Positions 1 to 64,000 of a DNA stretch of 64,000 nt are shown here, in pieces. The stretch comes from Cyanobacteria bacterium FACHB-502 (GTDB taxonomy: Bacteria > Cyanobacteriota > Cyanobacteriia > Elainellales > Elainellaceae), in assembly GCA_014695325.1 (NCBI GenBank), contig JACJNZ010000039.1, forward strand, positions 744,001 through 808,000. The letters run 5' to 3'. The translations under genes and the position numbers were made by a program. The notes below the pieces were generated by a model, which was not told where the DNA came from, searched no databases, and saw only the letters and a list, made by a program, of their open reading frames with translations. The first letter of the stretch is position 1; every line of letters begins with the position of its first letter.

Positions 1-14
1 AAGGAAAGTGGGCT

Positions 15-464
15 ATGTATACCGTGTCCTCTCTAAAGTCCGAATTAAACGAGCGAGGCTGGCGACTCACCCCGCAGCGAGAAACAATCCTGCAAATTTT
101 TCAAAATCTCCCAAAGGGACAACATCTGAGCGCGGAGGATTTGCATAACCTACTGCTTGACGACGGTGAAGCGATTAGTCTGTCTACGATTTACCGCAAT
201 CTGAAGCTGATGTCGCGGATGGGCATTTTGCGGGAACTTGAGCTGGCAGAAGGGCACAAACACTATGAGATCAATCAGCCCTCGCCCTATCATCACCACC
301 ATCTCATCTGCGTTCGCTGCAATAAGACGATCGAATTTAAAAATGATTCGATTCTAAAAACAGGGGCAAAGACGGCTCAGAAAGAAGGCTATCACCTGCT
401 TGACTGTCAGCTTACGATTCATGCCATCTGTCCCGAATGCCAGCGATCGCTCCTGCCTGTTTGA
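15..464 (+). CDS. furA: Ferric uptake regulator FurA
   Basis: Metal-dependent repressor of the Fur family, 149 residues, expected to bind DNA with ferrous iron as co-repressor and control iron uptake and redox genes. A winged-helix domain covers residues 1-83, with the recognition helix around SLSTIYRNLK (55-64). The dimerisation and metal domain carries HHHH (93-96), C99-x-x-C102, C131 and C139-x-x-C142. The five cysteines and the sequence around them resemble Anabaena FurA closely and do not resemble the cyanobacterial Zur (FurB) or PerR (FurC) paralogues. The ATG at 15 follows an AAGGAAAG ribosome site at positions 1-8. The promoter lies outside the window. The next gene converges on it, with only 44 bp between stop codons. 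Confidence 0.95.
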   Translation: MYTVSSLKSELNERGWRLTPQRETILQIFQNLPKGQHLSAEDLHNLLLDDGEAISLSTIYRNLKLMSRMGILRELELAEGHKHYEINQPSPYHHHHLICVRCNKTIEFKNDSILKTGAKTAQKEGYHLLDCQLTIHAICPECQRSLLPV

Positions 465-468
465 TGCT

Positions 469-500
469 TGTTTAGGCAAGTTACCTGTTTAGGCAAGTTA
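469..500. repeat. 15-bp duplication between convergent genes
   Basis: The unit TGTTTAGGCAAGTTA occurs at 469-483 and again at 486-500, separated by CC. It fills most of the 44-bp gap between the furA stop and the stop of the KaiB-domain gene. No GC-rich hairpin followed by a T-run is visible here, so transcripts from either side may read through. Confidence 0.85.
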
Positions 501-508
501 GGCACAAC

Positions 509-1324
509 TTATTCTGACCAGTTTGTGACGATCAGCGTTTGCAGCAGTTTATCTGCGCTCGCCAAATCTCCCACAATCCGCCGTACTGGGCGGGGCCAGA
601 CTCTCACTAATGTCGGCGTTGCTGCAATTTGGTCTGCTTCTGCCAGTTCAGGATGACGGTGAATATCGACAATTTTGAGCGTGTACGATCGCTGAAGCAT
701 TTGGTCTAAAAGTTGATGCAGTTCCTTGAGAATGCGTTCGGTTCCCAGCGTGGCGCCTGAGACAAACAAACGAAAGACATAACCTTGAGTTGGGGCGATC
801 GGCTCAGCAGGTGACCAGGACAGGGTCGGTCCGTCAGTTTGAGGGGGCGTGAGCAGCTTGGCTTTCTCAAATCGCACCAGCAGGTCGTGATCTTCCCAAA
901 GCTGTGGAAACGGTTTGCGGTAGGTTTGCAGCACGATCGGGTCACACAGTTCTTCAGGGCAGGGGGCAGCGTCCCAAACCACATCGTTTACGCCAAACAG
1001 GGCGTTTAAGAGCGATCGATGCCGCAACACAAACGGAGACGCTTCTGCAAAGGTGCGAACGGTTTGGCTTTGAGAATCAAACCAGCGATCGATCGTGGCG
1101 GTATAGGCAGGTACGAGAAAATGAGGCGGTTCCGGTAGACCTAGCATTTCTTGCAGCACGGCACAAAGCTGCAAATGCCAGTAACTCTGCTTTTTGGTAT
1201 CAATGCAATACACCAGATCACCGCCTGGCGTAAAAAGCGCGATGCCCTTAAATAAAGCAGTTTCCAGAGAATTGGACTGGAGCGGATGAGTGCGATTTTG
1301 ATCACTCATAATGGCGAAAGCCAT
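509..1324 (-). CDS. Two-domain protein with C-terminal KaiB domain
   Basis: 271 residues. The last third (about 181-265) is a KaiB/SasA-type thioredoxin-like domain: YVFRLFVSG aligns with the first strand of KaiB. The region HPELAEADQIAATPTLV and the later RRIVGDL match the conserved KaiB segment with its cis-proline strand and IGDL end. Residues 1-170 form a separate domain I do not recognise, containing GIALFTPGGDLVYCID near the start. It is not clock KaiB itself, which is about 100 residues, nor SasA, since there is no kinase module and the KaiB domain is C-terminal. A role in KaiC or redox interaction is inference only. An alternative start is the Met at 1309; neither start has a good ribosome site. 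It converges on furA. Confidence 0.8.
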   Translation of the reverse strand: MAFAIMSDQNRTHPLQSNSLETALFKGIALFTPGGDLVYCIDTKKQSYWHLQLCAVLQEMLGLPEPPHFLVPAYTATIDRWFDSQSQTVRTFAEASPFVLRHRSLLNALFGVNDVVWDAAPCPEELCDPIVLQTYRKPFPQLWEDHDLLVRFEKAKLLTPPQTDGPTLSWSPAEPIAPTQGYVFRLFVSGATLGTERILKELHQLLDQMLQRSYTLKIVDIHRHPELAEADQIAATPTLVRVWPRPVRRIVGDLASADKLLQTLIVTNWSE

Positions 1325-2048
1325 AGAAAAACTACATTGACTTTCTCAGTGGAGACTGGAAAGCGTATATGAAGTCAACATAACAGAGGAAAGAACCTCA
1401 ATCCCAGGCTGCAACGATTTCTTTTATTAATTTAAAAAGAAATACTAATGGACTTCTGGGCGATCGTCGTCTTGAGAAGGGTTGAGCAGAGCCCAGAGGG
1501 GCAACCGCTGTCAGCATAACGAGGCAGTTCCTCATACGCCGGATATTGAATTGGCTACCCTTTCTCGATCGACAGAAAGGTGAATCTAAGCAAATAGCAA
1601 AAACCCGGTAGTTACACCGGGTCAAATCGTTCCTCACTTCCTGGGAAGGATTTATTCAAAACTTGATTAATTATTAATCAAATGATTTTTCTTTGTCTCT
1701 TCTACATTCATCTTCTTGATCAGGGCTGGTTAAACCCGGCAAATCATTTGACTCCTGCTTTTCAGTGAAAAGATCTTTTGGATTCGCCAACGATTCTGGA
1801 TTTAGATTTGGGACTAAATCTTTAGCCTTCTGTAGATTTTTTTAGCAAATCGTAACGTATCACTTGTGAGCTTTCCAGAATCAATGCGTTACGGTGATTT
1901 GTCTAATTCATCTTGAGAAGAAAACAGGTTCAAATTTTGATCCCTGAACCTCAATTAGCGCAAATTAAGAAAGACTTGTTGAGCGGTTTGCGATTTGTTT
2001 TTTAGCATAAACCGCTTGGGTAAAGAGTGCTTCATTCCCCTGGGCTAC
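1325..2048. other. Gene-free interval with structured elements
   Basis: About 720 bp without a credible gene; the only leftward ORF (1398-1637) looks random. It holds a leftward terminator-like hairpin at 1598-1622, a 10-bp inverted repeat CAAATGATTT / AAATCATTTG near 1679 and 1740, and a further dyad GCGGTTT (1983-1989) / AAACCGC (2009-2015) just downstream of the pentapeptide gene. The middle is AT-rich. These structures would fit a leftward non-coding transcript or a long 3' untranslated region of the pentapeptide gene. Confidence 0.6.
1598..1622 (-). terminator. Leftward intrinsic terminator
   Basis: Read on the minus strand, ACCCGGT (1622-1616) pairs with ACCGGGT (1609-1603) across a 6-nt loop and is followed directly by TTTTTG. 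The stem is a perfect 7 bp and GC-rich. The nearest leftward gene stop is at 2049, over 400 bp away, so it ends either a long 3' tail or an unannotated transcript. Confidence 0.7.
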
Positions 2049-2807
2049 CTAATCGGGTGAGTCTGAAATGGATTGTCTTGTTCCATCCGGTAGGATTGCG
2101 CCTGTCCAATCCACATGGGTGAGGATTGCGCCGGTTAAATCTGCTCCTTTTAGATCGGCATCGCGCAAAATTGCTCCGGTTAAATCAGCATAGCTAAGGT
2201 CGGCATAGCGCAGGCTGGCTCCACTCAAATCCGTTGCCGCAACGCTCTGCTGCGGTTCTTGCGGCATTGTGCTTTGCGCTAATCGGCTCTGGAGCTGGGC
2301 ACGGCAGAGTTTGGCGCGATCGAGGTTTGCCCCGGTCAGAATCGTCCCGCTGAGCTGGGCATAGCTTAAGTCTGCCTCGGTTAACCTTGCCTGACTGAGA
2401 TCGGTAATTTGGTCGGCAGGAGGGCGAAAATCAGCCTCAAATAAATTCGCATCCCTGAGATCTGCTGCAATCAGACTTGCTCCCCCAAAGCTGGCTTTAC
2501 ACAAAATTGCCGATCGAAGGCTTGCCCGCTCTAGCTTTGCACCGCTCAAATCTGCTTCTCGCAAAATCGCCTCATCCAGGTTTGCTTCTGTCAGAATTGT
2601 TCCCCAAAGCAGGGCTTCGCTGAGGTTTGCCCGCCGCAGACTGGCATTGTGCAGATTGGTTTTTCCTAGACGCGCTTGTCGCAAATCCGCCTCACTGAAG
2701 TCGATCTTTGCCAGGTCTAGATTCAGCAGATCTATTTCGCGCAAAGTGAATCGCCGGAAGTCCCTTGTGCCGGTGGTGTATTGCTGAAGGATAGCTTCGG
2801 GGGTCAT
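2049..2807 (-). CDS. Pentapeptide-repeat protein
   Basis: 252 residues, made almost entirely of A(D/N)LXX-type pentapeptide repeats from about residue 25 to 240 (for example ADLSGAKLERASL), the signature of a right-handed quadrilateral beta-helix. There is a short interruption around residues 168-192 with a Gln/Ser-rich loop (SRLAQSTMPQEPQQS). No signal peptide or membrane segment is visible, so it is probably cytoplasmic. Cyanobacteria have many such proteins, mostly of unknown function; a few bind gyrase or act in transport and thylakoid biogenesis. The sequence does not point to any of these. The gene stands alone, 138 bp downstream of the photoreceptor kinase on the same strand. Confidence 0.9.
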   Translation of the reverse strand: MTPEAILQQYTTGTRDFRRFTLREIDLLNLDLAKIDFSEADLRQARLGKTNLHNASLRRANLSEALLWGTILTEANLDEAILREADLSGAKLERASLRSAILCKASFGGASLIAADLRDANLFEADFRPPADQITDLSQARLTEADLSYAQLSGTILTGANLDRAKLCRAQLQSRLAQSTMPQEPQQSVAATDLSGASLRYADLSYADLTGAILRDADLKGADLTGAILTHVDWTGAILPDGTRQSISDSPD

Positions 2808-2945
2808 TCGTGGATGGGGGGCTATTGAGAGAAGGTTTGTCTTTATTAGTTTTCAGTGATTATTTTCATTGCTCAAGGGGCGAAGGGTAGATTATCGATC
2901 ACTGCGTTGTTGGGGTAGGCACTTCTGGGGAATTTAAGGGGGGAT

Positions 2946-5375
2946 TCAAGCGTTTGTTACTTGTAGATCGAGTGGGACGGTGAGCAGGAATGTGGTGTGA
3001 CGATTGCCGCTTTTGATTTGAATTGTTGCGTCTAATCGCTGCACCAGTCTTTTGACGAGTGCCAGTCCTAGCCCCACGCCGCTATATTTCCAGGGATCAT
3101 GGTTGGGGATGCGGTAGAACTTGTCAAAAATTCGCGTTTGCTCGTCGGGGGGAATTTCAACGCCTGAATTGCAGACGCTGATCTGAAGGGCCGGTCCGTC
3201 AAGCAGTTGACTCACTGAGAGGGCGATCGTCTCATGGGGGGGAGTGTATTTGCAGGCATTATCGAGCAGTTCGGTGACGATGCGTTCTAGATCAGTCAGG
3301 TCGGTTGTGAGCGGGGGCAGGCGATGCGAAGCACTTCCCTCAGGGTGGTCGGGAATGTGTAGCTCCAGGGTTTGCTGATGTCTCTGGGCACGCTCGATAA
3401 AGGGCTCAGCAACATAGCGAATCCAGCTTCCCGGATCGATCGTAGTCAGCAGCAGGGGTTCAGTATTGGCATCTAGCCGCGACAGGTCGAGCAAATCGTC
3501 AATTAGATTAATCTCTCGATGGGTTTCTTGCTTCAAGATTTCAAAATGGCGATCGATCGCTGTGCCTTCGCCCAAAAGCTGCAATTGGTGCAAATGGATT
3601 TCTAGCAGTTCGGCTGCCATTTTGATATTGGCAACAGGCGTTCGCAGCTCGTGGGAAATAGTGCTGAGAAAATCATCTTTCAGGTAGTTAAGGCGTTCTA
3701 GCTCTATCACCTGAGCTTGGGCAGCCTGGTAGAGACGGGCTTGACGAATGGCGATCGCACACTGATTAGCGACCTGCTGCACCAGTCGAATTTCCTGTTC
3801 TTCGTAAACTCCATCGCTCTCTTTGTACAGCCACAGATCTCCCAAAACGCCCTGGTCATCAATAATTGGGCAAGCCAGTACCACAAACTGATTAGCGAGT
3901 GCCCGAACCGGAGAACCTATTACATAAATGGCGTTGTGCCAGCAAAATTGGAGATATTCTCCGCGTAAAAGCGGCTGATAGTATTCTGGAAATCCTTCGA
4001 CCGACACAATTCTGCCCTGGGCGACGGGAACCGTGCCTTGAATGTATTCGTAGGCGATCGTCGAGAGCTGGTGCTGATGGCTATAGATTCCCGTATCGCA
4101 GCTTGAGATTCCCATTGCCAGGGTCAGTTCTCGTACAGCAGTCTGCAAAATTTGCGCTTCATCAAGGCTATCGCGCACTTTGTCTGTAATTCGCTTAAGC
4201 GTTGCCTCAAACTCAAATGCCTGTTGAAGCTGAGCAGTGCGCTGCTGCACCTGGAACTCCAGGGTTGTATTAAGCTGGCTAACCTGCTGATACAGCTCCG
4301 ATTGCTGAATCGCGACGGCAACCTGACACGCAAGCTGGATGAGCAAGGAAACATCCTCCTGCTGCCACTGACGCGAGGCATCACACTGGTGGGCGATTAA
4401 AAGCCCCCACAAACGGTTCTGCTGGGGAAGAAGCTGGGCATGATTTTGCAAATCAGGTTGTAGGTTATTTTGCAGAATGGGGACAACTAGATTTGCCCGG
4501 ACGTTAAGCTGAACGAGCAATTCTCGATAGCACGGGTGCAAATCTGCCCGATCAATGTCTTCAATCTGGTGAATCCGTCCTTCTAAATACGGCTCATGCC
4601 ATAAATGCTTAAAGCAGGGGTCGTAGATTTTGCGATACAGAATTGAGGAGCAGCCCGGACGCACCGACTCAACAACCACCTGCCCGTTCCAATCGGGAGC
4701 GAACTGAAAAATCACCACCCGATCGCTTTGCAAAAAGTCCCGTACCTCTTCCACTGTAGTTTCCAGGACTTTACTCAAGTCGAGCGTCTGCCGAATTCGC
4801 TGGCTGATTGTCGTTAAGAGCCGCTCTCGTTCGAGCCTCTGCTGTACCAATTTTGCCGAGGGCTGGGGCTGTAGCGGTTCGAGCTGTAATTGGGTTGCAC
4901 TGCCATAAAGCAAACCATCTTTCCCCAGCACAAACCGCCAGGAAAAACGTCGCTCGCTTCCGTCGGCATGGCGCATCCGAGTTTCAAACTGGCAGTGGGG
5001 CTGAGGCGGCAGCGAATGCAGGAGCGATCGAAACTGGGACTGAGTTGCAAAAACATCCTCAGGATGAACCAGATCGAACCAGTTCTGCTGCTTTAACCCC
5101 TGCACACTCCATCCCATTACCGCTTGCCAGTCAGGACAGAGCAGGACAATCTTGAGCAAGTCACTCTGCCGCAGACCATCAGGCAGGGCGATCGGGTGTG
5201 GGGAAGCCGTTTCTTTTGCAGAGTTATCTTTTGCGGGGTGATTGGGCTGTAAAACACACAGCAGCAAAGTACCCAGCCCGAAGAAGGACTGAAGCTGGCT
5301 CTGAGTTTTAGCAAATTGATGCAGTAAGCCTTCTAGATCAGTAAATTGTTCGATCGTCATCCAGCCCGCAGACAT
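2946..5375 (-). CDS. PAS-GAF-GAF histidine kinase with DXCF-type cyanobacteriochrome GAF
   Basis: 809-residue sensor kinase with no membrane segment. Order: PAS (about 65-165), first GAF (183-360), coiled linker, second GAF (388-550), HisKA with phospho-acceptor H575 in SHELRTP, and HATPase with N706 in LLDNACKY and the G-box GVGLGLALV (766-774). The first GAF carries both hallmarks of a DXCF cyanobacteriochrome: D252-P-C254-F255, and C282 followed by Y283 in HPCYRELL, at the bilin-anchoring position before VRANLVVPIL. Such GAFs usually bind phycocyanobilin or phycoviolobilin through two thioethers and sense blue to green light. The second GAF lacks these cysteines. A response regulator and a permease lie just upstream on the same strand, 111 bp away, suggesting one unit. 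Kinase function is clear; bilin binding is inferred from the motifs. Confidence 0.88.
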   Translation of the reverse strand: MSAGWMTIEQFTDLEGLLHQFAKTQSQLQSFFGLGTLLLCVLQPNHPAKDNSAKETASPHPIALPDGLRQSDLLKIVLLCPDWQAVMGWSVQGLKQQNWFDLVHPEDVFATQSQFRSLLHSLPPQPHCQFETRMRHADGSERRFSWRFVLGKDGLLYGSATQLQLEPLQPQPSAKLVQQRLERERLLTTISQRIRQTLDLSKVLETTVEEVRDFLQSDRVVIFQFAPDWNGQVVVESVRPGCSSILYRKIYDPCFKHLWHEPYLEGRIHQIEDIDRADLHPCYRELLVQLNVRANLVVPILQNNLQPDLQNHAQLLPQQNRLWGLLIAHQCDASRQWQQEDVSLLIQLACQVAVAIQQSELYQQVSQLNTTLEFQVQQRTAQLQQAFEFEATLKRITDKVRDSLDEAQILQTAVRELTLAMGISSCDTGIYSHQHQLSTIAYEYIQGTVPVAQGRIVSVEGFPEYYQPLLRGEYLQFCWHNAIYVIGSPVRALANQFVVLACPIIDDQGVLGDLWLYKESDGVYEEQEIRLVQQVANQCAIAIRQARLYQAAQAQVIELERLNYLKDDFLSTISHELRTPVANIKMAAELLEIHLHQLQLLGEGTAIDRHFEILKQETHREINLIDDLLDLSRLDANTEPLLLTTIDPGSWIRYVAEPFIERAQRHQQTLELHIPDHPEGSASHRLPPLTTDLTDLERIVTELLDNACKYTPPHETIALSVSQLLDGPALQISVCNSGVEIPPDEQTRIFDKFYRIPNHDPWKYSGVGLGLALVKRLVQRLDATIQIKSGNRHTTFLLTVPLDLQVTNA

Positions 5376-5486
5376 TAAGATCCCAGATTTAGCTTACTTT
5401 ACCTTAAAGGTCCTCCTTATAGCAGCAAGCCGCATAAAAGCAATCCCACTATGGATAGAGAGTAGAGAATAAACGGGAGCATGATG

Positions 5487-6128
5487 CTAGGGTTTGGGCG
5501 GCTGTAACCACTGCTGAAGTCCACTAAAGCCAATTTCTGCCAGCAGAGCCAGCAGCGCAACGGGAATGGCTCCGACCAGCAAAATTCCACTGTCGTAGAG
5601 GGAAAATCCTCGCACAATAAAGGTTCCCAGTCCGCCTGCCCCAATAAATGCCGCAAGCGTAGCACTGGCAATCACTTCAACTAGCGCAGTTTTGATTCCC
5701 GCCACAATTCCGGGCAACGCCAAGGGCACTTCAACCCGACGCAACACCTGCGAACCGCTCATGCCCATGCCTGCTGCCGCTTCCCGCACTAGAGGATCGA
5801 TCGTCCGAAACGCCACGTCTGTATTAATCAAAATGGGCGGCATTGCCAGCAGCGTCAGGGCGATCGTTGCAGAGCGAAAACTCAGCCCAAAATAGGGAAT
5901 TGCCAGAAACAGAACTGCAATGCTGGGAATCACGCGCAGGGCATTAAAACCGTTGATAAAGGCAGTGGCGGCTAAACGCGAGCGAGAACTCCACCAGCCC
6001 AGCGGCAAACCCAGCCCTAAGCCGATCGCCATCGGCACCAGCACCAGCAGCAAATGTTGCCCAAATGCCTCAACCAATTCCTGCCCGTGTTCGATCGCAT
6101 AGGCCCATGCCTGCCCTAAAACCTCCAT
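5487..6128 (-). CDS. Osmoprotectant-type ABC transporter permease
   Basis: 213 residues, a single-module membrane permease of the OpuBB/OpuCB/YehW type (glycine betaine, carnitine, choline). About five to six hydrophobic segments are visible. The EAA-like cytoplasmic loop is REAAAGMGMSGSQVLRRVEVPLAL in outline (about 134-157), followed by LPGIVAGIKTALVEVIASATLAAFIGAGGLG in outline, typical of this family. No ATPase, partner permease or binding protein is adjacent, so it is an orphan here; its partners must be elsewhere, or it serves another role. The start lies 14 bp after the response regulator stop, so the two are co-transcribed. The photoreceptor kinase follows 111 bp further on. Confidence 0.85.
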   Translation of the reverse strand: MEVLGQAWAYAIEHGQELVEAFGQHLLLVLVPMAIGLGLGLPLGWWSSRSRLAATAFINGFNALRVIPSIAVLFLAIPYFGLSFRSATIALTLLAMPPILINTDVAFRTIDPLVREAAAGMGMSGSQVLRRVEVPLALPGIVAGIKTALVEVIASATLAAFIGAGGLGTFIVRGFSLYDSGILLVGAIPVALLALLAEIGFSGLQQWLQPPKP

Positions 6129-6142
6129 GTGCCCGAATTCCG

Positions 6143-6850
6143 CTAGCTGGTTACATCTTCAAACTTGTAGCCCACACCGATTACCGTTTTCAGAAACGTG
6201 GGATTCGCCGGATCAGGCTCAATCTTCTTTCGTAAACGGGCAACGTGCGTATCCACCACGCGCTCATCGCCAAAGAAATCACTGCCCCAGAGTTTCTCAA
6301 TGAGCTGAGTTCGATTCCAAACGCGACCGGGATGGCTCATAAAGGTGGTGAGCAAGTCAAACTCCAGCGTTGTCAGGTCTAGGGTTTCGCTGCTGTGATC
6401 GTCTAGCTGACGGTGAGCCACCCGCTGATCCACATCGGCAGAAAAGTGAGGTGTTTGATAAGCGCGGGTTTGTCCACCCTGCCGCAAGGTACGCCGCAGC
6501 AGTGCTCGCACTCGTGCCACCAGTTCTCTGGGGCTAAACGGCTTGACCAGATAGTCATCTGCGCCCGTAGAGAGTCCGATGATGCGATCGATTTCTTCCC
6601 CTTTTGCCGTCAGCATCAGAATATAGGGGTCTTTGTTTCCAGGCTTCTGCCGAATGCGAGCGCAAACCTCCAGCCCATCCAACCCAGGCAGCATCAAATC
6701 CAGCACAATCAAATCAGGCTGCTGTTCCTGGAAAACCTGAAGCGCGGTCAACCCATCCCGGCAAATCCGGCAGGTAAAGCCTTCCTTTTCCAGATAGAGC
6801 TGAATCAGCTGAGCAATTTCTGCTTCATCCTCAATAATTAGGATTTCCAT
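6143..6850 (-). CDS. OmpR/PhoB-family response regulator
   Basis: 235 residues. The receiver domain covers 1-118, with acidic pocket EDE (7-9), phosphorylated D51, T81 and K103 (LVKPFSPREL). A winged-helix DNA-binding domain covers about 130-232 (LTTLEFDLL, VVDTHVARLRKKIE, VIGVGYKFE). It should act as a phosphorylation-controlled transcription factor. It is first in a leftward set with the permease (14-bp gap) and the DXCF-type kinase, its most likely partner by position. A 15-bp tandem repeat at 6902-6931, about 50 bp upstream of the ATG, could be its own binding site. Which named cyanobacterial regulator it is orthologous to cannot be told by eye. Confidence 0.92.
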   Translation of the reverse strand: MEILIIEDEAEIAQLIQLYLEKEGFTCRICRDGLTALQVFQEQQPDLIVLDLMLPGLDGLEVCARIRQKPGNKDPYILMLTAKGEEIDRIIGLSTGADDYLVKPFSPRELVARVRALLRRTLRQGGQTRAYQTPHFSADVDQRVAHRQLDDHSSETLDLTTLEFDLLTTFMSHPGRVWNRTQLIEKLWGSDFFGDERVVDTHVARLRKKIEPDPANPTFLKTVIGVGYKFEDVTS

Positions 6851-7294
6851 AGGAACCGATCGACCCCGTGTTTGAAATGGTGAATCTGATGTTTCGCGAT
6901 CGTTTTAATTAATACCGTTTTAACTAATAAGGGCAATTGAGCAGTCGCAGCAATCCGACATCGCCCCCTAAACTTCCCATCCCATAGGAACTTAGAAAAT
7001 CCCCAGAGAGCGAGGTTCCCCTTAATAAGGAAACAAACGGTTCGGGTCGCATTTAAGACTTCTCAAACAGCCTTTTAGACCTTGCCTTGCCAGAATCATT
7101 TCTATCCTAATCGCTGGCTGCATAAACAGCGACACCCCCGCTTCGGGCAAGTTCAGCTCATCATCGCTCTATCAGCTCTGGAATGTAAAACAACCTTCTC
7201 AACCATCCCTCCTCCCCCATTTCCCCGATCTCCAGCAAAACTTAGCCCCCCTATCCCCCTCATCCGCCCCTCATCCGCCCCTTTCTTTACCCCA
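6851..7294. other. Divergent intergenic region
   Basis: Separates the leftward response regulator from the rightward deacetylase. It holds the 15-bp tandem repeat at 6902-6931 and, from about 7195 to 7290, a strongly C-rich stretch of short CCCC runs directly before the deacetylase start. An ORF extending the deacetylase upstream to 7082 passes through this C-rich stretch and gives a Pro-rich, unconserved-looking leader, so I treat it as non-coding. Confidence 0.6.
6902..6931. promoter_or_regulatory. Tandem 15-bp repeat, candidate operator
   Basis: CGTTTTAATTAATAC (6902-6916) is followed immediately by CGTTTTAACTAATAA (6917-6931), two mismatches apart. OmpR-family regulators bind direct repeats, and this pair lies about 50 bp upstream of an OmpR-family gene. 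The 15-bp period is longer than the usual 10-11 bp, so the assignment is tentative. Confidence 0.4.
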
Positions 7295-8209
7295 ATGGAT
7301 CTCCCCATCGTCTACCATCCCCACTACGTCGCCCCCCTTCCCCCCGGACACCGCTTCCCAATGCAAAAATTTCGGCTGCTCTACGAGACGCTGTTAGCCG
7401 ATAACGTTGCCCATCCTTCCCAATTTCACGCGCCCAACCTGCCGCCGATCGACTGGATTGAAACCGTACACACGCCCCAATACGTGCAGGCCTACCGGGA
7501 GGGAACCCTTGACCCTAAAACGCAGCGTCGGATCGGTCTGCCCTGGAGTCCAGAACTGGTGAATCGCACCTGTATTGCAGTCAGCGGCACAATTCTCACA
7601 GCGCGGCTGGCCTTGCAGCATGGATTAGCCTGCCAGACCGCAGGCGGAACCCATCACGCTTTCCCCAACTATGGCTCTGGATTTTGCATTTTTAACGATT
7701 TGGCGATCGCCGCACGAGTCTTGCTTCGGGAAAATCTAGTGCAGAAAATTCTGATTGTCGATCTGGATGTGCATCAGGGCGACGGCACGGCTTTTATCTT
7801 CCAAGACGATCCGCGGGTGTTCACTTTCTCAATGCACTGCGGTGTTAACTTCCCCGGCACAAAGCAGCAGAGTGATCTGGATGTGCCCCTACCTGAAGGC
7901 ATGGAGGACGATGAGTATCTGCAAACCCTGGCAGCCTATTTGCCCGATCTGCTCTCGCAGGTGCAGCCCGATCTGGTGTTTTACGACGCGGGCGTAGATG
8001 TGCATCTGGGCGATCGGCTGGGGAAGCTGGCACTGAGCGATCGAGGGGTGTTTTGTCGCGAGATGCAGGTTTTAAGCACCTGTCTATCGCTGGGCTATCC
8101 GGTCGCTTGTGTGATCGGCGGCGGCTATGCGGAAGACATGAATGCATTGGTGTATCGGCATTCGCTGCTACATCGGGCGGCGGGGGATGTGTATCGGCAG
8201 TACGGGTAG
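7295..8209 (+). CDS. Histone deacetylase-family (AcuC-like) hydrolase
   Basis: 304 residues from the chosen ATG, the usual length for bacterial arginase/deacetylase-fold enzymes that remove acetyl or related acyl groups from lysines, polyamines or small amides. Visible active-site elements are the double histidine in GGTHHAF (H120, H121) and the zinc ligands in VDLDVHQGDGT (D156, D158, H160). The third metal aspartate lies in YDAGVDVHLGD near residue 231, and the GGGY loop near the C-terminus. The longer ORF from 7082 would add 71 Pro-rich residues encoded by a C-rich tract, so the start MDLPIVYHPH is preferred. The substrate cannot be assigned. Confidence 0.9.
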   Translation: MDLPIVYHPHYVAPLPPGHRFPMQKFRLLYETLLADNVAHPSQFHAPNLPPIDWIETVHTPQYVQAYREGTLDPKTQRRIGLPWSPELVNRTCIAVSGTILTARLALQHGLACQTAGGTHHAFPNYGSGFCIFNDLAIAARVLLRENLVQKILIVDLDVHQGDGTAFIFQDDPRVFTFSMHCGVNFPGTKQQSDLDVPLPEGMEDDEYLQTLAAYLPDLLSQVQPDLVFYDAGVDVHLGDRLGKLALSDRGVFCREMQVLSTCLSLGYPVACVIGGGYAEDMNALVYRHSLLHRAAGDVYRQYG

Positions 8210-8323
8210 AGGAGTGGCAGAGTGAGTGAGGAGATGGGGAGGTGGAGAGTAATCTCTCTTCTAGTTCATGTTGCCTATTCGTGCCTTAAGCTACAGTGAA
8301 GATCGTTTTTCTCTGCTGACTGC

Positions 8324-10243
8324 ATGACTTCTGCTGATTCGATCGCCAATCCTCGTCGCGGTTCCAGACCGACCGATCTAGGGTTATTCAAGATTTTGTT
8401 TCCCTACGTACGGCGGGACTGGCGGCTTTTAAGCTTTGCGCTGCTGCTGATGGTTCCTCTTGCACTGGCGAACGCGGCGCAGCCGATCATTATTGGTCAG
8501 GCAGTGGCGTTGGCAAATCGGGAATCCGTGATGGGTTTTTTGCAAGGGCGATCGTTGGCAGACGGGGCACAAATTTTGATCGGGCTGCTCGTGCTGACGT
8601 TGGTGGTGCAGTTGTCCCTCAGCGGCATTCAGGGCTATTTGATTCAAAAAGTAGGGCAGCGGATTACGGCGAATCTTCGCAACGATTTGTTTTTTCACGT
8701 CACGTCGCTGGCAACTCGCTTTTTCGATCGCACTCCAGTAGGCAGGCTGATTACGCGCTTAACAAGCGATGTGGACGCGCTGGGCGATGTGTTTTCAACC
8801 GGGGCGATCGGGATTATCAGCGACTTTATTTCGATTCTGGTGCTGATTGTGGTCGCGTTTCAGCTTCAGTGGCAGTTGGCGTCGTTGCTGATGGTGTTTT
8901 TGGTTCCGGTCACGGGACTGGTGATTTACTTTCAGCAGCAGTTTCGGCAGGCAAACTACCGCGCTAGAGATGAACTGTCTGCCCTAAATGCCACGCTGCA
9001 AGAGAATATTGTCGGTATTAACGTGGTGCAGCTTTTCCGGCGAGAGCGGTTTAATACCGAGCAGTTTCGCGCCATTAATCAACGCTACATTGTCGAAGTC
9101 GATCGCACGATTTTCTATGACTCTGCCGTGTCTGCAACATTAGAATGGGTTGCCCTGGCAGCGATCGCGGGGGTGCTGTGGCTGGGCAGTCTACTGGTGC
9201 TGCAAAGAACGCTGGATTTGGGGATTCTCACCTCATTTATCCTTTTTGCTCAGCGATTGTTCGACCCTTTACGCCAGTTTGCCGAGCGGTTCACCGCGAT
9301 TCAGGCAGGGCTGACGGCACTGGAACGCGTGAGCGATATTTTTGAAGAGCCGATCGAGATTCGCGACCCAGAGCAGGTAAAACAGTACGCAGGAGCGGCT
9401 CATTCGGCGCGAGTCCCCCACCGAGAGAACGGCTTTGGCTCGGTGAACGGTGCAGCCAACGGTGCAATTTATCCGGCATTGGATGGCTCAACCAATGGTT
9501 CTAAACCGCAGCCGAGCGAAATCTGTTTTGATCACGTCTGGTTTGGCTACAAGCCGAATGAATACGTGCTGCGCGACCTTAATTTCACGATTCGTCCGGG
9601 CGAAAAAGTGGCGTTAGTCGGACCCACCGGAGCCGGGAAAAGCTCAATTATTCGCTTGCTCTGTCGCCTTTATGAGGTCAGCGAGGGGAGAATTCTGTTA
9701 GACGGAGAAGATATTCGCAATTTGCCCCAGGCAGAACTGCGTCGTCGCATGGCGGTGATCTTGCAGGACGGCTTTCTGTTTGCAGGTGATGTCAAAGGCA
9801 ATATCACGCTGGGGGAATCCTATTCGATCGATCAGGTGCGACAGGCAGCAGCGCAAACAAACGTGGCGGATTTCATCGAGGGTTTACCCCAGGGTTACGA
9901 TACCGAACTGCGACAGCGTGGCACAAACCTCTCCGCAGGCGAAAAACAGCTCCTTGCTTTCGCGCGAGCCGCAATTCGCAATCCCAGCATTCTCATCCTG
10001 GATGAAGCGACAGCAAATCTGGACGTGGTCACTGAAGCCCGAATTCAGCAGGCACTCGAAACACTGCTGGTCGATCGCACTGCCATTATCATCGCCCACC
10101 GTTTGTCTACGATTCGCAGCGTCGATCGCATCTTAGTGCTGAAACAGGGGCACTTAGCCGAGTCAGGTAGCCACGAGGAACTGCTGGAGCAAAACGGACT
10201 CTATGCCAGCCTGTATAAGCTGCAAATGCTGGGAAACGATTAG
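8324..10243 (+). CDS. ABC exporter, fused membrane and ATPase domains
   Basis: 639-residue half-transporter of the MsbA/MdlB type. The membrane domain spans about 20-340 with six helices. The ATPase domain (about 400-635) has Walker A GPTGAGKSS, signature LSAGEKQ, Walker B ILILDEAT and the switch histidine in IIAHRLST. It would dimerise and export a lipid, peptide or drug-like compound; the substrate is unknown. The two domains are joined by an unusual low-complexity Asn/Gly/Ala linker at about 355-395 (NGAANGAIYPALDGSTNGS), which is longer than typical. The ATG at 8324 gives a normal N-terminus. The gene is monocistronic between the deacetylase and phoX. Confidence 0.93.
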   Translation: MTSADSIANPRRGSRPTDLGLFKILFPYVRRDWRLLSFALLLMVPLALANAAQPIIIGQAVALANRESVMGFLQGRSLADGAQILIGLLVLTLVVQLSLSGIQGYLIQKVGQRITANLRNDLFFHVTSLATRFFDRTPVGRLITRLTSDVDALGDVFSTGAIGIISDFISILVLIVVAFQLQWQLASLLMVFLVPVTGLVIYFQQQFRQANYRARDELSALNATLQENIVGINVVQLFRRERFNTEQFRAINQRYIVEVDRTIFYDSAVSATLEWVALAAIAGVLWLGSLLVLQRTLDLGILTSFILFAQRLFDPLRQFAERFTAIQAGLTALERVSDIFEEPIEIRDPEQVKQYAGAAHSARVPHRENGFGSVNGAANGAIYPALDGSTNGSKPQPSEICFDHVWFGYKPNEYVLRDLNFTIRPGEKVALVGPTGAGKSSIIRLLCRLYEVSEGRILLDGEDIRNLPQAELRRRMAVILQDGFLFAGDVKGNITLGESYSIDQVRQAAAQTNVADFIEGLPQGYDTELRQRGTNLSAGEKQLLAFARAAIRNPSILILDEATANLDVVTEARIQQALETLLVDRTAIIIAHRLSTIRSVDRILVLKQGHLAESGSHEELLEQNGLYASLYKLQMLGND

Positions 10244-10363
10244 CTTTGCGTTGGAATGAATTACCCCTTAAGGAATAGATAAAGGGTTGTTAATCATCCC
10301 TTTGACTGGGGCGCATAGGATATCCAAGTGTCCTTATGTGAGATTTTTCCAACTGGCTCTGCT

Positions 10364-12595
10364 ATGGCGAAAAAACAAGATATTCGCGCTTCCATCAGAA
10401 AAGCTTTGGCTGCTGATGATGCCATTCATAACACTTCTGCAAATGACTCGTTTGGTCAGGTTTTAGACCGTGCCCGGATAGGGCGACGGGGCTTTTTGAA
10501 GGGCAGTTCGTCCCTAGCAGCAGCCTCAATGCTCGGTATGGGATTGGCATTTCTGGGTGATTCGGTCAAGCGCCAGGGGCAAGCGGCTAAAGCTGCATCA
10601 GGTCTTACCCTGAGTTTCAAGCCTGTTGCCAAAAACATCGCTGACACCCTCACGGTTCCCGAAGGTTACACTGCCAAAGTTCTACTTGCTACAGGCGATC
10701 CGCTCAAAAGCAACGTGACCCCCTACAAAAATGACGGAACTGATAACGACTTTGATGTGCGGGCAGGCGATCATCATGATGGCTTACATTACTTTGGCCT
10801 GAGACAGGACGGCAATGGTTGGGACCCGAGCAACAGCGATCGTGCTCTGCTTTGCATCAACCATGAAGTCTGCGAAGACCTGGGCTTTGTGCATCCCAAC
10901 GGACCCACTGATTATGGTCCAGAAAGTACCGCAGCTCGTCCGCCGATCGAGATTGATAAGGAAGTCGCTGCTCATGGCGTCAGCGTGGTTGAGATTGCCA
11001 GACAGGGTACAACTTATCAGATCAACCGTGATTCGCAATACAACCGCCGGATTACAGCAGCAAGTGTTTTCGAGATTTCTGGTCCTGCCCGTCGCAACCC
11101 CATGATGGCTACCGCATTTTCTCCCAGCGGTGAGCAGACCCGGGGCACCTTAAACAACTGCGGTCATGGCTATACACCCTGGGGCACGTACCTCAGCGGC
11201 GAGGAAAACTGGGCGGGGTATTTCCATCGTCGAGAAGAAGATTCCGTCCTGAATGCAAAAGAATTAGCATCCTTTAAACGCTACGGCGTCAGCAATGACA
11301 CCTCAGGTCGCTACAACTGGTCGCGGGCGGGCGCATCCGATAACATCGATCTCTACCGTCGCTGGGATGCAAGCAAGACGGGCAGCAGTGCCGACCAGGA
11401 TTTTCGCAATGTTGCAAATACCTTCGGCTGGGTGGTGGAAATTGACCCGTTTAACCCCAACGCCACCCCCAAAAAGCGGACTGCTCTGGGCCGTATGGCT
11501 CACGAGGGAGCCTGGTCTGCCAGAGTCGTTGCGGGTCAACCCCTCGTTTTTTATATGGGGGATGACGCACGCAACGAATACATCTACAAGTTTGTTTCTG
11601 CTGCCAAGTGGGACCCCCGAGACGCATCAGGTGGTATAGCAGCAGGAGATAAGTACCTGGATGCAGGCACACTGTATGTTGCGAAGTTTAACGATGATGG
11701 GACGGGAGAATGGTTGCCCCTTACCCTGAACAATCCCAACATTGCCAATGATGCAAACTATGCCTTTGCTGATGAAGCTGATGTGTTGATCAATGCCCGC
11801 CTTGCCGCTGATGCAGCCGGAGCAACCAAGATGGATCGCCCGGAGTGGGGTGGAGTCAACCCAGGCAACGGGGAGGTTTACTTTACCCTGACCAATAGTG
11901 TGTCGAGCAGCAGCGGTCGGGGGGTAAAAACACCGCTTGATGCTGCCAATCCTCGCTACTATGCCGATGCCAAAGAGGACGAAACAGCCCAGGGCAATGT
12001 CAACGGTCACATTATTCGCTGGCGTGAGTCTAACAGTAATCCTGCGGCTGCCACGTTTAACTGGGATGTTTACCTCTTTGGTTCGCAAGCCGATGCCGGG
12101 TCAGATATTAATCTGTCCGGTCTGACCAATGAGAATGATTTCTCTAGCCCAGACGGTATCTGGTTTAGCGAGTCAGTCCCGGGTTTACTGTGGATTCAAA
12201 CGGATGATGGCTACTACACCGATGCCACCAACTGTATGATGCTGGCTGCGTTGCCGGGGTCAGTCGGAGACGGAACCGAAAAAATGGTGGCTAACAAGGC
12301 AGTGCCTCTCAACGCGAATGCGGATCAGATGGTCAAAACCTATGTGGGCCAGTCTGCCAGCCCAACCGTGCTGCGTCGTTTTCTGGTGGGTCCGCGTGAC
12401 TGCGAAATCACGGGCATCACTGAATCGCCCGACGGCAGAGCGATTTTCGTCAATATTCAGCATCCAGGCGAAAATAGCAAGTCCCCCACTGACCCGACTC
12501 AGTTCACAAGCCACTGGCCGGATGGCGGCAATGCCCGTCCTCGATCGGCTACGGTGATGATCACACGCAACGACGGCGGCATAATTGCGAGCTAA
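10364..12595 (+). CDS. phoX: PhoX-family alkaline phosphatase (DUF839), Tat-exported
   Basis: 743 residues from the ATG at 10364; an in-frame GTG at 10328 would add 12. A twin-arginine signal is clear: RRGFLKGS at about 42-49 followed by a hydrophobic stretch with Met/Ala/Leu, so the folded enzyme goes to the periplasm or outside. Conserved PhoX segments follow in order: LCINHEVCED, GYTPWGTYLSGEENW, AHEGAW, YMGDDARNEYIYKF, RPEWGGVNP and GPRDCEITGITESPDGR. Family enzymes use iron and calcium and release phosphate from monoesters under phosphate starvation. No convincing cyanobacterial Pho box (TTAACC-type direct repeats) is seen upstream; only a hairpin AAAGGG/CCCTTT near 10285-10305. A good terminator follows at 12811. 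Confidence 0.93.
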   Translation: MAKKQDIRASIRKALAADDAIHNTSANDSFGQVLDRARIGRRGFLKGSSSLAAASMLGMGLAFLGDSVKRQGQAAKAASGLTLSFKPVAKNIADTLTVPEGYTAKVLLATGDPLKSNVTPYKNDGTDNDFDVRAGDHHDGLHYFGLRQDGNGWDPSNSDRALLCINHEVCEDLGFVHPNGPTDYGPESTAARPPIEIDKEVAAHGVSVVEIARQGTTYQINRDSQYNRRITAASVFEISGPARRNPMMATAFSPSGEQTRGTLNNCGHGYTPWGTYLSGEENWAGYFHRREEDSVLNAKELASFKRYGVSNDTSGRYNWSRAGASDNIDLYRRWDASKTGSSADQDFRNVANTFGWVVEIDPFNPNATPKKRTALGRMAHEGAWSARVVAGQPLVFYMGDDARNEYIYKFVSAAKWDPRDASGGIAAGDKYLDAGTLYVAKFNDDGTGEWLPLTLNNPNIANDANYAFADEADVLINARLAADAAGATKMDRPEWGGVNPGNGEVYFTLTNSVSSSSGRGVKTPLDAANPRYYADAKEDETAQGNVNGHIIRWRESNSNPAAATFNWDVYLFGSQADAGSDINLSGLTNENDFSSPDGIWFSESVPGLLWIQTDDGYYTDATNCMMLAALPGSVGDGTEKMVANKAVPLNANADQMVKTYVGQSASPTVLRRFLVGPRDCEITGITESPDGRAIFVNIQHPGENSKSPTDPTQFTSHWPDGGNARPRSATVMITRNDGGIIAS

Positions 12596-12645
12596 GAGGA
12601 TGCTTGAGCAGTAGATGTTTGAGCAGTAAAAGTTGCTACCAAACT

Positions 12646-12725
12646 GCCCCCTAAATCGGTCAACTTTAGGAGACTTTGAACCGGAGAGTTGGCTCAGAAG
12701 TTTCCTAAAATTGGGGGCTGGGGGC
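12646..12725. repeat. Dispersed CCCCCTAAATC repeat, degenerate copy
   Basis: Starts with GCCCCCTAAATC, continues through AGACTTTGAACC and ends CCTAAAATTGGGGGCTGGGG, so the ends are inverted relative to each other. It resembles the copy at 56835-56872 and a repeat type that is common between genes of filamentous cyanobacteria. Internal positions have decayed. Confidence 0.7.
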
Positions 12726-12810
12726 AAATGCAGGACATCGGACGCTTTTCAAACATCCTTTAAGCTGCGTTAACCCAACGCCAGTCAACCTAATCATGAG
12801 CAACTTGAGG

Positions 12811-12846
12811 AGAGCCTAGACTATTGTTAGGCTCTTTCTTTTTACT
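12811..12846 (+). terminator. Intrinsic terminator after phoX
   Basis: AGAGCCTA (12811-12818) pairs with TAGGCTCT (12828-12835) around a 9-nt loop and is followed by TTCTTTTT. It lies about 215 bp after the phoX stop, so the phoX message has a long 3' tail including the repeat. Confidence 0.8.
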
Positions 12847-13395
12847 CTTGGCTAATTCTCTTTGCTAGTTCTCTTTGTCGCCTAACATTCAGCATCGATC
12901 GCTGGTGTGCCCAAGCTGGAACCGATCGATAGATCAATTAGGAAGTTCAGCGATCGTACCTACACTGAGAAATATTATTGGGGAATATTGAGGCACAGTG
13001 CAGAAGCCAGAACAGCCAATCAGCAGGCAGCCCGAACTCAAGAGCTAGGCACAATTACCTAGAAATATGCGATGATAACAGAACGTTATTTCGCAACCTG
13101 TGACCGATCGATGCAAAAGTTAATCACTGTGCAAGTTTTCCGCCATTTAGTTGTAGTTTCTTATACGACTGTTAAAATTAGATAAGAGAACCAAACATTC
13201 AATACCTCAGTATCGAGCATTCCGAATCAGGCGAACTGCGTGCGGTAATCTCACTGTAAGCATTCAGGGCAGTTGCTTGATTTTCAATGATTCCAAGGAT
13301 TCATCTGAATCAATTTGGCTGCATTCGCAGCTCAAGCTCTTCCCATTTGCGACAGAGAGGCATAGCAAGGCGTGATTCACTCTTCATTCAGTCAG

Positions 13396-15141
13396 ATGCG
13401 GCGTTACGATTCAGCAGCAATTACACGCTATTATCGCTTGCGTCCGTGGCGAGCTATCTGGCGAACGGTTTCAATTCTTTGGCAGTTTACTGGCTTCCTG
13501 CTAGGGCTAAAGTGGGACGACTGGACTCAGCAATCTGAGACCTATAAGCCTAAGCGGGCAGCGCAGCTCCGGCACATCTTGACCCGCTTAGGTCCAACCT
13601 ATATTAAAGTCGGTCAGGCTCTCTCCACCCGTCCTGACCTCGTTCGCAAAGATTTTCTCGACGAACTCACTAAGCTGCAAGACCAGTTGCCGCCCTTTCC
13701 CACGCCGATCGCCTTCGCCATTGTGGAGCAGGAACTCGATCGCACCATCGATGAGATTTATGCAGAGATCACGCCTCAGCCGATCGCTGCTGCCAGTCTG
13801 GGACAAGTTTACCGTGCCCGCCTCAAAACCGGACAGGAAGTGGCAGTGAAGGTGCAGCGTCCCAATTTGCTGCCGACTCTGACGCTCGACCTATATCTGA
13901 TGCGCTGGGCAAGTGGCTGGCTGGCTCCCCTGCTGCCGCTTAACCTGGGACACAATCTCGCCCTGATTGTGGATGAGTTCGGCACAAAGTTATTTGAAGA
14001 AATTGACTACCTGAATGAAGGACGCAACGCCGAGAAGTTTGCCGCCAATTTTGCGGATGATCCCACAGTAAAAGTTCCCTCGATCTACTGGCGATACAGC
14101 AGCCAGCACGTCCTGACGCTGGAGTGGATCAACGGTTTTAAGCTCACTGATATGCAAAAAATCCGCGAGTCCAATCTCGATCAAGACGCACTAATTGAAA
14201 TTGGTGTCACTTCTGGACTGCGGCAGCTTCTCGAGTACGGCTTTTTCCACGCTGACCCCCATCCAGGTAACCTGTTTGCCACAGCCGACGGGCAGATGGC
14301 GTACATCGACTTTGGCATGATGGATCAGCTCAGCCAGGAAATGAAGGAGACGCTGGTTGATGCCGTGGTGCATTTGATCAACAAAGACTACGTAGAACTG
14401 GCAAAAGATTTCGTCAAGCTGGGCTTCCTCACCCCCGACACTGATATTCAGCCGATCGTCCCAGCTTTGGAAACAGTTCTAGGCAATGCACTGGGGCAAA
14501 ATGTCCGCGATTTCAACTTCAAGACGATTACGGATCAGTTTGCGACCCTGATGTATAACTATCCGTTCCGTCTACCTGCCCAATTTGCACTGATCATTCG
14601 ATCGCTGGTAACACAAGAAGGACTTGCCCTCAGCCTCAACCCCGATTTCCGCATTGTAGATGTAGCATACCCCTACATAGCGCGACGGCTGCTCACAGGC
14701 GAATCCCCTGCTCTGCGGCGCAGACTGATCGAGGTGCTACTTAAAGACGGCAAGTTTCAGTGGCAGCGGCTGGAAAATCTGATTTCGATCGCCCGCTCCG
14801 ACGATCACTTTGATATCCTGCCTACGGCACAACTCGGTTTACAATACCTGTTATCGGAAGAAGGACACTATTTGCGTCAGCAGTTGATTCTCGCCCTTAT
14901 AGAGAACGATCGGCTTCATACCGAAGAAGTGCAGCGGCTCTGGAATCTGATCAAAGATGACATTAAGCCTGCTCAGCTTTTCAATGCAGCGATCGGTGCT
15001 TTAACGGATCTGTCAGCTGCGGGTGCAACTTCGCTCCTGCCCTCCGTTGCAGCTTTGATTAAACCTCCCAGCCATCAGTCAAGAGCTCAGTCAAAAGCTC
15101 AGTCAACTAGTGCAACGCGCCTTAACCACTCATCGCTTTGA
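13396..15141 (+). CDS. ABC1/UbiB (AarF) family atypical kinase
   Basis: 581 residues. It has the invariant features of the ABC1 family: the KxGQ helix in GPTYIKVGQALSTRPDL, the A-rich loop AAASLGQVYRA, the VAVKVQRP lysine, the catalytic DPHPGNLFA and the metal-binding YIDFGMM. Family members act on quinone (ubiquinone, plastoquinone, tocopherol) metabolism in membranes; the exact substrate of the many cyanobacterial paralogues is unsettled. The C-terminal 120 residues are helical, ending in a low-complexity QSRAQSKAQS tail encoded by a short duplication. A GTG at 13372 would add 8 residues; MRRYDSAAITRYYRLRPW looks like the family's normal start. A small membrane protein gene follows closely. 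Confidence 0.92.
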   Translation: MRRYDSAAITRYYRLRPWRAIWRTVSILWQFTGFLLGLKWDDWTQQSETYKPKRAAQLRHILTRLGPTYIKVGQALSTRPDLVRKDFLDELTKLQDQLPPFPTPIAFAIVEQELDRTIDEIYAEITPQPIAAASLGQVYRARLKTGQEVAVKVQRPNLLPTLTLDLYLMRWASGWLAPLLPLNLGHNLALIVDEFGTKLFEEIDYLNEGRNAEKFAANFADDPTVKVPSIYWRYSSQHVLTLEWINGFKLTDMQKIRESNLDQDALIEIGVTSGLRQLLEYGFFHADPHPGNLFATADGQMAYIDFGMMDQLSQEMKETLVDAVVHLINKDYVELAKDFVKLGFLTPDTDIQPIVPALETVLGNALGQNVRDFNFKTITDQFATLMYNYPFRLPAQFALIIRSLVTQEGLALSLNPDFRIVDVAYPYIARRLLTGESPALRRRLIEVLLKDGKFQWQRLENLISIARSDDHFDILPTAQLGLQYLLSEEGHYLRQQLILALIENDRLHTEEVQRLWNLIKDDIKPAQLFNAAIGALTDLSAAGATSLLPSVAALIKPPSHQSRAQSKAQSTSATRLNHSSL

Positions 15142-15218
15142 GTTCATACTCCGAACTGATTCTGGTTTCTGCTACGTCGCGATCCTTTTGTTTTGCTCGT
15201 CCTTTCCTCAGTGAACTC

Positions 15219-15596
15219 ATGGAGCCAATGTTTTTCTCCTACGAACCGCCGTACCTTTTGCTGGTCGCGGGGCTATTCATCGGCATCGCCTGCGGTGCAG
15301 CCTTTGAAGCGGTTCTTAAACAGTCTGTCCAGGCTTGGGCAAAAGATCGATCGACTCGCAATCTGGCAAATCTTCAGGGACGGGCACTGTTCATTCCGTT
15401 CCTGGGGATCTGTATTGGAATTTGTATGTTTCTAGGGGCGGGCATGACGGTTTTTGGTTTTCCTACGTCTTTGTCCTACGGGATTGCGTTTCCCTTAACG
15501 GTGCTGATCGCTGCGCTAGTATGGTCGCAGCTCGGCAAAATCCTGATTCAGCTTGAGCAGGGCGGCTCTAAAGCTCTTGATTTAGATATTTACTAA
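15219..15596 (+). CDS. Conserved small membrane protein, unknown function
   Basis: 125 residues from the ATG at 15219; the frame is open back to 15138 but would overlap the ABC1 stop. Three or more hydrophobic segments are visible: LLLVAGLFIGIACGAAF near residue 12-28, LFIPFLGICIGICMFLGAG at 62-80 and a segment around 93-110. A basic, polar loop lies between the first two. The C-terminus is LIQLEQGGSKALDLDIY. I do not recognise the family by name. It follows the ABC1 kinase by 77 bp on the same strand and precedes a strong terminator, so the two are probably co-transcribed, which hints at a membrane role linked to the kinase. Confidence 0.78.
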   Translation: MEPMFFSYEPPYLLLVAGLFIGIACGAAFEAVLKQSVQAWAKDRSTRNLANLQGRALFIPFLGICIGICMFLGAGMTVFGFPTSLSYGIAFPLTVLIAALVWSQLGKILIQLEQGGSKALDLDIY

Positions 15597-15683
15597 GGCA
15601 GATAAGCCTGAAGCTTTTACCTAAGGACACTGTTCCTACTCTCTTGTTCTAGCCCAGATAGCAACAGTGACATATCTCGATTT

Positions 15684-15716
15684 AAGGAAGCCATCCCGCT
15701 TCCTTTTTTGTTTTTT
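15684..15716 (+). terminator. Intrinsic terminator
   Basis: AAGGAAGC (15684-15691) and GCTTCCTT (15698-15705) form a perfect 8-bp stem with loop CATCCC, followed by TTTT-G-TTTTTT. It ends the ABC1 kinase/membrane protein transcript. Confidence 0.9.
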
Positions 15717-15800
15717 CAGCTATCGAACACTTGACTTATTCAACAAAAACTGATGCCGCTATTCCTATCGCAGCTAGGGCAGAATGCAGCGATAGATATT

Positions 15801-15858
15801 TCTGAGTAAGCTCAAAAATAAGTTAAAAGGAGGAAGCCTACACCCCCTTTTACTCAGA
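15801..15858 (+). promoter_or_regulatory. Candidate structured leader with competing pairings
   Basis: TCTGAGTAA (15801-15809) is the exact complement of TTACTCAGA (15850-15858). Inside, AAAAGGAGG (near 15825-15833) can instead pair with CCCCCTTTT (15843-15851), which overlaps the outer right arm. The two stems therefore exclude each other in part, as in switching leaders. It lies about 130 bp upstream of the next start codon. No known riboswitch class is recognised. Confidence 0.35.
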
Positions 15859-15989
15859 CTATTCATTGTGCTTAGCCTATCTACTAAGTGATAGTGAAAC
15901 ATCATAAGTTTGGCGGATGTTCCCCTCGCTGGAGGATTGCTAATTTGAAATTAATTTGAACTAGCTAAGCGATTCACAAGGGTACTGCC

Positions 15990-16394
15990 GTGCCATTCTA
16001 TCAACCGAACAATTTGCCACCTGTGCTGCACGAGGAGAGCTTGCAGTGCTTTAAGTTTCTGATGGATGGTGAGCTGCATGACGGGCTGCAATACAACAAC
16101 GAATTGTTTTACCGAATTTACAAGGCGAATGCAGACGATCGCAATAAGCTATACCAGTATGCTCTTCAGCTCTCGCCGCGGGAAGCGATTGTGATTACGA
16201 TTAGCAAATCTAGCTCTAGCCTTTGGATCAGTCTCCGTAGTTCCAAAGCAGCACTTCGCCTCAGGAGAAAAATTGTTTGGTCTCCTCAGGTTCTGTCCCC
16301 TCAAGCTAAAGCTGTACCCCAGGCGATTGTTGAAATGGTTGCCAAGCAAAGCGAAGAGGCGACGCTTCCCTCGTTTGCTCATACCACTGATTAA
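15990..16394 (+). CDS. Hypothetical protein
   Basis: 134 residues, starting at GTG. The N-terminal half is acidic and aromatic (QCFKFLMDGELHDGL, NELFYRIYK), and the middle looks like a beta-strand pair around REAIVITISKSSSSLWISLRS. The C-terminal half is basic (KAALRLRRKIVW). No signal peptide or membrane helix. I do not recognise the family; codon pattern and length suggest a real gene. It converges on gcvP with a 53-bp gap that contains a tandem duplication. Confidence 0.65.
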   Translation: MPFYQPNNLPPVLHEESLQCFKFLMDGELHDGLQYNNELFYRIYKANADDRNKLYQYALQLSPREAIVITISKSSSSLWISLRSSKAALRLRRKIVWSPQVLSPQAKAVPQAIVEMVAKQSEEATLPSFAHTTD

Positions 16395-16421
16395 GCTCTC
16401 TTTTTAAGGCAATTGATCTTC

Positions 16422-16451
16422 AAAGGACCTGATCAAAAAGGACCTGATCAA
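16422..16451. repeat. 15-bp tandem duplication at gcvP 3' end
   Basis: AAAGGACCTGATCAA at 16422-16436 is followed directly by an identical copy at 16437-16451. The gcvP stop codon (complement of TCA, 16448-16450) lies inside the second copy. Confidence 0.9.
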
Positions 16452-19426
16452 AGAGTTTGATACGCCTCCATAGGCAGGCAAGAACAAACCAGGTTTCGAT
16501 CGCCGTAGGCATTATCAATTCGCGCCACTGCTGCCCAGAATTTGTTTGCTTTCGTCCAGGCAGTTGGGTACGCTGCACGTTCCCGCGAATAAGGACGTTC
16601 CCAAGTATCCACTAGCAAAGCTGCGGCAGTGTGAGGCGCGTTTTTAAGCAAATTATTGTCGCGATCGACTTGACCTGCTTCAATTTCGCGAATTTCTTCC
16701 CGGATTGCAATCATGGCATCGCAAAAGCGATCGAGTTCTTGCAGAGACTCGCTTTCGGTGGGTTCGACCATGACTGTACCCGCAACGGGCCACGAAACGG
16801 TCGGTGGGTGGAACCCGTAGTCAATCAGCCGCTTAGCAAGGTCATCCACTTCAATGCCTGCGGATTTCTTGAACTGGCGTAGATCGAGAATGCACTCGTG
16901 TGCCACCAAGCCATTCTTGCCTTTGTAAAGCACCGGATAGTGACCCTCCAGCCGCTTTGCAATGTAGTTCGCGTTGAGAATTGCGACTTCGGTAGCCTGG
17001 GTCAGCCCCCGATCACCCATCATGGCAATATACATCCAGGAAATGGGCAAAATGCTACCGCTGCCCCAGGGTGCTGCCGAGACTGCGCCGATTGGATTGC
17101 GCTGGGAGTCGCTGAACATTTCCACCACCGCATGCCCCGGCAAAAAGGGAACCAGATGCGTCTGGACACCGATCGGACCCATGCCCGGACCGCCGCCACC
17201 GTGGGGAATACAAAAGGTTTTATGCAGGTTCAGGTGACACACATCCGCACCAAAATCTGCTGGACGACACAGTCCAACCTGCGCGTTCATATTCGCCCCG
17301 TCCATATAAACCTGTCCGCCGTGGGCATGGACAATCTCGCAAATTTCGCGGATGCCTTCCTCAAAAACACCGTGAGTCGAGGGATACGTCACCATTAACG
17401 CCGCCAGGTTTTCCCCATGCTGCTCCGCTTTCTGGCGGAGGTCGCCGATATCGATATTGCCTTCGCTGTCGCAGGCGATCGGCACAACTTTCATGCCTGC
17501 CATGACTGCGCTTGCCGGATTGGTTCCATGCGCCGATTCAGGAATCAGACAAATTTTGCGGTGTCCTTCGCCGCGCGACTCATGATACTGACGAATCACC
17601 AGCAGCCCCGTATATTCCCCCTGCGACCCGGCATTGGGCTGAAGCGAAATTCCGGCAAATCCTGTGATCTCAGAAAGCCACTGCTCTAATTGCCGAAACA
17701 TGATCTGATAGCCCTCTGTCTGATCGATCGGCACAAACGGATGAATCTGTCCAAACTCTGCCCAGGTAATCGGAATCATTTCCGAAGTGGCGTTGAGCTT
17801 CATCGTGCAGGAGCCGAGTGGAATCATGGCTGTGGTCAGCGACAGATCCTTCGACTGAAGCCGATAGAGATACCGCAGCATCTCGGTTTCCGATCGATAG
17901 GCACTGAAGACGGGGTGGGTGAGGTAGGGGGTAGTGCGAGGGAGAGAGGAGGGGATGGGGGAATGAGCAGACGGGCAGACGGGGGGATGCAGGGACGACG
18001 AGAGGGGGGGGAAGAGAGCCAAGAGATCGGTGAGGTCTTGGGGGGTCGTGGTTTCGTCGAGGGTAATGCCGATCGCGTCTGTACCAATTTTACGGAGGTT
18101 GATTTGATGATCGATCGCGTTTTGAAAAATGACAGCTTGCTGACTGCCAACTTCGATGCGAAGTGTATCGAAGAAGGTTTCACTGACGATGTAGCCCTGC
18201 TGCTGAAGTTGGGTAGCGAGGTGAGCGGTCAGGGTGTGAATGCGATCGGCGATTTGCTTCAGCCCTTCGGCTCCGTGGTAGACGGCATACATTCCGGCAA
18301 TAACGGCGAGGAGAACCTGAGCAGTGCAAATGTTGCTGGTGGCTTTGTCACGGCGGATGTGCTGCTCACGGGTTTGCAGGGCCAAGCGCAGGGCGGGTTG
18401 TCCGAGGGCATCTTTGGAAACGCCGACGAGTCTACCGGGAATTTGTCGCTTGTGTGCTTCTTTTGTGGCGAAGTAAGCAGCGTGAGGTCCGCCATAGCCT
18501 AGCGGTACGCCAAATCGCTGAGTGCTGCCGATCGCGATATCGGCACCAAATTCACCAGGTGGCTTGAGCAGGGTGAGGCTGACAAGATCAGCAGCGACCG
18601 TTACCAGTGCCCCGGCTGCGTGAGCACGATTCACAAATTCCTGATAATCAAAAATTGCGCCGTCCGTCGCCGGATATTGCAGGAGAACGCCAAAAATGGG
18701 GGAGTCAGGGGAATTAAATTCAAAGGTGCGGTGGTCGCCCACAATCACTTCGATTCCCAGGGGCAGGGCGCGGGTTTTTACAACATCGATCGTCTGCGGA
18801 TGGCAGAGTTCTGACACCCAGAAAGCGTTCGCTTTGCCTTTGTGCAGCCCATAGCTCATCGCCATTGCTTCGGCGGCGGCAGTCGCTTCATCAAGCAGCG
18901 AGGCGTTGGCAATTTCCAGCCCGGTCAGATCGATCACCATCGTCTGAAAGTTGAGCAAAGCTTCCAAGCGTCCCTGAGCAATTTCGGGCTGATAGGGAGT
19001 GTACTGCGTGTACCAGCCGGGATTCTCCAGAATGTTGCGCTGAATCACCGGGGGCGTGATGCAGTTGGCATAGCCCATGCCGATAAATGATCGAAAAATT
19101 TTGTTTTTAGAAGCGATCGTCTTCAGGTTTGACAGTGCTTGTGCTTCGCTGCGCGGCTTGCCAATTTGCAGCGGACGCGCCAGCCGAATCGAGGCGGGAA
19201 CTGCCTGAGCAATCAGGTGAGCCAGCGACTCAAATCCAAGTAGAGTCAGCATTTGCTGAATTTCAGCATCGCGAGGTCCAATGTGACGGGTCTCGAAGTC
19301 CGCAGGCAGATCCGGGAGCGCAGTACGGGCTTTCCCATTCTTCGCAGGGGCAGGCTCCGCTGCAATGTTGCCGTTGGACTCGATTTCAGACGCAGATTGG
19401 AGGTCGCGATAAAAGGCTGACGACAT
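16448..19426 (-). CDS. gcvP: Glycine dehydrogenase (decarboxylating), P protein
   Basis: PLP enzyme of the glycine cleavage complex; it decarboxylates glycine and passes the aminomethyl group to lipoyl-GcvH, a step essential in cyanobacterial photorespiration. 992 residues, a full-length single-chain form. The N-terminal half starts around [17 protein letters not shown]. The C-terminal half has the PLP lysine in [18 protein letters not shown] (about K736). The longer frame to 19540 adds 38 unlikely residues; [10 protein letters not shown] is the preferred start. An unusual Ser/Pro-rich insert at about 469-500 ([19 protein letters not shown]) sits in the variable linker before the conserved YLTHPVF and is encoded by a G-rich low-complexity tract. 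gcvH lies 161 bp upstream on the same strand. Confidence 0.97.
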
Positions 19427-19587
19427 AGCAAAGAATAGGGCAGGGAATGGGATAGACAAGCGGCGAATAAACTGGCAGTGCGGAAGATTGCCCAAAAGGC
19501 TCATCAAACCGATGAGTGAGGTCGATCGCTTCTGCAACATTCTGCAACAAATATAGCGCAGGGAGCCAGGAGCCGTCTGCCAGAGAG

Positions 19588-19977
19588 CTACTCGCCCTCA
19601 ACCTGGGCGCGATATGCGTCGGCGGTCATTGCATCTTCTAGCTCAGCGGCATCGTTGATTCGCACTTTCAGCATCCAGGCTTCGCCATAGGGATCATCGG
19701 ACAGTTGCTCTGGGGTATCTAGCAGGGGATCATTGCGTTCCAGCACCGTTCCTGAAACTGGAGCAACCAGATCTTCAACCGCTTTGACCGATTCCACCGT
19801 ACCAAATGCTTCGCCCTTGGTGAGTGCATCTCCAACTTCCGGCAATTCCAGAAATACGATGTCGCCGAGCTGATCGATTGCAAAGGCAGTAATGCCGATC
19901 GTGGCAACATCCCCATCAAGGCGGGCGTACTCGTGCGAGTCGCGATATTTCAGGTCTTCAGGATAGTCGAATGCCAT
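19588..19977 (-). CDS. gcvH: Glycine cleavage system H protein
   Basis: 129 residues, the standard size of the lipoyl carrier that shuttles aminomethyl and electrons between the P, T and L proteins. The lipoylated lysine lies in [19 protein letters not shown] (about residue 63). The open frame runs to 20172, but the ATG at 19977 is preceded by AAGAGGG at the right distance and gives the typical N-terminus [20 protein letters not shown]. It precedes gcvP on the same strand and both are probably co-regulated. gcvT is not in the window. Confidence 0.97.
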
Positions 19978-20213
19978 AGGTTCCCTCTTCAGCTTCCTCG
20001 TAAAACGAAAATCGAGTCGTTCAAAAACTAGCACTACAATTAGCAATACAACTTGTGTCTGGCAAGCAGCACAGACACCATCCAACCTTACCCTAGAAGT
20101 ATTGAATCCGTGGAGGGGTAGGCTGGAATTGGCAATTCCTGTTTCGAAGCATTGAGCCTGCGATCTTCGCATCAGTGCCTGCTGTTTTCGTGCATCACGT
20201 TTAGAAAAAGTTT

Positions 20214-22322
20214 ATGGGCGTTCGCTATACCTACACCTATGGCAGCTTTCAGCTCTGTCATGGCAAAGCGTTTCCGTTTGGAGCATCGGTTGTCCCCGGC
20301 GGGGTGAATTTCTCGATTTACTCAAATCATGCGACTGCTGCAACCCTGGTGCTGTATCACAAGGGAGCCGCCGAACCCTTTGCTGAGATTCCCTTTTTGC
20401 GAGAGTTTCGGCTGGGCAACGTGGTGAGTATGGTCGTGCTGGATCTGGACTACGAAGATCTGGAATACGGCTATCGCATCGATGGTCCCTACATTCCGCG
20501 AGAAGGGCATCGGTTTGACTTCAGCAAGATTTTACTTGACCCCTACGCTCAGGCGATCGGTGGACGGGGAGTCTGGGGTGCAACGCCGCGAACCCAGGAT
20601 CTCTATCCCTATCGCGCCCAGATTGCGACCGAGGATTTTAACTGGGAAGACGATCGCCCGCTCGAAATTCCTACCGAAGATCTGGTGATTTATGAAATGC
20701 ATGTCCGGGGGTTTACGCGCCATGCTTCGTCGGGTGTGACCGCAGACAAACGGGGAACCTACGCCGGGCTGATCGAGAAGATTCCCCATCTGAAGGATCT
20801 GGGGGTAAACTGCGTCGAGCTGATGCCGATTTTTGAATTTGACGAGCTGGATAATCCCCGTCTCAATCCGCTGACAGGCGAACGATTATTCAACTACTGG
20901 GGGTATAGCACGATCGGGTTTTATGCACCCAAAGCAGCCTACGCCTCAGTACCCGGTCAGCAAGTCAATGAACTCAAAAACCTGATTAAAACGCTGCACC
21001 ATCACGGCATTGAAGTGATTCTGGATGTCGTGTTTAACCACACCGCCGAAGGCAACGAGCAGGGGGCAACCATTTCGTTTCGCGGGCTGGACAACAAAAC
21101 CTACTATATGTTGGCTCCCGATGGCAGCTATTACAACTTCAGCGGCTGCGGCAACACGCTCAACTGCAACCATCCGGTCGTGCGAAACTTTGTGCTGGAC
21201 TGTTTGCGCTACTGGGCATCGGAATATCACATCGACGGCTTTCGGTTTGATCTGGCTTCAATTTTGGGACGTGCACCAAACGGGGAGCCGCTGATCAATC
21301 CGCCGCTGCTAGAAATCCTGGCTTATGATCCAGTGCTGGCAAAGTGCAAGCTGATCGCGGAAGCATGGGACGCAGGCGGTTTGTACCAGGTGGGGTCGTT
21401 TCCGCGCTATCACCAGCGTTGGGAAGAGTGGAACGGCAAATATCGCGACGCAATGCGAAAGTTTCTTAAGGGAGACGGTGGAGTCAGGGAGATTGCGCTG
21501 CGGCTGCAAGGTTCACCCGATCTCTACGCGAAATCTGGCGGGACGGTAGACAGCTCGGTGAATTTCATCACGGCACATGATGGGTTTACGCTGGTAGATT
21601 TGGTGTCTTATAACGAGAAACACAACGAGGCAAACGGCGAAAACAACCGGGACGGCGCAAACGACAACGAAAGCTGGAACTGTGGTGTGGAAGGCGTGAC
21701 GGCTGACCCCGATATTCTCAATCTACGCCAGCGACAAATGCGAAACGCGATCGCCCTCCTGATGATGAGCCAGGGCATTCCCATGATTCTGATGGGTGAT
21801 GAAATGGGTCGATCGCAGCAGGGCAACAACAACACCTACTGTCACGACTCAGAGCTGAACTGGCTCAACTGGAATCTGCTGAAAAGCAATCTGTCGTTCT
21901 TCCGCTTTGTGAAAAACTGCATTGCCTTTCGCCACGCCCATCCCATGCTGCGAAATCGGCAGTTCTTTACCGGGGAAGACTACATGGGCTATGGCTATCC
22001 CGACGTTAGCTGGCACGGTGTCGAAGCCTGGAAGCCAGACTGGGCAGATTACTGCCGCACGCTCGCCTTTCTGCTCTGCGGTAAATATGCCAAAGGCGGC
22101 ACTGAACCCGATGATTTCATTTATGTGGCAATGAACACGCATTGGGAACCCCATTCCTTTGAGTTACCCCAACTGCCGATCGGCTTTAAGTGGCATACGT
22201 TTGTGAATACCTTTGCGAAATCACCGCAGGACATTTACGAACCTGGAACGGAACCGCCGATCGTGAATCCGAAGCAGATTTTCGTGGGAGAGCGAGCGAT
22301 GGTGGTGTTGGTGGGGAGGTAG
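20214..22322 (+). CDS. glgX: Glycogen debranching enzyme (GlgX/isoamylase, GH13)
   Basis: 702 residues. It hydrolyses alpha-1,6 branches of glycogen limit dextrin. An N-terminal CBM48-like beta domain (GASVVPGGVNFSIYS, about 23-110) precedes the GH13 barrel. Catalytic motifs are DVVFNHTAEG (about 270), GFRFDLAS with nucleophile D346, LIAEAWDAGG with acid/base E383, and FITAHDGFT with D456. The C-terminal beta domain ends EPPIVNPKQIFVGERAMVVLVG. It stands alone, divergent from gcvH with a 236-bp shared upstream region. The gene ends in a purine-rich G tract (22310-22345). Confidence 0.96.
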   Translation: MGVRYTYTYGSFQLCHGKAFPFGASVVPGGVNFSIYSNHATAATLVLYHKGAAEPFAEIPFLREFRLGNVVSMVVLDLDYEDLEYGYRIDGPYIPREGHRFDFSKILLDPYAQAIGGRGVWGATPRTQDLYPYRAQIATEDFNWEDDRPLEIPTEDLVIYEMHVRGFTRHASSGVTADKRGTYAGLIEKIPHLKDLGVNCVELMPIFEFDELDNPRLNPLTGERLFNYWGYSTIGFYAPKAAYASVPGQQVNELKNLIKTLHHHGIEVILDVVFNHTAEGNEQGATISFRGLDNKTYYMLAPDGSYYNFSGCGNTLNCNHPVVRNFVLDCLRYWASEYHIDGFRFDLASILGRAPNGEPLINPPLLEILAYDPVLAKCKLIAEAWDAGGLYQVGSFPRYHQRWEEWNGKYRDAMRKFLKGDGGVREIALRLQGSPDLYAKSGGTVDSSVNFITAHDGFTLVDLVSYNEKHNEANGENNRDGANDNESWNCGVEGVTADPDILNLRQRQMRNAIALLMMSQGIPMILMGDEMGRSQQGNNNTYCHDSELNWLNWNLLKSNLSFFRFVKNCIAFRHAHPMLRNRQFFTGEDYMGYGYPDVSWHGVEAWKPDWADYCRTLAFLLCGKYAKGGTEPDDFIYVAMNTHWEPHSFELPQLPIGFKWHTFVNTFAKSPQDIYEPGTEPPIVNPKQIFVGERAMVVLVGR

Positions 22323-22427
22323 GAGGAAGTAAGGAGAGGCGTCGAAAAGTCTCTTACTAAACTTGATTATTTTTAATATTGCTTAGGATAATGTAATGAT
22401 TGGTAACCGTGAATCAGGAGTTTTTCC

Positions 22428-22883
22428 GTGGCAGGATTTATTGGATTTATTAAGGGCTTATTTCGTTCTAAGCCGAAGGTTGAAGCCGTTGAATTACCTG
22501 CAACCGATGCCCCTCAACCGCAAAATAAAGCCGGTGTGTACTATCTCTCACCCGATGACGCCAGAACCTATGGCAATGTGGAATATATGCGATCGGTAAA
22601 ATCGATTCGCCGTACGTTTTCGAAAAAGAAAGTCGGCGAAGACAATGAAATGATTCGCACGATTTCCGCACTGGAAATGCAAAAGGCAATGCAAAACGGT
22701 CAAGCTGTGCCGATGCAGCCCAGGTCAAATGGAACCGCGAATGGGGCGACGAATAGCTCGGTCAATGGCGCATCTACTCCGGCTCCTAAAGCAGCTGAAA
22801 CTCCCACAAATACTGAGCGTCGTCGGGCAGATGGCGACATGGATATGTTTCGTAATATGGCACGCGATCTGAAAAAACGCTAA
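22428..22883 (+). CDS. Conserved cyanobacterial protein, unknown function
   Basis: 151 residues, starting at GTG with AGGAG eight bases upstream. A short amphipathic N-terminus (MAGFIGFIKGLFRSKPKV) could sit on a membrane. Then comes a conserved-looking core YYLSPDDARTYGNVEYM and a basic stretch SIRRTFSKKK. A low-complexity Asn/Gly/Ala segment (about 97-125) follows, then a charged tail ending MFRNMARDLKKR. No enzyme motif is visible. It lies 68 bp upstream of ndk on the same strand. I recall similar cyanobacterial proteins annotated only as hypothetical. Confidence 0.75.
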   Translation: MAGFIGFIKGLFRSKPKVEAVELPATDAPQPQNKAGVYYLSPDDARTYGNVEYMRSVKSIRRTFSKKKVGEDNEMIRTISALEMQKAMQNGQAVPMQPRSNGTANGATNSSVNGASTPAPKAAETPTNTERRRADGDMDMFRNMARDLKKR

Positions 22884-22951
22884 TCTTCCGTTGCGGGAAA
22901 CCTTCTAAGGTAATCTGAAAACTGGAGCGTTCATTAACGAGGAGTCACCCT

Positions 22952-23401
22952 TTGGAACGGACATTTCTTGCTGTAAAACCCGACGGTGTGCAGCGTGCGA
23001 TCGTTGGCGACATCATTCGTCGTTTTGAAACCAAAGGCTTTACCTTAGTAGGGTTAAAGCTTGTGAAACCCAGTCGAGAACTCGCAGAACAGCATTACGG
23101 TGTCCACCGGGAAAGACCTTTTTTCGCTGGACTGGTCGAGTTCATCACTTCGGGTCCAGTTGTAGCAATGGTTTGGGAAGGCGATGGTGTGATTGCGGCT
23201 GCCCGCAAACTGATCGGCGCAACCAATCCGCTAAACGCTGAACCTGGCACGATTCGCGGCGACTACGGCGTCAGCATCGGACGGAATATCATTCACGGCT
23301 CTGATGCACCCGAAACTGCACAGCAGGAGATTAGCCTCTGGTTCAAGGACGAAGAACTGGTTTCTTGGCAGCCGACGATCACGCCCTGGCTGTACGAATA
23401 G
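22952..23401 (+). CDS. ndk: Nucleoside diphosphate kinase
   Basis: 149 residues, the normal length. It transfers the gamma-phosphate of ATP to other nucleoside diphosphates through a phospho-histidine. The catalytic H115 lies in NIIHGSDA, and the N-terminus [15 protein letters not shown] is the family signature. The start codon is TTG, supported by GAGGAG about nine bases upstream and by the conserved N-terminus. A terminator candidate follows at 23473. Confidence 0.97.
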
Positions 23402-23472
23402 GGTTACTTTAATCTAGTTCTATTGATTCTGGCAGTTTTTCCAAAATTGATTGCTTAGAATCAACATTAAAT

Positions 23473-23506
23473 ACCCCCTTTCCGATTCACAGGCGAGGGG
23501 GTTTAT
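23473..23506 (+). terminator. Terminator candidate after ndk
   Basis: ACCCCCT (23473-23479) pairs with AGGGGGT (23496-23502) over a 16-nt loop, followed by TTAT. The stem is strong; the T-run is short. It lies 72 bp after the ndk stop. Confidence 0.55.
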
Positions 23507-23604
23507 CATGCGGCAGGTTGTCAATTTGCTTATCTTCTTTTGCCTATCCAGTGTGGCGTTGGCAAAATCCGTCATGATAGACAAGATCGATCGCTTTATT
23601 CGCT

Positions 23605-24102
23605 ATGACTGAAAAGCCGTATAAGCTGCTGTTTGTTTGCCTAGGAAATATCTGTCGATCGCCTTCTGCCGAAAACATCATGAATTACCTGATTCGGCAG
23701 CGGGGGCTTCAGGAGCAAATAATCTGTGACTCGGCTGGCACTTCGAGCTATCACATTGGTAGTTCGCCCGATCGCCGGATGACGGCTGCTGCTGCCCGAC
23801 GTGGGATTGTGCTGGAAGGACGCGCTCGCCAGTTCAAGCCGCGGGATCTGGAGGAGTTTGATTTAATTCTGGCGATGGATAAGGACAATTACGCTGATAT
23901 TTTGTCCCTTGATCCAGAAGGAGCCTATCACGACAAGGTAAAGCTGATGTGCGACTTTTGCCGTCATCACCGCGATCGCGAAGTGCCTGACCCCTACTAC
24001 GGCGGCGAGTCAGGCTTTAACGATGTAATTGATTTGCTGCTCGATGCCTGTGAGGGATTGCTCGCCCAGATTACTCAGCCAGATTTCCAGCAGAAATTCT
24101 AA
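23605..24102 (+). CDS. Low-molecular-weight protein-tyrosine phosphatase
   Basis: 165 residues. The P-loop VCLGNICRS gives nucleophile C12 and R18, and the general-acid loop is VPDPYYGG near residue 130. This is the class I cysteine phosphatase fold shared with arsenate reductases; the DPYY loop favours a phosphatase. In bacteria such enzymes dephosphorylate tyrosine kinases or sugar enzymes; the target here is not evident. Its stop codon is only 3 bp from that of convergent dedA. Confidence 0.92.
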   Translation: MTEKPYKLLFVCLGNICRSPSAENIMNYLIRQRGLQEQIICDSAGTSSYHIGSSPDRRMTAAAARRGIVLEGRARQFKPRDLEEFDLILAMDKDNYADILSLDPEGAYHDKVKLMCDFCRHHRDREVPDPYYGGESGFNDVIDLLLDACEGLLAQITQPDFQQKF

Positions 24103-24105
24103 AAA

Positions 24106-24714
24106 TCAGGCTCTTTTCTTAGCTTTGCGATAACGGATAAACCAGACGATCGCCCCTACCGCAACTACAAGCAGCGCAATCTTGGAAACCGGGGCCAAAT
24201 ACTCCTCGACGAGCGTATAGTTATCGCCCAACACATATCCGGTAAAGGTCAGCAGGGATACCCATGCCAGCGTTCCTAGCGTTGAAAAAATTAGGAACGG
24301 TGCAAGTCGCATTTCGCTAAAGCCTGCGGGCAGGGAAATCAGCGTACGAATCCCGGGAACCAACCGCCCGAAGAAGACTGCCTTTGTGCCGTGGCGATAA
24401 AACCAGTGCTGCGATTTGGTTACTTCCTCTGATGAAATGCCCAGCCATTTGCCGTGGCGATCGAGCCAGCCTTTGATTCGCTCTTCGCCCAGGATTTTGC
24501 CCAGGTAATACCAGGGAATTGCGCCCACCATCGTGCCCACGACTCCGGCAAGCACAGCGGGAACAAAGCTCATTTTGCCCTGAGCCACCGTGAATCCGGC
24601 AAGCGGCATGATTAGCTCAGACGGAATTGGCGGAAACAAATTTTCCAGGAACATGAGCAGCGCGATTCCCACATAGCCGAGGGAATTCATAGTGTTCGTA
24701 ATCCATTCAGCCAT
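24106..24714 (-). CDS. DedA-family membrane protein
   Basis: 202 residues, a member of the DedA/SNARE-associated (VTT) family, polytopic inner-membrane proteins linked to lipid flipping and membrane homeostasis. Visible hallmarks are the ENLFPPIPSELIMPLAG segment near residue 25-41, the F/YxxR-like motif FFGRLVPGIRTLISLPAG (about 115-132), and a basic C-terminus RYRKAKKRA. The frame extends to 24777, but that would run into the ahcY terminator at 24754-24775; the ATG at 24714 has AAGGA upstream. It is separated from ahcY by that terminator and so probably has its own promoter. Confidence 0.92.
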   Translation of the reverse strand: MAEWITNTMNSLGYVGIALLMFLENLFPPIPSELIMPLAGFTVAQGKMSFVPAVLAGVVGTMVGAIPWYYLGKILGEERIKGWLDRHGKWLGISSEEVTKSQHWFYRHGTKAVFFGRLVPGIRTLISLPAGFSEMRLAPFLIFSTLGTLAWVSLLTFTGYVLGDNYTLVEEYLAPVSKIALLVVAVGAIVWFIRYRKAKKRA

Positions 24715-24753
24715 GAGCAGGTTCCTTTTTGGTGCGACGATAGCGATCGTATG

Positions 24754-24775
24754 AAAAAGGGCAGGCAATCTGCCC
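24754..24775 (-). terminator. Intrinsic terminator after ahcY
   Basis: On the minus strand GGGCAG (24775-24770) pairs with CTGCCC (24764-24759) around a 5-nt loop and is followed by TTTTT. It lies 31 bp after the ahcY stop and also argues for the shorter dedA start. Confidence 0.9.
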
Positions 24776-24805
24776 ACCCCTTGTTTAGCGATTCACATTC
24801 ACAAA

Positions 24806-26098
<1,293 letters not shown>

Positions 26099-26150
26099 TT
26101 ACGCGGGAAATCATCTTCACTAGCTTAACCGATCGATAGAGGAGAAATGT

Positions 26151-26597
26151 CTACTCATTGGACTTTGCGCTGGTCTGGCTCCTGGCTTTCAACGTTTCGA
26201 GATCTTGCCGCACCCGATCGAATCCGGCGACATTGTCTTGCGCTAGATACTGCTCGCTGGCTTGCAGTAAATCCCCGATCGCTTCATTAAGCTGACGCAG
26301 ATTTGCCGTTGCCCGACCGCGATTATGGTACGCCTCTGCGAAACCAGGGTCAAGCTGAATCGCCCGCCGAAAGCAGTCGATCGCCTGGCGATATTGGTTC
26401 GCCCCAAAGGCAGTACAGCCTTTTTCAAACTGGAGTGCAGCCTCCTCGTTCAGGGTGGGCGGCGTGGGGCAAATCGCTTCTGCAAAAATGATTTCTAAAC
26501 TGCCCCTTCCTCGATATGCCCGCACCATTGACCCCAGCCCAAAGGCAAAGATGAGCGTGATGAAGAGGAGCCAGAGGATGAAGGGAAGGGGTTCCAT
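26151..26597 (-). CDS. Membrane-anchored TPR protein
   Basis: 148 residues. One N-terminal hydrophobic helix (FILWLLFITLIFAFGLGSMV, about 6-25) is followed by two tetratricopeptide repeats (about 55-125). The best repeat is YRQAIDCFRRAIQLDPGFAEAYHNRG in outline. It is probably anchored in the inner or thylakoid membrane with the TPRs in the cytoplasm, acting as a small protein-binding adaptor. The partner is unknown. It lies between ahcY (70 bp) and the LapA-like gene. Confidence 0.85.
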   Translation of the reverse strand: MEPLPFILWLLFITLIFAFGLGSMVRAYRGRGSLEIIFAEAICPTPPTLNEEAALQFEKGCTAFGANQYRQAIDCFRRAIQLDPGFAEAYHNRGRATANLRQLNEAIGDLLQASEQYLAQDNVAGFDRVRQDLETLKARSQTSAKSNE

Positions 26598-26769
26598 AAG
26601 GGGGAGTGGAGAAATGGGGCAAGGGTTGTGGAACGGGAAGTTTAGGGTGAGTCGCTTGTTTTTTAAGCGGATGGGGAAGGGTGAAAGGTTTGTGGGGGAG
26701 CCTTAGAGAGATCAACGCTAATTCGTCAAGTCTTCCCAATCCCATTCCTGCACTAAGCCCCTCATTCCC

Positions 26770-27594
26770 TCACCGTCTCCGCTTCCAGTCTCCTTCATCC
26801 TCATCAATGAAATCCCAATCTTCCTCATCTGAATTAGCCGCACGAGAAGGCGGAGGCGGAGAAACTTCTTCAGGATCAGGGCGAAACGGTGGGGTAATCA
26901 CTCGAAACTCGGCATCGTAGACGCTGTTGCTGCGCGATGGGGGCGGTTCGTCTTCGATCGGTTCTTCAGGCGGACGATAGCTGTAAGAATAGACAGAACC
27001 CGATTGCGATCGGCTCATGGGCTGCTGATCAGTTTCAAACTCAGTGCGAGGCTCAAAGCCTTTGCGATAGGGGATTGGCTCGGCATCCGGAGGCGGCTGA
27101 CGACGAGGAGCGTCTTCATAGCCCTGCCAGTCTTGCCAGGCGGGGTCTTCTCGATCGCGCGCGGGAGTTTGTGCGCCTTGGAAGGGGGTAGAGCGAGGGG
27201 CGGGTTCTTCCCAGTCATCCCAGGCAGCAGAATCCTGTGCTGGCGCGTCCCAATCATCGCTGCGATTGCTGGGCTTACGAGGAGTCGATCGCCCTGTTTC
27301 TGTCGAAGCGGCTGACCATCCTCCGGTGCGAAAGCGGCGAAAACGATCGCCGATCGGACGATTCTCCGGTCGAGGAGCCGCAGCAACCCGCTTCACCGGA
27401 CGGGAGAGCTCGATTAAGCCTGCCATTACAATCGTTGTCAATGCGCCTGCCCCGATCGCCCCAATCACCCAAAAGGCAAGCGGAATCGCCAGGGTCGGGA
27501 CTCCCAAAATGACCAGCGGCACAGGAGCCAGGTTTTGGACTGCAAAGAGGGCAAGGCTCCCCAGAATAGCAAGCAGGAGCAGGAGTCGAATCAT
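26770..27594 (-). CDS. LapA-like two-helix membrane protein with disordered acidic tail
   Basis: 274 residues from the ATG at 27594; the frame extends to 27687, but that would overlap the end of ubiX. Two hydrophobic helices (MIRLLLLLAILGSLALFAVQNL, then about 27-62) resemble the LapA/YciM-partner fold. The remaining 200 residues are predicted disordered: Arg/Pro-rich first, then acidic with repeated Trp-Asp motifs (DDWDAP, WDDWEEP, WQDWQGYED) and a C-terminus DEEDWDFIDEDEGDWKRRR. Its function is unknown; the acidic Trp repeats look like binding motifs. It follows ubiX by 61 bp. Confidence 0.75.
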   Translation of the reverse strand: MIRLLLLLAILGSLALFAVQNLAPVPLVILGVPTLAIPLAFWVIGAIGAGALTTIVMAGLIELSRPVKRVAAAPRPENRPIGDRFRRFRTGGWSAASTETGRSTPRKPSNRSDDWDAPAQDSAAWDDWEEPAPRSTPFQGAQTPARDREDPAWQDWQGYEDAPRRQPPPDAEPIPYRKGFEPRTEFETDQQPMSRSQSGSVYSYSYRPPEEPIEDEPPPSRSNSVYDAEFRVITPPFRPDPEEVSPPPPSRAANSDEEDWDFIDEDEGDWKRRR

Positions 27595-27655
27595 GGGCAG
27601 GGTTTTGCTGAGCGATTTTGTCTCAAGTCTATCTTTCTTGAGGAAATTCCCTGCA

Positions 27656-28315
27656 TTAAGAGTCGATGGGTTCGGCTTCTGCCACACCGCGTCCCTGCCA
27701 TCGCTTAAGGGGAACGCAGTCTAGGTTGAACTGATCGAGGGCACGGGCAATCACAAAATCCACCAGATCCTCGATCGTCTGCGGATGGTGATACCAGGCA
27801 GGAATAGCAGGCACAATTCTGGCTCCGGCTTCGGCAAGCGTGGTGAGATTTCGCAGGTGAATCAGGCTAAAAGGCGTTTCACGCGGCACAATCACGAGTT
27901 TGCGACCTTCTTTAAGCTGCACATCGGCGGCACGTTCCAGCAAATCGGCACTCAGTCCGGCTGCCAGCTTGCCCACGGTACTCATGCTGCACGGCAAAAT
28001 CACCATGCCCAGGGTACGAAACGAACCGCTGGCAATATTGGCTCCCACATCGCCCCAGGGATGACAGCGCAGTTTGCCTCCGGTTTCAATCCCTGCCTGC
28101 TGTCGCCAAAACTGCTCTTGCTGAACTGGCTCAACGGGCATTCGGATCTGGTGTTCTGCCTGCCAGACCATGTAGGTCGATTTGGATGCGACTAGCTCGA
28201 TCGCATAATCTGCCTGCAAGAGAAACTTGAGGGCACGCACCGCATAGATTAAGCCCGAAGCACCCGTTACGCCCAGAATGAGCGGCAGAGATGGAGAAGA
28301 CGAAGAATTAGACAC
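27656..28315 (-). CDS. ubiX: Flavin prenyltransferase UbiX
   Basis: 219 residues. It makes the prenylated FMN cofactor used by UbiD-type decarboxylases, supporting quinone biosynthesis. The N-terminal flavin-binding motif GVTGASGLIYAVRALKFLL (about 14-32) is clear. Also visible are the SGSFRTLGMVILPCSMSTVG region (about 95-114), the RETPFSLIHLRNL segment and the C-terminal PAWYHHPQTIEDLVDFV, all standard in the family. It sits 146 bp downstream of the exonuclease gene on the same strand. ubiD is not in the window. Confidence 0.95.
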   Translation of the reverse strand: MSNSSSSPSLPLILGVTGASGLIYAVRALKFLLQADYAIELVASKSTYMVWQAEHQIRMPVEPVQQEQFWRQQAGIETGGKLRCHPWGDVGANIASGSFRTLGMVILPCSMSTVGKLAAGLSADLLERAADVQLKEGRKLVIVPRETPFSLIHLRNLTTLAEAGARIVPAIPAWYHHPQTIEDLVDFVIARALDQFNLDCVPLKRWQGRGVAEAEPIDS

Positions 28316-28461
28316 AGGAATTGAAGTTGTTACACTTCTTCATCTTGACACTTCCAGGCGGTTCGAGGAGGAATCTTCCAGGGATGCTTATCCTCGTCAT
28401 TCATATAATCCATGCTTTATCCTCTGCCCGATCGCGCCCTATTGTTCTCTTTTTTTCTCTT

Positions 28462-30897
28462 TTACTCTTCTAGCTCTGCTTCTTCTAGCTCTGCTTCTTC
28501 TAGCTCTGCTTCCAGTTCCAGCATTTCTTCCGGTAGCTCGGCTTCTTCAGCAGACACAGGCTCATCCAGTTCTTCTTCGGTTGCCTGACTACCGCCACCC
28601 ACAGCCACCAGGTCAATCTGCTGACGATAGTAGTCCACGCTCTTGACCTGCACTTCGACGCGATCGCCCAACTTATACTGCTTGCGATTTTTGCGACCGA
28701 CGAGCTTTTGCTGTCGCGATCGATATTCGTACCAGTCATCCTTCAGCGAACTGACGTGAACCAGACCCTCGACAAGCAGCTCTTCGATTTCCACAAAGAA
28801 ACCGTAGGACTGTACCCCCGTAATCAGCCCGTGAAAGACTTTGCCCGTATGCTGCTGCATAAACTCGGCTTTTTTTAGCCCTTCCAGATCGGCTTCGGCT
28901 TCCTGCGCCAGCTTTTCCTGCTCGGTCAGATGCACGACAACGGCGGCAAATCTTTCTTCCAGCTCTGCCTGAAGGTCGGTAGGCAATACGTTCCAGGAAA
29001 TTTTGCCGTGGCACGAACTGCTTCTCAGGTTAACCCGATCCTTCGATCGCGTGGTGCGTCGATCGCGTCCGTGTTCAAAGATGGCGTGGATAACGCGATG
29101 CACCAGCAGATCCGGGTAGCGACGCAGGGGTGAAGTGAAGTGGGCATAGCCCTTTTCTAGTGCCAAGCCAAAGTGAGGGCCCGGCATGGTGCTGTAGACC
29201 GCAGGCTTGAAGGTGGACAGGAGCAGATAGGTCAGCACTTTTTCGGTCTTCGATTCGGCAAATTCCTGCACTAATCGCTGATAGTCCCGCGAATGTACTG
29301 CGTCCTCCTGTGCCAGATGAGCATCAATGCCCATATTGCTGACTAGTTTGAGCAACTCCTGCACATCGCTAGGATCGGGAGTGCGGTGAACCCGGTAGAT
29401 CGCTGGAACTTGCAGCTCGATCAGGTGGGAGGCAACAAGCTGATTTGCCAACAGCATCAGTTCTGTGACGATCGATCGGGCAGGCAGAAAGGCAGACACC
29501 ACCATTGCACCCAGTGCCCCTTCGTCGTCGTACTGAAACTTGGTCGAAAGAAACTGGCTCAGTTCCGGGTTTGCCTCATCAGGAAAGACTTTTTCCGGCA
29601 GATTGAGGTCAAACGCACCCCGGTTGTGCCGCTGGGCACGAATCGCCTGGCTCAGCTTAAAGAGCTGATCGAGCATTTCAAACACCGCCTGGTATGGCTC
29701 TAGTTCCTCCAAAGGTGGGAGCGGATAGGCAGGAGGACGGGCAGCCGCCGCTTCGGGAGAGTCGTGCCGCTGCACGATCGCCTGCACTTGCTGATAGTCG
29801 AGCCGATGATCAACTCGGATCGCGGTGGGCTGAAGCTCAAACTCCTGCACCTCACCCTGACCATTCACACGAATCAGCACCGAAACTGCCAATCGGTCTT
29901 GCTCTGGAGCCAGCGAACAGGATTGATGCACCCGCTCTGGCAGCATCCGAATCACTTCATCGCCCAGATAAATCGAGGTGCCCCGTCGTCGCGCTTCGAT
30001 GTCCAGCTCGGTGTCTGGCTCGATGTAGTAGGAGATATCGGCGATATGAATGCCGACCAGCCACTCGTCATCCCCAATTTTCTCCAGCGTCAGCGCGTCG
30101 TCGATCGCATGACCCGCCGTTTTGCCGTCGATCGTAATCGTGGGCAGATCGCGCAAATCGACCCGTCCTTTGAAGTCCGCTTTTCGCAGTTTGTTGGGCA
30201 ACCCTTTGGCAGCTTGCAGCACGGCTTCGGGAAAATCACGCGGCAGATCGTGCTTACAGCAGACAATCACATATTCAGAAGCCGCCTGAGCGTCACTGCC
30301 CAGCACCAGCGCAAGCTTGCCCAACGGTGGATGGGAGCCAAGCGGATAGCGCACAATTTCCACGTGAGCCAACTGGTCGATCGCTTCCTCTAAATTCGTG
30401 CCGTTGGCTTTTAGCTCGACCTCAAATAGCAGGCGATCGTCGAGCGGCGTAGCTCGAAAGCTTTCTTCCGCCTGTTTCACCCGCGCCAGAATCGAAGAAT
30501 TTGCCCGATCGAGAATCAGCCGCACTTCGCCTTCGGGACTGCGACGACGGGTTCCTTCTTTTGTGACTTTCACCAAAACGCGATCGCCATTCCAGGCGCT
30601 ATTCAGGTGAGATTCGCGAATGTAGATATCTTCCGATCCTTCCACATCCTGAATCGCGAAGCAAAAACCTTTACTAGAGCAGCGCAGTTTGCCCTCGACC
30701 ACATCGTCTTCAAAAATGCGGCGATATTTGCCCCGATCCTTCACCAGGATGCCGACCCGTTCTAAAGCATCTAGCACGATTTGCAGCCTGCGAATGCTCG
30801 CTTCATCCTTGCAGTTCAGCTTTTTTTCCAGTGCTTTCGGCGCAACCAGCTTATCGTCTGTAAAGTTTGCGAGTAGCTCGGCAATTGTGAATTCCAT
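28462..30897 (-). CDS. RNase R/RNase II family 3'-5' exoribonuclease
   Basis: 811 residues. It degrades RNA processively from the 3' end. Domain order: N-terminal helix-turn-helix-like region (1-70), cold-shock OB folds (about 70-220) and the RNB catalytic domain (about 245-580) with the acidic cluster in GHAIDDALTLEKIGDDEWLVGIHIAD. A C-terminal S1 domain (about 675-760) contains VFHGLITGVQSYGFFVEI. Cyanobacteria usually have a single such enzyme. The tail (about 765-811) is very acidic and ends in three EAELE-type pentapeptides encoded by a 15-bp tandem repeat. The ATG at 30897 gives MEFTIAELLANF; the frame extends six codons further. Confidence 0.93.
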   Translation of the reverse strand: MEFTIAELLANFTDDKLVAPKALEKKLNCKDEASIRRLQIVLDALERVGILVKDRGKYRRIFEDDVVEGKLRCSSKGFCFAIQDVEGSEDIYIRESHLNSAWNGDRVLVKVTKEGTRRRSPEGEVRLILDRANSSILARVKQAEESFRATPLDDRLLFEVELKANGTNLEEAIDQLAHVEIVRYPLGSHPPLGKLALVLGSDAQAASEYVIVCCKHDLPRDFPEAVLQAAKGLPNKLRKADFKGRVDLRDLPTITIDGKTAGHAIDDALTLEKIGDDEWLVGIHIADISYYIEPDTELDIEARRRGTSIYLGDEVIRMLPERVHQSCSLAPEQDRLAVSVLIRVNGQGEVQEFELQPTAIRVDHRLDYQQVQAIVQRHDSPEAAAARPPAYPLPPLEELEPYQAVFEMLDQLFKLSQAIRAQRHNRGAFDLNLPEKVFPDEANPELSQFLSTKFQYDDEGALGAMVVSAFLPARSIVTELMLLANQLVASHLIELQVPAIYRVHRTPDPSDVQELLKLVSNMGIDAHLAQEDAVHSRDYQRLVQEFAESKTEKVLTYLLLSTFKPAVYSTMPGPHFGLALEKGYAHFTSPLRRYPDLLVHRVIHAIFEHGRDRRTTRSKDRVNLRSSSCHGKISWNVLPTDLQAELEERFAAVVVHLTEQEKLAQEAEADLEGLKKAEFMQQHTGKVFHGLITGVQSYGFFVEIEELLVEGLVHVSSLKDDWYEYRSRQQKLVGRKNRKQYKLGDRVEVQVKSVDYYRQQIDLVAVGGGSQATEEELDEPVSAEEAELPEEMLELEAELEEAELEEAELEE
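28471..28515 (-). repeat. 15-bp tandem repeat, three copies
   Basis: TAGCTCTGCTTCTTC occurs at 28471-28485 and 28486-28500, with a third diverged copy at 28501-28515 (last bases CCAG). It codes for repeated Glu-Glu-Ala-Glu-Leu at the C-terminus of the exoribonuclease. Confidence 0.9.
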
Positions 30898-31460
30898 GTA
30901 GCGACTGATCCTCAATGGGGTGGGGGGTTCCCTAACCGGGTCAACCTGGCTAGCTGCATAGACCGTTCAGCAAGCAGCAGGTTTTAGTAGCTCGGTCTGG
31001 TGCGCCAAGCTCAGAAATCAGAATTTCCTGGAGGGCTCAGCCATTACCTGTTGCGCTTCAACCACTGCTCTCCACTCTGAACATTAGAGCGAATCACAGA
31101 TTCTGCAATGATTTTGTACCGATCGACCTGCTCAGCCGGAAGGAAATCTCAAAAACTCATCGGCGTGAGCTTCGATCGATTTCATTTCTCGACTAAACCC
31201 TGGGTCGCGAAGTTTCACATTCAGACCGACTGCTTTCCGAGCCATCTTCCCTTTGCACTGCTACACTCCGTCCAGCTTTCTAGCAAGATGCCTCTAGCAA
31301 GATGTCATAGTTGCCGTAAAGCCAGATCGTTCAGGAGGCGTATCAGTAGAGTATGGAAAGCAAAACGGGAATTGAAGCGAGTGCTAAACTTGACCATTTT
31401 TTGCACCAACTTTATTCTATGCACAATTTGCAATCGGAACATAGAGCGAAAGCAGAATTT
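30898..31460. other. Gene-free interval upstream of the exoribonuclease
   Basis: About 560 bp between the leftward exonuclease gene and the 3' end of phoU. A rightward open frame (31108-31464) is Cys/Arg/Phe-rich with no protein-like pattern and is rejected. A short duplication CTAGCAAGATG occurs at about 31282 and 31296. It probably holds the exonuclease promoter; no RNA gene or terminator is recognised. Confidence 0.55.
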
Positions 31461-32159
31461 TTAACGCTGCCCCGTCACGATATAAGCAACTCGCTTACCA
31501 ATATTGGTGGCATGGTCTGCCATTCGCTCTAAATGACGAATCACCAGCACCAGCAGCACGATCGGCTCAATAACGCCGGGTACATCCGTCTGGTGTGCCA
31601 GCAGGTTGTAGAGCGAAGCATAATCATCATCAACCGCATCATCTTTCATCTTAATATCTAACCCAGACTCAGCATCCAGGTCAGATAGCGCAGCCAGCCC
31701 CATCGCCAGCATTGCCCGACAGCGATCGAGCATCACTTTCACCCGCTCCATACAGGAATGCACCGGATAGGGAAACAGCTTAATTGCAATCTCGCCCAAA
31801 TCTTCGGCGTAGTCTCCAATTCGCTCCAGGTCGCGAACAAGCTGCATCATTGCGCTGAGCAGGCGCAGGTCTTGCGTCACCGGAGATTGAAGTGCCATTA
31901 AGTTGACGCAGTCCAGCTCAATCTGGCGATAAAGCTGGTCGATTTGTTTGTCCTGAATTGCAATTTGCTGCGCGGCTTCCAGGTCACGATCGAACAATGC
32001 TCTGCGTGCCAGCCAGCAGGAATTTTCCACCAAAGCACCCATCCGCAGCACATCTCGCTGCACACGCCTTAGCTGACGCTCAAACTGAAGTCGGGTAGGT
32101 TTAGCACTTTCCAAGCGAGGATTTAACCGGGAGGGTAGAGTGAAATTAAAGTCAAACAT
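31461..32159 (-). CDS. phoU: Phosphate signalling protein PhoU
   Basis: 232 residues. PhoU dimers link the Pst phosphate transporter to the histidine kinase that controls the Pho regulon and repress it when phosphate is ample. Two related three-helix bundles are visible. Each carries the family's metal-cluster motif: DLERIGDYAEDLGEIA (about 112-127) and HLERMADHATNIGKRVAYI (about 209-227). An N-terminal extension of about 20 residues is Arg-rich. pst and kinase genes are not adjacent, although phoX is elsewhere in the window. It diverges from psaM. Confidence 0.95.
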   Translation of the reverse strand: MFDFNFTLPSRLNPRLESAKPTRLQFERQLRRVQRDVLRMGALVENSCWLARRALFDRDLEAAQQIAIQDKQIDQLYRQIELDCVNLMALQSPVTQDLRLLSAMMQLVRDLERIGDYAEDLGEIAIKLFPYPVHSCMERVKVMLDRCRAMLAMGLAALSDLDAESGLDIKMKDDAVDDDYASLYNLLAHQTDVPGVIEPIVLLVLVIRHLERMADHATNIGKRVAYIVTGQR

Positions 32160-32282
32160 ATTTAGAACTGATGATGCCTCATCTTTTCGTGGCTTGCCAC
32201 TTTAGAGAGGGGTATTTTACTAATACGGTTTGCTGTTAGGGATGGGTTGCACTGGACTGCGCTGGATTACACGATCGCTTCT

Positions 32283-32300
32283 GTTACATCATGTGACAAA
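32283..32300 (+). promoter_or_regulatory. HLR1-like RpaB site upstream of psaM
   Basis: GTTACATC-AT-GTGACAAA fits the HLR1 pattern of two 8-bp half-sites of the form (G/T)TTACA(T/A)(T/A) spaced by 2 bp, with one mismatch in each half. RpaB binding to HLR1 is known to control photosystem I genes in cyanobacteria in response to light. The site lies 124 bp before the psaM ATG. A palindrome ACATTAATGT follows at 32328-32337. Confidence 0.5.
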
Positions 32301-32423
32301 TCATTCCGAAATGCAGTGATTTAGCCGACATTAATGTAGCGTTGGTCTGCGTTTACACTCGTAAACCGCGCTAATTTCGCATTGATCATCCCATCAATCT
32401 TCATATCAGGAGTCCTTTAGCTT

Positions 32424-32519
32424 ATGTCACTATCGGATACTCAAGTCTATGTTGCCCTGGTTATTGCCCTCATTCCCGCTGTGATGGCATTCCGCCTGTC
32501 CACTGAACTGTACAAGTAA
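32424..32519 (+). CDS. psaM: Photosystem I reaction centre subunit XII (PsaM)
   Basis: 31 residues: a single transmembrane helix with the near-invariant family sequence, beginning MSLSDTQVYVALVIALIP and ending FRLSTELYK. PsaM is a small peripheral subunit near the trimer interface of cyanobacterial photosystem I in the thylakoid membrane. AGGAG lies 11 bases before the ATG. The gene is monocistronic, and an HLR1-like element lies upstream. It is too short for common length cut-offs, but the match to the family is over its whole length. Confidence 0.97.
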   Translation: MSLSDTQVYVALVIALIPAVMAFRLSTELYK

Positions 32520-33447
32520 ACAGAACAGTTTAATAAGACAGTAAACGGGACAGGGAAGCAGGGACGATTAGACGATCGTTACCTTGCCGAACAACCTGCC
32601 TGGAGCGCACACTGGTACTTCGGGTTAAATCTAAGCTCAATCTAAACTTCAACAGAGAGTTGTCTACGAGCATTCGTCTGCGATCGATTTTTTCGATTTC
32701 GGGATGAGGCTTTGGGATAGCTCTCTGTTTTGCATGAAGTGTCTTACTGAGTTTTGCATGAATGTCTTACTGAAAATGTTCTACACGATGCTTGAAAAGC
32801 ATCAAACAAAAGGGCTGCATTGTTCCCTAAATTCCCAACTTCGGGAAACTTTGAGATACAAATCAGGGAAACTCGCTGGAATTCAGGTGAGAGAGACAAT
32901 TTAGGTTTCAGGAATAACTTGTTAAAACAGCTGCTTATATTTAGAAACGCCATCGCTTCAGAAACTTAACCACACCTGATAATTAGTGCCTGTGCTTCAC
33001 TTAATCCGTGTAATACGTATGCTTAGTACGTGGATAATTTTGTGTTTTGAGTATCACTTGAATTTAGTGCAAATGTATTAATTACAAGTAGTTCAAACGT
33101 ATTAGATTATTCAAGCTAATGCTGTTTAAAGAAAAAGAACAAAAAAATATTTTTCCTGGCGAAATCAGTGCTAGAACTAAGCTAAAGTTAGGCTGCTGTC
33201 TTTATTTCTCCTGGTCGAGCGATCGAGAAAAGAGGCGATTGGTTGGTTAGTAATGTCTAGCCAATAAAGCTCAGATTAAATCTATCAAAAGGCATTGACC
33301 CTGTTAGAATTTCGCGCTTCAATGGGGCTTTGATTTATGAGCTTTGATAGAGCCCGTGGCAAGCGGGGCATATTAGCTTAATTAAAGCGACTGAGTTAAA
33401 GCGACAGAATCGATCGAACTGCTCCTGTTACGAAATAGCGACGTTGT
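32520..33447. other. Long intergenic region after psaM
   Basis: About 930 bp, AT-rich from 32980 to 33200. AACAGAGAG (32651-32659) complements CTCTCTGTT (32721-32729), enclosing an inner ATCGA/TCGAT hairpin, so a folded RNA of about 80 nt is possible. Directly after it a 24/23-bp tandem duplication (32727-32773) repeats GTTTTGCATGAAGTGTCTTA with one base lost in copy two. No protein gene is credible; the open frame 32704-32904 is built on the duplication. Confidence 0.55.
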
Positions 33448-33969
33448 ATGAATGCACTTCAACCTTTGCCACCTGCTGCCTCCCCACCTCAGCGTCGAGT
33501 AAAACCACGTTTGCGGCAGCGTCCTCGCCCCCGATCGCATCAGACGGTGGTGACAGAAATTACGGTGAAGCTAGCAGTCAACGGGCTACTGGCAGGAGTT
33601 GCAATCATTGCATTAGCAAAGCTGATTCCCTACAACCTTCAGCAGCGAGAAGAGTTGAGCCAGCTCCAAGCTGAAGTCACAGAAGTTCAACAGCGCGTTG
33701 ATATCTTGCAGGCAGATCTCGATCGCCAGCTTGACCCGCAGCAGGCGAGCAGCATTATGCAGGAACAAAGCTATCGGGTTGATCCCAATCAGCGGCAGGT
33801 TGTTTGGTTAACTCCGAGCACCGAAACTGCACAGAATTCCTCAGAAGCTTCGCAAGAACCCCTCCAGCAGGGTGCCACTCATTCAACCGATCAAGCTGTT
33901 CCGCAACAGGCAGAAACCGACTCGGCAAGATATCACACCGCAGCCTACCGCAACTTGCAGGCACGCTAA
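33448..33969 (+). CDS. Single-pass coiled-coil membrane protein, unknown function
   Basis: 173 residues. The N-terminus is basic and Pro-rich (RRVKPRLRQRPRPRSH, about 16-31). A transmembrane helix follows (about 41-63, LAVNGLLAGVAIIALAKLI), then a heptad-rich coiled coil (about 66-95, REELSQLQAEVTEVQQRVDI). The tail is a Gln/Ser/Thr-rich disordered segment. The topology resembles FtsB/FtsL-type divisome proteins, but this is a shape argument only. Residues QSYRVDPNQRQVVWLTP (about 109-125) look like the conserved core. It stands alone after the long psaM intergenic region. Confidence 0.7.
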   Translation: MNALQPLPPAASPPQRRVKPRLRQRPRPRSHQTVVTEITVKLAVNGLLAGVAIIALAKLIPYNLQQREELSQLQAEVTEVQQRVDILQADLDRQLDPQQASSIMQEQSYRVDPNQRQVVWLTPSTETAQNSSEASQEPLQQGATHSTDQAVPQQAETDSARYHTAAYRNLQAR

Positions 33970-34137
33970 CCGTCTGTTGCAGACATTTCAAATTTTCTCA
34001 CGGTGGGTTCGCTGTTCATCCCGCTTGCAGTTCAGTCAATCGTTAGAATTCAACTCGCACTGCCTCAATTGCAATAATTGCAATTCAAATCGCATTCTAA
34101 ACAAGCAATTAATTAAAAAATTAAACCCAGCAATCAA

Positions 34138-35163
34138 TTAATAGCGAATGCGGGGATCAATATAGGCATTGATAATGTCGATCGCAATACTAGCAAACAC
34201 CACAATCACCGAGAAGAACACCATCACCCCCTGCACCACTGGATAATCGCGCTGGGAAATTGCCTCATATAGCCGATTTGCTAGACCGGGCCATGAGAAA
34301 GTTACTTCAGTCAAAATCGCGCCGCCCAACAGAGAAGCAAAGGTCAGCCCCAGAACTGTAATCACCGGAATCATGGCATTTTTTAGCGCGTGTGCCACAA
34401 CGATTCGTCGTTCTGGAATGCCCCTTGCTCGTGCCGCCTCGACATAATCTGCCTTCAACGTTTGCTTCAGGTTGACCCGCACCATGCGCTCAAAAATGCC
34501 GCTTAGCAGCAGTCCCAAAGTCAGACTTGGTAGAGTCAGATAATAAAGGCTAGTCAAAAACTGCGCGAAACTGCCGCTCAGCAGACTGTCGATCGTATAA
34601 AGTCCCGTCAGGGCAGGCGGCGGCTGGATTGATAAGGGAAAGCGAGTGCCGATCGGAAACCATTGAAGCTGCACCGCAAACACAAGCTGCAACAGCATTC
34701 CAAACCAGTACATCGGCACGGCATAAGTAAAAATGCCAAAGAGTCTTCCCCCCACATCGATCGGCGTGTTCGGCTTTGAGGCTGCCAGTGCCCCGATCGT
34801 TACCCCAACCACGACCGAAACAATCATGCTAAACAAAGTTAGCTCCACCGTTGCCGGAAAATGTGCCCCAATAATATTCCAGACCGACTGACCCTGGCTG
34901 GTCAACGAAGTGCCCAGATCCAGCCGCAGCAAATCCCCCAGATAGTGCAAATACTGAAGCCACAAAGGAGCATCTAATCCCAGGTTTGTCCTGAGTTCTT
35001 GCTTAGCCGCTTCCGAAGCACGCGGACCTAGCAGCACATCGATCGGATCACCAGGAGTCGATCGCAGCAGCAGAAAGATCAGCGTGGTGATCGTCCAGAT
35101 CATGAGCGGCGCGAGCAGCAGGCGGGAGAAGACGTAGGTGCGGAGGGCGGTGGAGCGGGACAT
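34138..35163 (-). CDS. Peptide/nickel-type ABC transporter permease (DppB-like)
   Basis: 341 residues, with about six transmembrane helices. The N-terminus RLLLAPLMIWTITTLIFLLLRSTPGDP is the classic DppB/OppB/NikB start. The EAA loop is DYVEAARARGIPERRIVVAHALKNAMIPVI in outline (about 251-280). It forms one half of a membrane channel for oligopeptides or similar solutes. The frame extends to 35235 through a G-rich tract; MSRSTALRTYVF is the better start. It lies 110 bp downstream of the binding-protein gene. A DppC-type partner is encoded at 40546 on the other strand; no DppD/DppF ATPases are in the window. Confidence 0.92.
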   Translation of the reverse strand: MSRSTALRTYVFSRLLLAPLMIWTITTLIFLLLRSTPGDPIDVLLGPRASEAAKQELRTNLGLDAPLWLQYLHYLGDLLRLDLGTSLTSQGQSVWNIIGAHFPATVELTLFSMIVSVVVGVTIGALAASKPNTPIDVGGRLFGIFTYAVPMYWFGMLLQLVFAVQLQWFPIGTRFPLSIQPPPALTGLYTIDSLLSGSFAQFLTSLYYLTLPSLTLGLLLSGIFERMVRVNLKQTLKADYVEAARARGIPERRIVVAHALKNAMIPVITVLGLTFASLLGGAILTEVTFSWPGLANRLYEAISQRDYPVVQGVMVFFSVIVVFASIAIDIINAYIDPRIRY

Positions 35164-35273
35164 TTTGGGGTAAAGGAGTGAAGGGGTAGAGGAGTGATGA
35201 GTGGGGAATAAGTTAGGGATGGAGCCAGGAATCAATGCAGCTTTTTACATGCTCTGGGTACTCATCCCCCCAC

Positions 35274-36944
35274 CTACTTCTTGATCTGCCACAGCAAAAA
35301 CTGCTGCGTCGGCTGAATGCTAACGCCCTGGAGATTGCCTTTAGCAAACACATAGTCCTTGCTTTGCCAGAGGGGGATGTAGGGCACGTCGGTGGCTGAG
35401 AGATCCTGAAGCTGCCCCAAGAGCTGGTCGCGGGCTTTAGGGTCTTGTTCGATGCGCTGCTGTTCTACCAGTTTGTTTGCTCGATCGCTGAAGTAGAAAG
35501 AGCCTCCAGCCTGGCTTTGACCTTCCTGACAGCCCGCCGCCGCAGAGCCTTTGTCGCAGGAAAGGAAGGGCTGGACGAAGGTATCAGCATCGTAGAAATC
35601 GGGATACCAGTCGAGCAGCACCGTAGGATAGGTTCCTTTGTCAAGGTTGTCGAACAGGGTGGCGGACTCAACGCTGTCCAGCTTGACGTTGACCAGTCCG
35701 GGCAGGTTTTGCTCGATCGCCGCTTTCAGAGTCGATGCAATGAGATTGCGCGTGGTGGAAGTTGAGGAATACCAGATTTCTAAATCGAGCGGATTTGCTT
35801 CAGTAATTCCGGCTTCTTGCAGCAGCGTTTTAGCTTTCTCGTAGTTGCCGTCGCCGTACTGCGTCTCAAATACAGGCTTGGATACTGGAAATGTGTTGGG
35901 AACGAGGCTATAGAGGGGTTCTGCCTGTCCTTGAAAAACACGATCGACTAACAGCTTGCGATCGATCAGGGCGGCGATCGCCTGCCGCACTTTCACGTTG
36001 TCCAGAGGTTTGGCTTTCTGGTTGAGCACCATGTAGTTGATCGTATTCGTGCCCGCCTCGATCACCTGCCAGCCGCCTTTATCTTTTTCGCTCACCAGAC
36101 TGCGGATCTGATCGGGGTCAAGGGTTTGATAGGCAACATCGAGTCCGCCCGTGCGGAAGGTGTTATACAGGTTCGCCGGACTGCTGATGACCTGGATATC
36201 AACGCCCTGATTGGCAGGTTTATCGCCCCAGTAATTTTCGTTCACGTCCAACCGCACGGAGTCTGTGCCGAACTGCGCCAGCTTATACGGACCCGTGCCC
36301 ACAAACGTATCGGGCTTAAATTTGCCGGCGCCAAGCTCATAGGCTTTAGGAGAAACCGGAGTCATCCCCGAAAAAGTCAGCATGGCGGGAAAGGCGGCAA
36401 AAGGCTGCTTGAGTTTGATCGTGAGTTCACTCGTGCCCGTTGCGGTAACGGTGTCAATTCTGTCGGACATCAGGAAGGCAGGTCGTCCGCCATTCTCGAT
36501 GAATCGCTGGATTGAAAATGCCATCGCCTCGGCATTAAACGGTTCGCCGTCGTGGAACGTGACCCCTTCGCGCAAGGGAATTGTGTAGGTCAAGCCATCG
36601 CTGCTGACTTCGGGCAGGGCAGACGCAAGCTGAGGCACTAGCTCAGTCGTTCCCGATTTGTAGGTATAAAGCCGATCGCCCAGGTTATAAAGCAAAATGC
36701 CGGGAAACGTTTCATAGGCATCAGCAGGATCGATCGTCCGCACCTCCAAGGTTGTGCCCATTGTCACCCGCCCATTTCCAGTGTCGCCTGCCGAAGTTGA
36801 AGCAACGGGCTGAGTCCGTCCACAGCTCACCGACAGCACCAGGCAAACGGTGAAGAGCCCGGCGAATTGAAGCCAGCGGCGGCGATTGCTCCGCAGTTGC
36901 AAAATGTTTTTCCCAATGGAACGCCACAATCCAAGTTTCATCAT
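35274..36944 (-). CDS. Family 5 solute-binding lipoprotein (peptide/nickel type)
   Basis: 556 residues. The signal sequence with a lipobox-like FTVCLVLSVSC (about 31-41) suggests a lipid-anchored periplasmic protein. Family signatures are the TMGTTLEVRTIDPADAYETFP start of the mature domain, GLTYTIPLREGVTFHDGEPFNAEAM in outline (about 116-140), and the GTGPYKL loop. It binds peptides or related solutes for the DppB-type permease encoded 110 bp downstream. The frame reaches 37022, but the ATG at 36944 is preceded by AAGGGGAAGG and gives a normal signal peptide. The ligand cannot be predicted. Confidence 0.92.
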   Translation of the reverse strand: MMKLGLWRSIGKNILQLRSNRRRWLQFAGLFTVCLVLSVSCGRTQPVASTSAGDTGNGRVTMGTTLEVRTIDPADAYETFPGILLYNLGDRLYTYKSGTTELVPQLASALPEVSSDGLTYTIPLREGVTFHDGEPFNAEAMAFSIQRFIENGGRPAFLMSDRIDTVTATGTSELTIKLKQPFAAFPAMLTFSGMTPVSPKAYELGAGKFKPDTFVGTGPYKLAQFGTDSVRLDVNENYWGDKPANQGVDIQVISSPANLYNTFRTGGLDVAYQTLDPDQIRSLVSEKDKGGWQVIEAGTNTINYMVLNQKAKPLDNVKVRQAIAALIDRKLLVDRVFQGQAEPLYSLVPNTFPVSKPVFETQYGDGNYEKAKTLLQEAGITEANPLDLEIWYSSTSTTRNLIASTLKAAIEQNLPGLVNVKLDSVESATLFDNLDKGTYPTVLLDWYPDFYDADTFVQPFLSCDKGSAAAGCQEGQSQAGGSFYFSDRANKLVEQQRIEQDPKARDQLLGQLQDLSATDVPYIPLWQSKDYVFAKGNLQGVSIQPTQQFLLWQIKK

Positions 36945-37234
36945 CCTTCCCCTTCCCTTGAGTTCAGTCGGGCGCGATGCAATAGTTCCTCTGAGGGAGA
37001 TCGATCGCAGCCTCTGACTCACACTTTATACAATGCGAAGTCCAATTACTCAATCGCAAGTTTATCGATCGCTAAAGAAAGAGGAACTAACTTCAAGAGA
37101 AAAATTGCAGCAGCACTTAGAGGCGGCTTGAGAAGAAACGATGGATGTGCAAGTCCTCGCCCGATCCCCATCCCTCAAAGAAAGGGACCGAACCCCTGAC
37201 ACCTAACCTTGCCGAAACAGACGTCTGAAACAGA

Positions 37235-38251
37235 CTAAATTGAGTAGTAGAGCGGAAACGCCTTTGCTTCCTTGGGCTTCACATACACGCGCTGACTGGG
37301 AGCAAGGTTTAATTCATCAAATCGTTCTCGCGTCAAGTGAGCCGTGACAACTTGTCCATCATCAAGGGTTAGCTCTGCCTGAATCTCCCAACCCAGATGA
37401 ATAATGCGGCTGACTCGTGCAGGCGTAGAAGTGCCGTTTGGATTCACGTCGATCAAAACATCTTGAGGACGTAAAAAGACTTCGGGATGAGGAGAGTCAA
37501 AGCCGTTCGCTGCAAAAATGCGGGAGGTGCTGGGCAGCACGTTGACCGGACCAATAAAGCTCATGACAAATGCAGAAGCCGGATGGTCGTAGATTTGGGC
37601 AGGCGTACCAACCTGCTCAACTTTGCCCTCGTTCATCACCACAATTTCATCAGAAACTTCCATCGCTTCTTCCTGATCGTGGGTTACAAAAACTGTTGTG
37701 ACGTGAACTTCATCGTGCAGACGGCGCAGCCATACCCGCAGATCCTTTCGCACCCGTGCATCCAGTGCGCCAAACGGCTCATCTAGCAGCAGAACTTTTG
37801 GTTCAACCGCTAGTGCCCGTGCCAGAGCGACCCGCTGCCGCTGCCCCCCGGAAAGCTGACTGGGATACCGATCGCCCAATCCGCTCAACTGCACTAGATC
37901 AAGCAATTCTTCAACGCGATGCTTAATCTTCGCCTTAGGATACTTTTGAATCTCCAATCCGAAGGCGATATTCTTGCGGACGGTCATATGCTTAAACAGG
38001 GCATAGTGCTGGAACACAAAGCCAATATTGCGCTCCTGCACCGTTTGGTAAGTGGCATCCCGACCTGTGAGAAAAACTCGCCCGGAGTCGGGCATTTCCA
38101 AACCTGCGATCAACCGGAGCAGCGTTGACTTCCCGGAACCCGAAGGACCTAGCAGAGCAACCAGCGAGCCAGTTTTGATTTCCAGACTCACTTCCGTGAC
38201 TGCCTGAAAGTCACCGAATCCTTTGGATACCTTTTCAACAACAATTCCCAC
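37235..38251 (-). CDS. cysA: Sulfate/thiosulfate-type ABC transporter ATPase (CysA-like)
   Basis: 338 residues, starting at GTG with AGAGG nine bases upstream. The ATPase domain has Walker [10 protein letters not shown], signature LSGGQRQR, Walker B VLLLDEP and the switch histidine in [10 protein letters not shown]-terminal TOBE-like regulatory domain (about 240-335) follows, with FLRPQDVLI. The segment [13 protein letters not shown] matches CysA proteins. The usual partner genes (sbpA, cysT, cysW) are absent, so it is an orphan at this locus. It could serve sulfate or another anion; CysA is the best reading by sequence. The binding-protein gene downstream belongs to a different transporter class. 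Confidence 0.85.
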
Positions 38252-38728
38252 GACAACTGACCTCTGTTATGAAATTGGGGGAGAGCAATCCAGAAACAAT
38301 CCAGCAAACAAACAATCCAGCAAAATAATTAAGCAATCAATGCCTGTCCGACGATCGCACTGCTTTTGATTCGAACCGACCAGCACCAGGCTCGACCCAT
38401 TCAGCCCGCTCAGATTCAGGACAATGCACCACAATGAAATGCACCACAGTGAACTGTTATTTAACTGTTATTTATTATATTAATTCCCACTTTATCGCTG
38501 TACTTACTGTAGTTTTTATAGCACGTCTGACTGACCATACTGCGATTTTTCTGAAATGCTTGCGTGGCTAAAGCCGATCGCCTCTTAAGGACACCCTCAG
38601 GACACCCTGAGGCACCTTCGAACGATGACTGTCTACAGCTGTTTCCCCATCGTGAAGTCATATGTAAAGTTCTGTAAAGGGTAAAAGACTGTTTATCATA
38701 AGGTAAAAGCACCCTCCTGCCTGAATCA
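38252..38728. other. Intergenic region rich in short duplications
   Basis: Divergent spacer between cysA and the M20 gene. It contains three near copies of ACAATCCAGCAAA (about 38284-38324), two of AATGCACCACAATGA (about 38423 and 38438) and a perfect 11-bp tandem AACTGTTATTT (38452-38462, 38463-38473). The leftward open frame 38461-38712 has no protein-like character and is rejected. Confidence 0.6.
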
Positions 38729-39904
38729 ATGCTTAGCCGGATTAAAGATATCGCCGATCGCCTTGCTCCTCGCTTGATTGAAATTCGTCGGCATCTGCAT
38801 AGCCATCCAGAGCTAAGCGGTCAGGAGTATCAGACAGCAGCTTATGCGGCAGGAGTTCTGTCTTCCTGCGGGCTGCACGTTCAGGAACTGGTCGGCAAAA
38901 CGGGCGTTGTGGGTCACTTAAGCGGAGATGGAACCGATTCTCGTTTGCTGGGAATTCGGGCAGATATGGATGCCCTGCCGATTCAGGAGCGAACCGGACT
39001 GGAATTTGCTTCCCATCAACCCGGAATTATGCACGCCTGCGGTCATGATGTCCATACCACGGTGGGACTGGGCACGGCGATGATTTTGTCCCAGCTTGGG
39101 CAACTGCTTCCCGGCACGATTCGCTTTTTGTTTCAGCCTGCCGAAGAAACTGCTCAAGGCGCAAGCTGGATGATTCGCGATCGCGTGATGGAAGATATTG
39201 ACGCGATTCTGGCAACTCATGTATTTCCGACGATTCCCGGCGGTTCGATTGGCATTCGCTATGGCGCACTCACGGCGGCAGCAGACGATCTGGAAATTAC
39301 CATTGTTGGCGAATCTGGACATGGGGCGCGTCCGCACGAGGCGATCGATGCGATTTGGATTGCGTCTCAAGTCATCACGAGCTTACAACAGGCAATCAGC
39401 CGTACCCAAAATCCGCTGCGTCCCGTGGTGCTGACGATCGGACAAATTAACGGCGGACGTGCACCCAATGTGATTGCAGATCAGGTACGCTTGCTGGGAA
39501 CGGTTCGATCGCTTCATCCCGAAACCAGTGCTGCGTTACCAAGCTGGATCGAGGGCATTGTGTCACATGTGTGTCAGACGTACGGAGCAAAATATGAAAT
39601 AAGCTACCGTCACGGCGTTCCCTCGGTGCAAAACGACCCTTACCTGACCAAAATCGTCGAGGACGCCGCTCAGGAAGCTTGGGGCAGCGATCGAGTGCAG
39701 CTTTTAATGGAGCCGTCACTAGGAGCAGAAGATTTCGCGCTCTATCTGAACCACGCGCCTGGCACAATGTTTCGACTGGGAGTTGGCTTTGCCGATCGCA
39801 CTAATTACCCCCTGCATCACCCGCAGTTTCAGGTCAACGAAGCGGCGATCGTCACTGGGGTTGTCACGATGGCGTATGCGGCTTACAAATATTGGTACGA
39901 GTGA
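38729..39904 (+). CDS. M20-family amidohydrolase
   Basis: 391 residues, a zinc-dependent aminoacylase or hippurate hydrolase-like enzyme that cleaves N-acyl amino acids or amides. Metal-binding segments are GIRADMDALPIQE (about 74-86), MHACGHDVHTTVGL (about 101-114), FQPAEETAQGA (about 136-146, catalytic Glu pair) and GAEDFALYL near residue 333. The dimerisation lid domain lies at about 180-290. No signal peptide. It is next to peptide-type transporter genes on both sides, which would suit scavenging of peptides or acylated amino acids, but it is not in an operon with them. Confidence 0.93.
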   Translation: MLSRIKDIADRLAPRLIEIRRHLHSHPELSGQEYQTAAYAAGVLSSCGLHVQELVGKTGVVGHLSGDGTDSRLLGIRADMDALPIQERTGLEFASHQPGIMHACGHDVHTTVGLGTAMILSQLGQLLPGTIRFLFQPAEETAQGASWMIRDRVMEDIDAILATHVFPTIPGGSIGIRYGALTAAADDLEITIVGESGHGARPHEAIDAIWIASQVITSLQQAISRTQNPLRPVVLTIGQINGGRAPNVIADQVRLLGTVRSLHPETSAALPSWIEGIVSHVCQTYGAKYEISYRHGVPSVQNDPYLTKIVEDAAQEAWGSDRVQLLMEPSLGAEDFALYLNHAPGTMFRLGVGFADRTNYPLHHPQFQVNEAAIVTGVVTMAYAAYKYWYE

Positions 39905-40037
39905 TGATTTGCGCGGATATTTGGTGCGGAGATTTTTGTGCCAGTAGATTTGTGCCGATATAAATGCCGCGCTAGATAGACGATCGCTCCCAGATGCCCC
40001 TGCTAAATTGGTTTGAACTGTTTACCCTTCAGTCACT

Positions 40038-40292
40038 ATGGCTGCATCCCAACCCCTTACCGGAATTGAACTGATTGACTGCGCTAAAGCAAACGCAGAG
40101 CAGGGCGTTACGGTGGCTGCTGAGCTTTGCGGCTACGGCCAAAACATTTCTCGCTTTCAACAGTCATTGGAGCAAGCCTGTCGTCAAATCGGCGTAGAAA
40201 TTTCTTCTTTAAGCGATCTAATCACCGATCAGCAGACGGTTATCCAAACGGGAGGCATTGAAGTTGCTCCTGACACGCCAGACGAGCTGTAA
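40038..40292 (+). CDS. Small conserved-looking protein, unknown function
   Basis: 84 residues, ATG start, no signal or membrane helix. The N-terminal half is alpha-helical and Cys-containing (ELIDCAKANAEQGV, AAELCGYG, SLEQACRQIGVEI; three cysteines). The C-terminal is acidic (EVAPDTPDEL). The pattern looks like a real short protein, and I have a weak recollection of similar short cyanobacterial proteins. It has its own position between the M20 gene and the DppC-type permease, 250 bp from the latter. Confidence 0.65.
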   Translation: MAASQPLTGIELIDCAKANAEQGVTVAAELCGYGQNISRFQQSLEQACRQIGVEISSLSDLITDQQTVIQTGGIEVAPDTPDEL

Positions 40293-40384
40293 TTCGATCG
40301 ATTTCAGTGGGGATTAGAGTCTGATTAGCGTCTATTCAGGCGAGGGCAGAACGAATCAAGACGAGTCAAGACGAGCCAAGAAGC

Positions 40385-40399
40385 GGTTAGCAGCTAACC
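40385..40399. repeat. 15-bp dyad upstream of DppC-type gene
   Basis: GGTTAGC-A-GCTAACC is a perfect palindrome around a single base, about 147 bp before the start at 40546. A preceding stretch has the triplicated phrase CAAGACGAG. It could be an operator; there is no T-run. Confidence 0.4.
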
Positions 40400-40545
40400 A
40401 CAGCGATCGAAAGTCTTGTCGCAATTGAGATCGAAGCAGAAATTGCAGCGAGATAAGGGACAATACGGAATACTGCGGTTGCTTCGCAGTTCCCCCAAGG
40501 GGTAATCTTCCTGCTCTCTATCCTGATTGGATCGCGCCAAGTGTC

Positions 40546-41424
40546 ATGACTCTAACCAAATCCCGCCGCTTTGGCCTGCGGTTATCCCAGTATCCGCGCC
40601 TGTCGATTCAGCTTATGGCGATCGGGCTGGTGATTACGCTGGCGTTTATTTTGGCAGCTTTGTTCGCGCCGCTTTTGCAATCCTGGGGCTGGCTGCAAAA
40701 CCCACTAGAAGGGCTGACAAATCCGACTCATCAGGCTCCTTCGGCAGCACACTGGTTTGGCACATCGCGGCAGGGCTATGATGTGTTTTCGCGAACGCTG
40801 TTTGGCACTCAGGCGGCGTTGCAGGTGGTGGTGCTGGCAACCTTGCTGAGTCTGCTCATTGGTGTGCCATTGGGTATGGTGAGCGGCTATCTGGGCGGCA
40901 GGCTCGATCGCACACTGCTATTTTTAATGGATACAATCTACACCCTGCCTGGATTATTGCTCTCGGTGACGCTGGCGTTTGTGGTTGGGCGGGGCGTATG
41001 GAATGCGGCGATCGCCCTCAGCATTGCCTATGTGCCGCAATATTACCGAGTGGTGCGAAATCATACGGTTAGCGTCAAAACAGAACTGTTTATTGAAGCA
41101 GCCCGATCGATGGGGGCTTCGACCTGGCGGGTGCTGACGCGCTATTTGTTTCTCAACGTGATTCAAAGTGTTCCGGTGCTGTTTACGCTCAATGCGGCAG
41201 ATGCAGTACTGGTGCTGGGCGGCTTAGGCTTCCTGGGCTTGGGCTTGCCCGAAGATATACCCGAATGGGGGCGTGATTTGCAGCAGGCGTTAGATGCCCT
41301 GCCCACCGGAATTTGGTGGACGGCTCTGTTTCCGGGACTGGCGTTGACGCTGCTGGTGGTTGGCTTGTCGCTGCTGGGGGAAGGATTAAACGAACTGATT
41401 GACCCACGATCGCGTCAGGAATAG
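40546..41424 (+). CDS. Peptide/nickel-type ABC transporter permease (DppC-like)
   Basis: 292 residues. After a first helix (about 20-42), a periplasmic loop contains HWFGTSRQGYDVFSRTLFGTQ (about 66-86), the DppC/OppC signature. Five more helices follow, with the EAA loop IEAARSMGASTWRVLTRYLFLNV (about 182-204). It should pair with a DppB-type subunit; the one at 34138 is 5 kb away on the opposite strand. The next gene, a ROK kinase, starts 9 bp after its stop, so they are co-transcribed. This pairing is unusual and may mean the transported solute is a sugar or glycoside, though that is only an inference from position. Confidence 0.92.
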   Translation: MTLTKSRRFGLRLSQYPRLSIQLMAIGLVITLAFILAALFAPLLQSWGWLQNPLEGLTNPTHQAPSAAHWFGTSRQGYDVFSRTLFGTQAALQVVVLATLLSLLIGVPLGMVSGYLGGRLDRTLLFLMDTIYTLPGLLLSVTLAFVVGRGVWNAAIALSIAYVPQYYRVVRNHTVSVKTELFIEAARSMGASTWRVLTRYLFLNVIQSVPVLFTLNAADAVLVLGGLGFLGLGLPEDIPEWGRDLQQALDALPTGIWWTALFPGLALTLLVVGLSLLGEGLNELIDPRSRQE

Positions 41425-41433
41425 TACTCTTCT

Positions 41434-42354
41434 ATGAACGTATCCACAGACATTTCCACAGCAGATCAGGTGATCGGTATTGACCTGGGCGGCACGGCAA
41501 TTAAACTCGGTAGATTTGACTGGAAAGGAACTTGTCTTCAGTCGCTTACCGTACCCACTCCTCAGCCTGCCACGCCTGAAGCGGTTTTGCTGGCACTAGT
41601 GGAGGCGATCGAGTCTGTCGATCCCAGTCGTGAGGCGATAGCGATCGGCTTGGGCACACCCGGACCCGCAGACGCAGCCGGACGCATTGCACGAGTGGCA
41701 ATTAATCTAGACGGGTGGCGCGATATTCCTTTAGCCGACTGGCTGGAAGCCAAAACCGATCGTCCCACAATTCTGGCAAACGATGCCAACTGCGCCGGAC
41801 TGGGAGAATTCTGGCTGGGAGCAGGCAAATTATTTCACAACGTCATCATCCTAACGCTGGGAACGGGCGTGGGTGGCGCAATCATTCTGGACGGTAAGCT
41901 GTTTGTGGGTCACGACGGCGCAGCAGGTGAACTGGGGCTAATTACGCTAAACCCCGATGGACCTGAATGCAATAGCGGCAATCGCGGTTCGCTAGAGCAA
42001 TATACTTCGGTGCGGGCAATTCGTCGCCGAACCGGACTAGAACCAGATGAGCTGGGCGCAAGGGCAGCGGCAGGCGATCGATCGGCGATTCAGTTCTGGC
42101 AGGAATACGGGCGCGATTTGGGTGCGGGAATTGCCAGCCTGGTTTATGTTCTCACGCCTCAAGCGGTGATTATTGGGGGTGGGGTGAGTGCCAGCGCAGC
42201 ATTCTTCTTTCCGACGATCGAGGCAGAGCTGGAACGGCGGGTTTTGCCTTCGTCACGGGCAGGGCTTCGGCTCCTTCCGGCAGAATTGGGCAATCAGGCA
42301 GGGATAGTGGGAGCCGCAAAGCTTGCCTGGCAAAAGTACACGGCTAACGCCTGA
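41434..42354 (+). CDS. ROK-family sugar kinase (glucokinase-like)
   Basis: 306 residues. Phosphorylates a hexose, probably glucose, with ATP or polyphosphate. The ATP motif GIDLGGTAIKLG (about 14-25), the catalytic Asp in LANDANCAGLGEFWLGAG (about 113-130) and GTGVGGAIIL are intact. The ROK zinc site is not. The usual ExGH histidine is replaced in E166-L-G-L169, and CxCGxxGCxE reads C179-N-S-G-N-R-G-S-L-E, so two of three cysteines are serine. It is therefore expected to be zinc-free. It follows the DppC-type permease by 9 bp. Confidence 0.9.
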   Translation: MNVSTDISTADQVIGIDLGGTAIKLGRFDWKGTCLQSLTVPTPQPATPEAVLLALVEAIESVDPSREAIAIGLGTPGPADAAGRIARVAINLDGWRDIPLADWLEAKTDRPTILANDANCAGLGEFWLGAGKLFHNVIILTLGTGVGGAIILDGKLFVGHDGAAGELGLITLNPDGPECNSGNRGSLEQYTSVRAIRRRTGLEPDELGARAAAGDRSAIQFWQEYGRDLGAGIASLVYVLTPQAVIIGGGVSASAAFFFPTIEAELERRVLPSSRAGLRLLPAELGNQAGIVGAAKLAWQKYTANA

Positions 42355-42453
42355 TCAGGGGCGATCGAGTAGGATGACAGTGACGCAGAGGACAGTCATG
42401 CAACTGCAACCTTTCACCGCTCACCCTGCACCGGGAACTGCAACCCCTCGCCC

Positions 42454-43107
42454 ATGAATCGATCGCTCACGAACTATCAAATCAAGCTGCTAGCAGCCCT
42501 GCTCATGGTGATTGATCACGTCGGCGTGGTCTTTTTCCCGGGCGTGGATATCCTCAGGTTTATCGGTCGATATAGCTTTCCATTATTTTGCTGGCTGCTG
42601 GTGCAGGGCGAGGCACACACGCGCAACTTTTGGAAATACTTGCTGCGGCTCCTGGTAATGGCAGTACTGACTCAGCCTTTATACAATCTGGTGCTGCTGA
42701 ACGGCGCAAACGACCAGTGGAATATTTTGTTTACCCTGGCGATTGGCTTAGTTTGCCTGCGAGTCGCTAGATTAAACCCGTATCTCCAGATTCCCTGCTG
42801 GATTGGGGGAGCCGCTCTAGCACACGCAATTCCGGTAGACTACAGCTTTTATGGCATTGGGCTAATCGCCCTGATTCGATACTTTGAGCCAACCGCTCGC
42901 TGGTGGACAGCCTGGCTGCTGCTTCATTTTGGGCTGGTGCTGGTTGAGCCAAGTTGGGGAATTGCTCAGGTTCCGGCGATCGCAGCCCCCGTCTTCTTCG
43001 TAATGGCAAGCAGTCAGCAGGGTAAACGCGCCCGCTGGTTTTACTGGTTTTATCCGGGGCACATGGTTGCTCTGTATGCCATACAGCAAACGCTGAGCCG
43101 CTATTAA
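42454..43107 (+). CDS. TraX-family membrane protein
   Basis: 217 residues, with six or seven hydrophobic helices. The N-terminus LLAALLMVIDHVGVVFFPG with conserved Asp-His, followed by RFIGRYSFPLFCWLLVQG, is typical of the TraX family. That family was named after the F-pilin acetylase but is widespread on chromosomes as integral membrane acyltransferase-like proteins. No conjugation genes are nearby, so a role in plasmid transfer is not implied. It converges on hmpE with a 10-bp gap. The substrate is unknown. Confidence 0.88.
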   Translation: MNRSLTNYQIKLLAALLMVIDHVGVVFFPGVDILRFIGRYSFPLFCWLLVQGEAHTRNFWKYLLRLLVMAVLTQPLYNLVLLNGANDQWNILFTLAIGLVCLRVARLNPYLQIPCWIGGAALAHAIPVDYSFYGIGLIALIRYFEPTARWWTAWLLLHFGLVLVEPSWGIAQVPAIAAPVFFVMASSQQGKRARWFYWFYPGHMVALYAIQQTLSRY

Positions 43108-43117
43108 TCGATCGTGT

Positions 43118-46100
43118 TCAGGTTGCGGTGCTGGTCGAATTTCCATTGACTAACACTTCCCCACGCAGCATTCGCTGAGCCGCATCGAGCAGAACTTCTT
43201 CGAGATAGGGCTTGGTAAAGTAGCCTTTTGCACCAAGCTGAATTGCCATTTGCTTATGGCGATCGGCTCCTCTAGAAGTCAGCATTGCGATCGGCAGTTC
43301 GCACAAATGAGGGTCTTTCTGAAGCCGCGAGAGCAGTTCTAGTCCGTCCATGCGGGGCATTTCGATGTCGCAGAACACTAAACTACAGGGCAACCCAGCT
43401 CGCAGTTTTTCCCAGGCTTCCTGACCGTCACGGGCTTGCTCAACGCGATAGCCTACTTTGTTAAAGGTCATCGACAGCAGTTCGCGGACAGTAATCGAGT
43501 CATCCACAATCAAAACGGTTGGCTCAGCCTTAGTGCTTTCCTCGACGATCGGCCCTCGCTCTCGCTCCCAGAGGGTCGTGCCTGCTTCACGGCGGATACG
43601 TCCCTGCCAGAGGTCGATTAACTCCAGAACATCGGCGATCGGCATAATCCGTCCATCTCCCAGCACTGTCGCTCCGGCAACCCCGATCGGTTTGGGCACT
43701 GGACCTTCGAGCTGCTTGATTACAATTTCCTGTTCGCCCAGCACTTGATCCACCTGGAGCGCGAGCAATGTTCCGGCACTACGCAGCACAACGATCGAAA
43801 CCATATCGTCTTCCTGATTTCCACCGTAAACGCTGCCTCGTCCTAGAATGCGGTTATAGCGCAGCAAATCTGAAAGCGGCTGTAACGGCAGCACCATATC
43901 GCGCCAGGGGACGTAGGAAGCTCCCTGATCGTCGGTCTGAAGACGATCTTTAGGAACGTCAAACATATCTTCAATGCCATCCATCGGGAAGGCGATCCGG
44001 GCACGATTGCTAATGCAGCACAAAGCTTTTGAGATGCTGAGCGTCAGCGGCAGACGAATCGTAAACGTCGTGCCTTTGCCGATCGCCGAGTCGATCGTGA
44101 TTGAACCGCGAATCTCACTCAGGTTGTTTCGCACCACATCCAACCCCACGCCTCGCCCACGCAGATCATCGGCTTGATCGACGGTACTAAAGCCATGCTG
44201 AAACAACAGGTCGTAGATTTCCAGGCGAGATAAGTCTCTCGCTTCTGCTGGCGTAATCAGTCCTCGTTCCAGAGCTTTTGCCTTCACCCCTTCAGGATTG
44301 ATGCCCGCTCCGTCATCGCTGACTGAAATAATCGTCTGGTTTCCCTGGTGGAATGCCCGAACCATAATACGCCCAGTGGGTGATTTTCCGGCAGCGATTC
44401 GTTCTTCCGGGGTTTCGATGCCATGGGCGATCGCATTATTAACCAGATGCGTCATCGGATCGCTGAGCTGTTCAACGATCATTTTATCAATCAGCGTTTC
44501 GCGCCCTTCGATCACTAGCTCTGCCTGCTTGCCATATTTCAACGAATTATCCCGCACTCCCCGCGGCAGCCGATCAACAGTCTGAGCAAAGGGAACCATT
44601 CGCGATCGCGTCAGCCCTTCCTGAAGTTGAGTGGTAATCTGGCGGAAATTGCGCGTCACCTGGTCGCTTTCCTCAACCACAAAGTCAATATCCGAAGAAG
44701 CTTCCCGCACCCGGACAATGAGTTCAATCATTTCCTGCGACAGCGTATGGAAAGGCGAAAACTGGTCGATCTCCAGCGCATCAAAATTAACCCCGATCGC
44801 ATGACTAGTTTGCGAAGGAGCCGACCCTGTTCCAGTTGCAGAATAGCCGCGACGACTGCTGAGCAATGACCGTTCTAGCAGCGATCGTTCATACAAATCG
44901 CGCATCCGCTGTCCGACATCGCTGAGCTGCTGTACCTGATACAGCAAATTGTCGAGAAACTGCCGCAATCGCTCCTGTGCCTGCTCCAGTCCATTGCGGT
45001 TGACCACCATTTCCCCAACGAGGTTATTAAGGTTGTCGAGGTGCTTTACCGAAACACGCATCGTTTGCTCTTTCAGCACATTGCGGCGGTTCGGTCGGCG
45101 GTTCGCAGTGCTGGCTGTCTTTCGCACCAGAGAAGACCCGACCCCCAACACCTGATCCACGTTCTCAATTAACGCTTCGAGATCGCCAAACTCATCTTCA
45201 GCAGGCAATCGAGCGATCGGCAGGTTGGAAATGGGCACATCCACTTCAGGCGGAGCAGTGAACGACTTATCCTCAAGCAAAGCCTCCAGATCGGCAAATT
45301 CGTCTGCGTTTTGTGCACCGGAATCCTCTAAGCGAGAAATCGGGGCAGTCATCGGAGCAGCCATCGGACTATCGTCAAGGTCTTGATCGAGCAGGGCTTC
45401 TAAATCAGCAAACTCATCCTCAACGAGGCGATCTGAAACTGAAAGGTCTGAAATATCACTGAGAACGTCGCCAGGATTGCTTTCATTGCCGTCAACCGCT
45501 AAGGGTTCGACTTCGATCGCGGCTTCTGCCCAAGCCCAGTCGGAGGGCGGCATTTCCTCTGCTGCCAGCAGTGCTTCTAGATCATCAAAATTTTCTTCGA
45601 TATTTTCTTCGATCGCATTCCCATCAGCTTCTACCAGGGTGCTGTCGAAGAGGTTAGGCAAAGAAGCCGAATCAATCTCCTGGTGAAATTGCGGCTGCTC
45701 ATCTGGCTGCTCGTCTAGCGTTTCAACCAATCGCTCTATTTCTGTCGGGCTAAGATCAAATTCTGAGTCTTCCTGCTCCAGGCTAAACATCTCAGGCAGC
45801 TCAGCAGATCCTTCAGAGAAGACTTCAGAAGAGGTCAAATCACCCGCTACGAGTGCCGCCAAATCTTCGCCTTCTAGCTCTTCGTTTTCTAGTTCTTCGC
45901 CTTCTAGCTCTTCGTTTTCTATCAGTTCAGCCAAATCTAGCCCAGCCAAATTCAGTTCCGCCAAGCCAGACGAATCGTCTGGATCCAACCAAAGATCGGT
46001 GGAGACTTCCGCATCAAAAGGTGGATCTTCAGACTGAAGCAGCTCCTCAGGCTGGATAGAAGGCGGCGTATTTTCCCAAAATAAATCTGCAAAGCCGTCG

Positions 46101-48166
46101 GGGGCTGCCCGATCTACTGCATTCGGCTCTGTACGATCGAAGGCAAAATTTTCAGCAAAGCTGGGTTCTGAATCGCCTTCATCAGGCACTTCTAGGAGTT
46201 CTTCCTGCCCAAACAGGTTGTCGAAATCTGCGGTCATTCGATCGCCGTCATTCTCTTCATCAGGGAGTTCTAGAGCAGGTTCGATCGAATCATCAGACGA
46301 CTCGAGCCCAAACAATTCAAAAAATTCAGGTTCCGCTGCCTGGTTTTCTGCACCATCCGACAAGGGCGAAAAGGCATCGAGCGAGAAGGCATCTAACAGA
46401 GTGCCAGCAGATTCCCCAACGCGATCGAAGTCGCTAAAAACAGAGGTTAAAAATGCCTCTTCCGTATCGGTTTGCAATGGCGTTGGCTGCGCCTCAAAGC
46501 CGCGATCGAGGCTGTCTTCCGAAAGGGACTCTAGTTCGGCAAAACCAGAAATCACCGATCCAGTTTCCGTTTCCTGCTCTAAATTAGCAAACAGTTCGGT
46601 TTCCAAACTGGGTAAAGCTGTTTCAGTGAAATTTTCAGTTGAATTCGTCAAGTTGAATGGTTCTGCTGCTTCTAACAGGGCAGACAGGTCATCATCGCCC
46701 TCATCCAGGGTTAACGCCTCATTCTCTTCGGGTTCAAGCTCGTCCAGTTCAAGCTCGTCCGGTTCAAACTTGTTCTGTGCCCGCGATTGATACGAATCAG
46801 TGAGTCCGTTTGCCTCATCCCCCAGCTCAAGCACCGTATCCATTTCGCTCAGCGGCGAATCAAATGATTCATCAAAAGCGTCTGTCCAATCCACCTCATT
46901 GGGAAGCGGTGCGCTAAAATCTGCATCAAACAAATCTGCTAGTGAAGTTAGCTCAGCAGCTCCAACTTCTGGTCCCGATCGCCCCAACACCCCATCAGGC
47001 TGATCGACCTCAAACAAACTGAAGTCTGCTTGCTCCTGAGCCGAGTGAACAGCAGCGTCAGACACCGAATTGCTGGAGAACAGTTCATTCAGGAGGTCTT
47101 CACGGTTCGCCTGGAAGTCAGCGGCATCGTCTTGTCCTGCTACGCCTGCCCCTGCTAGGGAAACGGGCACTTCCACATCCAGCTCAGATAAAACAGTGTC
47201 AGTCAGGACGGCAACCTCCTCATCTGAGTCAAACCAGGCTGAGAAGTCTGCCTCCAGCTCTTCCTCGCTGTCCCACTTGGTTTCGGGCGGCAGCAGATCT
47301 AGTAAGTTCTGACTCGGCGAAATTTCGATCGATCGTCCTGCAAGAACGAGTTCCTGTGCCTGCTTGACTTCTTTAATCACAACCGGAGCAAGGACACGGT
47401 AGGTATTTTCAAGACAGGCGATCGATCGTTTGACTTCTTGGAGCAGGTCACACCAGTCGGGCAGATCAAGCTGCTCTCCAGGTTGACCCAGAGCCTCACA
47501 AATGCCCTGAAGCTGCTCTCGCGTTTGGGGACTATCGGGCTGCTTGAAGAGTTGCAGCATTTGACGCAGCAGAGCCGGAACATCACTCTGGAAAATGAGC
47601 TGAATTGCGCTTTCTTCCTGGGCGGCTAGGGCAGAGCGCAACTCTGAATGAACCGCAGGCTGAGGAATGGGTAATGGCTCTGGTGCAGCTAGTGACACAG
47701 GTGCATCCAGCTCCACGTCTTCTGGCAGCGTTGCCCCTGTCTGGCTCACAATCAGGCTGAGGCTCTGGCTCAGTTCGGCAAACACTGGCTCAACTGCCGC
47801 CATTAACTCAGCCGATTTGTCCTCGGTTAAACCAAATGGACCCTGAAGCTGTTCGATCAGTGCAGCCAGGGTATCAAACACTCGCAGAAAAAGCGTTTCG
47901 AGCTTCTGAGTCGTTTTAACACCGGGACATTCTTTCAAAACTTTGAAATAGTCCTCTAGGCGATGCGCCGCATGCTGAATGCCTGCCAGGCCGAGCATTG
48001 CTGCTCCCCCTTTCACCGAGTGAGCCGCCCGAAAGACTTCATGCACCATTTCCGAGTCTTCGATCGTCGCTTGCAGGTTAATCAAGCCCTGCTCGATCGT
48101 ATTGAGGTGGTCTTTTGCCTCCTCAATGAAATAACCCATGATGCGCTGTTGTTGTTCCGGCAGCAT
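43118..48166 (-). CDS. hmpE: HmpE: CheA-like hybrid histidine kinase of pilus motility
   Basis: 1682 residues. N-terminal Hpt domain with phospho-acceptor H49 in RAAHSVKGGAAMLG. About residues 295-1020 form a very long Asp/Glu/Ser-rich linker with repeats such as ADLEALL. Then come the dimerisation helices (from about 1035, KHLDNLNNLVGEMVVNR), HATPase (N-box HLVNNAIAHG near 1242, G-box GRGVGLDVV near 1335), a CheW-like domain (about 1390-1525) and a receiver domain (about 1549-1670) with D1599. It phosphorylates the locus response regulators to set type IV pilus activity and gliding direction. It follows hmpD by 68 bp, with ribosome site AGGAAAAGG. PilL/PixL paralogues share the layout; the locus order and hmpF support the Hmp assignment. 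Confidence 0.93.
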   Translation of the reverse strand: MLPEQQQRIMGYFIEEAKDHLNTIEQGLINLQATIEDSEMVHEVFRAAHSVKGGAAMLGLAGIQHAAHRLEDYFKVLKECPGVKTTQKLETLFLRVFDTLAALIEQLQGPFGLTEDKSAELMAAVEPVFAELSQSLSLIVSQTGATLPEDVELDAPVSLAAPEPLPIPQPAVHSELRSALAAQEESAIQLIFQSDVPALLRQMLQLFKQPDSPQTREQLQGICEALGQPGEQLDLPDWCDLLQEVKRSIACLENTYRVLAPVVIKEVKQAQELVLAGRSIEISPSQNLLDLLPPETKWDSEEELEADFSAWFDSDEEVAVLTDTVLSELDVEVPVSLAGAGVAGQDDAADFQANREDLLNELFSSNSVSDAAVHSAQEQADFSLFEVDQPDGVLGRSGPEVGAAELTSLADLFDADFSAPLPNEVDWTDAFDESFDSPLSEMDTVLELGDEANGLTDSYQSRAQNKFEPDELELDELEPEENEALTLDEGDDDLSALLEAAEPFNLTNSTENFTETALPSLETELFANLEQETETGSVISGFAELESLSEDSLDRGFEAQPTPLQTDTEEAFLTSVFSDFDRVGESAGTLLDAFSLDAFSPLSDGAENQAAEPEFFELFGLESSDDSIEPALELPDEENDGDRMTADFDNLFGQEELLEVPDEGDSEPSFAENFAFDRTEPNAVDRAAPDGFADLFWENTPPSIQPEELLQSEDPPFDAEVSTDLWLDPDDSSGLAELNLAGLDLAELIENEELEGEELENEELEGEDLAALVAGDLTSSEVFSEGSAELPEMFSLEQEDSEFDLSPTEIERLVETLDEQPDEQPQFHQEIDSASLPNLFDSTLVEADGNAIEENIEENFDDLEALLAAEEMPPSDWAWAEAAIEVEPLAVDGNESNPGDVLSDISDLSVSDRLVEDEFADLEALLDQDLDDSPMAAPMTAPISRLEDSGAQNADEFADLEALLEDKSFTAPPEVDVPISNLPIARLPAEDEFGDLEALIENVDQVLGVGSSLVRKTASTANRRPNRRNVLKEQTMRVSVKHLDNLNNLVGEMVVNRNGLEQAQERLRQFLDNLLYQVQQLSDVGQRMRDLYERSLLERSLLSSRRGYSATGTGSAPSQTSHAIGVNFDALEIDQFSPFHTLSQEMIELIVRVREASSDIDFVVEESDQVTRNFRQITTQLQEGLTRSRMVPFAQTVDRLPRGVRDNSLKYGKQAELVIEGRETLIDKMIVEQLSDPMTHLVNNAIAHGIETPEERIAAGKSPTGRIMVRAFHQGNQTIISVSDDGAGINPEGVKAKALERGLITPAEARDLSRLEIYDLLFQHGFSTVDQADDLRGRGVGLDVVRNNLSEIRGSITIDSAIGKGTTFTIRLPLTLSISKALCCISNRARIAFPMDGIEDMFDVPKDRLQTDDQGASYVPWRDMVLPLQPLSDLLRYNRILGRGSVYGGNQEDDMVSIVVLRSAGTLLALQVDQVLGEQEIVIKQLEGPVPKPIGVAGATVLGDGRIMPIADVLELIDLWQGRIRREAGTTLWERERGPIVEESTKAEPTVLIVDDSITVRELLSMTFNKVGYRVEQARDGQEAWEKLRAGLPCSLVFCDIEMPRMDGLELLSRLQKDPHLCELPIAMLTSRGADRHKQMAIQLGAKGYFTKPYLEEVLLDAAQRMLRGEVLVNGNSTSTAT
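45871..45920 (-). repeat. 30-bp tandem repeat in hmpE linker
   Basis: The 20-mer CTTCTAGCTCTTCGTTTTCT at 45871 recurs exactly at 45901, with AGTTCTTCGC between the two copies. It codes for Glu-rich ENEELEGEEL-type repeats and sits in the middle of the disordered linker. Confidence 0.85.
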
Positions 48167-48234
48167 AGCCTTTTCCTAGTAAGGGGAAAACGATGAACGG
48201 TAAGTAAGGGGGTTTAGGCGTTGGGCTGGCGCAG

Positions 48235-51117
48235 TTAGACCTTTTCTACGCGGAATCGTTCCACCGAAGCTAATAGGTCGCGGGCAACACCCACCAGATT
48301 TTGCAGTGATCCAGAGACGCGCTGTGCTTCCTGAGAAGTTTCCTGAGCCGTCAGTTCTACTGATTGCATGACCTGAGCAACGGCACGAGAAGTCTCGGTT
48401 TGCTCTACCGTATCTGCTGTAATCGATCGCACTAGCACATCGATCCGGTTTGACACTTGAATAATGTCTTCCAGCGATCGTTTTGCTTGCTCTGCCAGTC
48501 GTGTGCCTTCGATAACCTGCTGCGTACCTTCTTCCATAGCAGTCATCACCGAGCTGGTTTCGCTTTGAATTTGCAGCACGATTTGCTCGATTTCCTTTGA
48601 GGCTTTTGCGGCTCGATCAGCAAGCTGACGCACTTCATCAGCGACGATCGCAAATCCCCGTCCTGCTTCTCCGGCTCTCGCGGCTTCGATACTGGCGTTG
48701 AGAGCTAGCAAGTTTGTCCGAGAGGCAATTTGAGAGATCAAAGCGACGATTTTGGAGATTTCCTGCGAAGATTCTGCTAGTCGCTTCACTTTGCGGGTAG
48801 TCTCTGCCACTGTTTCGCGAATTTCCAGAATGCCGGATACGGTACGCTCCACTGCTTCGCCACCTTTCAAGGCAGTAGAAGATGCCGATCGCGCCACTTC
48901 CTCGGCTTCACGGGCACTTTCTGCCACCCGCTGAATCGAGTCGGTCATCACCTGCACCGAATTGAGCGTCACTGCCAGTTCTTCTGCCTGTCTCAATGCA
49001 TCGGAAGAAAGCGATCGGGCAAAGATTTCATTCTCAGTCGAACTCTTCGTCACTTGACGAGCGGCAGTTTTCACCTGCTGCACAATTTCGCGCAGGTTTT
49101 GAATGGTCAGGTTAAAGGAATCTGCCACGGCTCCCAGCACATCTGCCGTGACCTCAGCCTGCACCGTCAAGTCTCCTCTGGCAGCTCCTTCCACATCGTC
49201 CAGCAGGCGAATCACCTGACGCTGCAAGTCTTCCTTTGCCTGCTCTTGCTCTTCTGCTTTACGCTGTGCCTCGCTGGTCGTGGTTAGAATAACCCGCGCC
49301 ATCTGGTTAAAGCTAGTGGCAAGCTGACCAAATTCGTCCTCCGAGTAAACCGTTGCTTTTGCGCTCAGGTTGCCATCCGTGACCGCATCAAATTGCGCTT
49401 GCAAATCGGAAACGCTGCGCTTCATCTGACGAGTTAAAACCCCGCTTAACGCTGACGCAACCCCAAACCCAGCAATTCCTGCAGTCGCGCTCATTGCCAA
49501 GCCTGCTGTCGCCAGGTAGGGTACCACCGCAGGGCGATTCGATTGGGGAATGGTCGAGGCGGTGATAAAATTCACGGCAGCCACCGCTAGCATCGAGACA
49601 ACTCCCGTGGTGCCTGCCACGATCCACTTTTTCTTATCTAGTGCGGCATTTTCGAGCGGAGCGGTGATGCCTTGCTCGACGGTGACATCGGCTTCTAGCG
49701 ACCGATTGTCTGCCGGAGTGAACGCAGGCATGGCTTCTGCAGTTCCCGACAGGGGAAACATATCGTCATCCCGGAGCACAGATTGATCACCGCTATCGGC
49801 AAAATCGAAACCAACGCTGCTGGTGGTTGGAGTCGCAGCAGTGCCAGAAGTCATGCTGATCGAGGGACTCGTGAAGTCAACCGAGTTATCAGACAAATCA
49901 AAATCCGGCAGACTACCCAGGTCATCAAATTCGTCAAATTCATCAAGGAAATCAATGCTGCTGCGTCCGTTGACCGAAGCCGAGTAAGAGGACGAACTGC
50001 TTGCCGCAAAATCCGGGTCGTTGAATTCGTCATCCAGGGCAAAGTCTGCTCCGGACGAATGAGTGTCCGAAAACGCTGCACCAGACACAAACGTTTGTTC
50101 TTCTAAATTGTCTTCAGCTAATGCAAATTCAGGAACTCCATAGGTTGCATCAATGTCTGCCGAACCTTGCTGAGGGGAAGGAAAGACGCTGCTGTCGCCC
50201 ATAAACAGCGTTTCATCTTCAAAGGGTCGCTGAGGGTAGCCAGGCGTATTAGAATCAGCCGCCGGAAGGGGATCGATCGGGGAATTGCTGTCTTCAAAAT
50301 CACTCAGGTCAAATGCCGCTTCATCGAACTCGTGGAGCGAAGCAGCCGACGCAGGCGGAGCAAAGGGATTCGCGGCAGAATTACTCTCGAACGGGTTATC
50401 AGAGTCTGCGAAAAAATCGTCTTCGCTCTCAGAGGCAGCCAGAAAAGGATTGGGGTCGGCAGCAAATGCATTATCAAACGAGGAATCCAATGACGGATCC
50501 GTCACGAAGTCCTGATGGAAAGTCTGGGCGGCCTGATTTGCGCCTTCCACGCCTTCGGTGCTATCGAGGTTTAGATCGGCAAAGTCAAAATCATCAAAGC
50601 TATTTGCTTCAGGGGTTGATTGCCAGGTGTGAGGGGCAGTCTCTTCTAAGACATAATCGCCCACTTCCTCACTCTGGAAAGGTGAGGCAGCCATATCAAT
50701 CGTGCTGACAAACTCGTGATCGATATCGGTAAAGGCAGGATCATCAAAGGCAGGATCATCTGTAAAACTACGATCCGAAAACTCTAGCGGGTCTGGAGAG
50801 CCAGCCACTCCTGCCCCCTTGCCAGAAGACGGCTCCGGCGGTCCGGCAAACTGCTCGGCATAGGCTAAGCCGTTGTGCGCGTAGTTGACATACTCCTCAT
50901 CGCTGGTGAGTTGGAGGACGGATTCATACTGCTCTCTTGCAACTTCGTATTGCTGTAAGCCGTAACAGTAGATGTGCCCTCGCAGCAAGCGGACGTTTGG
51001 ATCGCCAGGATAATCTGCCACGAGCCGATCGATAATCGATGCAGCTTCCTCATAGCTGCCCAGCATATAGGCGCGTTCAGCTTGTTTATATTTCTCTGAG
51101 TGCGTGCTTGCTGCCAT
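48235..51117 (-). CDS. hmpD: HmpD: methyl-accepting protein of pilus motility
   Basis: 960 residues. An N-terminal TPR-like domain (1-95, [20 protein letters not shown]) precedes an acidic Phe/Asp/Ser-rich linker of about 390 residues. Two transmembrane helices (about 497-518 and 530-560) are separated by only a dozen residues. Two HAMP-like modules follow, then the signalling domain (about 700-950) with hairpin tip [20 protein letters not shown] near 806. With so small a loop there is no periplasmic sensor, so input must come through the cytoplasmic TPR/linker or the membrane. It forms the array with CheW-like HmpC and CheA-like HmpE. In other cyanobacteria the homologue is PilJ; chromophore-binding GAFs as in PixJ are absent. 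Confidence 0.93.
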
Positions 51118-51170
51118 GTGCCTTTTCTCCTACCCGTTCAAAACCGATTTGTCGCCGATTATGCCGCTCA

Positions 51171-51728
51171 TTATGCTGCCCATCGTGCCGATCGTAAAAT
51201 TGCAACTTGATCGAGCAATCTCAAGTTGTGCTGCGAAGCGGTTCTCCCTGGTGGGGAATCGGCTTCTCCTGCCATCGCCCACTCTCCCCGCAAAAAAGGA
51301 GCCATGCTGTCAGGCAGATTGCTAGGCATTTGAATCTCGTCGATGTCGAGCCAGTCCATTCCAATAATGCGATCGACTGCCAGTCCCAACATGGCGTCTT
51401 GATCTTCAATGGCAATGACCGAGATCTCGGTTCGATCGGTGCTGAGCGAAGTCGAATCGCCCAAAAATTGCCCCAGGTCTGCAACCCAGATAACGCGACC
51501 CCGGACATTTAGTGTTCCTAATAGTAAAGGAGAAACGTTAGGGATGGGCGTAATTCGATCGGGCGCCGCAGCAATGACTTCCCGGATTCCCGTTGCGGGT
51601 AAAGCAAATTCTGCGCCAGAGGCAACAAAAAACCGCAAATGCAGCTCACCCTCAGGACTATCTAGCTCCTGGAGCTCGGGAGCCTGATCCTGCCCTCTGC
51701 CTGTCAAGAAATCCGGATTTCCGATCAT
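51171..51728 (-). CDS. hmpC: HmpC: CheW-like coupling protein
   Basis: 185 residues. A single CheW domain (about 27-170): LHLRFFVASGAEFALPATGIREVI begins it, followed by PLLLGTLNVRGRVIWVADLGQFLG and AMLGLAVDRIIGMDWLD. It couples the HmpD receptor to the HmpE kinase. The C-terminal tail (SQHNLRLLDQVAILRSARWAA) is helical. It lies 53 bp upstream of hmpD and 376 bp downstream of hmpB, all leftward. Confidence 0.93.
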   Translation of the reverse strand: MIGNPDFLTGRGQDQAPELQELDSPEGELHLRFFVASGAEFALPATGIREVIAAAPDRITPIPNVSPLLLGTLNVRGRVIWVADLGQFLGDSTSLSTDRTEISVIAIEDQDAMLGLAVDRIIGMDWLDIDEIQMPSNLPDSMAPFLRGEWAMAGEADSPPGRTASQHNLRLLDQVAILRSARWAA

Positions 51729-52104
51729 GCACTTGACCTATTACCCTGTGGAAATTGCTGAATGACCTTCATTCTTAACCTACCCCGCTCTCAGATTTCT
51801 ATATCATGCTGTTCAAGATTTCCTGGCTTTTGCAGCACATCTAACAAGCCCGCGATCGCGCAATTTACTCTGTATTCTTCTGTTAAAGCAGTTTCCCGCA
51901 AGAGAGAATTTTCTGAGATTTCAACCATCGGGGTTGCCCGTTGCCGCATTGGGAAAAGTGCTTTGTATCGCGTCTTTTACTACGTTTAGGGTTGTGGCTT
52001 ACTCATCCACTCACTCATCTGCTTACTGGATTACTCGACCCATTCGCTCACTAAAGTTTTCATCGATCGATCACTGATTCCGGATCAGTCTTAGTTCCAG
52101 CAAG
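51729..52104. other. Spacer between hmpB and hmpC
   Basis: About 375 bp within the leftward hmp series. The part from 51995 to 52060 has repeated ACTCAT/CTCACT phrases. A rightward open frame at 51762-51989 is not protein-like. The length allows an extra internal promoter for hmpC-hmpD-hmpE, but none can be pinned down. Confidence 0.5.
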
Positions 52105-52470
52105 CTAGCCCCGCAAAAGCTGCCTTACCGTACCCACTAGCTCGGTCGGCTGAAATGGCTTAGCAATATAGGCATCGGCTCCCTGCTTCATTCCCCAATA
52201 GCGGTCGAACTCTTCTCCTTTTGACGAACACATCACAACAGGTACATTCTGCGTCTTGGGATCTGCCTTTAAACGACGGCAGACTTCATAGCCGTTCATC
52301 TTGGGCATCACAATGTCTAAAACGATAAGGTCAGGGCAAAGTCCCTGAATCTTCTCAAGTGCCTCTAAACCGTCGCTGGCAACCGTAACATCCAGCCCGC
52401 TTTTCCGCAGCAGGTCGCTAATCATCTCCCGTTGGGATACGCTGTCTTCAACTACCAAAATTTTACTCAT
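52105..52470 (-). CDS. hmpB: HmpB: CheY-like response regulator
   Basis: 121 residues, a stand-alone receiver domain of the PilH type. Acidic pocket ED (8-9), phospho-acceptor D52 in LIVLDIVMPKMNG, and the conserved Lys in YIAKPFQPTEL near residue 104. It should be phosphorylated by HmpE and act on the pilus machinery or as a phosphate sink. It has no output domain. It lies 281 bp downstream of hmpA. Confidence 0.93.
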   Translation of the reverse strand: MSKILVVEDSVSQREMISDLLRKSGLDVTVASDGLEALEKIQGLCPDLIVLDIVMPKMNGYEVCRRLKADPKTQNVPVVMCSSKGEEFDRYWGMKQGADAYIAKPFQPTELVGTVRQLLRG

Positions 52471-52751
52471 ATTGCTTCTGACTGACCCTCAACGGTAATG
52501 GCAAAGACAAATATCTAAATGAAAAATATCTAAAAGTTTAAATCGCTAGACGCATGATTTCTCATCCTACTGATTTTTCAACCTTCCTCTATTCATTTCA
52601 TTAAATCTAAAATCTAAAACCTACGCTTCTAACGCATTCATTACAATCATTTACTGCTGCATTGATTCACTGCTGCCCTGTTTGCCCCGTCTTCATCCGT
52701 CGGATTCAATGAGCTTTCATGTTCAACTGAACTTGAGGGATTTGACGTGAT

Positions 52752-54029
52752 TTAGATGAGGCGATTGAGGTGAGACGAGCTACGAGGACGATCGGCTTCC
52801 AGAGCAGCTTGCAAATCTTGTGCTAGCAGCGTATCGGGCTTGAGACGATTCGGGTTACCCGCACCCGCATATTTTTCGACCAGCATCAGCAGTTCCCCTT
52901 CGCCAAAGGGCTTGGTCAGGTAATCTGTTGCACCCACGATTCTTGCCCGGACGCGATCGATAAATCCCTCTTTGCCAGTCAGCATGACGATCGGCGTTTC
53001 GCGAAAAGCAGACGCACTCCGCAGCATGGCACAAATTTCGTAGCCATCTAGCTCAGGCATGGCAATATCACACAGGATCAGGTCAGGCTTAAGGTAAAAC
53101 AGCAGGCTCAGTGCCTTTAGCGGATTGCCGATCGAGCTGGCTTCATAACCGTAGCGATTGAGAATCTCCTCAACAGTTTTTCGGACGGTCACTCCGTCGT
53201 CGATGCAAACAATGCGGGGAACTTTGTCCAAGGACCCTTGAAGAAGGGAGGGGTTTTGAGGCAGCGTATTTGGGGTGCTCCTCCCTTTAAGGGACTGCGG
53301 AGCAAACGGGCTGGTCAGATGCACAAGCCCTTGCTGCACATAGGGATAGATTGCCCTTGCGACAGTCACAATATCTCGGCTCAGATAACGTGCCATTTGC
53401 CGCAGCGAGGTTTTGCCATCTACCCAGCGTTCTAACAAATCGAAAGAAGCCCCGGTTAGCATTTTTCGCAGTGCGACCGGGTCTACAATCACTGGATAGT
53501 AATCAGGAGACGAAAGATGCGGATAAAACTGTTTCCACTCCTGAACCTGCTTCATCATCTGAGCAATCAAGGGCGCGATTTCCAGAGCGGTGAGCTGTGG
53601 GGCAAGGGCAGGACTCATCTCAAACACAAAAGACCCCTGGTGCAGGCTGAGCAGATCAAACAGCGTTTCATGCACCATGCCCTGAATAATGCTGCGAGCT
53701 TGGGCTGGCGTGACGGCGTGATTTTCAAGCAGCATCCATAGGTAACCGTATTCGGGCGCGTTCAGGGTCGCGATCGTCGATTCGGGAAATAAATCCAGCG
53801 TGGGCTGCCGATATCGCCGTAGATAGTCGTGCAGCCGGGTGAGGTCACCGCCGCTGTCTCCGGCGTAAACAATCTTGCCGTTGACGAAGAAAACAAGCCA
53901 GGATAACGGCTGAGAGGTTTTTAGCCCTGGTGTCCCATAAGGTTCGACCAGCAGTTCACCCGTCCGTTGCCCCAGCTCCACAAGCTGAAGAATGCTCCGA
54001 ATATCAATCTCGCTTAACTTTCCCTGCAT
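52752..54029 (-). CDS. hmpA: HmpA: PATAN-receiver response regulator
   Basis: 425 residues. An N-terminal PATAN/DUF4388 region (about 1-130, LSEIDIRSILQLVELGQRTGEL) and a middle helical region (to about 240) precede a C-terminal receiver domain (about 268-390) with D321 in LILCDIAMPELDG and a conserved Lys in YLTKPFGEGEL. This inverted architecture, with the output domain first, is that of PatA, PixG and PilG. PatA-type regulators are known to contact PilB extension ATPases in cyanobacteria. It is the first gene of the leftward hmp series, divergent from hmpF across about 1 kb. Confidence 0.92.
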   Translation of the reverse strand: MQGKLSEIDIRSILQLVELGQRTGELLVEPYGTPGLKTSQPLSWLVFFVNGKIVYAGDSGGDLTRLHDYLRRYRQPTLDLFPESTIATLNAPEYGYLWMLLENHAVTPAQARSIIQGMVHETLFDLLSLHQGSFVFEMSPALAPQLTALEIAPLIAQMMKQVQEWKQFYPHLSSPDYYPVIVDPVALRKMLTGASFDLLERWVDGKTSLRQMARYLSRDIVTVARAIYPYVQQGLVHLTSPFAPQSLKGRSTPNTLPQNPSLLQGSLDKVPRIVCIDDGVTVRKTVEEILNRYGYEASSIGNPLKALSLLFYLKPDLILCDIAMPELDGYEICAMLRSASAFRETPIVMLTGKEGFIDRVRARIVGATDYLTKPFGEGELLMLVEKYAGAGNPNRLKPDTLLAQDLQAALEADRPRSSSHLNRLI

Positions 54030-55034
54030 TCAGCCTTGGCCGTCTCCTGTTCCATTTCTGGATCGACTTTTTGTATCGCTTTTGTATCGAGTTTTGACCG
54101 CCTGGAGGATGCGGTAAGGCTGTCTTGCGTATGCCTGCCCCTGACGCATCCTCGTTCATCTTCCTGCATCTGCTCTCCTGCGTCTACGATCGCTTGATTT
54201 CCCTTGATTGAGTCCGATCGCCCACAGCTATCATGGCTTCTTCTTGCAATAAAGCAGTTTCTCTTCAGCCGGGTCGGGCGGGGATAAGGAACTGCAGGTT
54301 GACTTCATCTCTATTGCCCCGCTGTTTTATTCGCAGTTCGCCTGATTGAAGATTTGCGGTTTAATTTTGCAAAATCAAATTTGCCTATCACTTCGCCGAT
54401 ACCTAAACATTAGGTTTCCCTCAGTTCCAGCCAAAACCATCAGCTTGCTGCTGCCAAGGGAAAAGAGAGGAATTTCTTTATATAACCGGGGTTATAAAAG
54501 GGCAGGGTAAATTTAGTTCAGTTTGTTGTAGTCCTAATGTTCCGGGGCATTCTAGATTTTATAGTTTAACCAGCAGAGTTTAACCAGCCGTAGATGAGCT
54601 TTTTGAACAGGTTAGGGATGCGACTGAGGAAAGCGATAATGCTACAGTAAACGGGAGATTTAGAATCCCTTTTCCTGTGTTTCCTCAAGATTGACTTATC
54701 CTTGACTGTTGGCAGGAGGATTCGTCCTTGATATGGCGCATTCTGGGATGTCATTCCGCATACTACGAATTGAGCCACCCTTAGAGATAGCTGCTGCATC
54801 TATCAGTGCTGTAGAAATCCTTTCCGGTTCCTAACTGGGGTGCAGGAGTTTTTCCCTGTCTCAGGGTTGACCTCATCGCCCCTAGTGCACAGACTAAGCT
54901 GTGAATGCTGTAGCTAATTTTGTACTAGAAATTATGAGGTGAAGCAGAAATTCTAAGTTCTGAGCAATCGAACGCATATAAGCAAACAGCTTTGAAATTG
55001 AGTCAAGTCTTAGGTTAAAGAGGGGATTGTTGGC
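54030..55034. other. Divergent control region between hmpA and hmpF
   Basis: About 1 kb with no credible gene; the leftward frame 54566-54799 is rejected. It should hold the promoters for both directions. It contains a 16-bp dyad at 54481-54496. I searched by eye for the SigJ J-box GGGAATACT reported for hormogonium genes and did not find it. The stretch 54900-55030, just before hmpF, is AT-rich. Confidence 0.6.
54481..54496. promoter_or_regulatory. 16-bp palindrome, candidate operator
   Basis: TATAACC-GG-GGTTATA: two perfect 7-bp arms around two central bases, roughly midway between the divergent hmpA and hmpF starts and with AT-rich outer arms. Its symmetry suits a homodimeric regulator. 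No T-run on either side suggests a terminator. Confidence 0.45.
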
Positions 55035-56774
55035 GTGCTGTACTTAGCAGAAGTTGTTAGAAAAGCCAGGGTTATTGGTGCAGGAAAGGCAGAGTTCAAG
55101 CTATTAGCTGTTCAGAAGAGCGAACAGAGCTGGAGTCCGGTGCAGGGCGAAGAGATTATCTCTGCGACCGATGATGTTTCTTACAATGCTGGTGTGCTTG
55201 TGATGCTTGACCTGACCGCAAGCAAGCAAATTCAGCGTCATGTTGAAGCAGGTCGCCAACTCGTGAGCATCCTGCAAAACTTCTCTCGCTTGCAAGAAAA
55301 AGCAAAAGTACAGGAAGAGGAAATTGAGCAGTGGAAGCAATCCCTCACCTACCAGAGCCAGGAGCTAAACCGGCGCGAAATGGAACTGGAGGCGCGACAG
55401 GAAGAGCTTCAGCAGCTCGAAGCAGAATTTTCGGGGCTGGAGGAGCAAAAACAGGAGATTGACACTCGGCGGGAAGAAGTCGATTGCCTCCAGCAAGAGT
55501 TTGAGCGGCGAACGCAAGAGCTAGAGGGAGCCTGGGCACAGCTCCACGGCGAGATGAACCGCCTGGAAGAAAAAAAGGCAGAGTTAAACCAGTCCACAAC
55601 GCTCGATGCAGGACAGGCAAATTACCTTCAGGAACTCCTGAATCGTTTATCGGGAGCCGTGGCACCTACCGACTCGATTCAAGAACAGCTCAACCTGTCT
55701 TTTGAACTGATTGGGCAACAGCAGCAGCAGCTTGATCACTCCTGGCAGTCCCTAGAGCAGCATCGCTCCACCGCACAGGACACGCAGGCACAGGTCGATC
55801 GCCAGGCGCAGGAAATTCACGATCGCTGGCAGCAATGGCATCAGGCGCAGGCGGGGGTAGAGCAGGCAAAAGCGGATCTGCGGGCGAAACAGGAAACGCT
55901 CACCCTTCGTCAGAGCCATGCTCAAGTGTTGAGCCAATATCTGGAAGGACAGAAAGGGCTGCATCAGCAGGTTGCTCAGCTTGCAGGCTCGTATGATAAG
56001 GCTGATTTCGGTCAGCTTGAGATTTTGTCGCTGGATGAACTCCAGACAATCACAACCGACCTCGAAAACGATCTGGAGAAACTGTCGCGGTTTGTGAATG
56101 GGCAGGAGGAGGAGTTAACGTTTCAGCGACAGGAAATTGACCAACTCAAGCAGCAGATTCAGCAGGCAAGTGAATACGATCGCCTTCGCCTGGAAACCGA
56201 ACTTGCCGACGAGCAAGACCGCTATCAAATGCTGCACGAAACGTTGATTGGTCAGCGACGCAACCTGCAAGAGCGGCAGGCAACCTTAAAGCAGCATCAA
56301 ATGGTACTAGCCCGTCGTCAGGGACACCCGATCGATCAGGAAGAGAGCTTTGCCGTCAATCTAGAGCCAGTACTCCAGCGCATTGAGCTTCTCCGTCAGC
56401 AGCAGGCTCAAGAACTCGCAGGACTCGAAACCCAGATTCAGCAGTTGCAGCAGGCGATCGACACTGACCAGCAGGCGATCGAGCAGCAAACCCAGCAGCA
56501 GCAGGCACAGCGAGAAGAACTGCTTCAACTCGAACAGCACCTCAAATCCCAAATGTCAGCCGTAGGCGAACTGTGGGGCAAGGTTAATACCTACCAGGAA
56601 ACCCTTCAGCCCATGCAGGACAGCTTGAACGGATTGCGTCAGAAAGCAGAAGCGATCGCTGCCATGATGACTCAGTTTCAGGAAGCCAGCGACTACCAGC
56701 ATCAAGCACTGAGCGAAATGCGGGAAACGATCGAACGGCTGACAAATCCGCAGGTCCAGTATGCAGTTTCTTGA
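55035..56774 (+). CDS. hmpF: HmpF: coiled-coil pilus motility protein
   Basis: 579 residues, starting at GTG. The N-terminal globular part (about 1-85) begins MLYLAEVVRKARVIGAGKAEF. The rest is long heptad-rich coiled coil (about 90-565), with the conserved EEEIEQWKQSLTYQSQELN at about 96-114. It agrees with the family annotated as pilus motility taxis protein HmpF. In Nostoc punctiforme HmpF localises dynamically to pilus sites at cell junctions and is needed for pilin accumulation and gliding. Here it is divergent from hmpA-E, the same arrangement as in Nostoc. It is followed after about 60 bp by the convergent tilS and a strong repeat hairpin. Confidence 0.93.
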   Translation: MLYLAEVVRKARVIGAGKAEFKLLAVQKSEQSWSPVQGEEIISATDDVSYNAGVLVMLDLTASKQIQRHVEAGRQLVSILQNFSRLQEKAKVQEEEIEQWKQSLTYQSQELNRREMELEARQEELQQLEAEFSGLEEQKQEIDTRREEVDCLQQEFERRTQELEGAWAQLHGEMNRLEEKKAELNQSTTLDAGQANYLQELLNRLSGAVAPTDSIQEQLNLSFELIGQQQQQLDHSWQSLEQHRSTAQDTQAQVDRQAQEIHDRWQQWHQAQAGVEQAKADLRAKQETLTLRQSHAQVLSQYLEGQKGLHQQVAQLAGSYDKADFGQLEILSLDELQTITTDLENDLEKLSRFVNGQEEELTFQRQEIDQLKQQIQQASEYDRLRLETELADEQDRYQMLHETLIGQRRNLQERQATLKQHQMVLARRQGHPIDQEESFAVNLEPVLQRIELLRQQQAQELAGLETQIQQLQQAIDTDQQAIEQQTQQQQAQREELLQLEQHLKSQMSAVGELWGKVNTYQETLQPMQDSLNGLRQKAEAIAAMMTQFQEASDYQHQALSEMRETIERLTNPQVQYAVS

Positions 56775-56834
56775 TCGATCGAGTTTCTCTGGTGCTTAAG
56801 AGCTTTGTCGCTTCTGGTTTACGCTTGAGGGTTT

Positions 56835-56872
56835 CTAGCCCCCTAAATCCCCCAGGATTGGGGGACTTTGAC
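56835..56872. repeat. Dispersed CCCCCTAAATCCCCC repeat overlapping tilS end
   Basis: Sequence runs CTAGCCCCCTAAATCCCCC, then AGGATTGGGGGACTTTGACC. TCCCCCA (56848-56854) pairs with TGGGGGA (56859-56865) around a 4-nt loop, a very stable hairpin between convergent hmpF and tilS that could stop transcription on both strands. The left end supplies the tilS stop codon. Confidence 0.85.
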
Positions 56873-57896
56873 CGACAAAGATAATCGACTCATGGTTGAC
56901 TTGGGCGATCGTGCCTCCGGGAAAGGGATCTGTGCGGCTACGGTTGGGGGCAGTAATCAGGGCAACGAGCTTTTCGATCTGGTCGAAGCTGGGGGCTTGA
57001 GGCAGAAATGACTGCAACAATTGCCGCATTGCCCGTCGCTGAAGTGACAGGGGAGCCGATCGCAGTACGATTCGGTTCAGGCGGGGGAAAGGAGGAATTT
57101 GATCGATCGATCGGCGTTGGTTTCCTTGCTCTGAGCTTTCCAAGTGATCGAGAGATTGCTGTAAAAGGTCTGCGGCTGCCGTTTCCAGATAATCTACGTC
57201 TGTCTGCAACAGTTCTGCCGTTTGCGCGAGCGTGAACTCAACCTGCGGATTGAAGTGAGTTTGCAGGTAGGGAATAAGTTCTCCACGAATGCGGTTGCGC
57301 TTAAATTTCAGGTCGTGATTGGTCGTGTCTTCCCAAATTTTTAAGCCTTGCGCCTGGCAAAAGAGAGCCGTTTCAGCCCGGGTAAATTTCAGTAGGGGAC
57401 GAACCAGCCATAGATCAGGAAGCAATTCGCGCTGCCAGGAAAGGGCTTGCAGTCCATCGGTTCCACTGCCTCGGAGCAGGTTATGCAGCAGGGTTTCTGC
57501 TCGATCGCTTGCGGTATGTCCTGTAACGAGGTACCCGTAGCCGTGCTGCTGAGCAATTTCGATGAGAGCTTGATATCGCCAGTTTCTGGCAGCCGCTTCG
57601 CTTTTGAGCGGTTCTGTCGCAGTCGCGCTGTGATAGGAAATCTGCCAGGTTTCAGCACACTGTTTCACATGGTCTGCGTTTGCGTCTGAGTCCGATCGCC
57701 AGCGATGGTTACAGTGAGCAATACCAAGCCGCCAGTTCCAGTGGGACTGTAGATCGAGCAGCAGCTGAATCAGACAGAGAGAATCCTGTCCGCCGGAAAC
57801 CGCAACCAGCACCGATCGGTGGGCAGGCAGGAGAGAGCGATCGCGCAGGGTTTGGTGGAGTCGAGCGTGAAACCTTGACCAAACAGCATCAGACAC
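56835..57896 (-). CDS. tilS: tRNA(Ile)-lysidine synthase
   Basis: 353 residues. It converts the wobble cytidine of the CAU-anticodon isoleucine tRNA to lysidine, so that it reads AUA. The PP-loop SGGQDS (34-39) binds ATP. The catalytic domain also has GIAHCNHRWRSDSDANAD (about 58-75), HTASDRAETLLHNLLRGSG (about 127-145) and FKRNRIRGELIPYL (about 202-215). The family's C-terminal region is short here, and the last dozen residues (GQSPPILGDLGG) are encoded by a dispersed intergenic repeat. It is last in a leftward operon, 18 bp after the KGK-like gene. Confidence 0.95.
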   Translation of the reverse strand: MSDAVWSRFHARLHQTLRDRSLLPAHRSVLVAVSGGQDSLCLIQLLLDLQSHWNWRLGIAHCNHRWRSDSDANADHVKQCAETWQISYHSATATEPLKSEAAARNWRYQALIEIAQQHGYGYLVTGHTASDRAETLLHNLLRGSGTDGLQALSWQRELLPDLWLVRPLLKFTRAETALFCQAQGLKIWEDTTNHDLKFKRNRIRGELIPYLQTHFNPQVEFTLAQTAELLQTDVDYLETAAADLLQQSLDHLESSEQGNQRRSIDQIPPFPRLNRIVLRSAPLSLQRRAMRQLLQSFLPQAPSFDQIEKLVALITAPNRSRTDPFPGGTIAQVNHESIIFVGQSPPILGDLGG

Positions 57897-57914
57897 AGGG
57901 AATAAACTACTGAG

Positions 57915-58373
57915 TTAATAGCCGCGCTCGTTTTCAAAATCGTCTCTGTCATCCCAGTCTTCGTTTTGAGGCGAATTGCGTCTGGGGTAGATGTCTTCCC
58001 GGTTTGGGGATGGATTGCGCGGATAGCCTTCGTCGCGACTACGGGGCAAAAAGATTTCGGGGCGGGAGTAGGTTTCAGTTTGGAGTGGGGGGCTTTCCCG
58101 AAGCAGTTTAGGACGTTCGGGTGCGAACTCAAAGCGAATTCTGACTCTGCCGCGCTGCCAGCCTACATTTCCGACGCGCAAAACCTCACAGCTCAAGCCG
58201 CGATCGGTGAACCAGTCTTCCTGTTCTTCCGTCCATTCGCTGTCCTGTTCGCTAATCAGCTGCGCTAGGGCATCCAGCAACTCGCTTGCCTTAAAGGTTG
58301 GATTTCGCATCAGGATTCGACCCGATCGGACGTGCAGCACTTCATCGCTGCTTAAGACTTCAAATTCTTCCAT
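57915..58373 (-). CDS. KGK-like cyanobacterial protein, unknown function
   Basis: 152 residues. The first 90 residues match my recollection of the KGK family of cyanobacterial proteins: DEVLHVRSGRILMRNPTFKA, then a helical part, then CEVLRVGNVGWQRGRVRIRFEF. Function unknown. The C-terminal 60 residues are low-complexity, Arg/Asn/Pro/Asp-rich (SRPEIFLPRSRDEGYPRNP), ending DDRDDFENERGY, and are probably disordered. It is tightly placed between ccsB (26 bp upstream) and tilS (18 bp downstream). The family assignment is from memory and moderately certain. Confidence 0.75.
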   Translation of the reverse strand: MEEFEVLSSDEVLHVRSGRILMRNPTFKASELLDALAQLISEQDSEWTEEQEDWFTDRGLSCEVLRVGNVGWQRGRVRIRFEFAPERPKLLRESPPLQTETYSRPEIFLPRSRDEGYPRNPSPNREDIYPRRNSPQNEDWDDRDDFENERGY

Positions 58374-58399
58374 GATTTCCGGTTTCTAACGAATAGCCC

Positions 58400-59398
58400 C
58401 TAAAAAAACCAGCCGTAGCTGTGTAGCCCCTTGCCCAGCAGGTTCACGCCCAGATAGCACACCCAAACAACGACGAATCCCGATGCCGCCAGAATTGCCG
58501 GACGACGACCCTGCCAACCACGTGTAATGCGGGCATGGAGATAAGCCGCAAACACCAGCCAGGTAATGAGTGCCCAAGTTTCCTTCGGGTCCCAGCTCCA
58601 GTAAGATCCCCAGGCTTCGTTTGCCCAAACCGCTCCGGCAATAATGCCGATCGTTAGCAGCGGAAAGCCCAGACCGATGATCCGGTAGCTGATGTTGTCT
58701 AGGGTGTCTGCCAGGTTGAGCCGTTGAGGGGTGAGGGCGATCGTTTCACTTGCCGGGGTCAGAACTGCCGTAGCAGCATCAGTCGATTGAGCCGCACTCA
58801 GGGTCAGCGCAGCATTCTCCGACCCGGCACGACGCAGGCGCAGGCGCGAATCCCGGTATGCTCCTGTGCCAACCGAGCTTCCCTTTAGCTCAATTTCCTG
58901 CCCGCGGGTGACGACCAGAAACGCGACCGCTAGCAGCGAACCCACCATCAGCGCGGCGTAGCTCAGCAGCATGACGCTGACATGCATCATCAGCCAGTTT
59001 GACTTCAGCGCAGGAACAAGCGGCTCGGCAGACTGCATCGTGGCAGGCAGGGTCAGCGTTGCAAACGCCGTGATGCCCATCGCGATCGGAGCCGTGACCA
59101 CACCTACAAGCGAACTGCGGCTCATGTTTTCCGCAACGAAGTGCATCGCCGTAATGCCCCAGGCAATGAAAAACAGCGACTCATACAAATTGCTGAGCGG
59201 GAAATAGCCTGCCTCGATCCAGCGTGCCCCCAGCAATGCCGCAATACAGAGATTGCCGATCGCCATCCCCGTCGCGCCCAAAGTCGGCAGGTAGGAAAGC
59301 TTGGGGAAAGCGGCTCCCGCCCAATACATCAGCATCGTGAAAAACAAAACGGCAAAGGAAGCGTTATCAAGCCAGTTTTGCAGTGCAACCAGATCCAT
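58400..59398 (-). CDS. ccsB: Cytochrome c biogenesis protein CcsB (CcsA/Ycf5)
   Basis: 332 residues, polytopic with about eight membrane helices. The haem-handling WWD motif is [20 protein letters not shown] (about 262-281). Conserved histidines are in [18 protein letters not shown] (about 150) and near the C-terminus (LHSYGWFF). With Ccs1 it delivers haem to apocytochromes c (cytochrome f, c6) on the lumenal side of the thylakoid. Chloroplast and cyanobacterial literature calls it CcsA/Ycf5. A loop at about 180-225 is low complexity. The frame reaches 59440; [12 protein letters not shown] at 59398 is preferred. First gene of the ccsB-KGK-tilS operon. Confidence 0.94.
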
Positions 59399-59605
59399 CC
59401 CAAAAATCTCCAGCGCGAGAGATGCAGTCAACCAAGACAAGCATCATTAGAAAGACTGTCTTCTTCTATCGTACCGAGCCTGCTCCCCGATTTGGAGTTT
59501 GATTGCATTTTGAGCAACAAATTCTTAAGGATGGGGGAGACATGGGAGAGGTGGTGCATCGCCCGCTAAATTCCCTATCAATAGGGAGCTTTAAGATTCG
59601 GAGAA

Positions 59606-59626
59606 AATTCTGTTTTCCACAGAATT
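59606..59626 (-). terminator. Weak hairpin after the DUF3352 gene
   Basis: AATTCTGT and ACAGAATT form a perfect 8-bp, AT-rich stem with a 5-nt loop, 49 bp after the leftward DUF3352 stop; the minus-strand tail is TTCTCC. A second dyad TCCCTAT-CA-ATAGGGA lies further on at about 59572-59587. It may end the DUF3352 message or act as a processing site; ccsB begins about 200 bp downstream. Confidence 0.45.
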
Positions 59627-59674
59627 ATGTACAGGGAGCGATTTAGGCGATGGCAATGACTGTTTAAACCTTCT

Positions 59675-61438
59675 CTAGGGGCTGGATTCAGTGCTGGGAC
59701 TGGGGTTAGGACTGGGGCTGGACTGGGCAGTGGGAGCTTTAGAGGACTGATTCATCAAAATTTGAATGTCATATCGCATCGTGCGCCCGTCCTGTGCTGC
59801 CGTAGTTGCGCCAATTGCCCGAATTGCATTCACTGCTTTCTGGTCATTGGGGGCAAGTTTGGGCAGGGGCAAAGGCAGGTTAGGGGTGGCGAGCCGATCG
59901 AGATCCAGGAAGAAATGCCCGTCCGTGGACTGAAAGTTGGATTCTGTTGCAGATTGGAACAGCGTGTTTTGGGCCAGTGCGCTTGCCGGGGCAGGCAAAA
60001 TCGTACTGGCAAGGTTGGGTCCGATCGCGATAAAGGCAACGTTGCCATCGAGCCAGCCGTGGGTGATGCTGAGCGACGAAAAAGGCGAGACCCAGGTCGT
60101 GACGGGTTTGCCGCCAAGCTGCGCTTCAGTGACTTGGAAGCGATATCGATCGCCCATCACTGCGTCGAGCTTCTGGAATGTTTGTTCTGCCTTGCGGCGA
60201 TCGCTCGTCTGCGCCAGCAGCAGAATCCCAGCACGGGACTGATTGGTCTGTGGATTGGTAGATTGGTTCGCCGGGGAAGCAGGCGGAGCAGAAATCAGCG
60301 AGATTGCGTATTCGCCATCCATCCAGGCGGCCATATCTTTATCGAAATCCAGCCCGGTGAGATTGCCAAAGCTTTGCCGCACCAGACTGGGGTTAAACGT
60401 GCCGCGTGGGGCGTTTTCCTGAGGCAGGTCGATGCTTTGCCAGAACTGCTTGAAGCTGTCTCCAGAATTCACGAGCAGCGTTTCCGCAGGCAGCAGGGTA
60501 GTTATGCGATCGTCTTGATCCCCAGTGCGGTAGCGGATTTTGCTGTCGTTAGGCAGCCAGCCAACGCCCTCAAAGTTTACCGTTTGCCGATCTACGGTAC
60601 CGATCGCCACAAAGCCCTGATTTGCCTGAAAAGGAATCAGCATCTGGGGCGGGAGCGGCTGCATGGGATTATTCGCAGCCAGAGCAATCGACTGAGGCAC
60701 GCTCAGATAGAACCGTACAAAGGGATTAGCTGTGGTTTCAAGCTGCCGAAACGCTTGGGCATAGCCAGGAGCCTGTACCACGGAAGTTTTGCCGCGATAC
60801 ACATCGATCGCCTGCTCGATCGCCTTTGGGTCAGGAGACACAACCACGAGGCGATTATCAATCACGGCTGCCGCGTATGCCCGATCGGTTTGCCCGTGAA
60901 CTTCCCGAATTTTGAAGCCCTTGTAGTCGCGATCGACCGCTTCCTGACCGCTAGCAACTTTGGGAGTCGCAAAGGCCTGCTGTGCTTTCTCAGGATGGGC
61001 GATCGGGAGAACAATCACTGGAGATTCCGTTGCCTGCTGTGCCGCAGATAGAAACGCCACGGTCATCTCATCACCCACCCAGGGTTTGATGTCGCGATCG
61101 AAGTTGAGGTTGTTTGACGTGAGAAACCGATCGCGCCAATCAGCAACGGTGCGATCGAGGGCAGACTGGGATTCAAGCGTACCCAATCGCCGGAGCTGCT
61201 GTAGCTGATTCTCATTAGTAGAGAAGGAAAACAGCGCAACCGTCTCTTGAGGCAACACTTCCGATCCGGCAGGTAAACCCACGGCAGTTGGTTTTTGCTG
61301 TACCAGCATCCAGGCAACGGCTCCGCCTGCAACCATTCCCAGCGATGCCCCCAATGCCACCAGTAGCTTTGGCTGTTTCTTGAGCTGTTCAAGCAGTTTA
61401 AGCTTCACCCCATTTCCTCCCTTCTCGCCATCGCACAT
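59675..61438 (-). CDS. DUF3352 domain protein, membrane anchored
   Basis: 587 residues. A single N-terminal helix (about 24-45, PKLLVALGASLGMVAGGAVAWMLVQ) would anchor it, with the rest on the outer or lumenal side. The following long domain begins PAGSEVLPQETVALFSFSTNENQLQQL and matches my knowledge of the cyanobacterial DUF3352 family; its function is unknown. The C-terminal 30 residues are a Ser/Pro/Asn-rich tail (SSKAPTAQSSPSPNPSPSTE). An in-frame GTG at 61408 (VKLKLLEQLKKQP) is a possible alternative start. It is flanked by ccsB and the GH57 hydrolase, all leftward. Confidence 0.82.
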   Translation of the reverse strand: MCDGEKGGNGVKLKLLEQLKKQPKLLVALGASLGMVAGGAVAWMLVQQKPTAVGLPAGSEVLPQETVALFSFSTNENQLQQLRRLGTLESQSALDRTVADWRDRFLTSNNLNFDRDIKPWVGDEMTVAFLSAAQQATESPVIVLPIAHPEKAQQAFATPKVASGQEAVDRDYKGFKIREVHGQTDRAYAAAVIDNRLVVVSPDPKAIEQAIDVYRGKTSVVQAPGYAQAFRQLETTANPFVRFYLSVPQSIALAANNPMQPLPPQMLIPFQANQGFVAIGTVDRQTVNFEGVGWLPNDSKIRYRTGDQDDRITTLLPAETLLVNSGDSFKQFWQSIDLPQENAPRGTFNPSLVRQSFGNLTGLDFDKDMAAWMDGEYAISLISAPPASPANQSTNPQTNQSRAGILLLAQTSDRRKAEQTFQKLDAVMGDRYRFQVTEAQLGGKPVTTWVSPFSSLSITHGWLDGNVAFIAIGPNLASTILPAPASALAQNTLFQSATESNFQSTDGHFFLDLDRLATPNLPLPLPKLAPNDQKAVNAIRAIGATTAAQDGRTMRYDIQILMNQSSKAPTAQSSPSPNPSPSTESSP

Positions 61439-61515
61439 TCGACTATAGACGATCGATCGTCAATTCGAGTTGCCGATAAACGATCCCCATGAGAATTTTT
61501 TAGAGGTCCAGGTTT

Positions 61516-61555
61516 CGCAACCCGCTAGATCCCCAAAATTGGTGGACAGGGGAGG
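61516..61555. repeat. Decayed copy of the CCCCC repeat
   Basis: The stretch CTAGATCCCCAAAATTGGTG followed by GACAGGGG resembles the better copy at 56835-56872 (CTAAATCCCCC, hairpin, GGGGGACTTTG) but has several mismatches. It lies between the GH57 stop and the DUF3352 start. Confidence 0.5.
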
Positions 61556-61627
61556 AAGGCCGATCGGAAGTTCCTCTATAGGTTTGGAAGTGGGATTGAG
61601 AGTGGGGTCAAGATCCGCCCAAGAAAT

Positions 61628-64000
61628 TTAATCCGTAGACCATCCTCGGAGATCGATCGCCAAAGTTTTACCGAGTTTCAGCAGCGGGCGCAATTGAGCA
61701 ATCATCCAAGCTTCACTGGGTCGATCGCCAGAAGTCCCAGTTAAATCAGGCAGAATATGACCGTGCAGATGGCGGAAGTAAAGCTCCTGAGCGCGATCGA
61801 GGGAAAGCCCCAGATTGAAATGAGTGCCCAGCGCGATCAGACGATCGATCCAGGTGGCATCGGTTTCGATCGTGTCTGGGTTGAGATTGTGCAGCAGATT
61901 CCAGAGCGATCGCAGAATCAGGCGCTCCAGGGTTTGTTTGATCTGGGGAGGCTTAATCGGACAGTGCAGATGGGCTGCTTCCGTAGCGATCGCTTCGAGT
62001 TCGGTGAGATAGCTGTGGCAAACTTCGGGATTGCTGAACGGGAAGTCGCTCGTTTCTCGCTCTAGCGACTGCAGTGCGGTGAGAGCGCGATGGCTGATTG
62101 CCACTTCTGCGGCAACCTGGAGTTCTTGGGGCACTTCTAGCGCATCTCGGTAAAATGCCATCAGCACCCCGTAGTTATCGCGGTAAACCTGGGTATAAAG
62201 CTGATCCAATCGAGTCAAGGTTTCTTGACTCAGCAGGCGCATAATCCGGTGACGTTCTTCAGCAAACAGATCTTGCAAGCTGTAGGACTGATTTCCAAAG
62301 GCGCGATTCATTGCCAGGATCGTTCGTGCCGCACTTGCCTGAGCCATTGCCTCAAATAAACTGTCTCGAAGCTGGGTGTACGATCGGCGTCCGGCAAAGG
62401 GCTGAATACAGCAGTGGAAGTCCCAGCCACCCAGGTGCAGCACCGCAAACACCAAATGACGCGTTTCTCGAACCAGCTCTGAAGTAATTTGAATTTGTCC
62501 GACTGCCAGCGTGAGCGATCCCAATCGCTGAATCTGGTAATCCATCTGATGAATGCTGTAGCAATAAAGCCGCTGATCCCGTGCGTAGGGCGTAAACAGC
62601 GACGTGATTGCATAGTGCGAAGCCACCTGCTCCAGGCTAATTTGCGCCGGAATCACAAGCTGCCGATACACTTCTGCCCCGTTCTGGAAAAACTCGACGT
62701 TGCTAGGAGCTGCCGCCAAACGCTTAATAAATACCTTTTCAAGCTGAACGCCTGCTACATCTCCGGCTAACTCCAGGGCACGCGCCGCATAGCGCAAAAT
62801 CTGTGTACCTTCCGGGCGAGAGAGTTCATCAAAAAACCAACCGCAGCTTGTGTACATTAACAGGGTGTGCCGCTGCATTTCTAGCAGTCTCAAGGCATCG
62901 ATGCGATCGCCTACCGTCAGCTTCCGGCACTGATGCTCTGAAAGAAATCGATTCACGTTAGCAGGGCTGCGATCGAGCATGACGCGAATGTATTCATCCC
63001 GCGCCTTCCAAGGATCACGAAACAGCTTTCGCCCCTGTTCTTCAAACACTTTCACAAGCTGATCCCGCAGCCAGTCCAAACTATCCCGGAGCGGTCTACG
63101 CCACTGCTGATTCCATAACCCGCCGCCGCCGCAGCCGCAGTCTTCTTGCCAGCGATCGACCCCATGTGAACAGCTCCAAGCAGTCACGGGCTTCAACTCC
63201 ACCTCCCAAGTGGGCGGATTGAGGCTGAGATAGTGGGCAAAGTTTGTCACCGTCCAGTCGTGACGCGGAAACTCTTCGACAAAGGCATACGCCAGAGCTT
63301 TCTCAGTGCCGCCCTTGTGATGCCCAAAGGTTTCTCCATCGGTTGCCACCGAAATAAGCTGTGCCGGGCGATGATCCCCGCGCACTGCCTGCCCTAACCG
63401 CCCCACAAAGTGATGCGAACTGCTCAGCACATCGTTAAAGCCCATATCGCGGGAGATGGGGCCGTCGTAAAAGAAGATATCGATGTAGGAACGGTCTGTG
63501 GCGATCGGGAACGATCCCGACAAAGGATCAGACGCAGGATTCAGATAGCAGCGATAGGGCTGGATCGGATCGATCTGGCTACCCCCCACTTCAATCCAAT
63601 AGGGATCAGGCTCGTTAGTCGTTGGAAGCGGACGACAGCGTTGCGCCTGCGAGGGAGCCAGAACAATAAATTTAATTCCTTCTGCAATCAATGCCGCCAA
63701 CGTTGCCTGATCGACTGCCGTTTCTGCCAGCCACATGCCTTCGGGATCACGTCCAAATCGGGCCCGAAAATCAGCTTTGCCCCAGCGAATTTGCGTCAGC
63801 TTATCGCGATCGCTTGCTAGGGGCATAATGATGTGGTTATACACCTGAGCAATCGCATTGCCATGTCCATTGAGGCGATCGCAGCTTTTGTGGTCTGCTT
63901 CCAGAATACGCTGATAGGTTTCCGGGTCGTGCTGTTCTAGCCAGCTCATCAGCGTCGGACCAATGTTGAAGCTGAGATACTCGTAGTTATTCACGATCCC
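61628..64000 (-). CDS. GH57/DUF3536 glycoside hydrolase-like protein, 5' end outside window
   Basis: 791 residues visible; the frame stays open to the window edge. The first visible residues, IVNNYEYLSFNIGPTLMSWLE, normally follow about 75-80 N-terminal residues that start with the GHFYQPPRENP motif, so the start lies beyond 64000 and an apparent start at 63994 is only an internal GTG. Features include the GH57-type barrel with FFYDGPISRDM (about 175) and ATDGETFGHHKGGTEKAL (about 217-234, probable catalytic Asp/Glu). A Cys/Gly-rich loop DRWQEDCGCGGGGLW follows near 278-292, then the DUF3536 helical region. GH57 enzymes act on alpha-glucans; this subfamily is uncharacterised as far as I know. 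Confidence 0.9.
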   Translation of the reverse strand, partial: GIVNNYEYLSFNIGPTLMSWLEQHDPETYQRILEADHKSCDRLNGHGNAIAQVYNHIIMPLASDRDKLTQIRWGKADFRARFGRDPEGMWLAETAVDQATLAALIAEGIKFIVLAPSQAQRCRPLPTTNEPDPYWIEVGGSQIDPIQPYRCYLNPASDPLSGSFPIATDRSYIDIFFYDGPISRDMGFNDVLSSSHHFVGRLGQAVRGDHRPAQLISVATDGETFGHHKGGTEKALAYAFVEEFPRHDWTVTNFAHYLSLNPPTWEVELKPVTAWSCSHGVDRWQEDCGCGGGGLWNQQWRRPLRDSLDWLRDQLVKVFEEQGRKLFRDPWKARDEYIRVMLDRSPANVNRFLSEHQCRKLTVGDRIDALRLLEMQRHTLLMYTSCGWFFDELSRPEGTQILRYAARALELAGDVAGVQLEKVFIKRLAAAPSNVEFFQNGAEVYRQLVIPAQISLEQVASHYAITSLFTPYARDQRLYCYSIHQMDYQIQRLGSLTLAVGQIQITSELVRETRHLVFAVLHLGGWDFHCCIQPFAGRRSYTQLRDSLFEAMAQASAARTILAMNRAFGNQSYSLQDLFAEERHRIMRLLSQETLTRLDQLYTQVYRDNYGVLMAFYRDALEVPQELQVAAEVAISHRALTALQSLERETSDFPFSNPEVCHSYLTELEAIATEAAHLHCPIKPPQIKQTLERLILRSLWNLLHNLNPDTIETDATWIDRLIALGTHFNLGLSLDRAQELYFRHLHGHILPDLTGTSGDRPSEAWMIAQLRPLLKLGKTLAIDLRGWSTD

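Follow-up and report, generated by a model that had tools for sequence, protein, structure and literature searches.

A permease gene paired with the gene of a probable DXCF-type cyanobacteriochrome kinase in a cyanobacterial three-gene block

Introduction

Bce-type modules couple a transporter to a kinase, and in BceRS-BceAB the kinase gene stands beside the transporter permease gene. OpuC and YehZYXW (OsmF) importers combine two small permeases with an OpuAC-type binding protein and a ProV-like ATPase. In cyanobacteriochromes of the DXCF type, such as TePixJ and Tlr0924/SesA, a D-x-C-F motif is followed by the canonical cysteine 28 residues past the motif cysteine; the group is defined by its Asp-Xaa-Cys-Phe motif (PMC4223177).

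The window analysed here, a stretch of 64,000 nucleotides from a cyanobacterial genome (G000), holds a block of three genes that recalls each of these systems and departs from each. The first GAF domain of its kinase (GAF1) carries the DXCF arrangement, but a histidine kinase output, a PAS_3 domain in front and a second GAF set the protein apart from TePixJ and Tlr0924/SesA. Its permease (PERM1) is of the OpuC/Yeh kind, whereas the importer genes in this genome are scattered over three places. Kinase and permease genes adjoin as in BceRS-BceAB, but the permease is from a different family and serves an importer. The response regulator (RR) and its frequent neighbour kinase in other genomes score best with models of BaeSR/MtrAB-like systems, yet in the window's genome RR lies apart from that BaeS-like kinase. 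The sensor and the importer are each of a known kind, and their pairing recurs.

Layout of the three-gene block

The RR, permease and kinase genes lie leftward in a row as minus-strand open reading frames, separated by gaps of 14 bp and 111 bp (Table 1), just as the sequence-only reading had described. The block is operon-like, and its three genes have two different loyalties. What held of the earlier overall picture was a DXCF-type cyanobacteriochrome kinase with RR and a permease in one same-strand block; the tie to the regulator and the partnerless permease did not hold. Promoter and terminator patterns at the block were within shuffled expectation (1 against 3.2 and 6 against 5.0, respectively). 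A hydrophobic 21-aa open reading frame in the permease-kinase gap was treated as chance, and by eye no look-alike was seen among the hydrophobic small open reading frames listed behind PERM1 at 75 other loci.

Table 1. Features of the block, in window positions
Feature	Position	Strand	Description or basis
RR gene; OmpR-family, receiver with D51 and winged helix	6850-6143	(-)	235 aa ORF; Response_reg + Trans_reg_C
PERM1 gene; permease subunit of OpuC/Yeh-type (OsmF-like) ABC importer	6128-5487	(-)	213 aa ORF; BPD_transp_1
Kinase gene; cyanobacteriochrome histidine kinase (by sequence), PAS_3 - GAF1 - GAF2 - HisKA - HATPase_c	5375-2946	(-)	809 aa ORF; Pfam, solved-structure matches
PAS_3 domain, residues 81-149	4929-5135	(-)	Pfam
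GAF1, candidate bilin-binding domain, residues 199-356	4308-4781	(-)	Pfam; cyanobacteriochrome structure matches
DPCF motif, residues 252-255	4611-4622	(-)	Cys254 at 4614-4616
Cys282, candidate canonical bilin-attachment cysteine, Tyr next	4530-4532	(-)	Alignment to TePixJ
GAF2 region, residues about 371-545	3741-4265	(-)	Borders hand-set around GAF_2 match 493-543 (Pfam)
HisKA domain, residues 566-636, His575	3468-3680	(-)	Pfam
HATPase_c domain, residues 692-803	2967-3302	(-)	Pfam

The kinase and its candidate bilin-binding domain

A residue check found both the DPCF motif and the Cys282 that had been reported in the first GAF of the kinase. The two cysteines are 28 residues apart; when the GAF stretch was shuffled 100,000 times, D.CF followed by Cys at this spacing turned up 11 times. 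In phmmer searches the stretch from DPCF to the second cysteine aligned without gaps to 6p58, 4fof, 2m7u and 3vv4, the last three of which we take to be TePixJ structures; RcaE and TePixJ entries were among the best solved-structure matches. The entries 6UPP and 6p58 were listed under the same sequence; 6UPP is described as TePixJ, and its bilin cysteines as C494 and C522, the same spacing as in GAF1 (PMC6955287). The permease-linked orthologues of the kinase in three other genomes retain both cysteines, with GAF identity among the four down to 53% and the motif changed to DPCL in one.

The residue after the canonical cysteine is Tyr283 in GAF1, unlike the histidine of TePixJ. GAF1 thus lacks the His523 feature of TePixJ, which we did not take as defining. 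The same CYR triplet occurs at the canonical cysteine of miRFP670nano, a solved-structure match presumably built on a cyanobacteriochrome. A model of GAF1 predicted from an alignment of two rows was too poor for use (mean pLDDT 54).

Judged by its sequence, the window kinase is a DXCF-type cyanobacteriochrome; the motif alone does not tell blue/green colours. The Pfam matches included no membrane domain, and the protein is apparently soluble. GAF1 would bind phycocyanobilin at Cys282, with Cys254 forming a second, light-breakable linkage, and light would then alter the HisKA/HATPase activity. Bilin binding, photocycle and kinase control of this kind are suggested by the sequence, the conservation of the motif and a bilin reductase in the window's genome, which scores above the PcyA equivalog cut-off.

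PERM1 and its importer

By relatedness, PERM1 is a member of a four-gene OpuC/Yeh-type importer. It contains an intact EAA loop from E116 with the EAA(3)G(9) pattern, which we take to be the permease loop motif. Its best NCBIfam match is ProW, far under the cut-off of that model, and the score with the OsmF model is 169.6 against a cut-off of 400. Because all NCBIfam matches shown fall below the curated cut-offs, no substrate was assigned.

The comparison set comprised 36 genomes of the window's order, all of which have a PERM1 match and 35 of which encode the binding protein. In the window's genome the genes of the importer's own OsmF-like binding protein and its ATPase are on contig C52 (G000:C52), and the other permease, PERM2, is at G000:C34:1070889. 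The importer genes therefore occupy three places here and do not form the single cluster that is usual, though not defining, for such importers. The whole importer forms one operon at 31 of 80 named loci (Chloroflexota); within the order all four genes are together at 2 of 36 loci. Loci L064 and L065 have all four genes together. The earlier statement that the permease lacks its ATPase and binding protein is hence correct for the block only, since both, together with PERM2, are encoded elsewhere in the genome. PERM1 would be one of two permease subunits, which the binding protein, ATPase and PERM2 probably join in trans; the relatedness and the genes themselves are observed, and assembly and substrate are inferred from them.

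Conservation of gene order and the kinase tree

The sequence-only reading had proposed a comparison of gene order in relatives, and some conservation was found. The three-gene order is present in 3 of the 36 genomes (the window's, G026 and G003) and the permease-kinase order in 4, the fourth being G024. Three further genomes of the order are uninformative on linkage because of contig ends. Outside the order, permease-kinase linkage was seen at 6 of 40 loci, all in one distant genus (g25), where a kinase of another clade lies directly behind PERM1 in all six sampled genomes that bear PERM1. These g25 kinases have a weak dCache match and PAS domains, with or without a bilin-type GAF; the loss of this light-sensing domain is frequent in the genus. 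What recurs is most likely the pair of permease and kinase, with light sensing as its variable part. Among the titles and abstract openings searched, none named a permease-kinase pairing of this kind.

The kinase gene may simply have landed behind PERM1, in an order not yet decayed and with no functional tie. Within the order no more than 4 of 36 genomes show the linkage, in keeping with this view, and such kinases are abundant: the window's own genome yielded 179 first-look candidates, of which 28 were scored and at least 5 reached E <= 1e-90. However, in G026 and G024 the pair was kept with none of seven tested flanking genes within about 9 kb, and a second kinase clade occupies the same place in g25. 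We consider chance neighbourhood rather unlikely.

The kinase tree was built from the best match of 30 of the 36 genomes (G006, G008, G012, G014, G019 and G033 are missing), 20 hand-picked paralogues (3 from G000, 6 each from G026 and G003, 3 from G035 and 2 from G024), 30 g25 matches, 5 of them copies of linked rows, and the six linked g25 rows. The underlying paralogue search scored 28 candidates per genome. The four linked kinases of the order form one clade (99/97) with no unlinked row inside it among the rows sampled; as these are sampled rows, the absence of further members is not proved. The six linked g25 kinases form a separate clade (100/100), and the linkage label changes twice on the tree when the five duplicate linked rows are left out. 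A common origin of the two linked clades was rejected as the working explanation, the clades being apart on the tree, although the rejection is borderline: forcing them together on a quick tree gave a p-AU of 0.0504, which disfavours a single old origin without excluding it.

Alternatively, contact with PERM1 could report the importer's state to the kinase, much as in Bce-type transporter-kinase modules, light being an added input in some lineages. The recurrence of pairs with differing sensory N-termini, PAS and cyanobacteriochrome here against dCache (weak) and PAS in g25, is compatible with such coupling. On the other side, Pfam recognised no membrane domain in the window kinase, and many genomes have a PERM1 of the same kind with no kinase paired to it. 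This possibility appears very unlikely.

The response regulator and the favoured arrangement

The sequence-only reading spoke of a photoreceptor kinase and its regulator. This was not supported by the distribution of RR, an orthologue of which is present in 34 of the 36 genomes against 4 for the linked kinase clade; in the class, 127 of 242 genomes have an RR match at E <= 1e-85. RR pairs instead with a BaeS-like kinase, which it directly precedes in six genomes (5 of 20 loci examined, and G021 by coordinates). That kinase is found in 34 of the 36 genomes, with a partial match in G009 and G018; the window's genome is among the 34 and encodes it at G000:C14:40767-41864. In G011, G027 and G029 second copies of RR directly adjoin second copies of the kinase. 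The best model scores were to MtrA/PhoB for RR and to WalK/MtrB/BaeS for the neighbour kinase, all scores shown being under the equivalog cut-offs. Neither genomic pairing nor co-distribution linked RR to the cyanobacteriochrome kinase. Most likely, then, RR has the BaeS-like kinase, encoded apart from it, as its main kinase.

These results bear on the notion of one dedicated light pathway, in which RR would be phosphorylated by the cyanobacteriochrome kinase of its own block and would in turn control the permease gene. The common strand and short gaps speak for it, as does the retention of the block in G026 and G003, in G026 apart from the seven tested flanking genes. However, RR occurs in 34 of 36 genomes with no need of this kinase and has another conserved kinase partner. 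The alpha-1 helix of RR showed no difference peculiar to genomes with the linked kinase (2 of 28 unlinked rows lack this stretch). Furthermore, G024 has its RR on a different contig, away from the permease-kinase pair. We regard a dedicated pathway as unlikely.

We favour, as the reading that is on balance probable, a DXCF kinase beside the permease of an importer assembled in trans, together with an RR that has another main kinase; the unit kept by evolution is most likely the permease and the kinase. RR would be a neighbour in the block, perhaps its regulator, rather than an established target of the light-sensing kinase. The level of the sensor would be tied to that of the importer, and the cell might thus sense conditions while taking up solute.

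Two natural misreadings are thereby corrected, namely an orphan permease and a dedicated light two-component pair. The pattern put in their place, with permease-kinase pairing in two distant cyanobacterial lineages and a light-sensing domain that comes and goes, can be tested, and the pairing, if functional, would tie solute import to light signalling. In the boldest version, which we hold to be quite improbable, histidine kinases have the importer permease as their partner. A kinase would have been recruited behind the same permease gene probably twice in cyanobacteria, with the cyanobacteriochrome kept throughout once, and one kinase, bound to the importer or matched to it in amount, would read light along with solute uptake (or osmotic state).

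The osmotic-stress regulator OrrA of Nostoc was considered as the identity of RR and rejected, because OrrA is described as a LuxR-family factor (PMC13131328) and RR is of the OmpR family. In G020, a second copy of RR stands beside a weaker relative of the BaeS-like kinase, in divergent orientation.

Organization of the three-gene block

Open reading frames, Pfam domains and residue positions agreed exactly with the coordinates and cysteine motif that the sequence-only reading had assigned to the regulator, permease and kinase genes (table). The gap between the regulator and the permease is 14 bp, and that between the permease and the kinase is 111 bp. The aspartate of the regulator is residue 51. 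The kinase carries DPCF at residues 252-255, the second cysteine at 282 and the phosphoacceptor histidine at 575.

The next gene downstream of the kinase encodes a pentapeptide-repeat protein that scores over the HetL model cut-off. A histone-deacetylase-family gene is divergent from the regulator, and such a gene is also close to the regulator at L044, L073, L287, L293 and L294. The KaiB domain of a further protein lies only at its C-terminus; the ~180 residues ahead of it have no Pfam match, and the score is under the KaiB equivalog cut-offs.

Coordinates of the block and of related features
Feature	Sequence	Position	Strand	Length, domains or extent
OmpR-family response regulator	window	6850-6143	minus	Response_reg, Trans_reg_C (Pfam)
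Permease	window	6128-5487	minus	213 aa; BPD_transp_1 (Pfam)
Kinase	window	5375-2946	minus	809 aa; PAS_3, GAF, GAF_2, HisKA, HATPase_c (Pfam)
Pentapeptide-repeat protein	window	2049-2807	minus	
Histone-deacetylase-family protein	window	7082-8209	plus	
KaiB-domain protein	window	509-1324	minus	271 aa; KaiB at 185-263
BaeS-like kinase, window's genome	C14	40767-41864		
Inverted regulator fragment	L041 (G026)	7453-7698		residues 8-89
Another GAF-containing kinase and a regulator	L054 (G013)	~11450-13306		

The kinase as a probable cyanobacteriochrome

Judged by sequence, the window kinase is a cyanobacteriochrome. Among solved structures, the top matches of its first GAF were 6oap, 8k9o, miRFP670nano and RcaE. 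The 60 residues round the two cysteines best matched 6p58, 4fof, 2m7u and 3vv4, the last three of which we take to be TePixJ structures, and the alignment to all four was gap-free, with DPCF on DPCF and cysteine on cysteine. In the structure match listing, 6UPP and 6p58 have the same sequence. According to PMC6955287, 6UPP is one TePixJ entry and the attachment residues are C494 and C522, a spacing of 28 that recurs in the window kinase. The canonical cysteine is followed by Tyr in the window kinase, whereas TePixJ has His523. PMC4223177 describes the DXCF cyanobacteriochromes as a subgroup, with C10 as the site of the second linkage.

All four permease-linked kinases of the order, that of the window included, retain both cysteines (DPCF in three, DPCL in G024), even where GAF identity among them drops to 53%. 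One or both cysteines were missing from many of the remoter paralogues included in that comparison. The window's genome has one bilin reductase, whose score exceeds the cut-off of the model for phycocyanobilin:ferredoxin oxidoreductase. The first GAF is predicted to bind a bilin, and its blue/green colours are putative.

Permease-kinase linkage within and beyond the order

The regulator-permease-kinase order was found in 3 of the 36 genomes of the window's order (its own, G026 and G003). G024 has the permease-kinase pair with the regulator on another contig; L051, L052 and L061 end less than 360 bp from the permease and are uninformative for kinase linkage. When seven flanking window genes were sought 9 kb either side, none was present in G026 or G024, while three, and weakly a fourth, were present in G003. 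The pair has therefore outlived its surroundings in two of three cases. The kinase tree comprised 86 rows; in it, the linked kinases of the four genomes grouped as one clade (support 99/97) that contained none of the unlinked rows sampled.

A second pairing occurs in a distant cyanobacterial genus, g25, probably the hot-spring Thermostichus group. Six g25 genomes among a sample of 290 bear the permease, and in all six (L189, L196, L199, L202, L203, L205) a kinase gene lies behind it on the same strand after 12-40 bp. The N-terminus of this kinase, scanned in L202 and L189, differs from that of the window kinase, with a dCache match under cut-off followed by PAS and then GAFs. Both cysteines are retained in L202 (DPCL and PCH) and lost in L199, and the first GAF is absent from L189, L196 and L203; the frame-broken L205 kinase was left out of this judgement. 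No regulator match above 48% identity was found in the six genomes.

The six g25 kinases formed a separate clade (support 100/100), and constraining all ten linked kinases into one group cost 35.75 log units (p-AU 0.0504). We favour two origins of the linkage over one old origin. The adjacency might also be mere coincidence; weighing its scarcity in the order against its recurrence in g25, we consider this rather unlikely. A literature search, with most subscription journals outside its reach, found the pairing named in no title or abstract start.

The permease and its probable importer partners

The permease, a subunit of an OpuC/Yeh-type importer, had a match in all 36 genomes (fragmented in G006 and G019), with 69-85% identity in 18 aligned relatives. 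It had been read as a lone permease lacking its ATPase and binding protein, which proved incorrect: the binding protein and ATPase genes are adjacent on contig C52, and the second permease lies ~320 kb off on C34, the window's own contig. The binding protein was found in 35 of the 36 genomes, distant from the permease in the single-contig G029 and G030 and near it only in G015 and G027.

At 19 of the 36 loci of the order, a second permease on the opposite strand faces the first from no more than 2 kb away; L064 and L065 have the complete set (binding protein, ATPase, second permease) facing it. Among the 80 named loci retained of 180 relatives found, 31 showed the co-directional order permease 1, binding protein, ATPase, permease 2. 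These whole operons are all from Chloroflexota, going by titles, with some of the orders presumably belonging there. The best NCBIfam models for the importer genes were OsmF, ProV and ProW/choline-permease. As all scores shown were under cut-off, "osmoprotectant" is a family-level guess. In three Hormoscilla loci (L119, L122, L125), the importer cluster that faces the permease contains a tandem pair of binding-protein matches.

The regulator and its probable kinase partner

The regulator was present in 34 of the 36 genomes, missing from the incomplete G002 and G019, and in 127 of 242 genomes of the class at E <= 1e-85. It lies upstream of the permease, on the same strand within ~340 bp, at 11 of the 36 loci, a count that includes copies with a damaged frame or start in G011 and G006 (L043 is truncated upstream). 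Outside the order, this arrangement was seen at 0 of 40 loci. Among 20 loci where the regulator lies elsewhere, a BaeS/MtrB-like membrane kinase is immediately behind it in five, and L301 ends just past the regulator; coordinates indicate a sixth such pair in G021. This kinase occurs in 34 of the 36 genomes, with a partial match in G009 and G018. Second copies of both genes adjoin again in G011, G027 and G029, and in G020 a second regulator divergently adjoins a weaker relative of the BaeS-like kinase.

In two-component systems, the first helix of the regulator is the main kinase contact. No feature of this helix was peculiar to the kinase-linked genomes. Given this, together with the spread of the regulator and its adjacency to the BaeS-like kinase, we take the latter as its default partner. 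A dedicated pairing of the light kinase with its neighbouring regulator, as first proposed, is accordingly unlikely, and cross-talk between the two may occur. In the most economical view, the permease was joined to kinases of this broad family on more than one occasion, light input is an optional feature of the permease-linked kinases, and the regulator is a neighbour that has a kinase of its own.

Two further arrangements were noted near the regulator. In G026, a same-genus relative, an inverted regulator fragment (93% identical) sits ~0.9 kb before the intact regulator. In G013, the conserved regulator has beside it a further GAF-containing kinase and a further regulator (28-38% identity to the window's), at 2-4.3 kb upstream of the permease.
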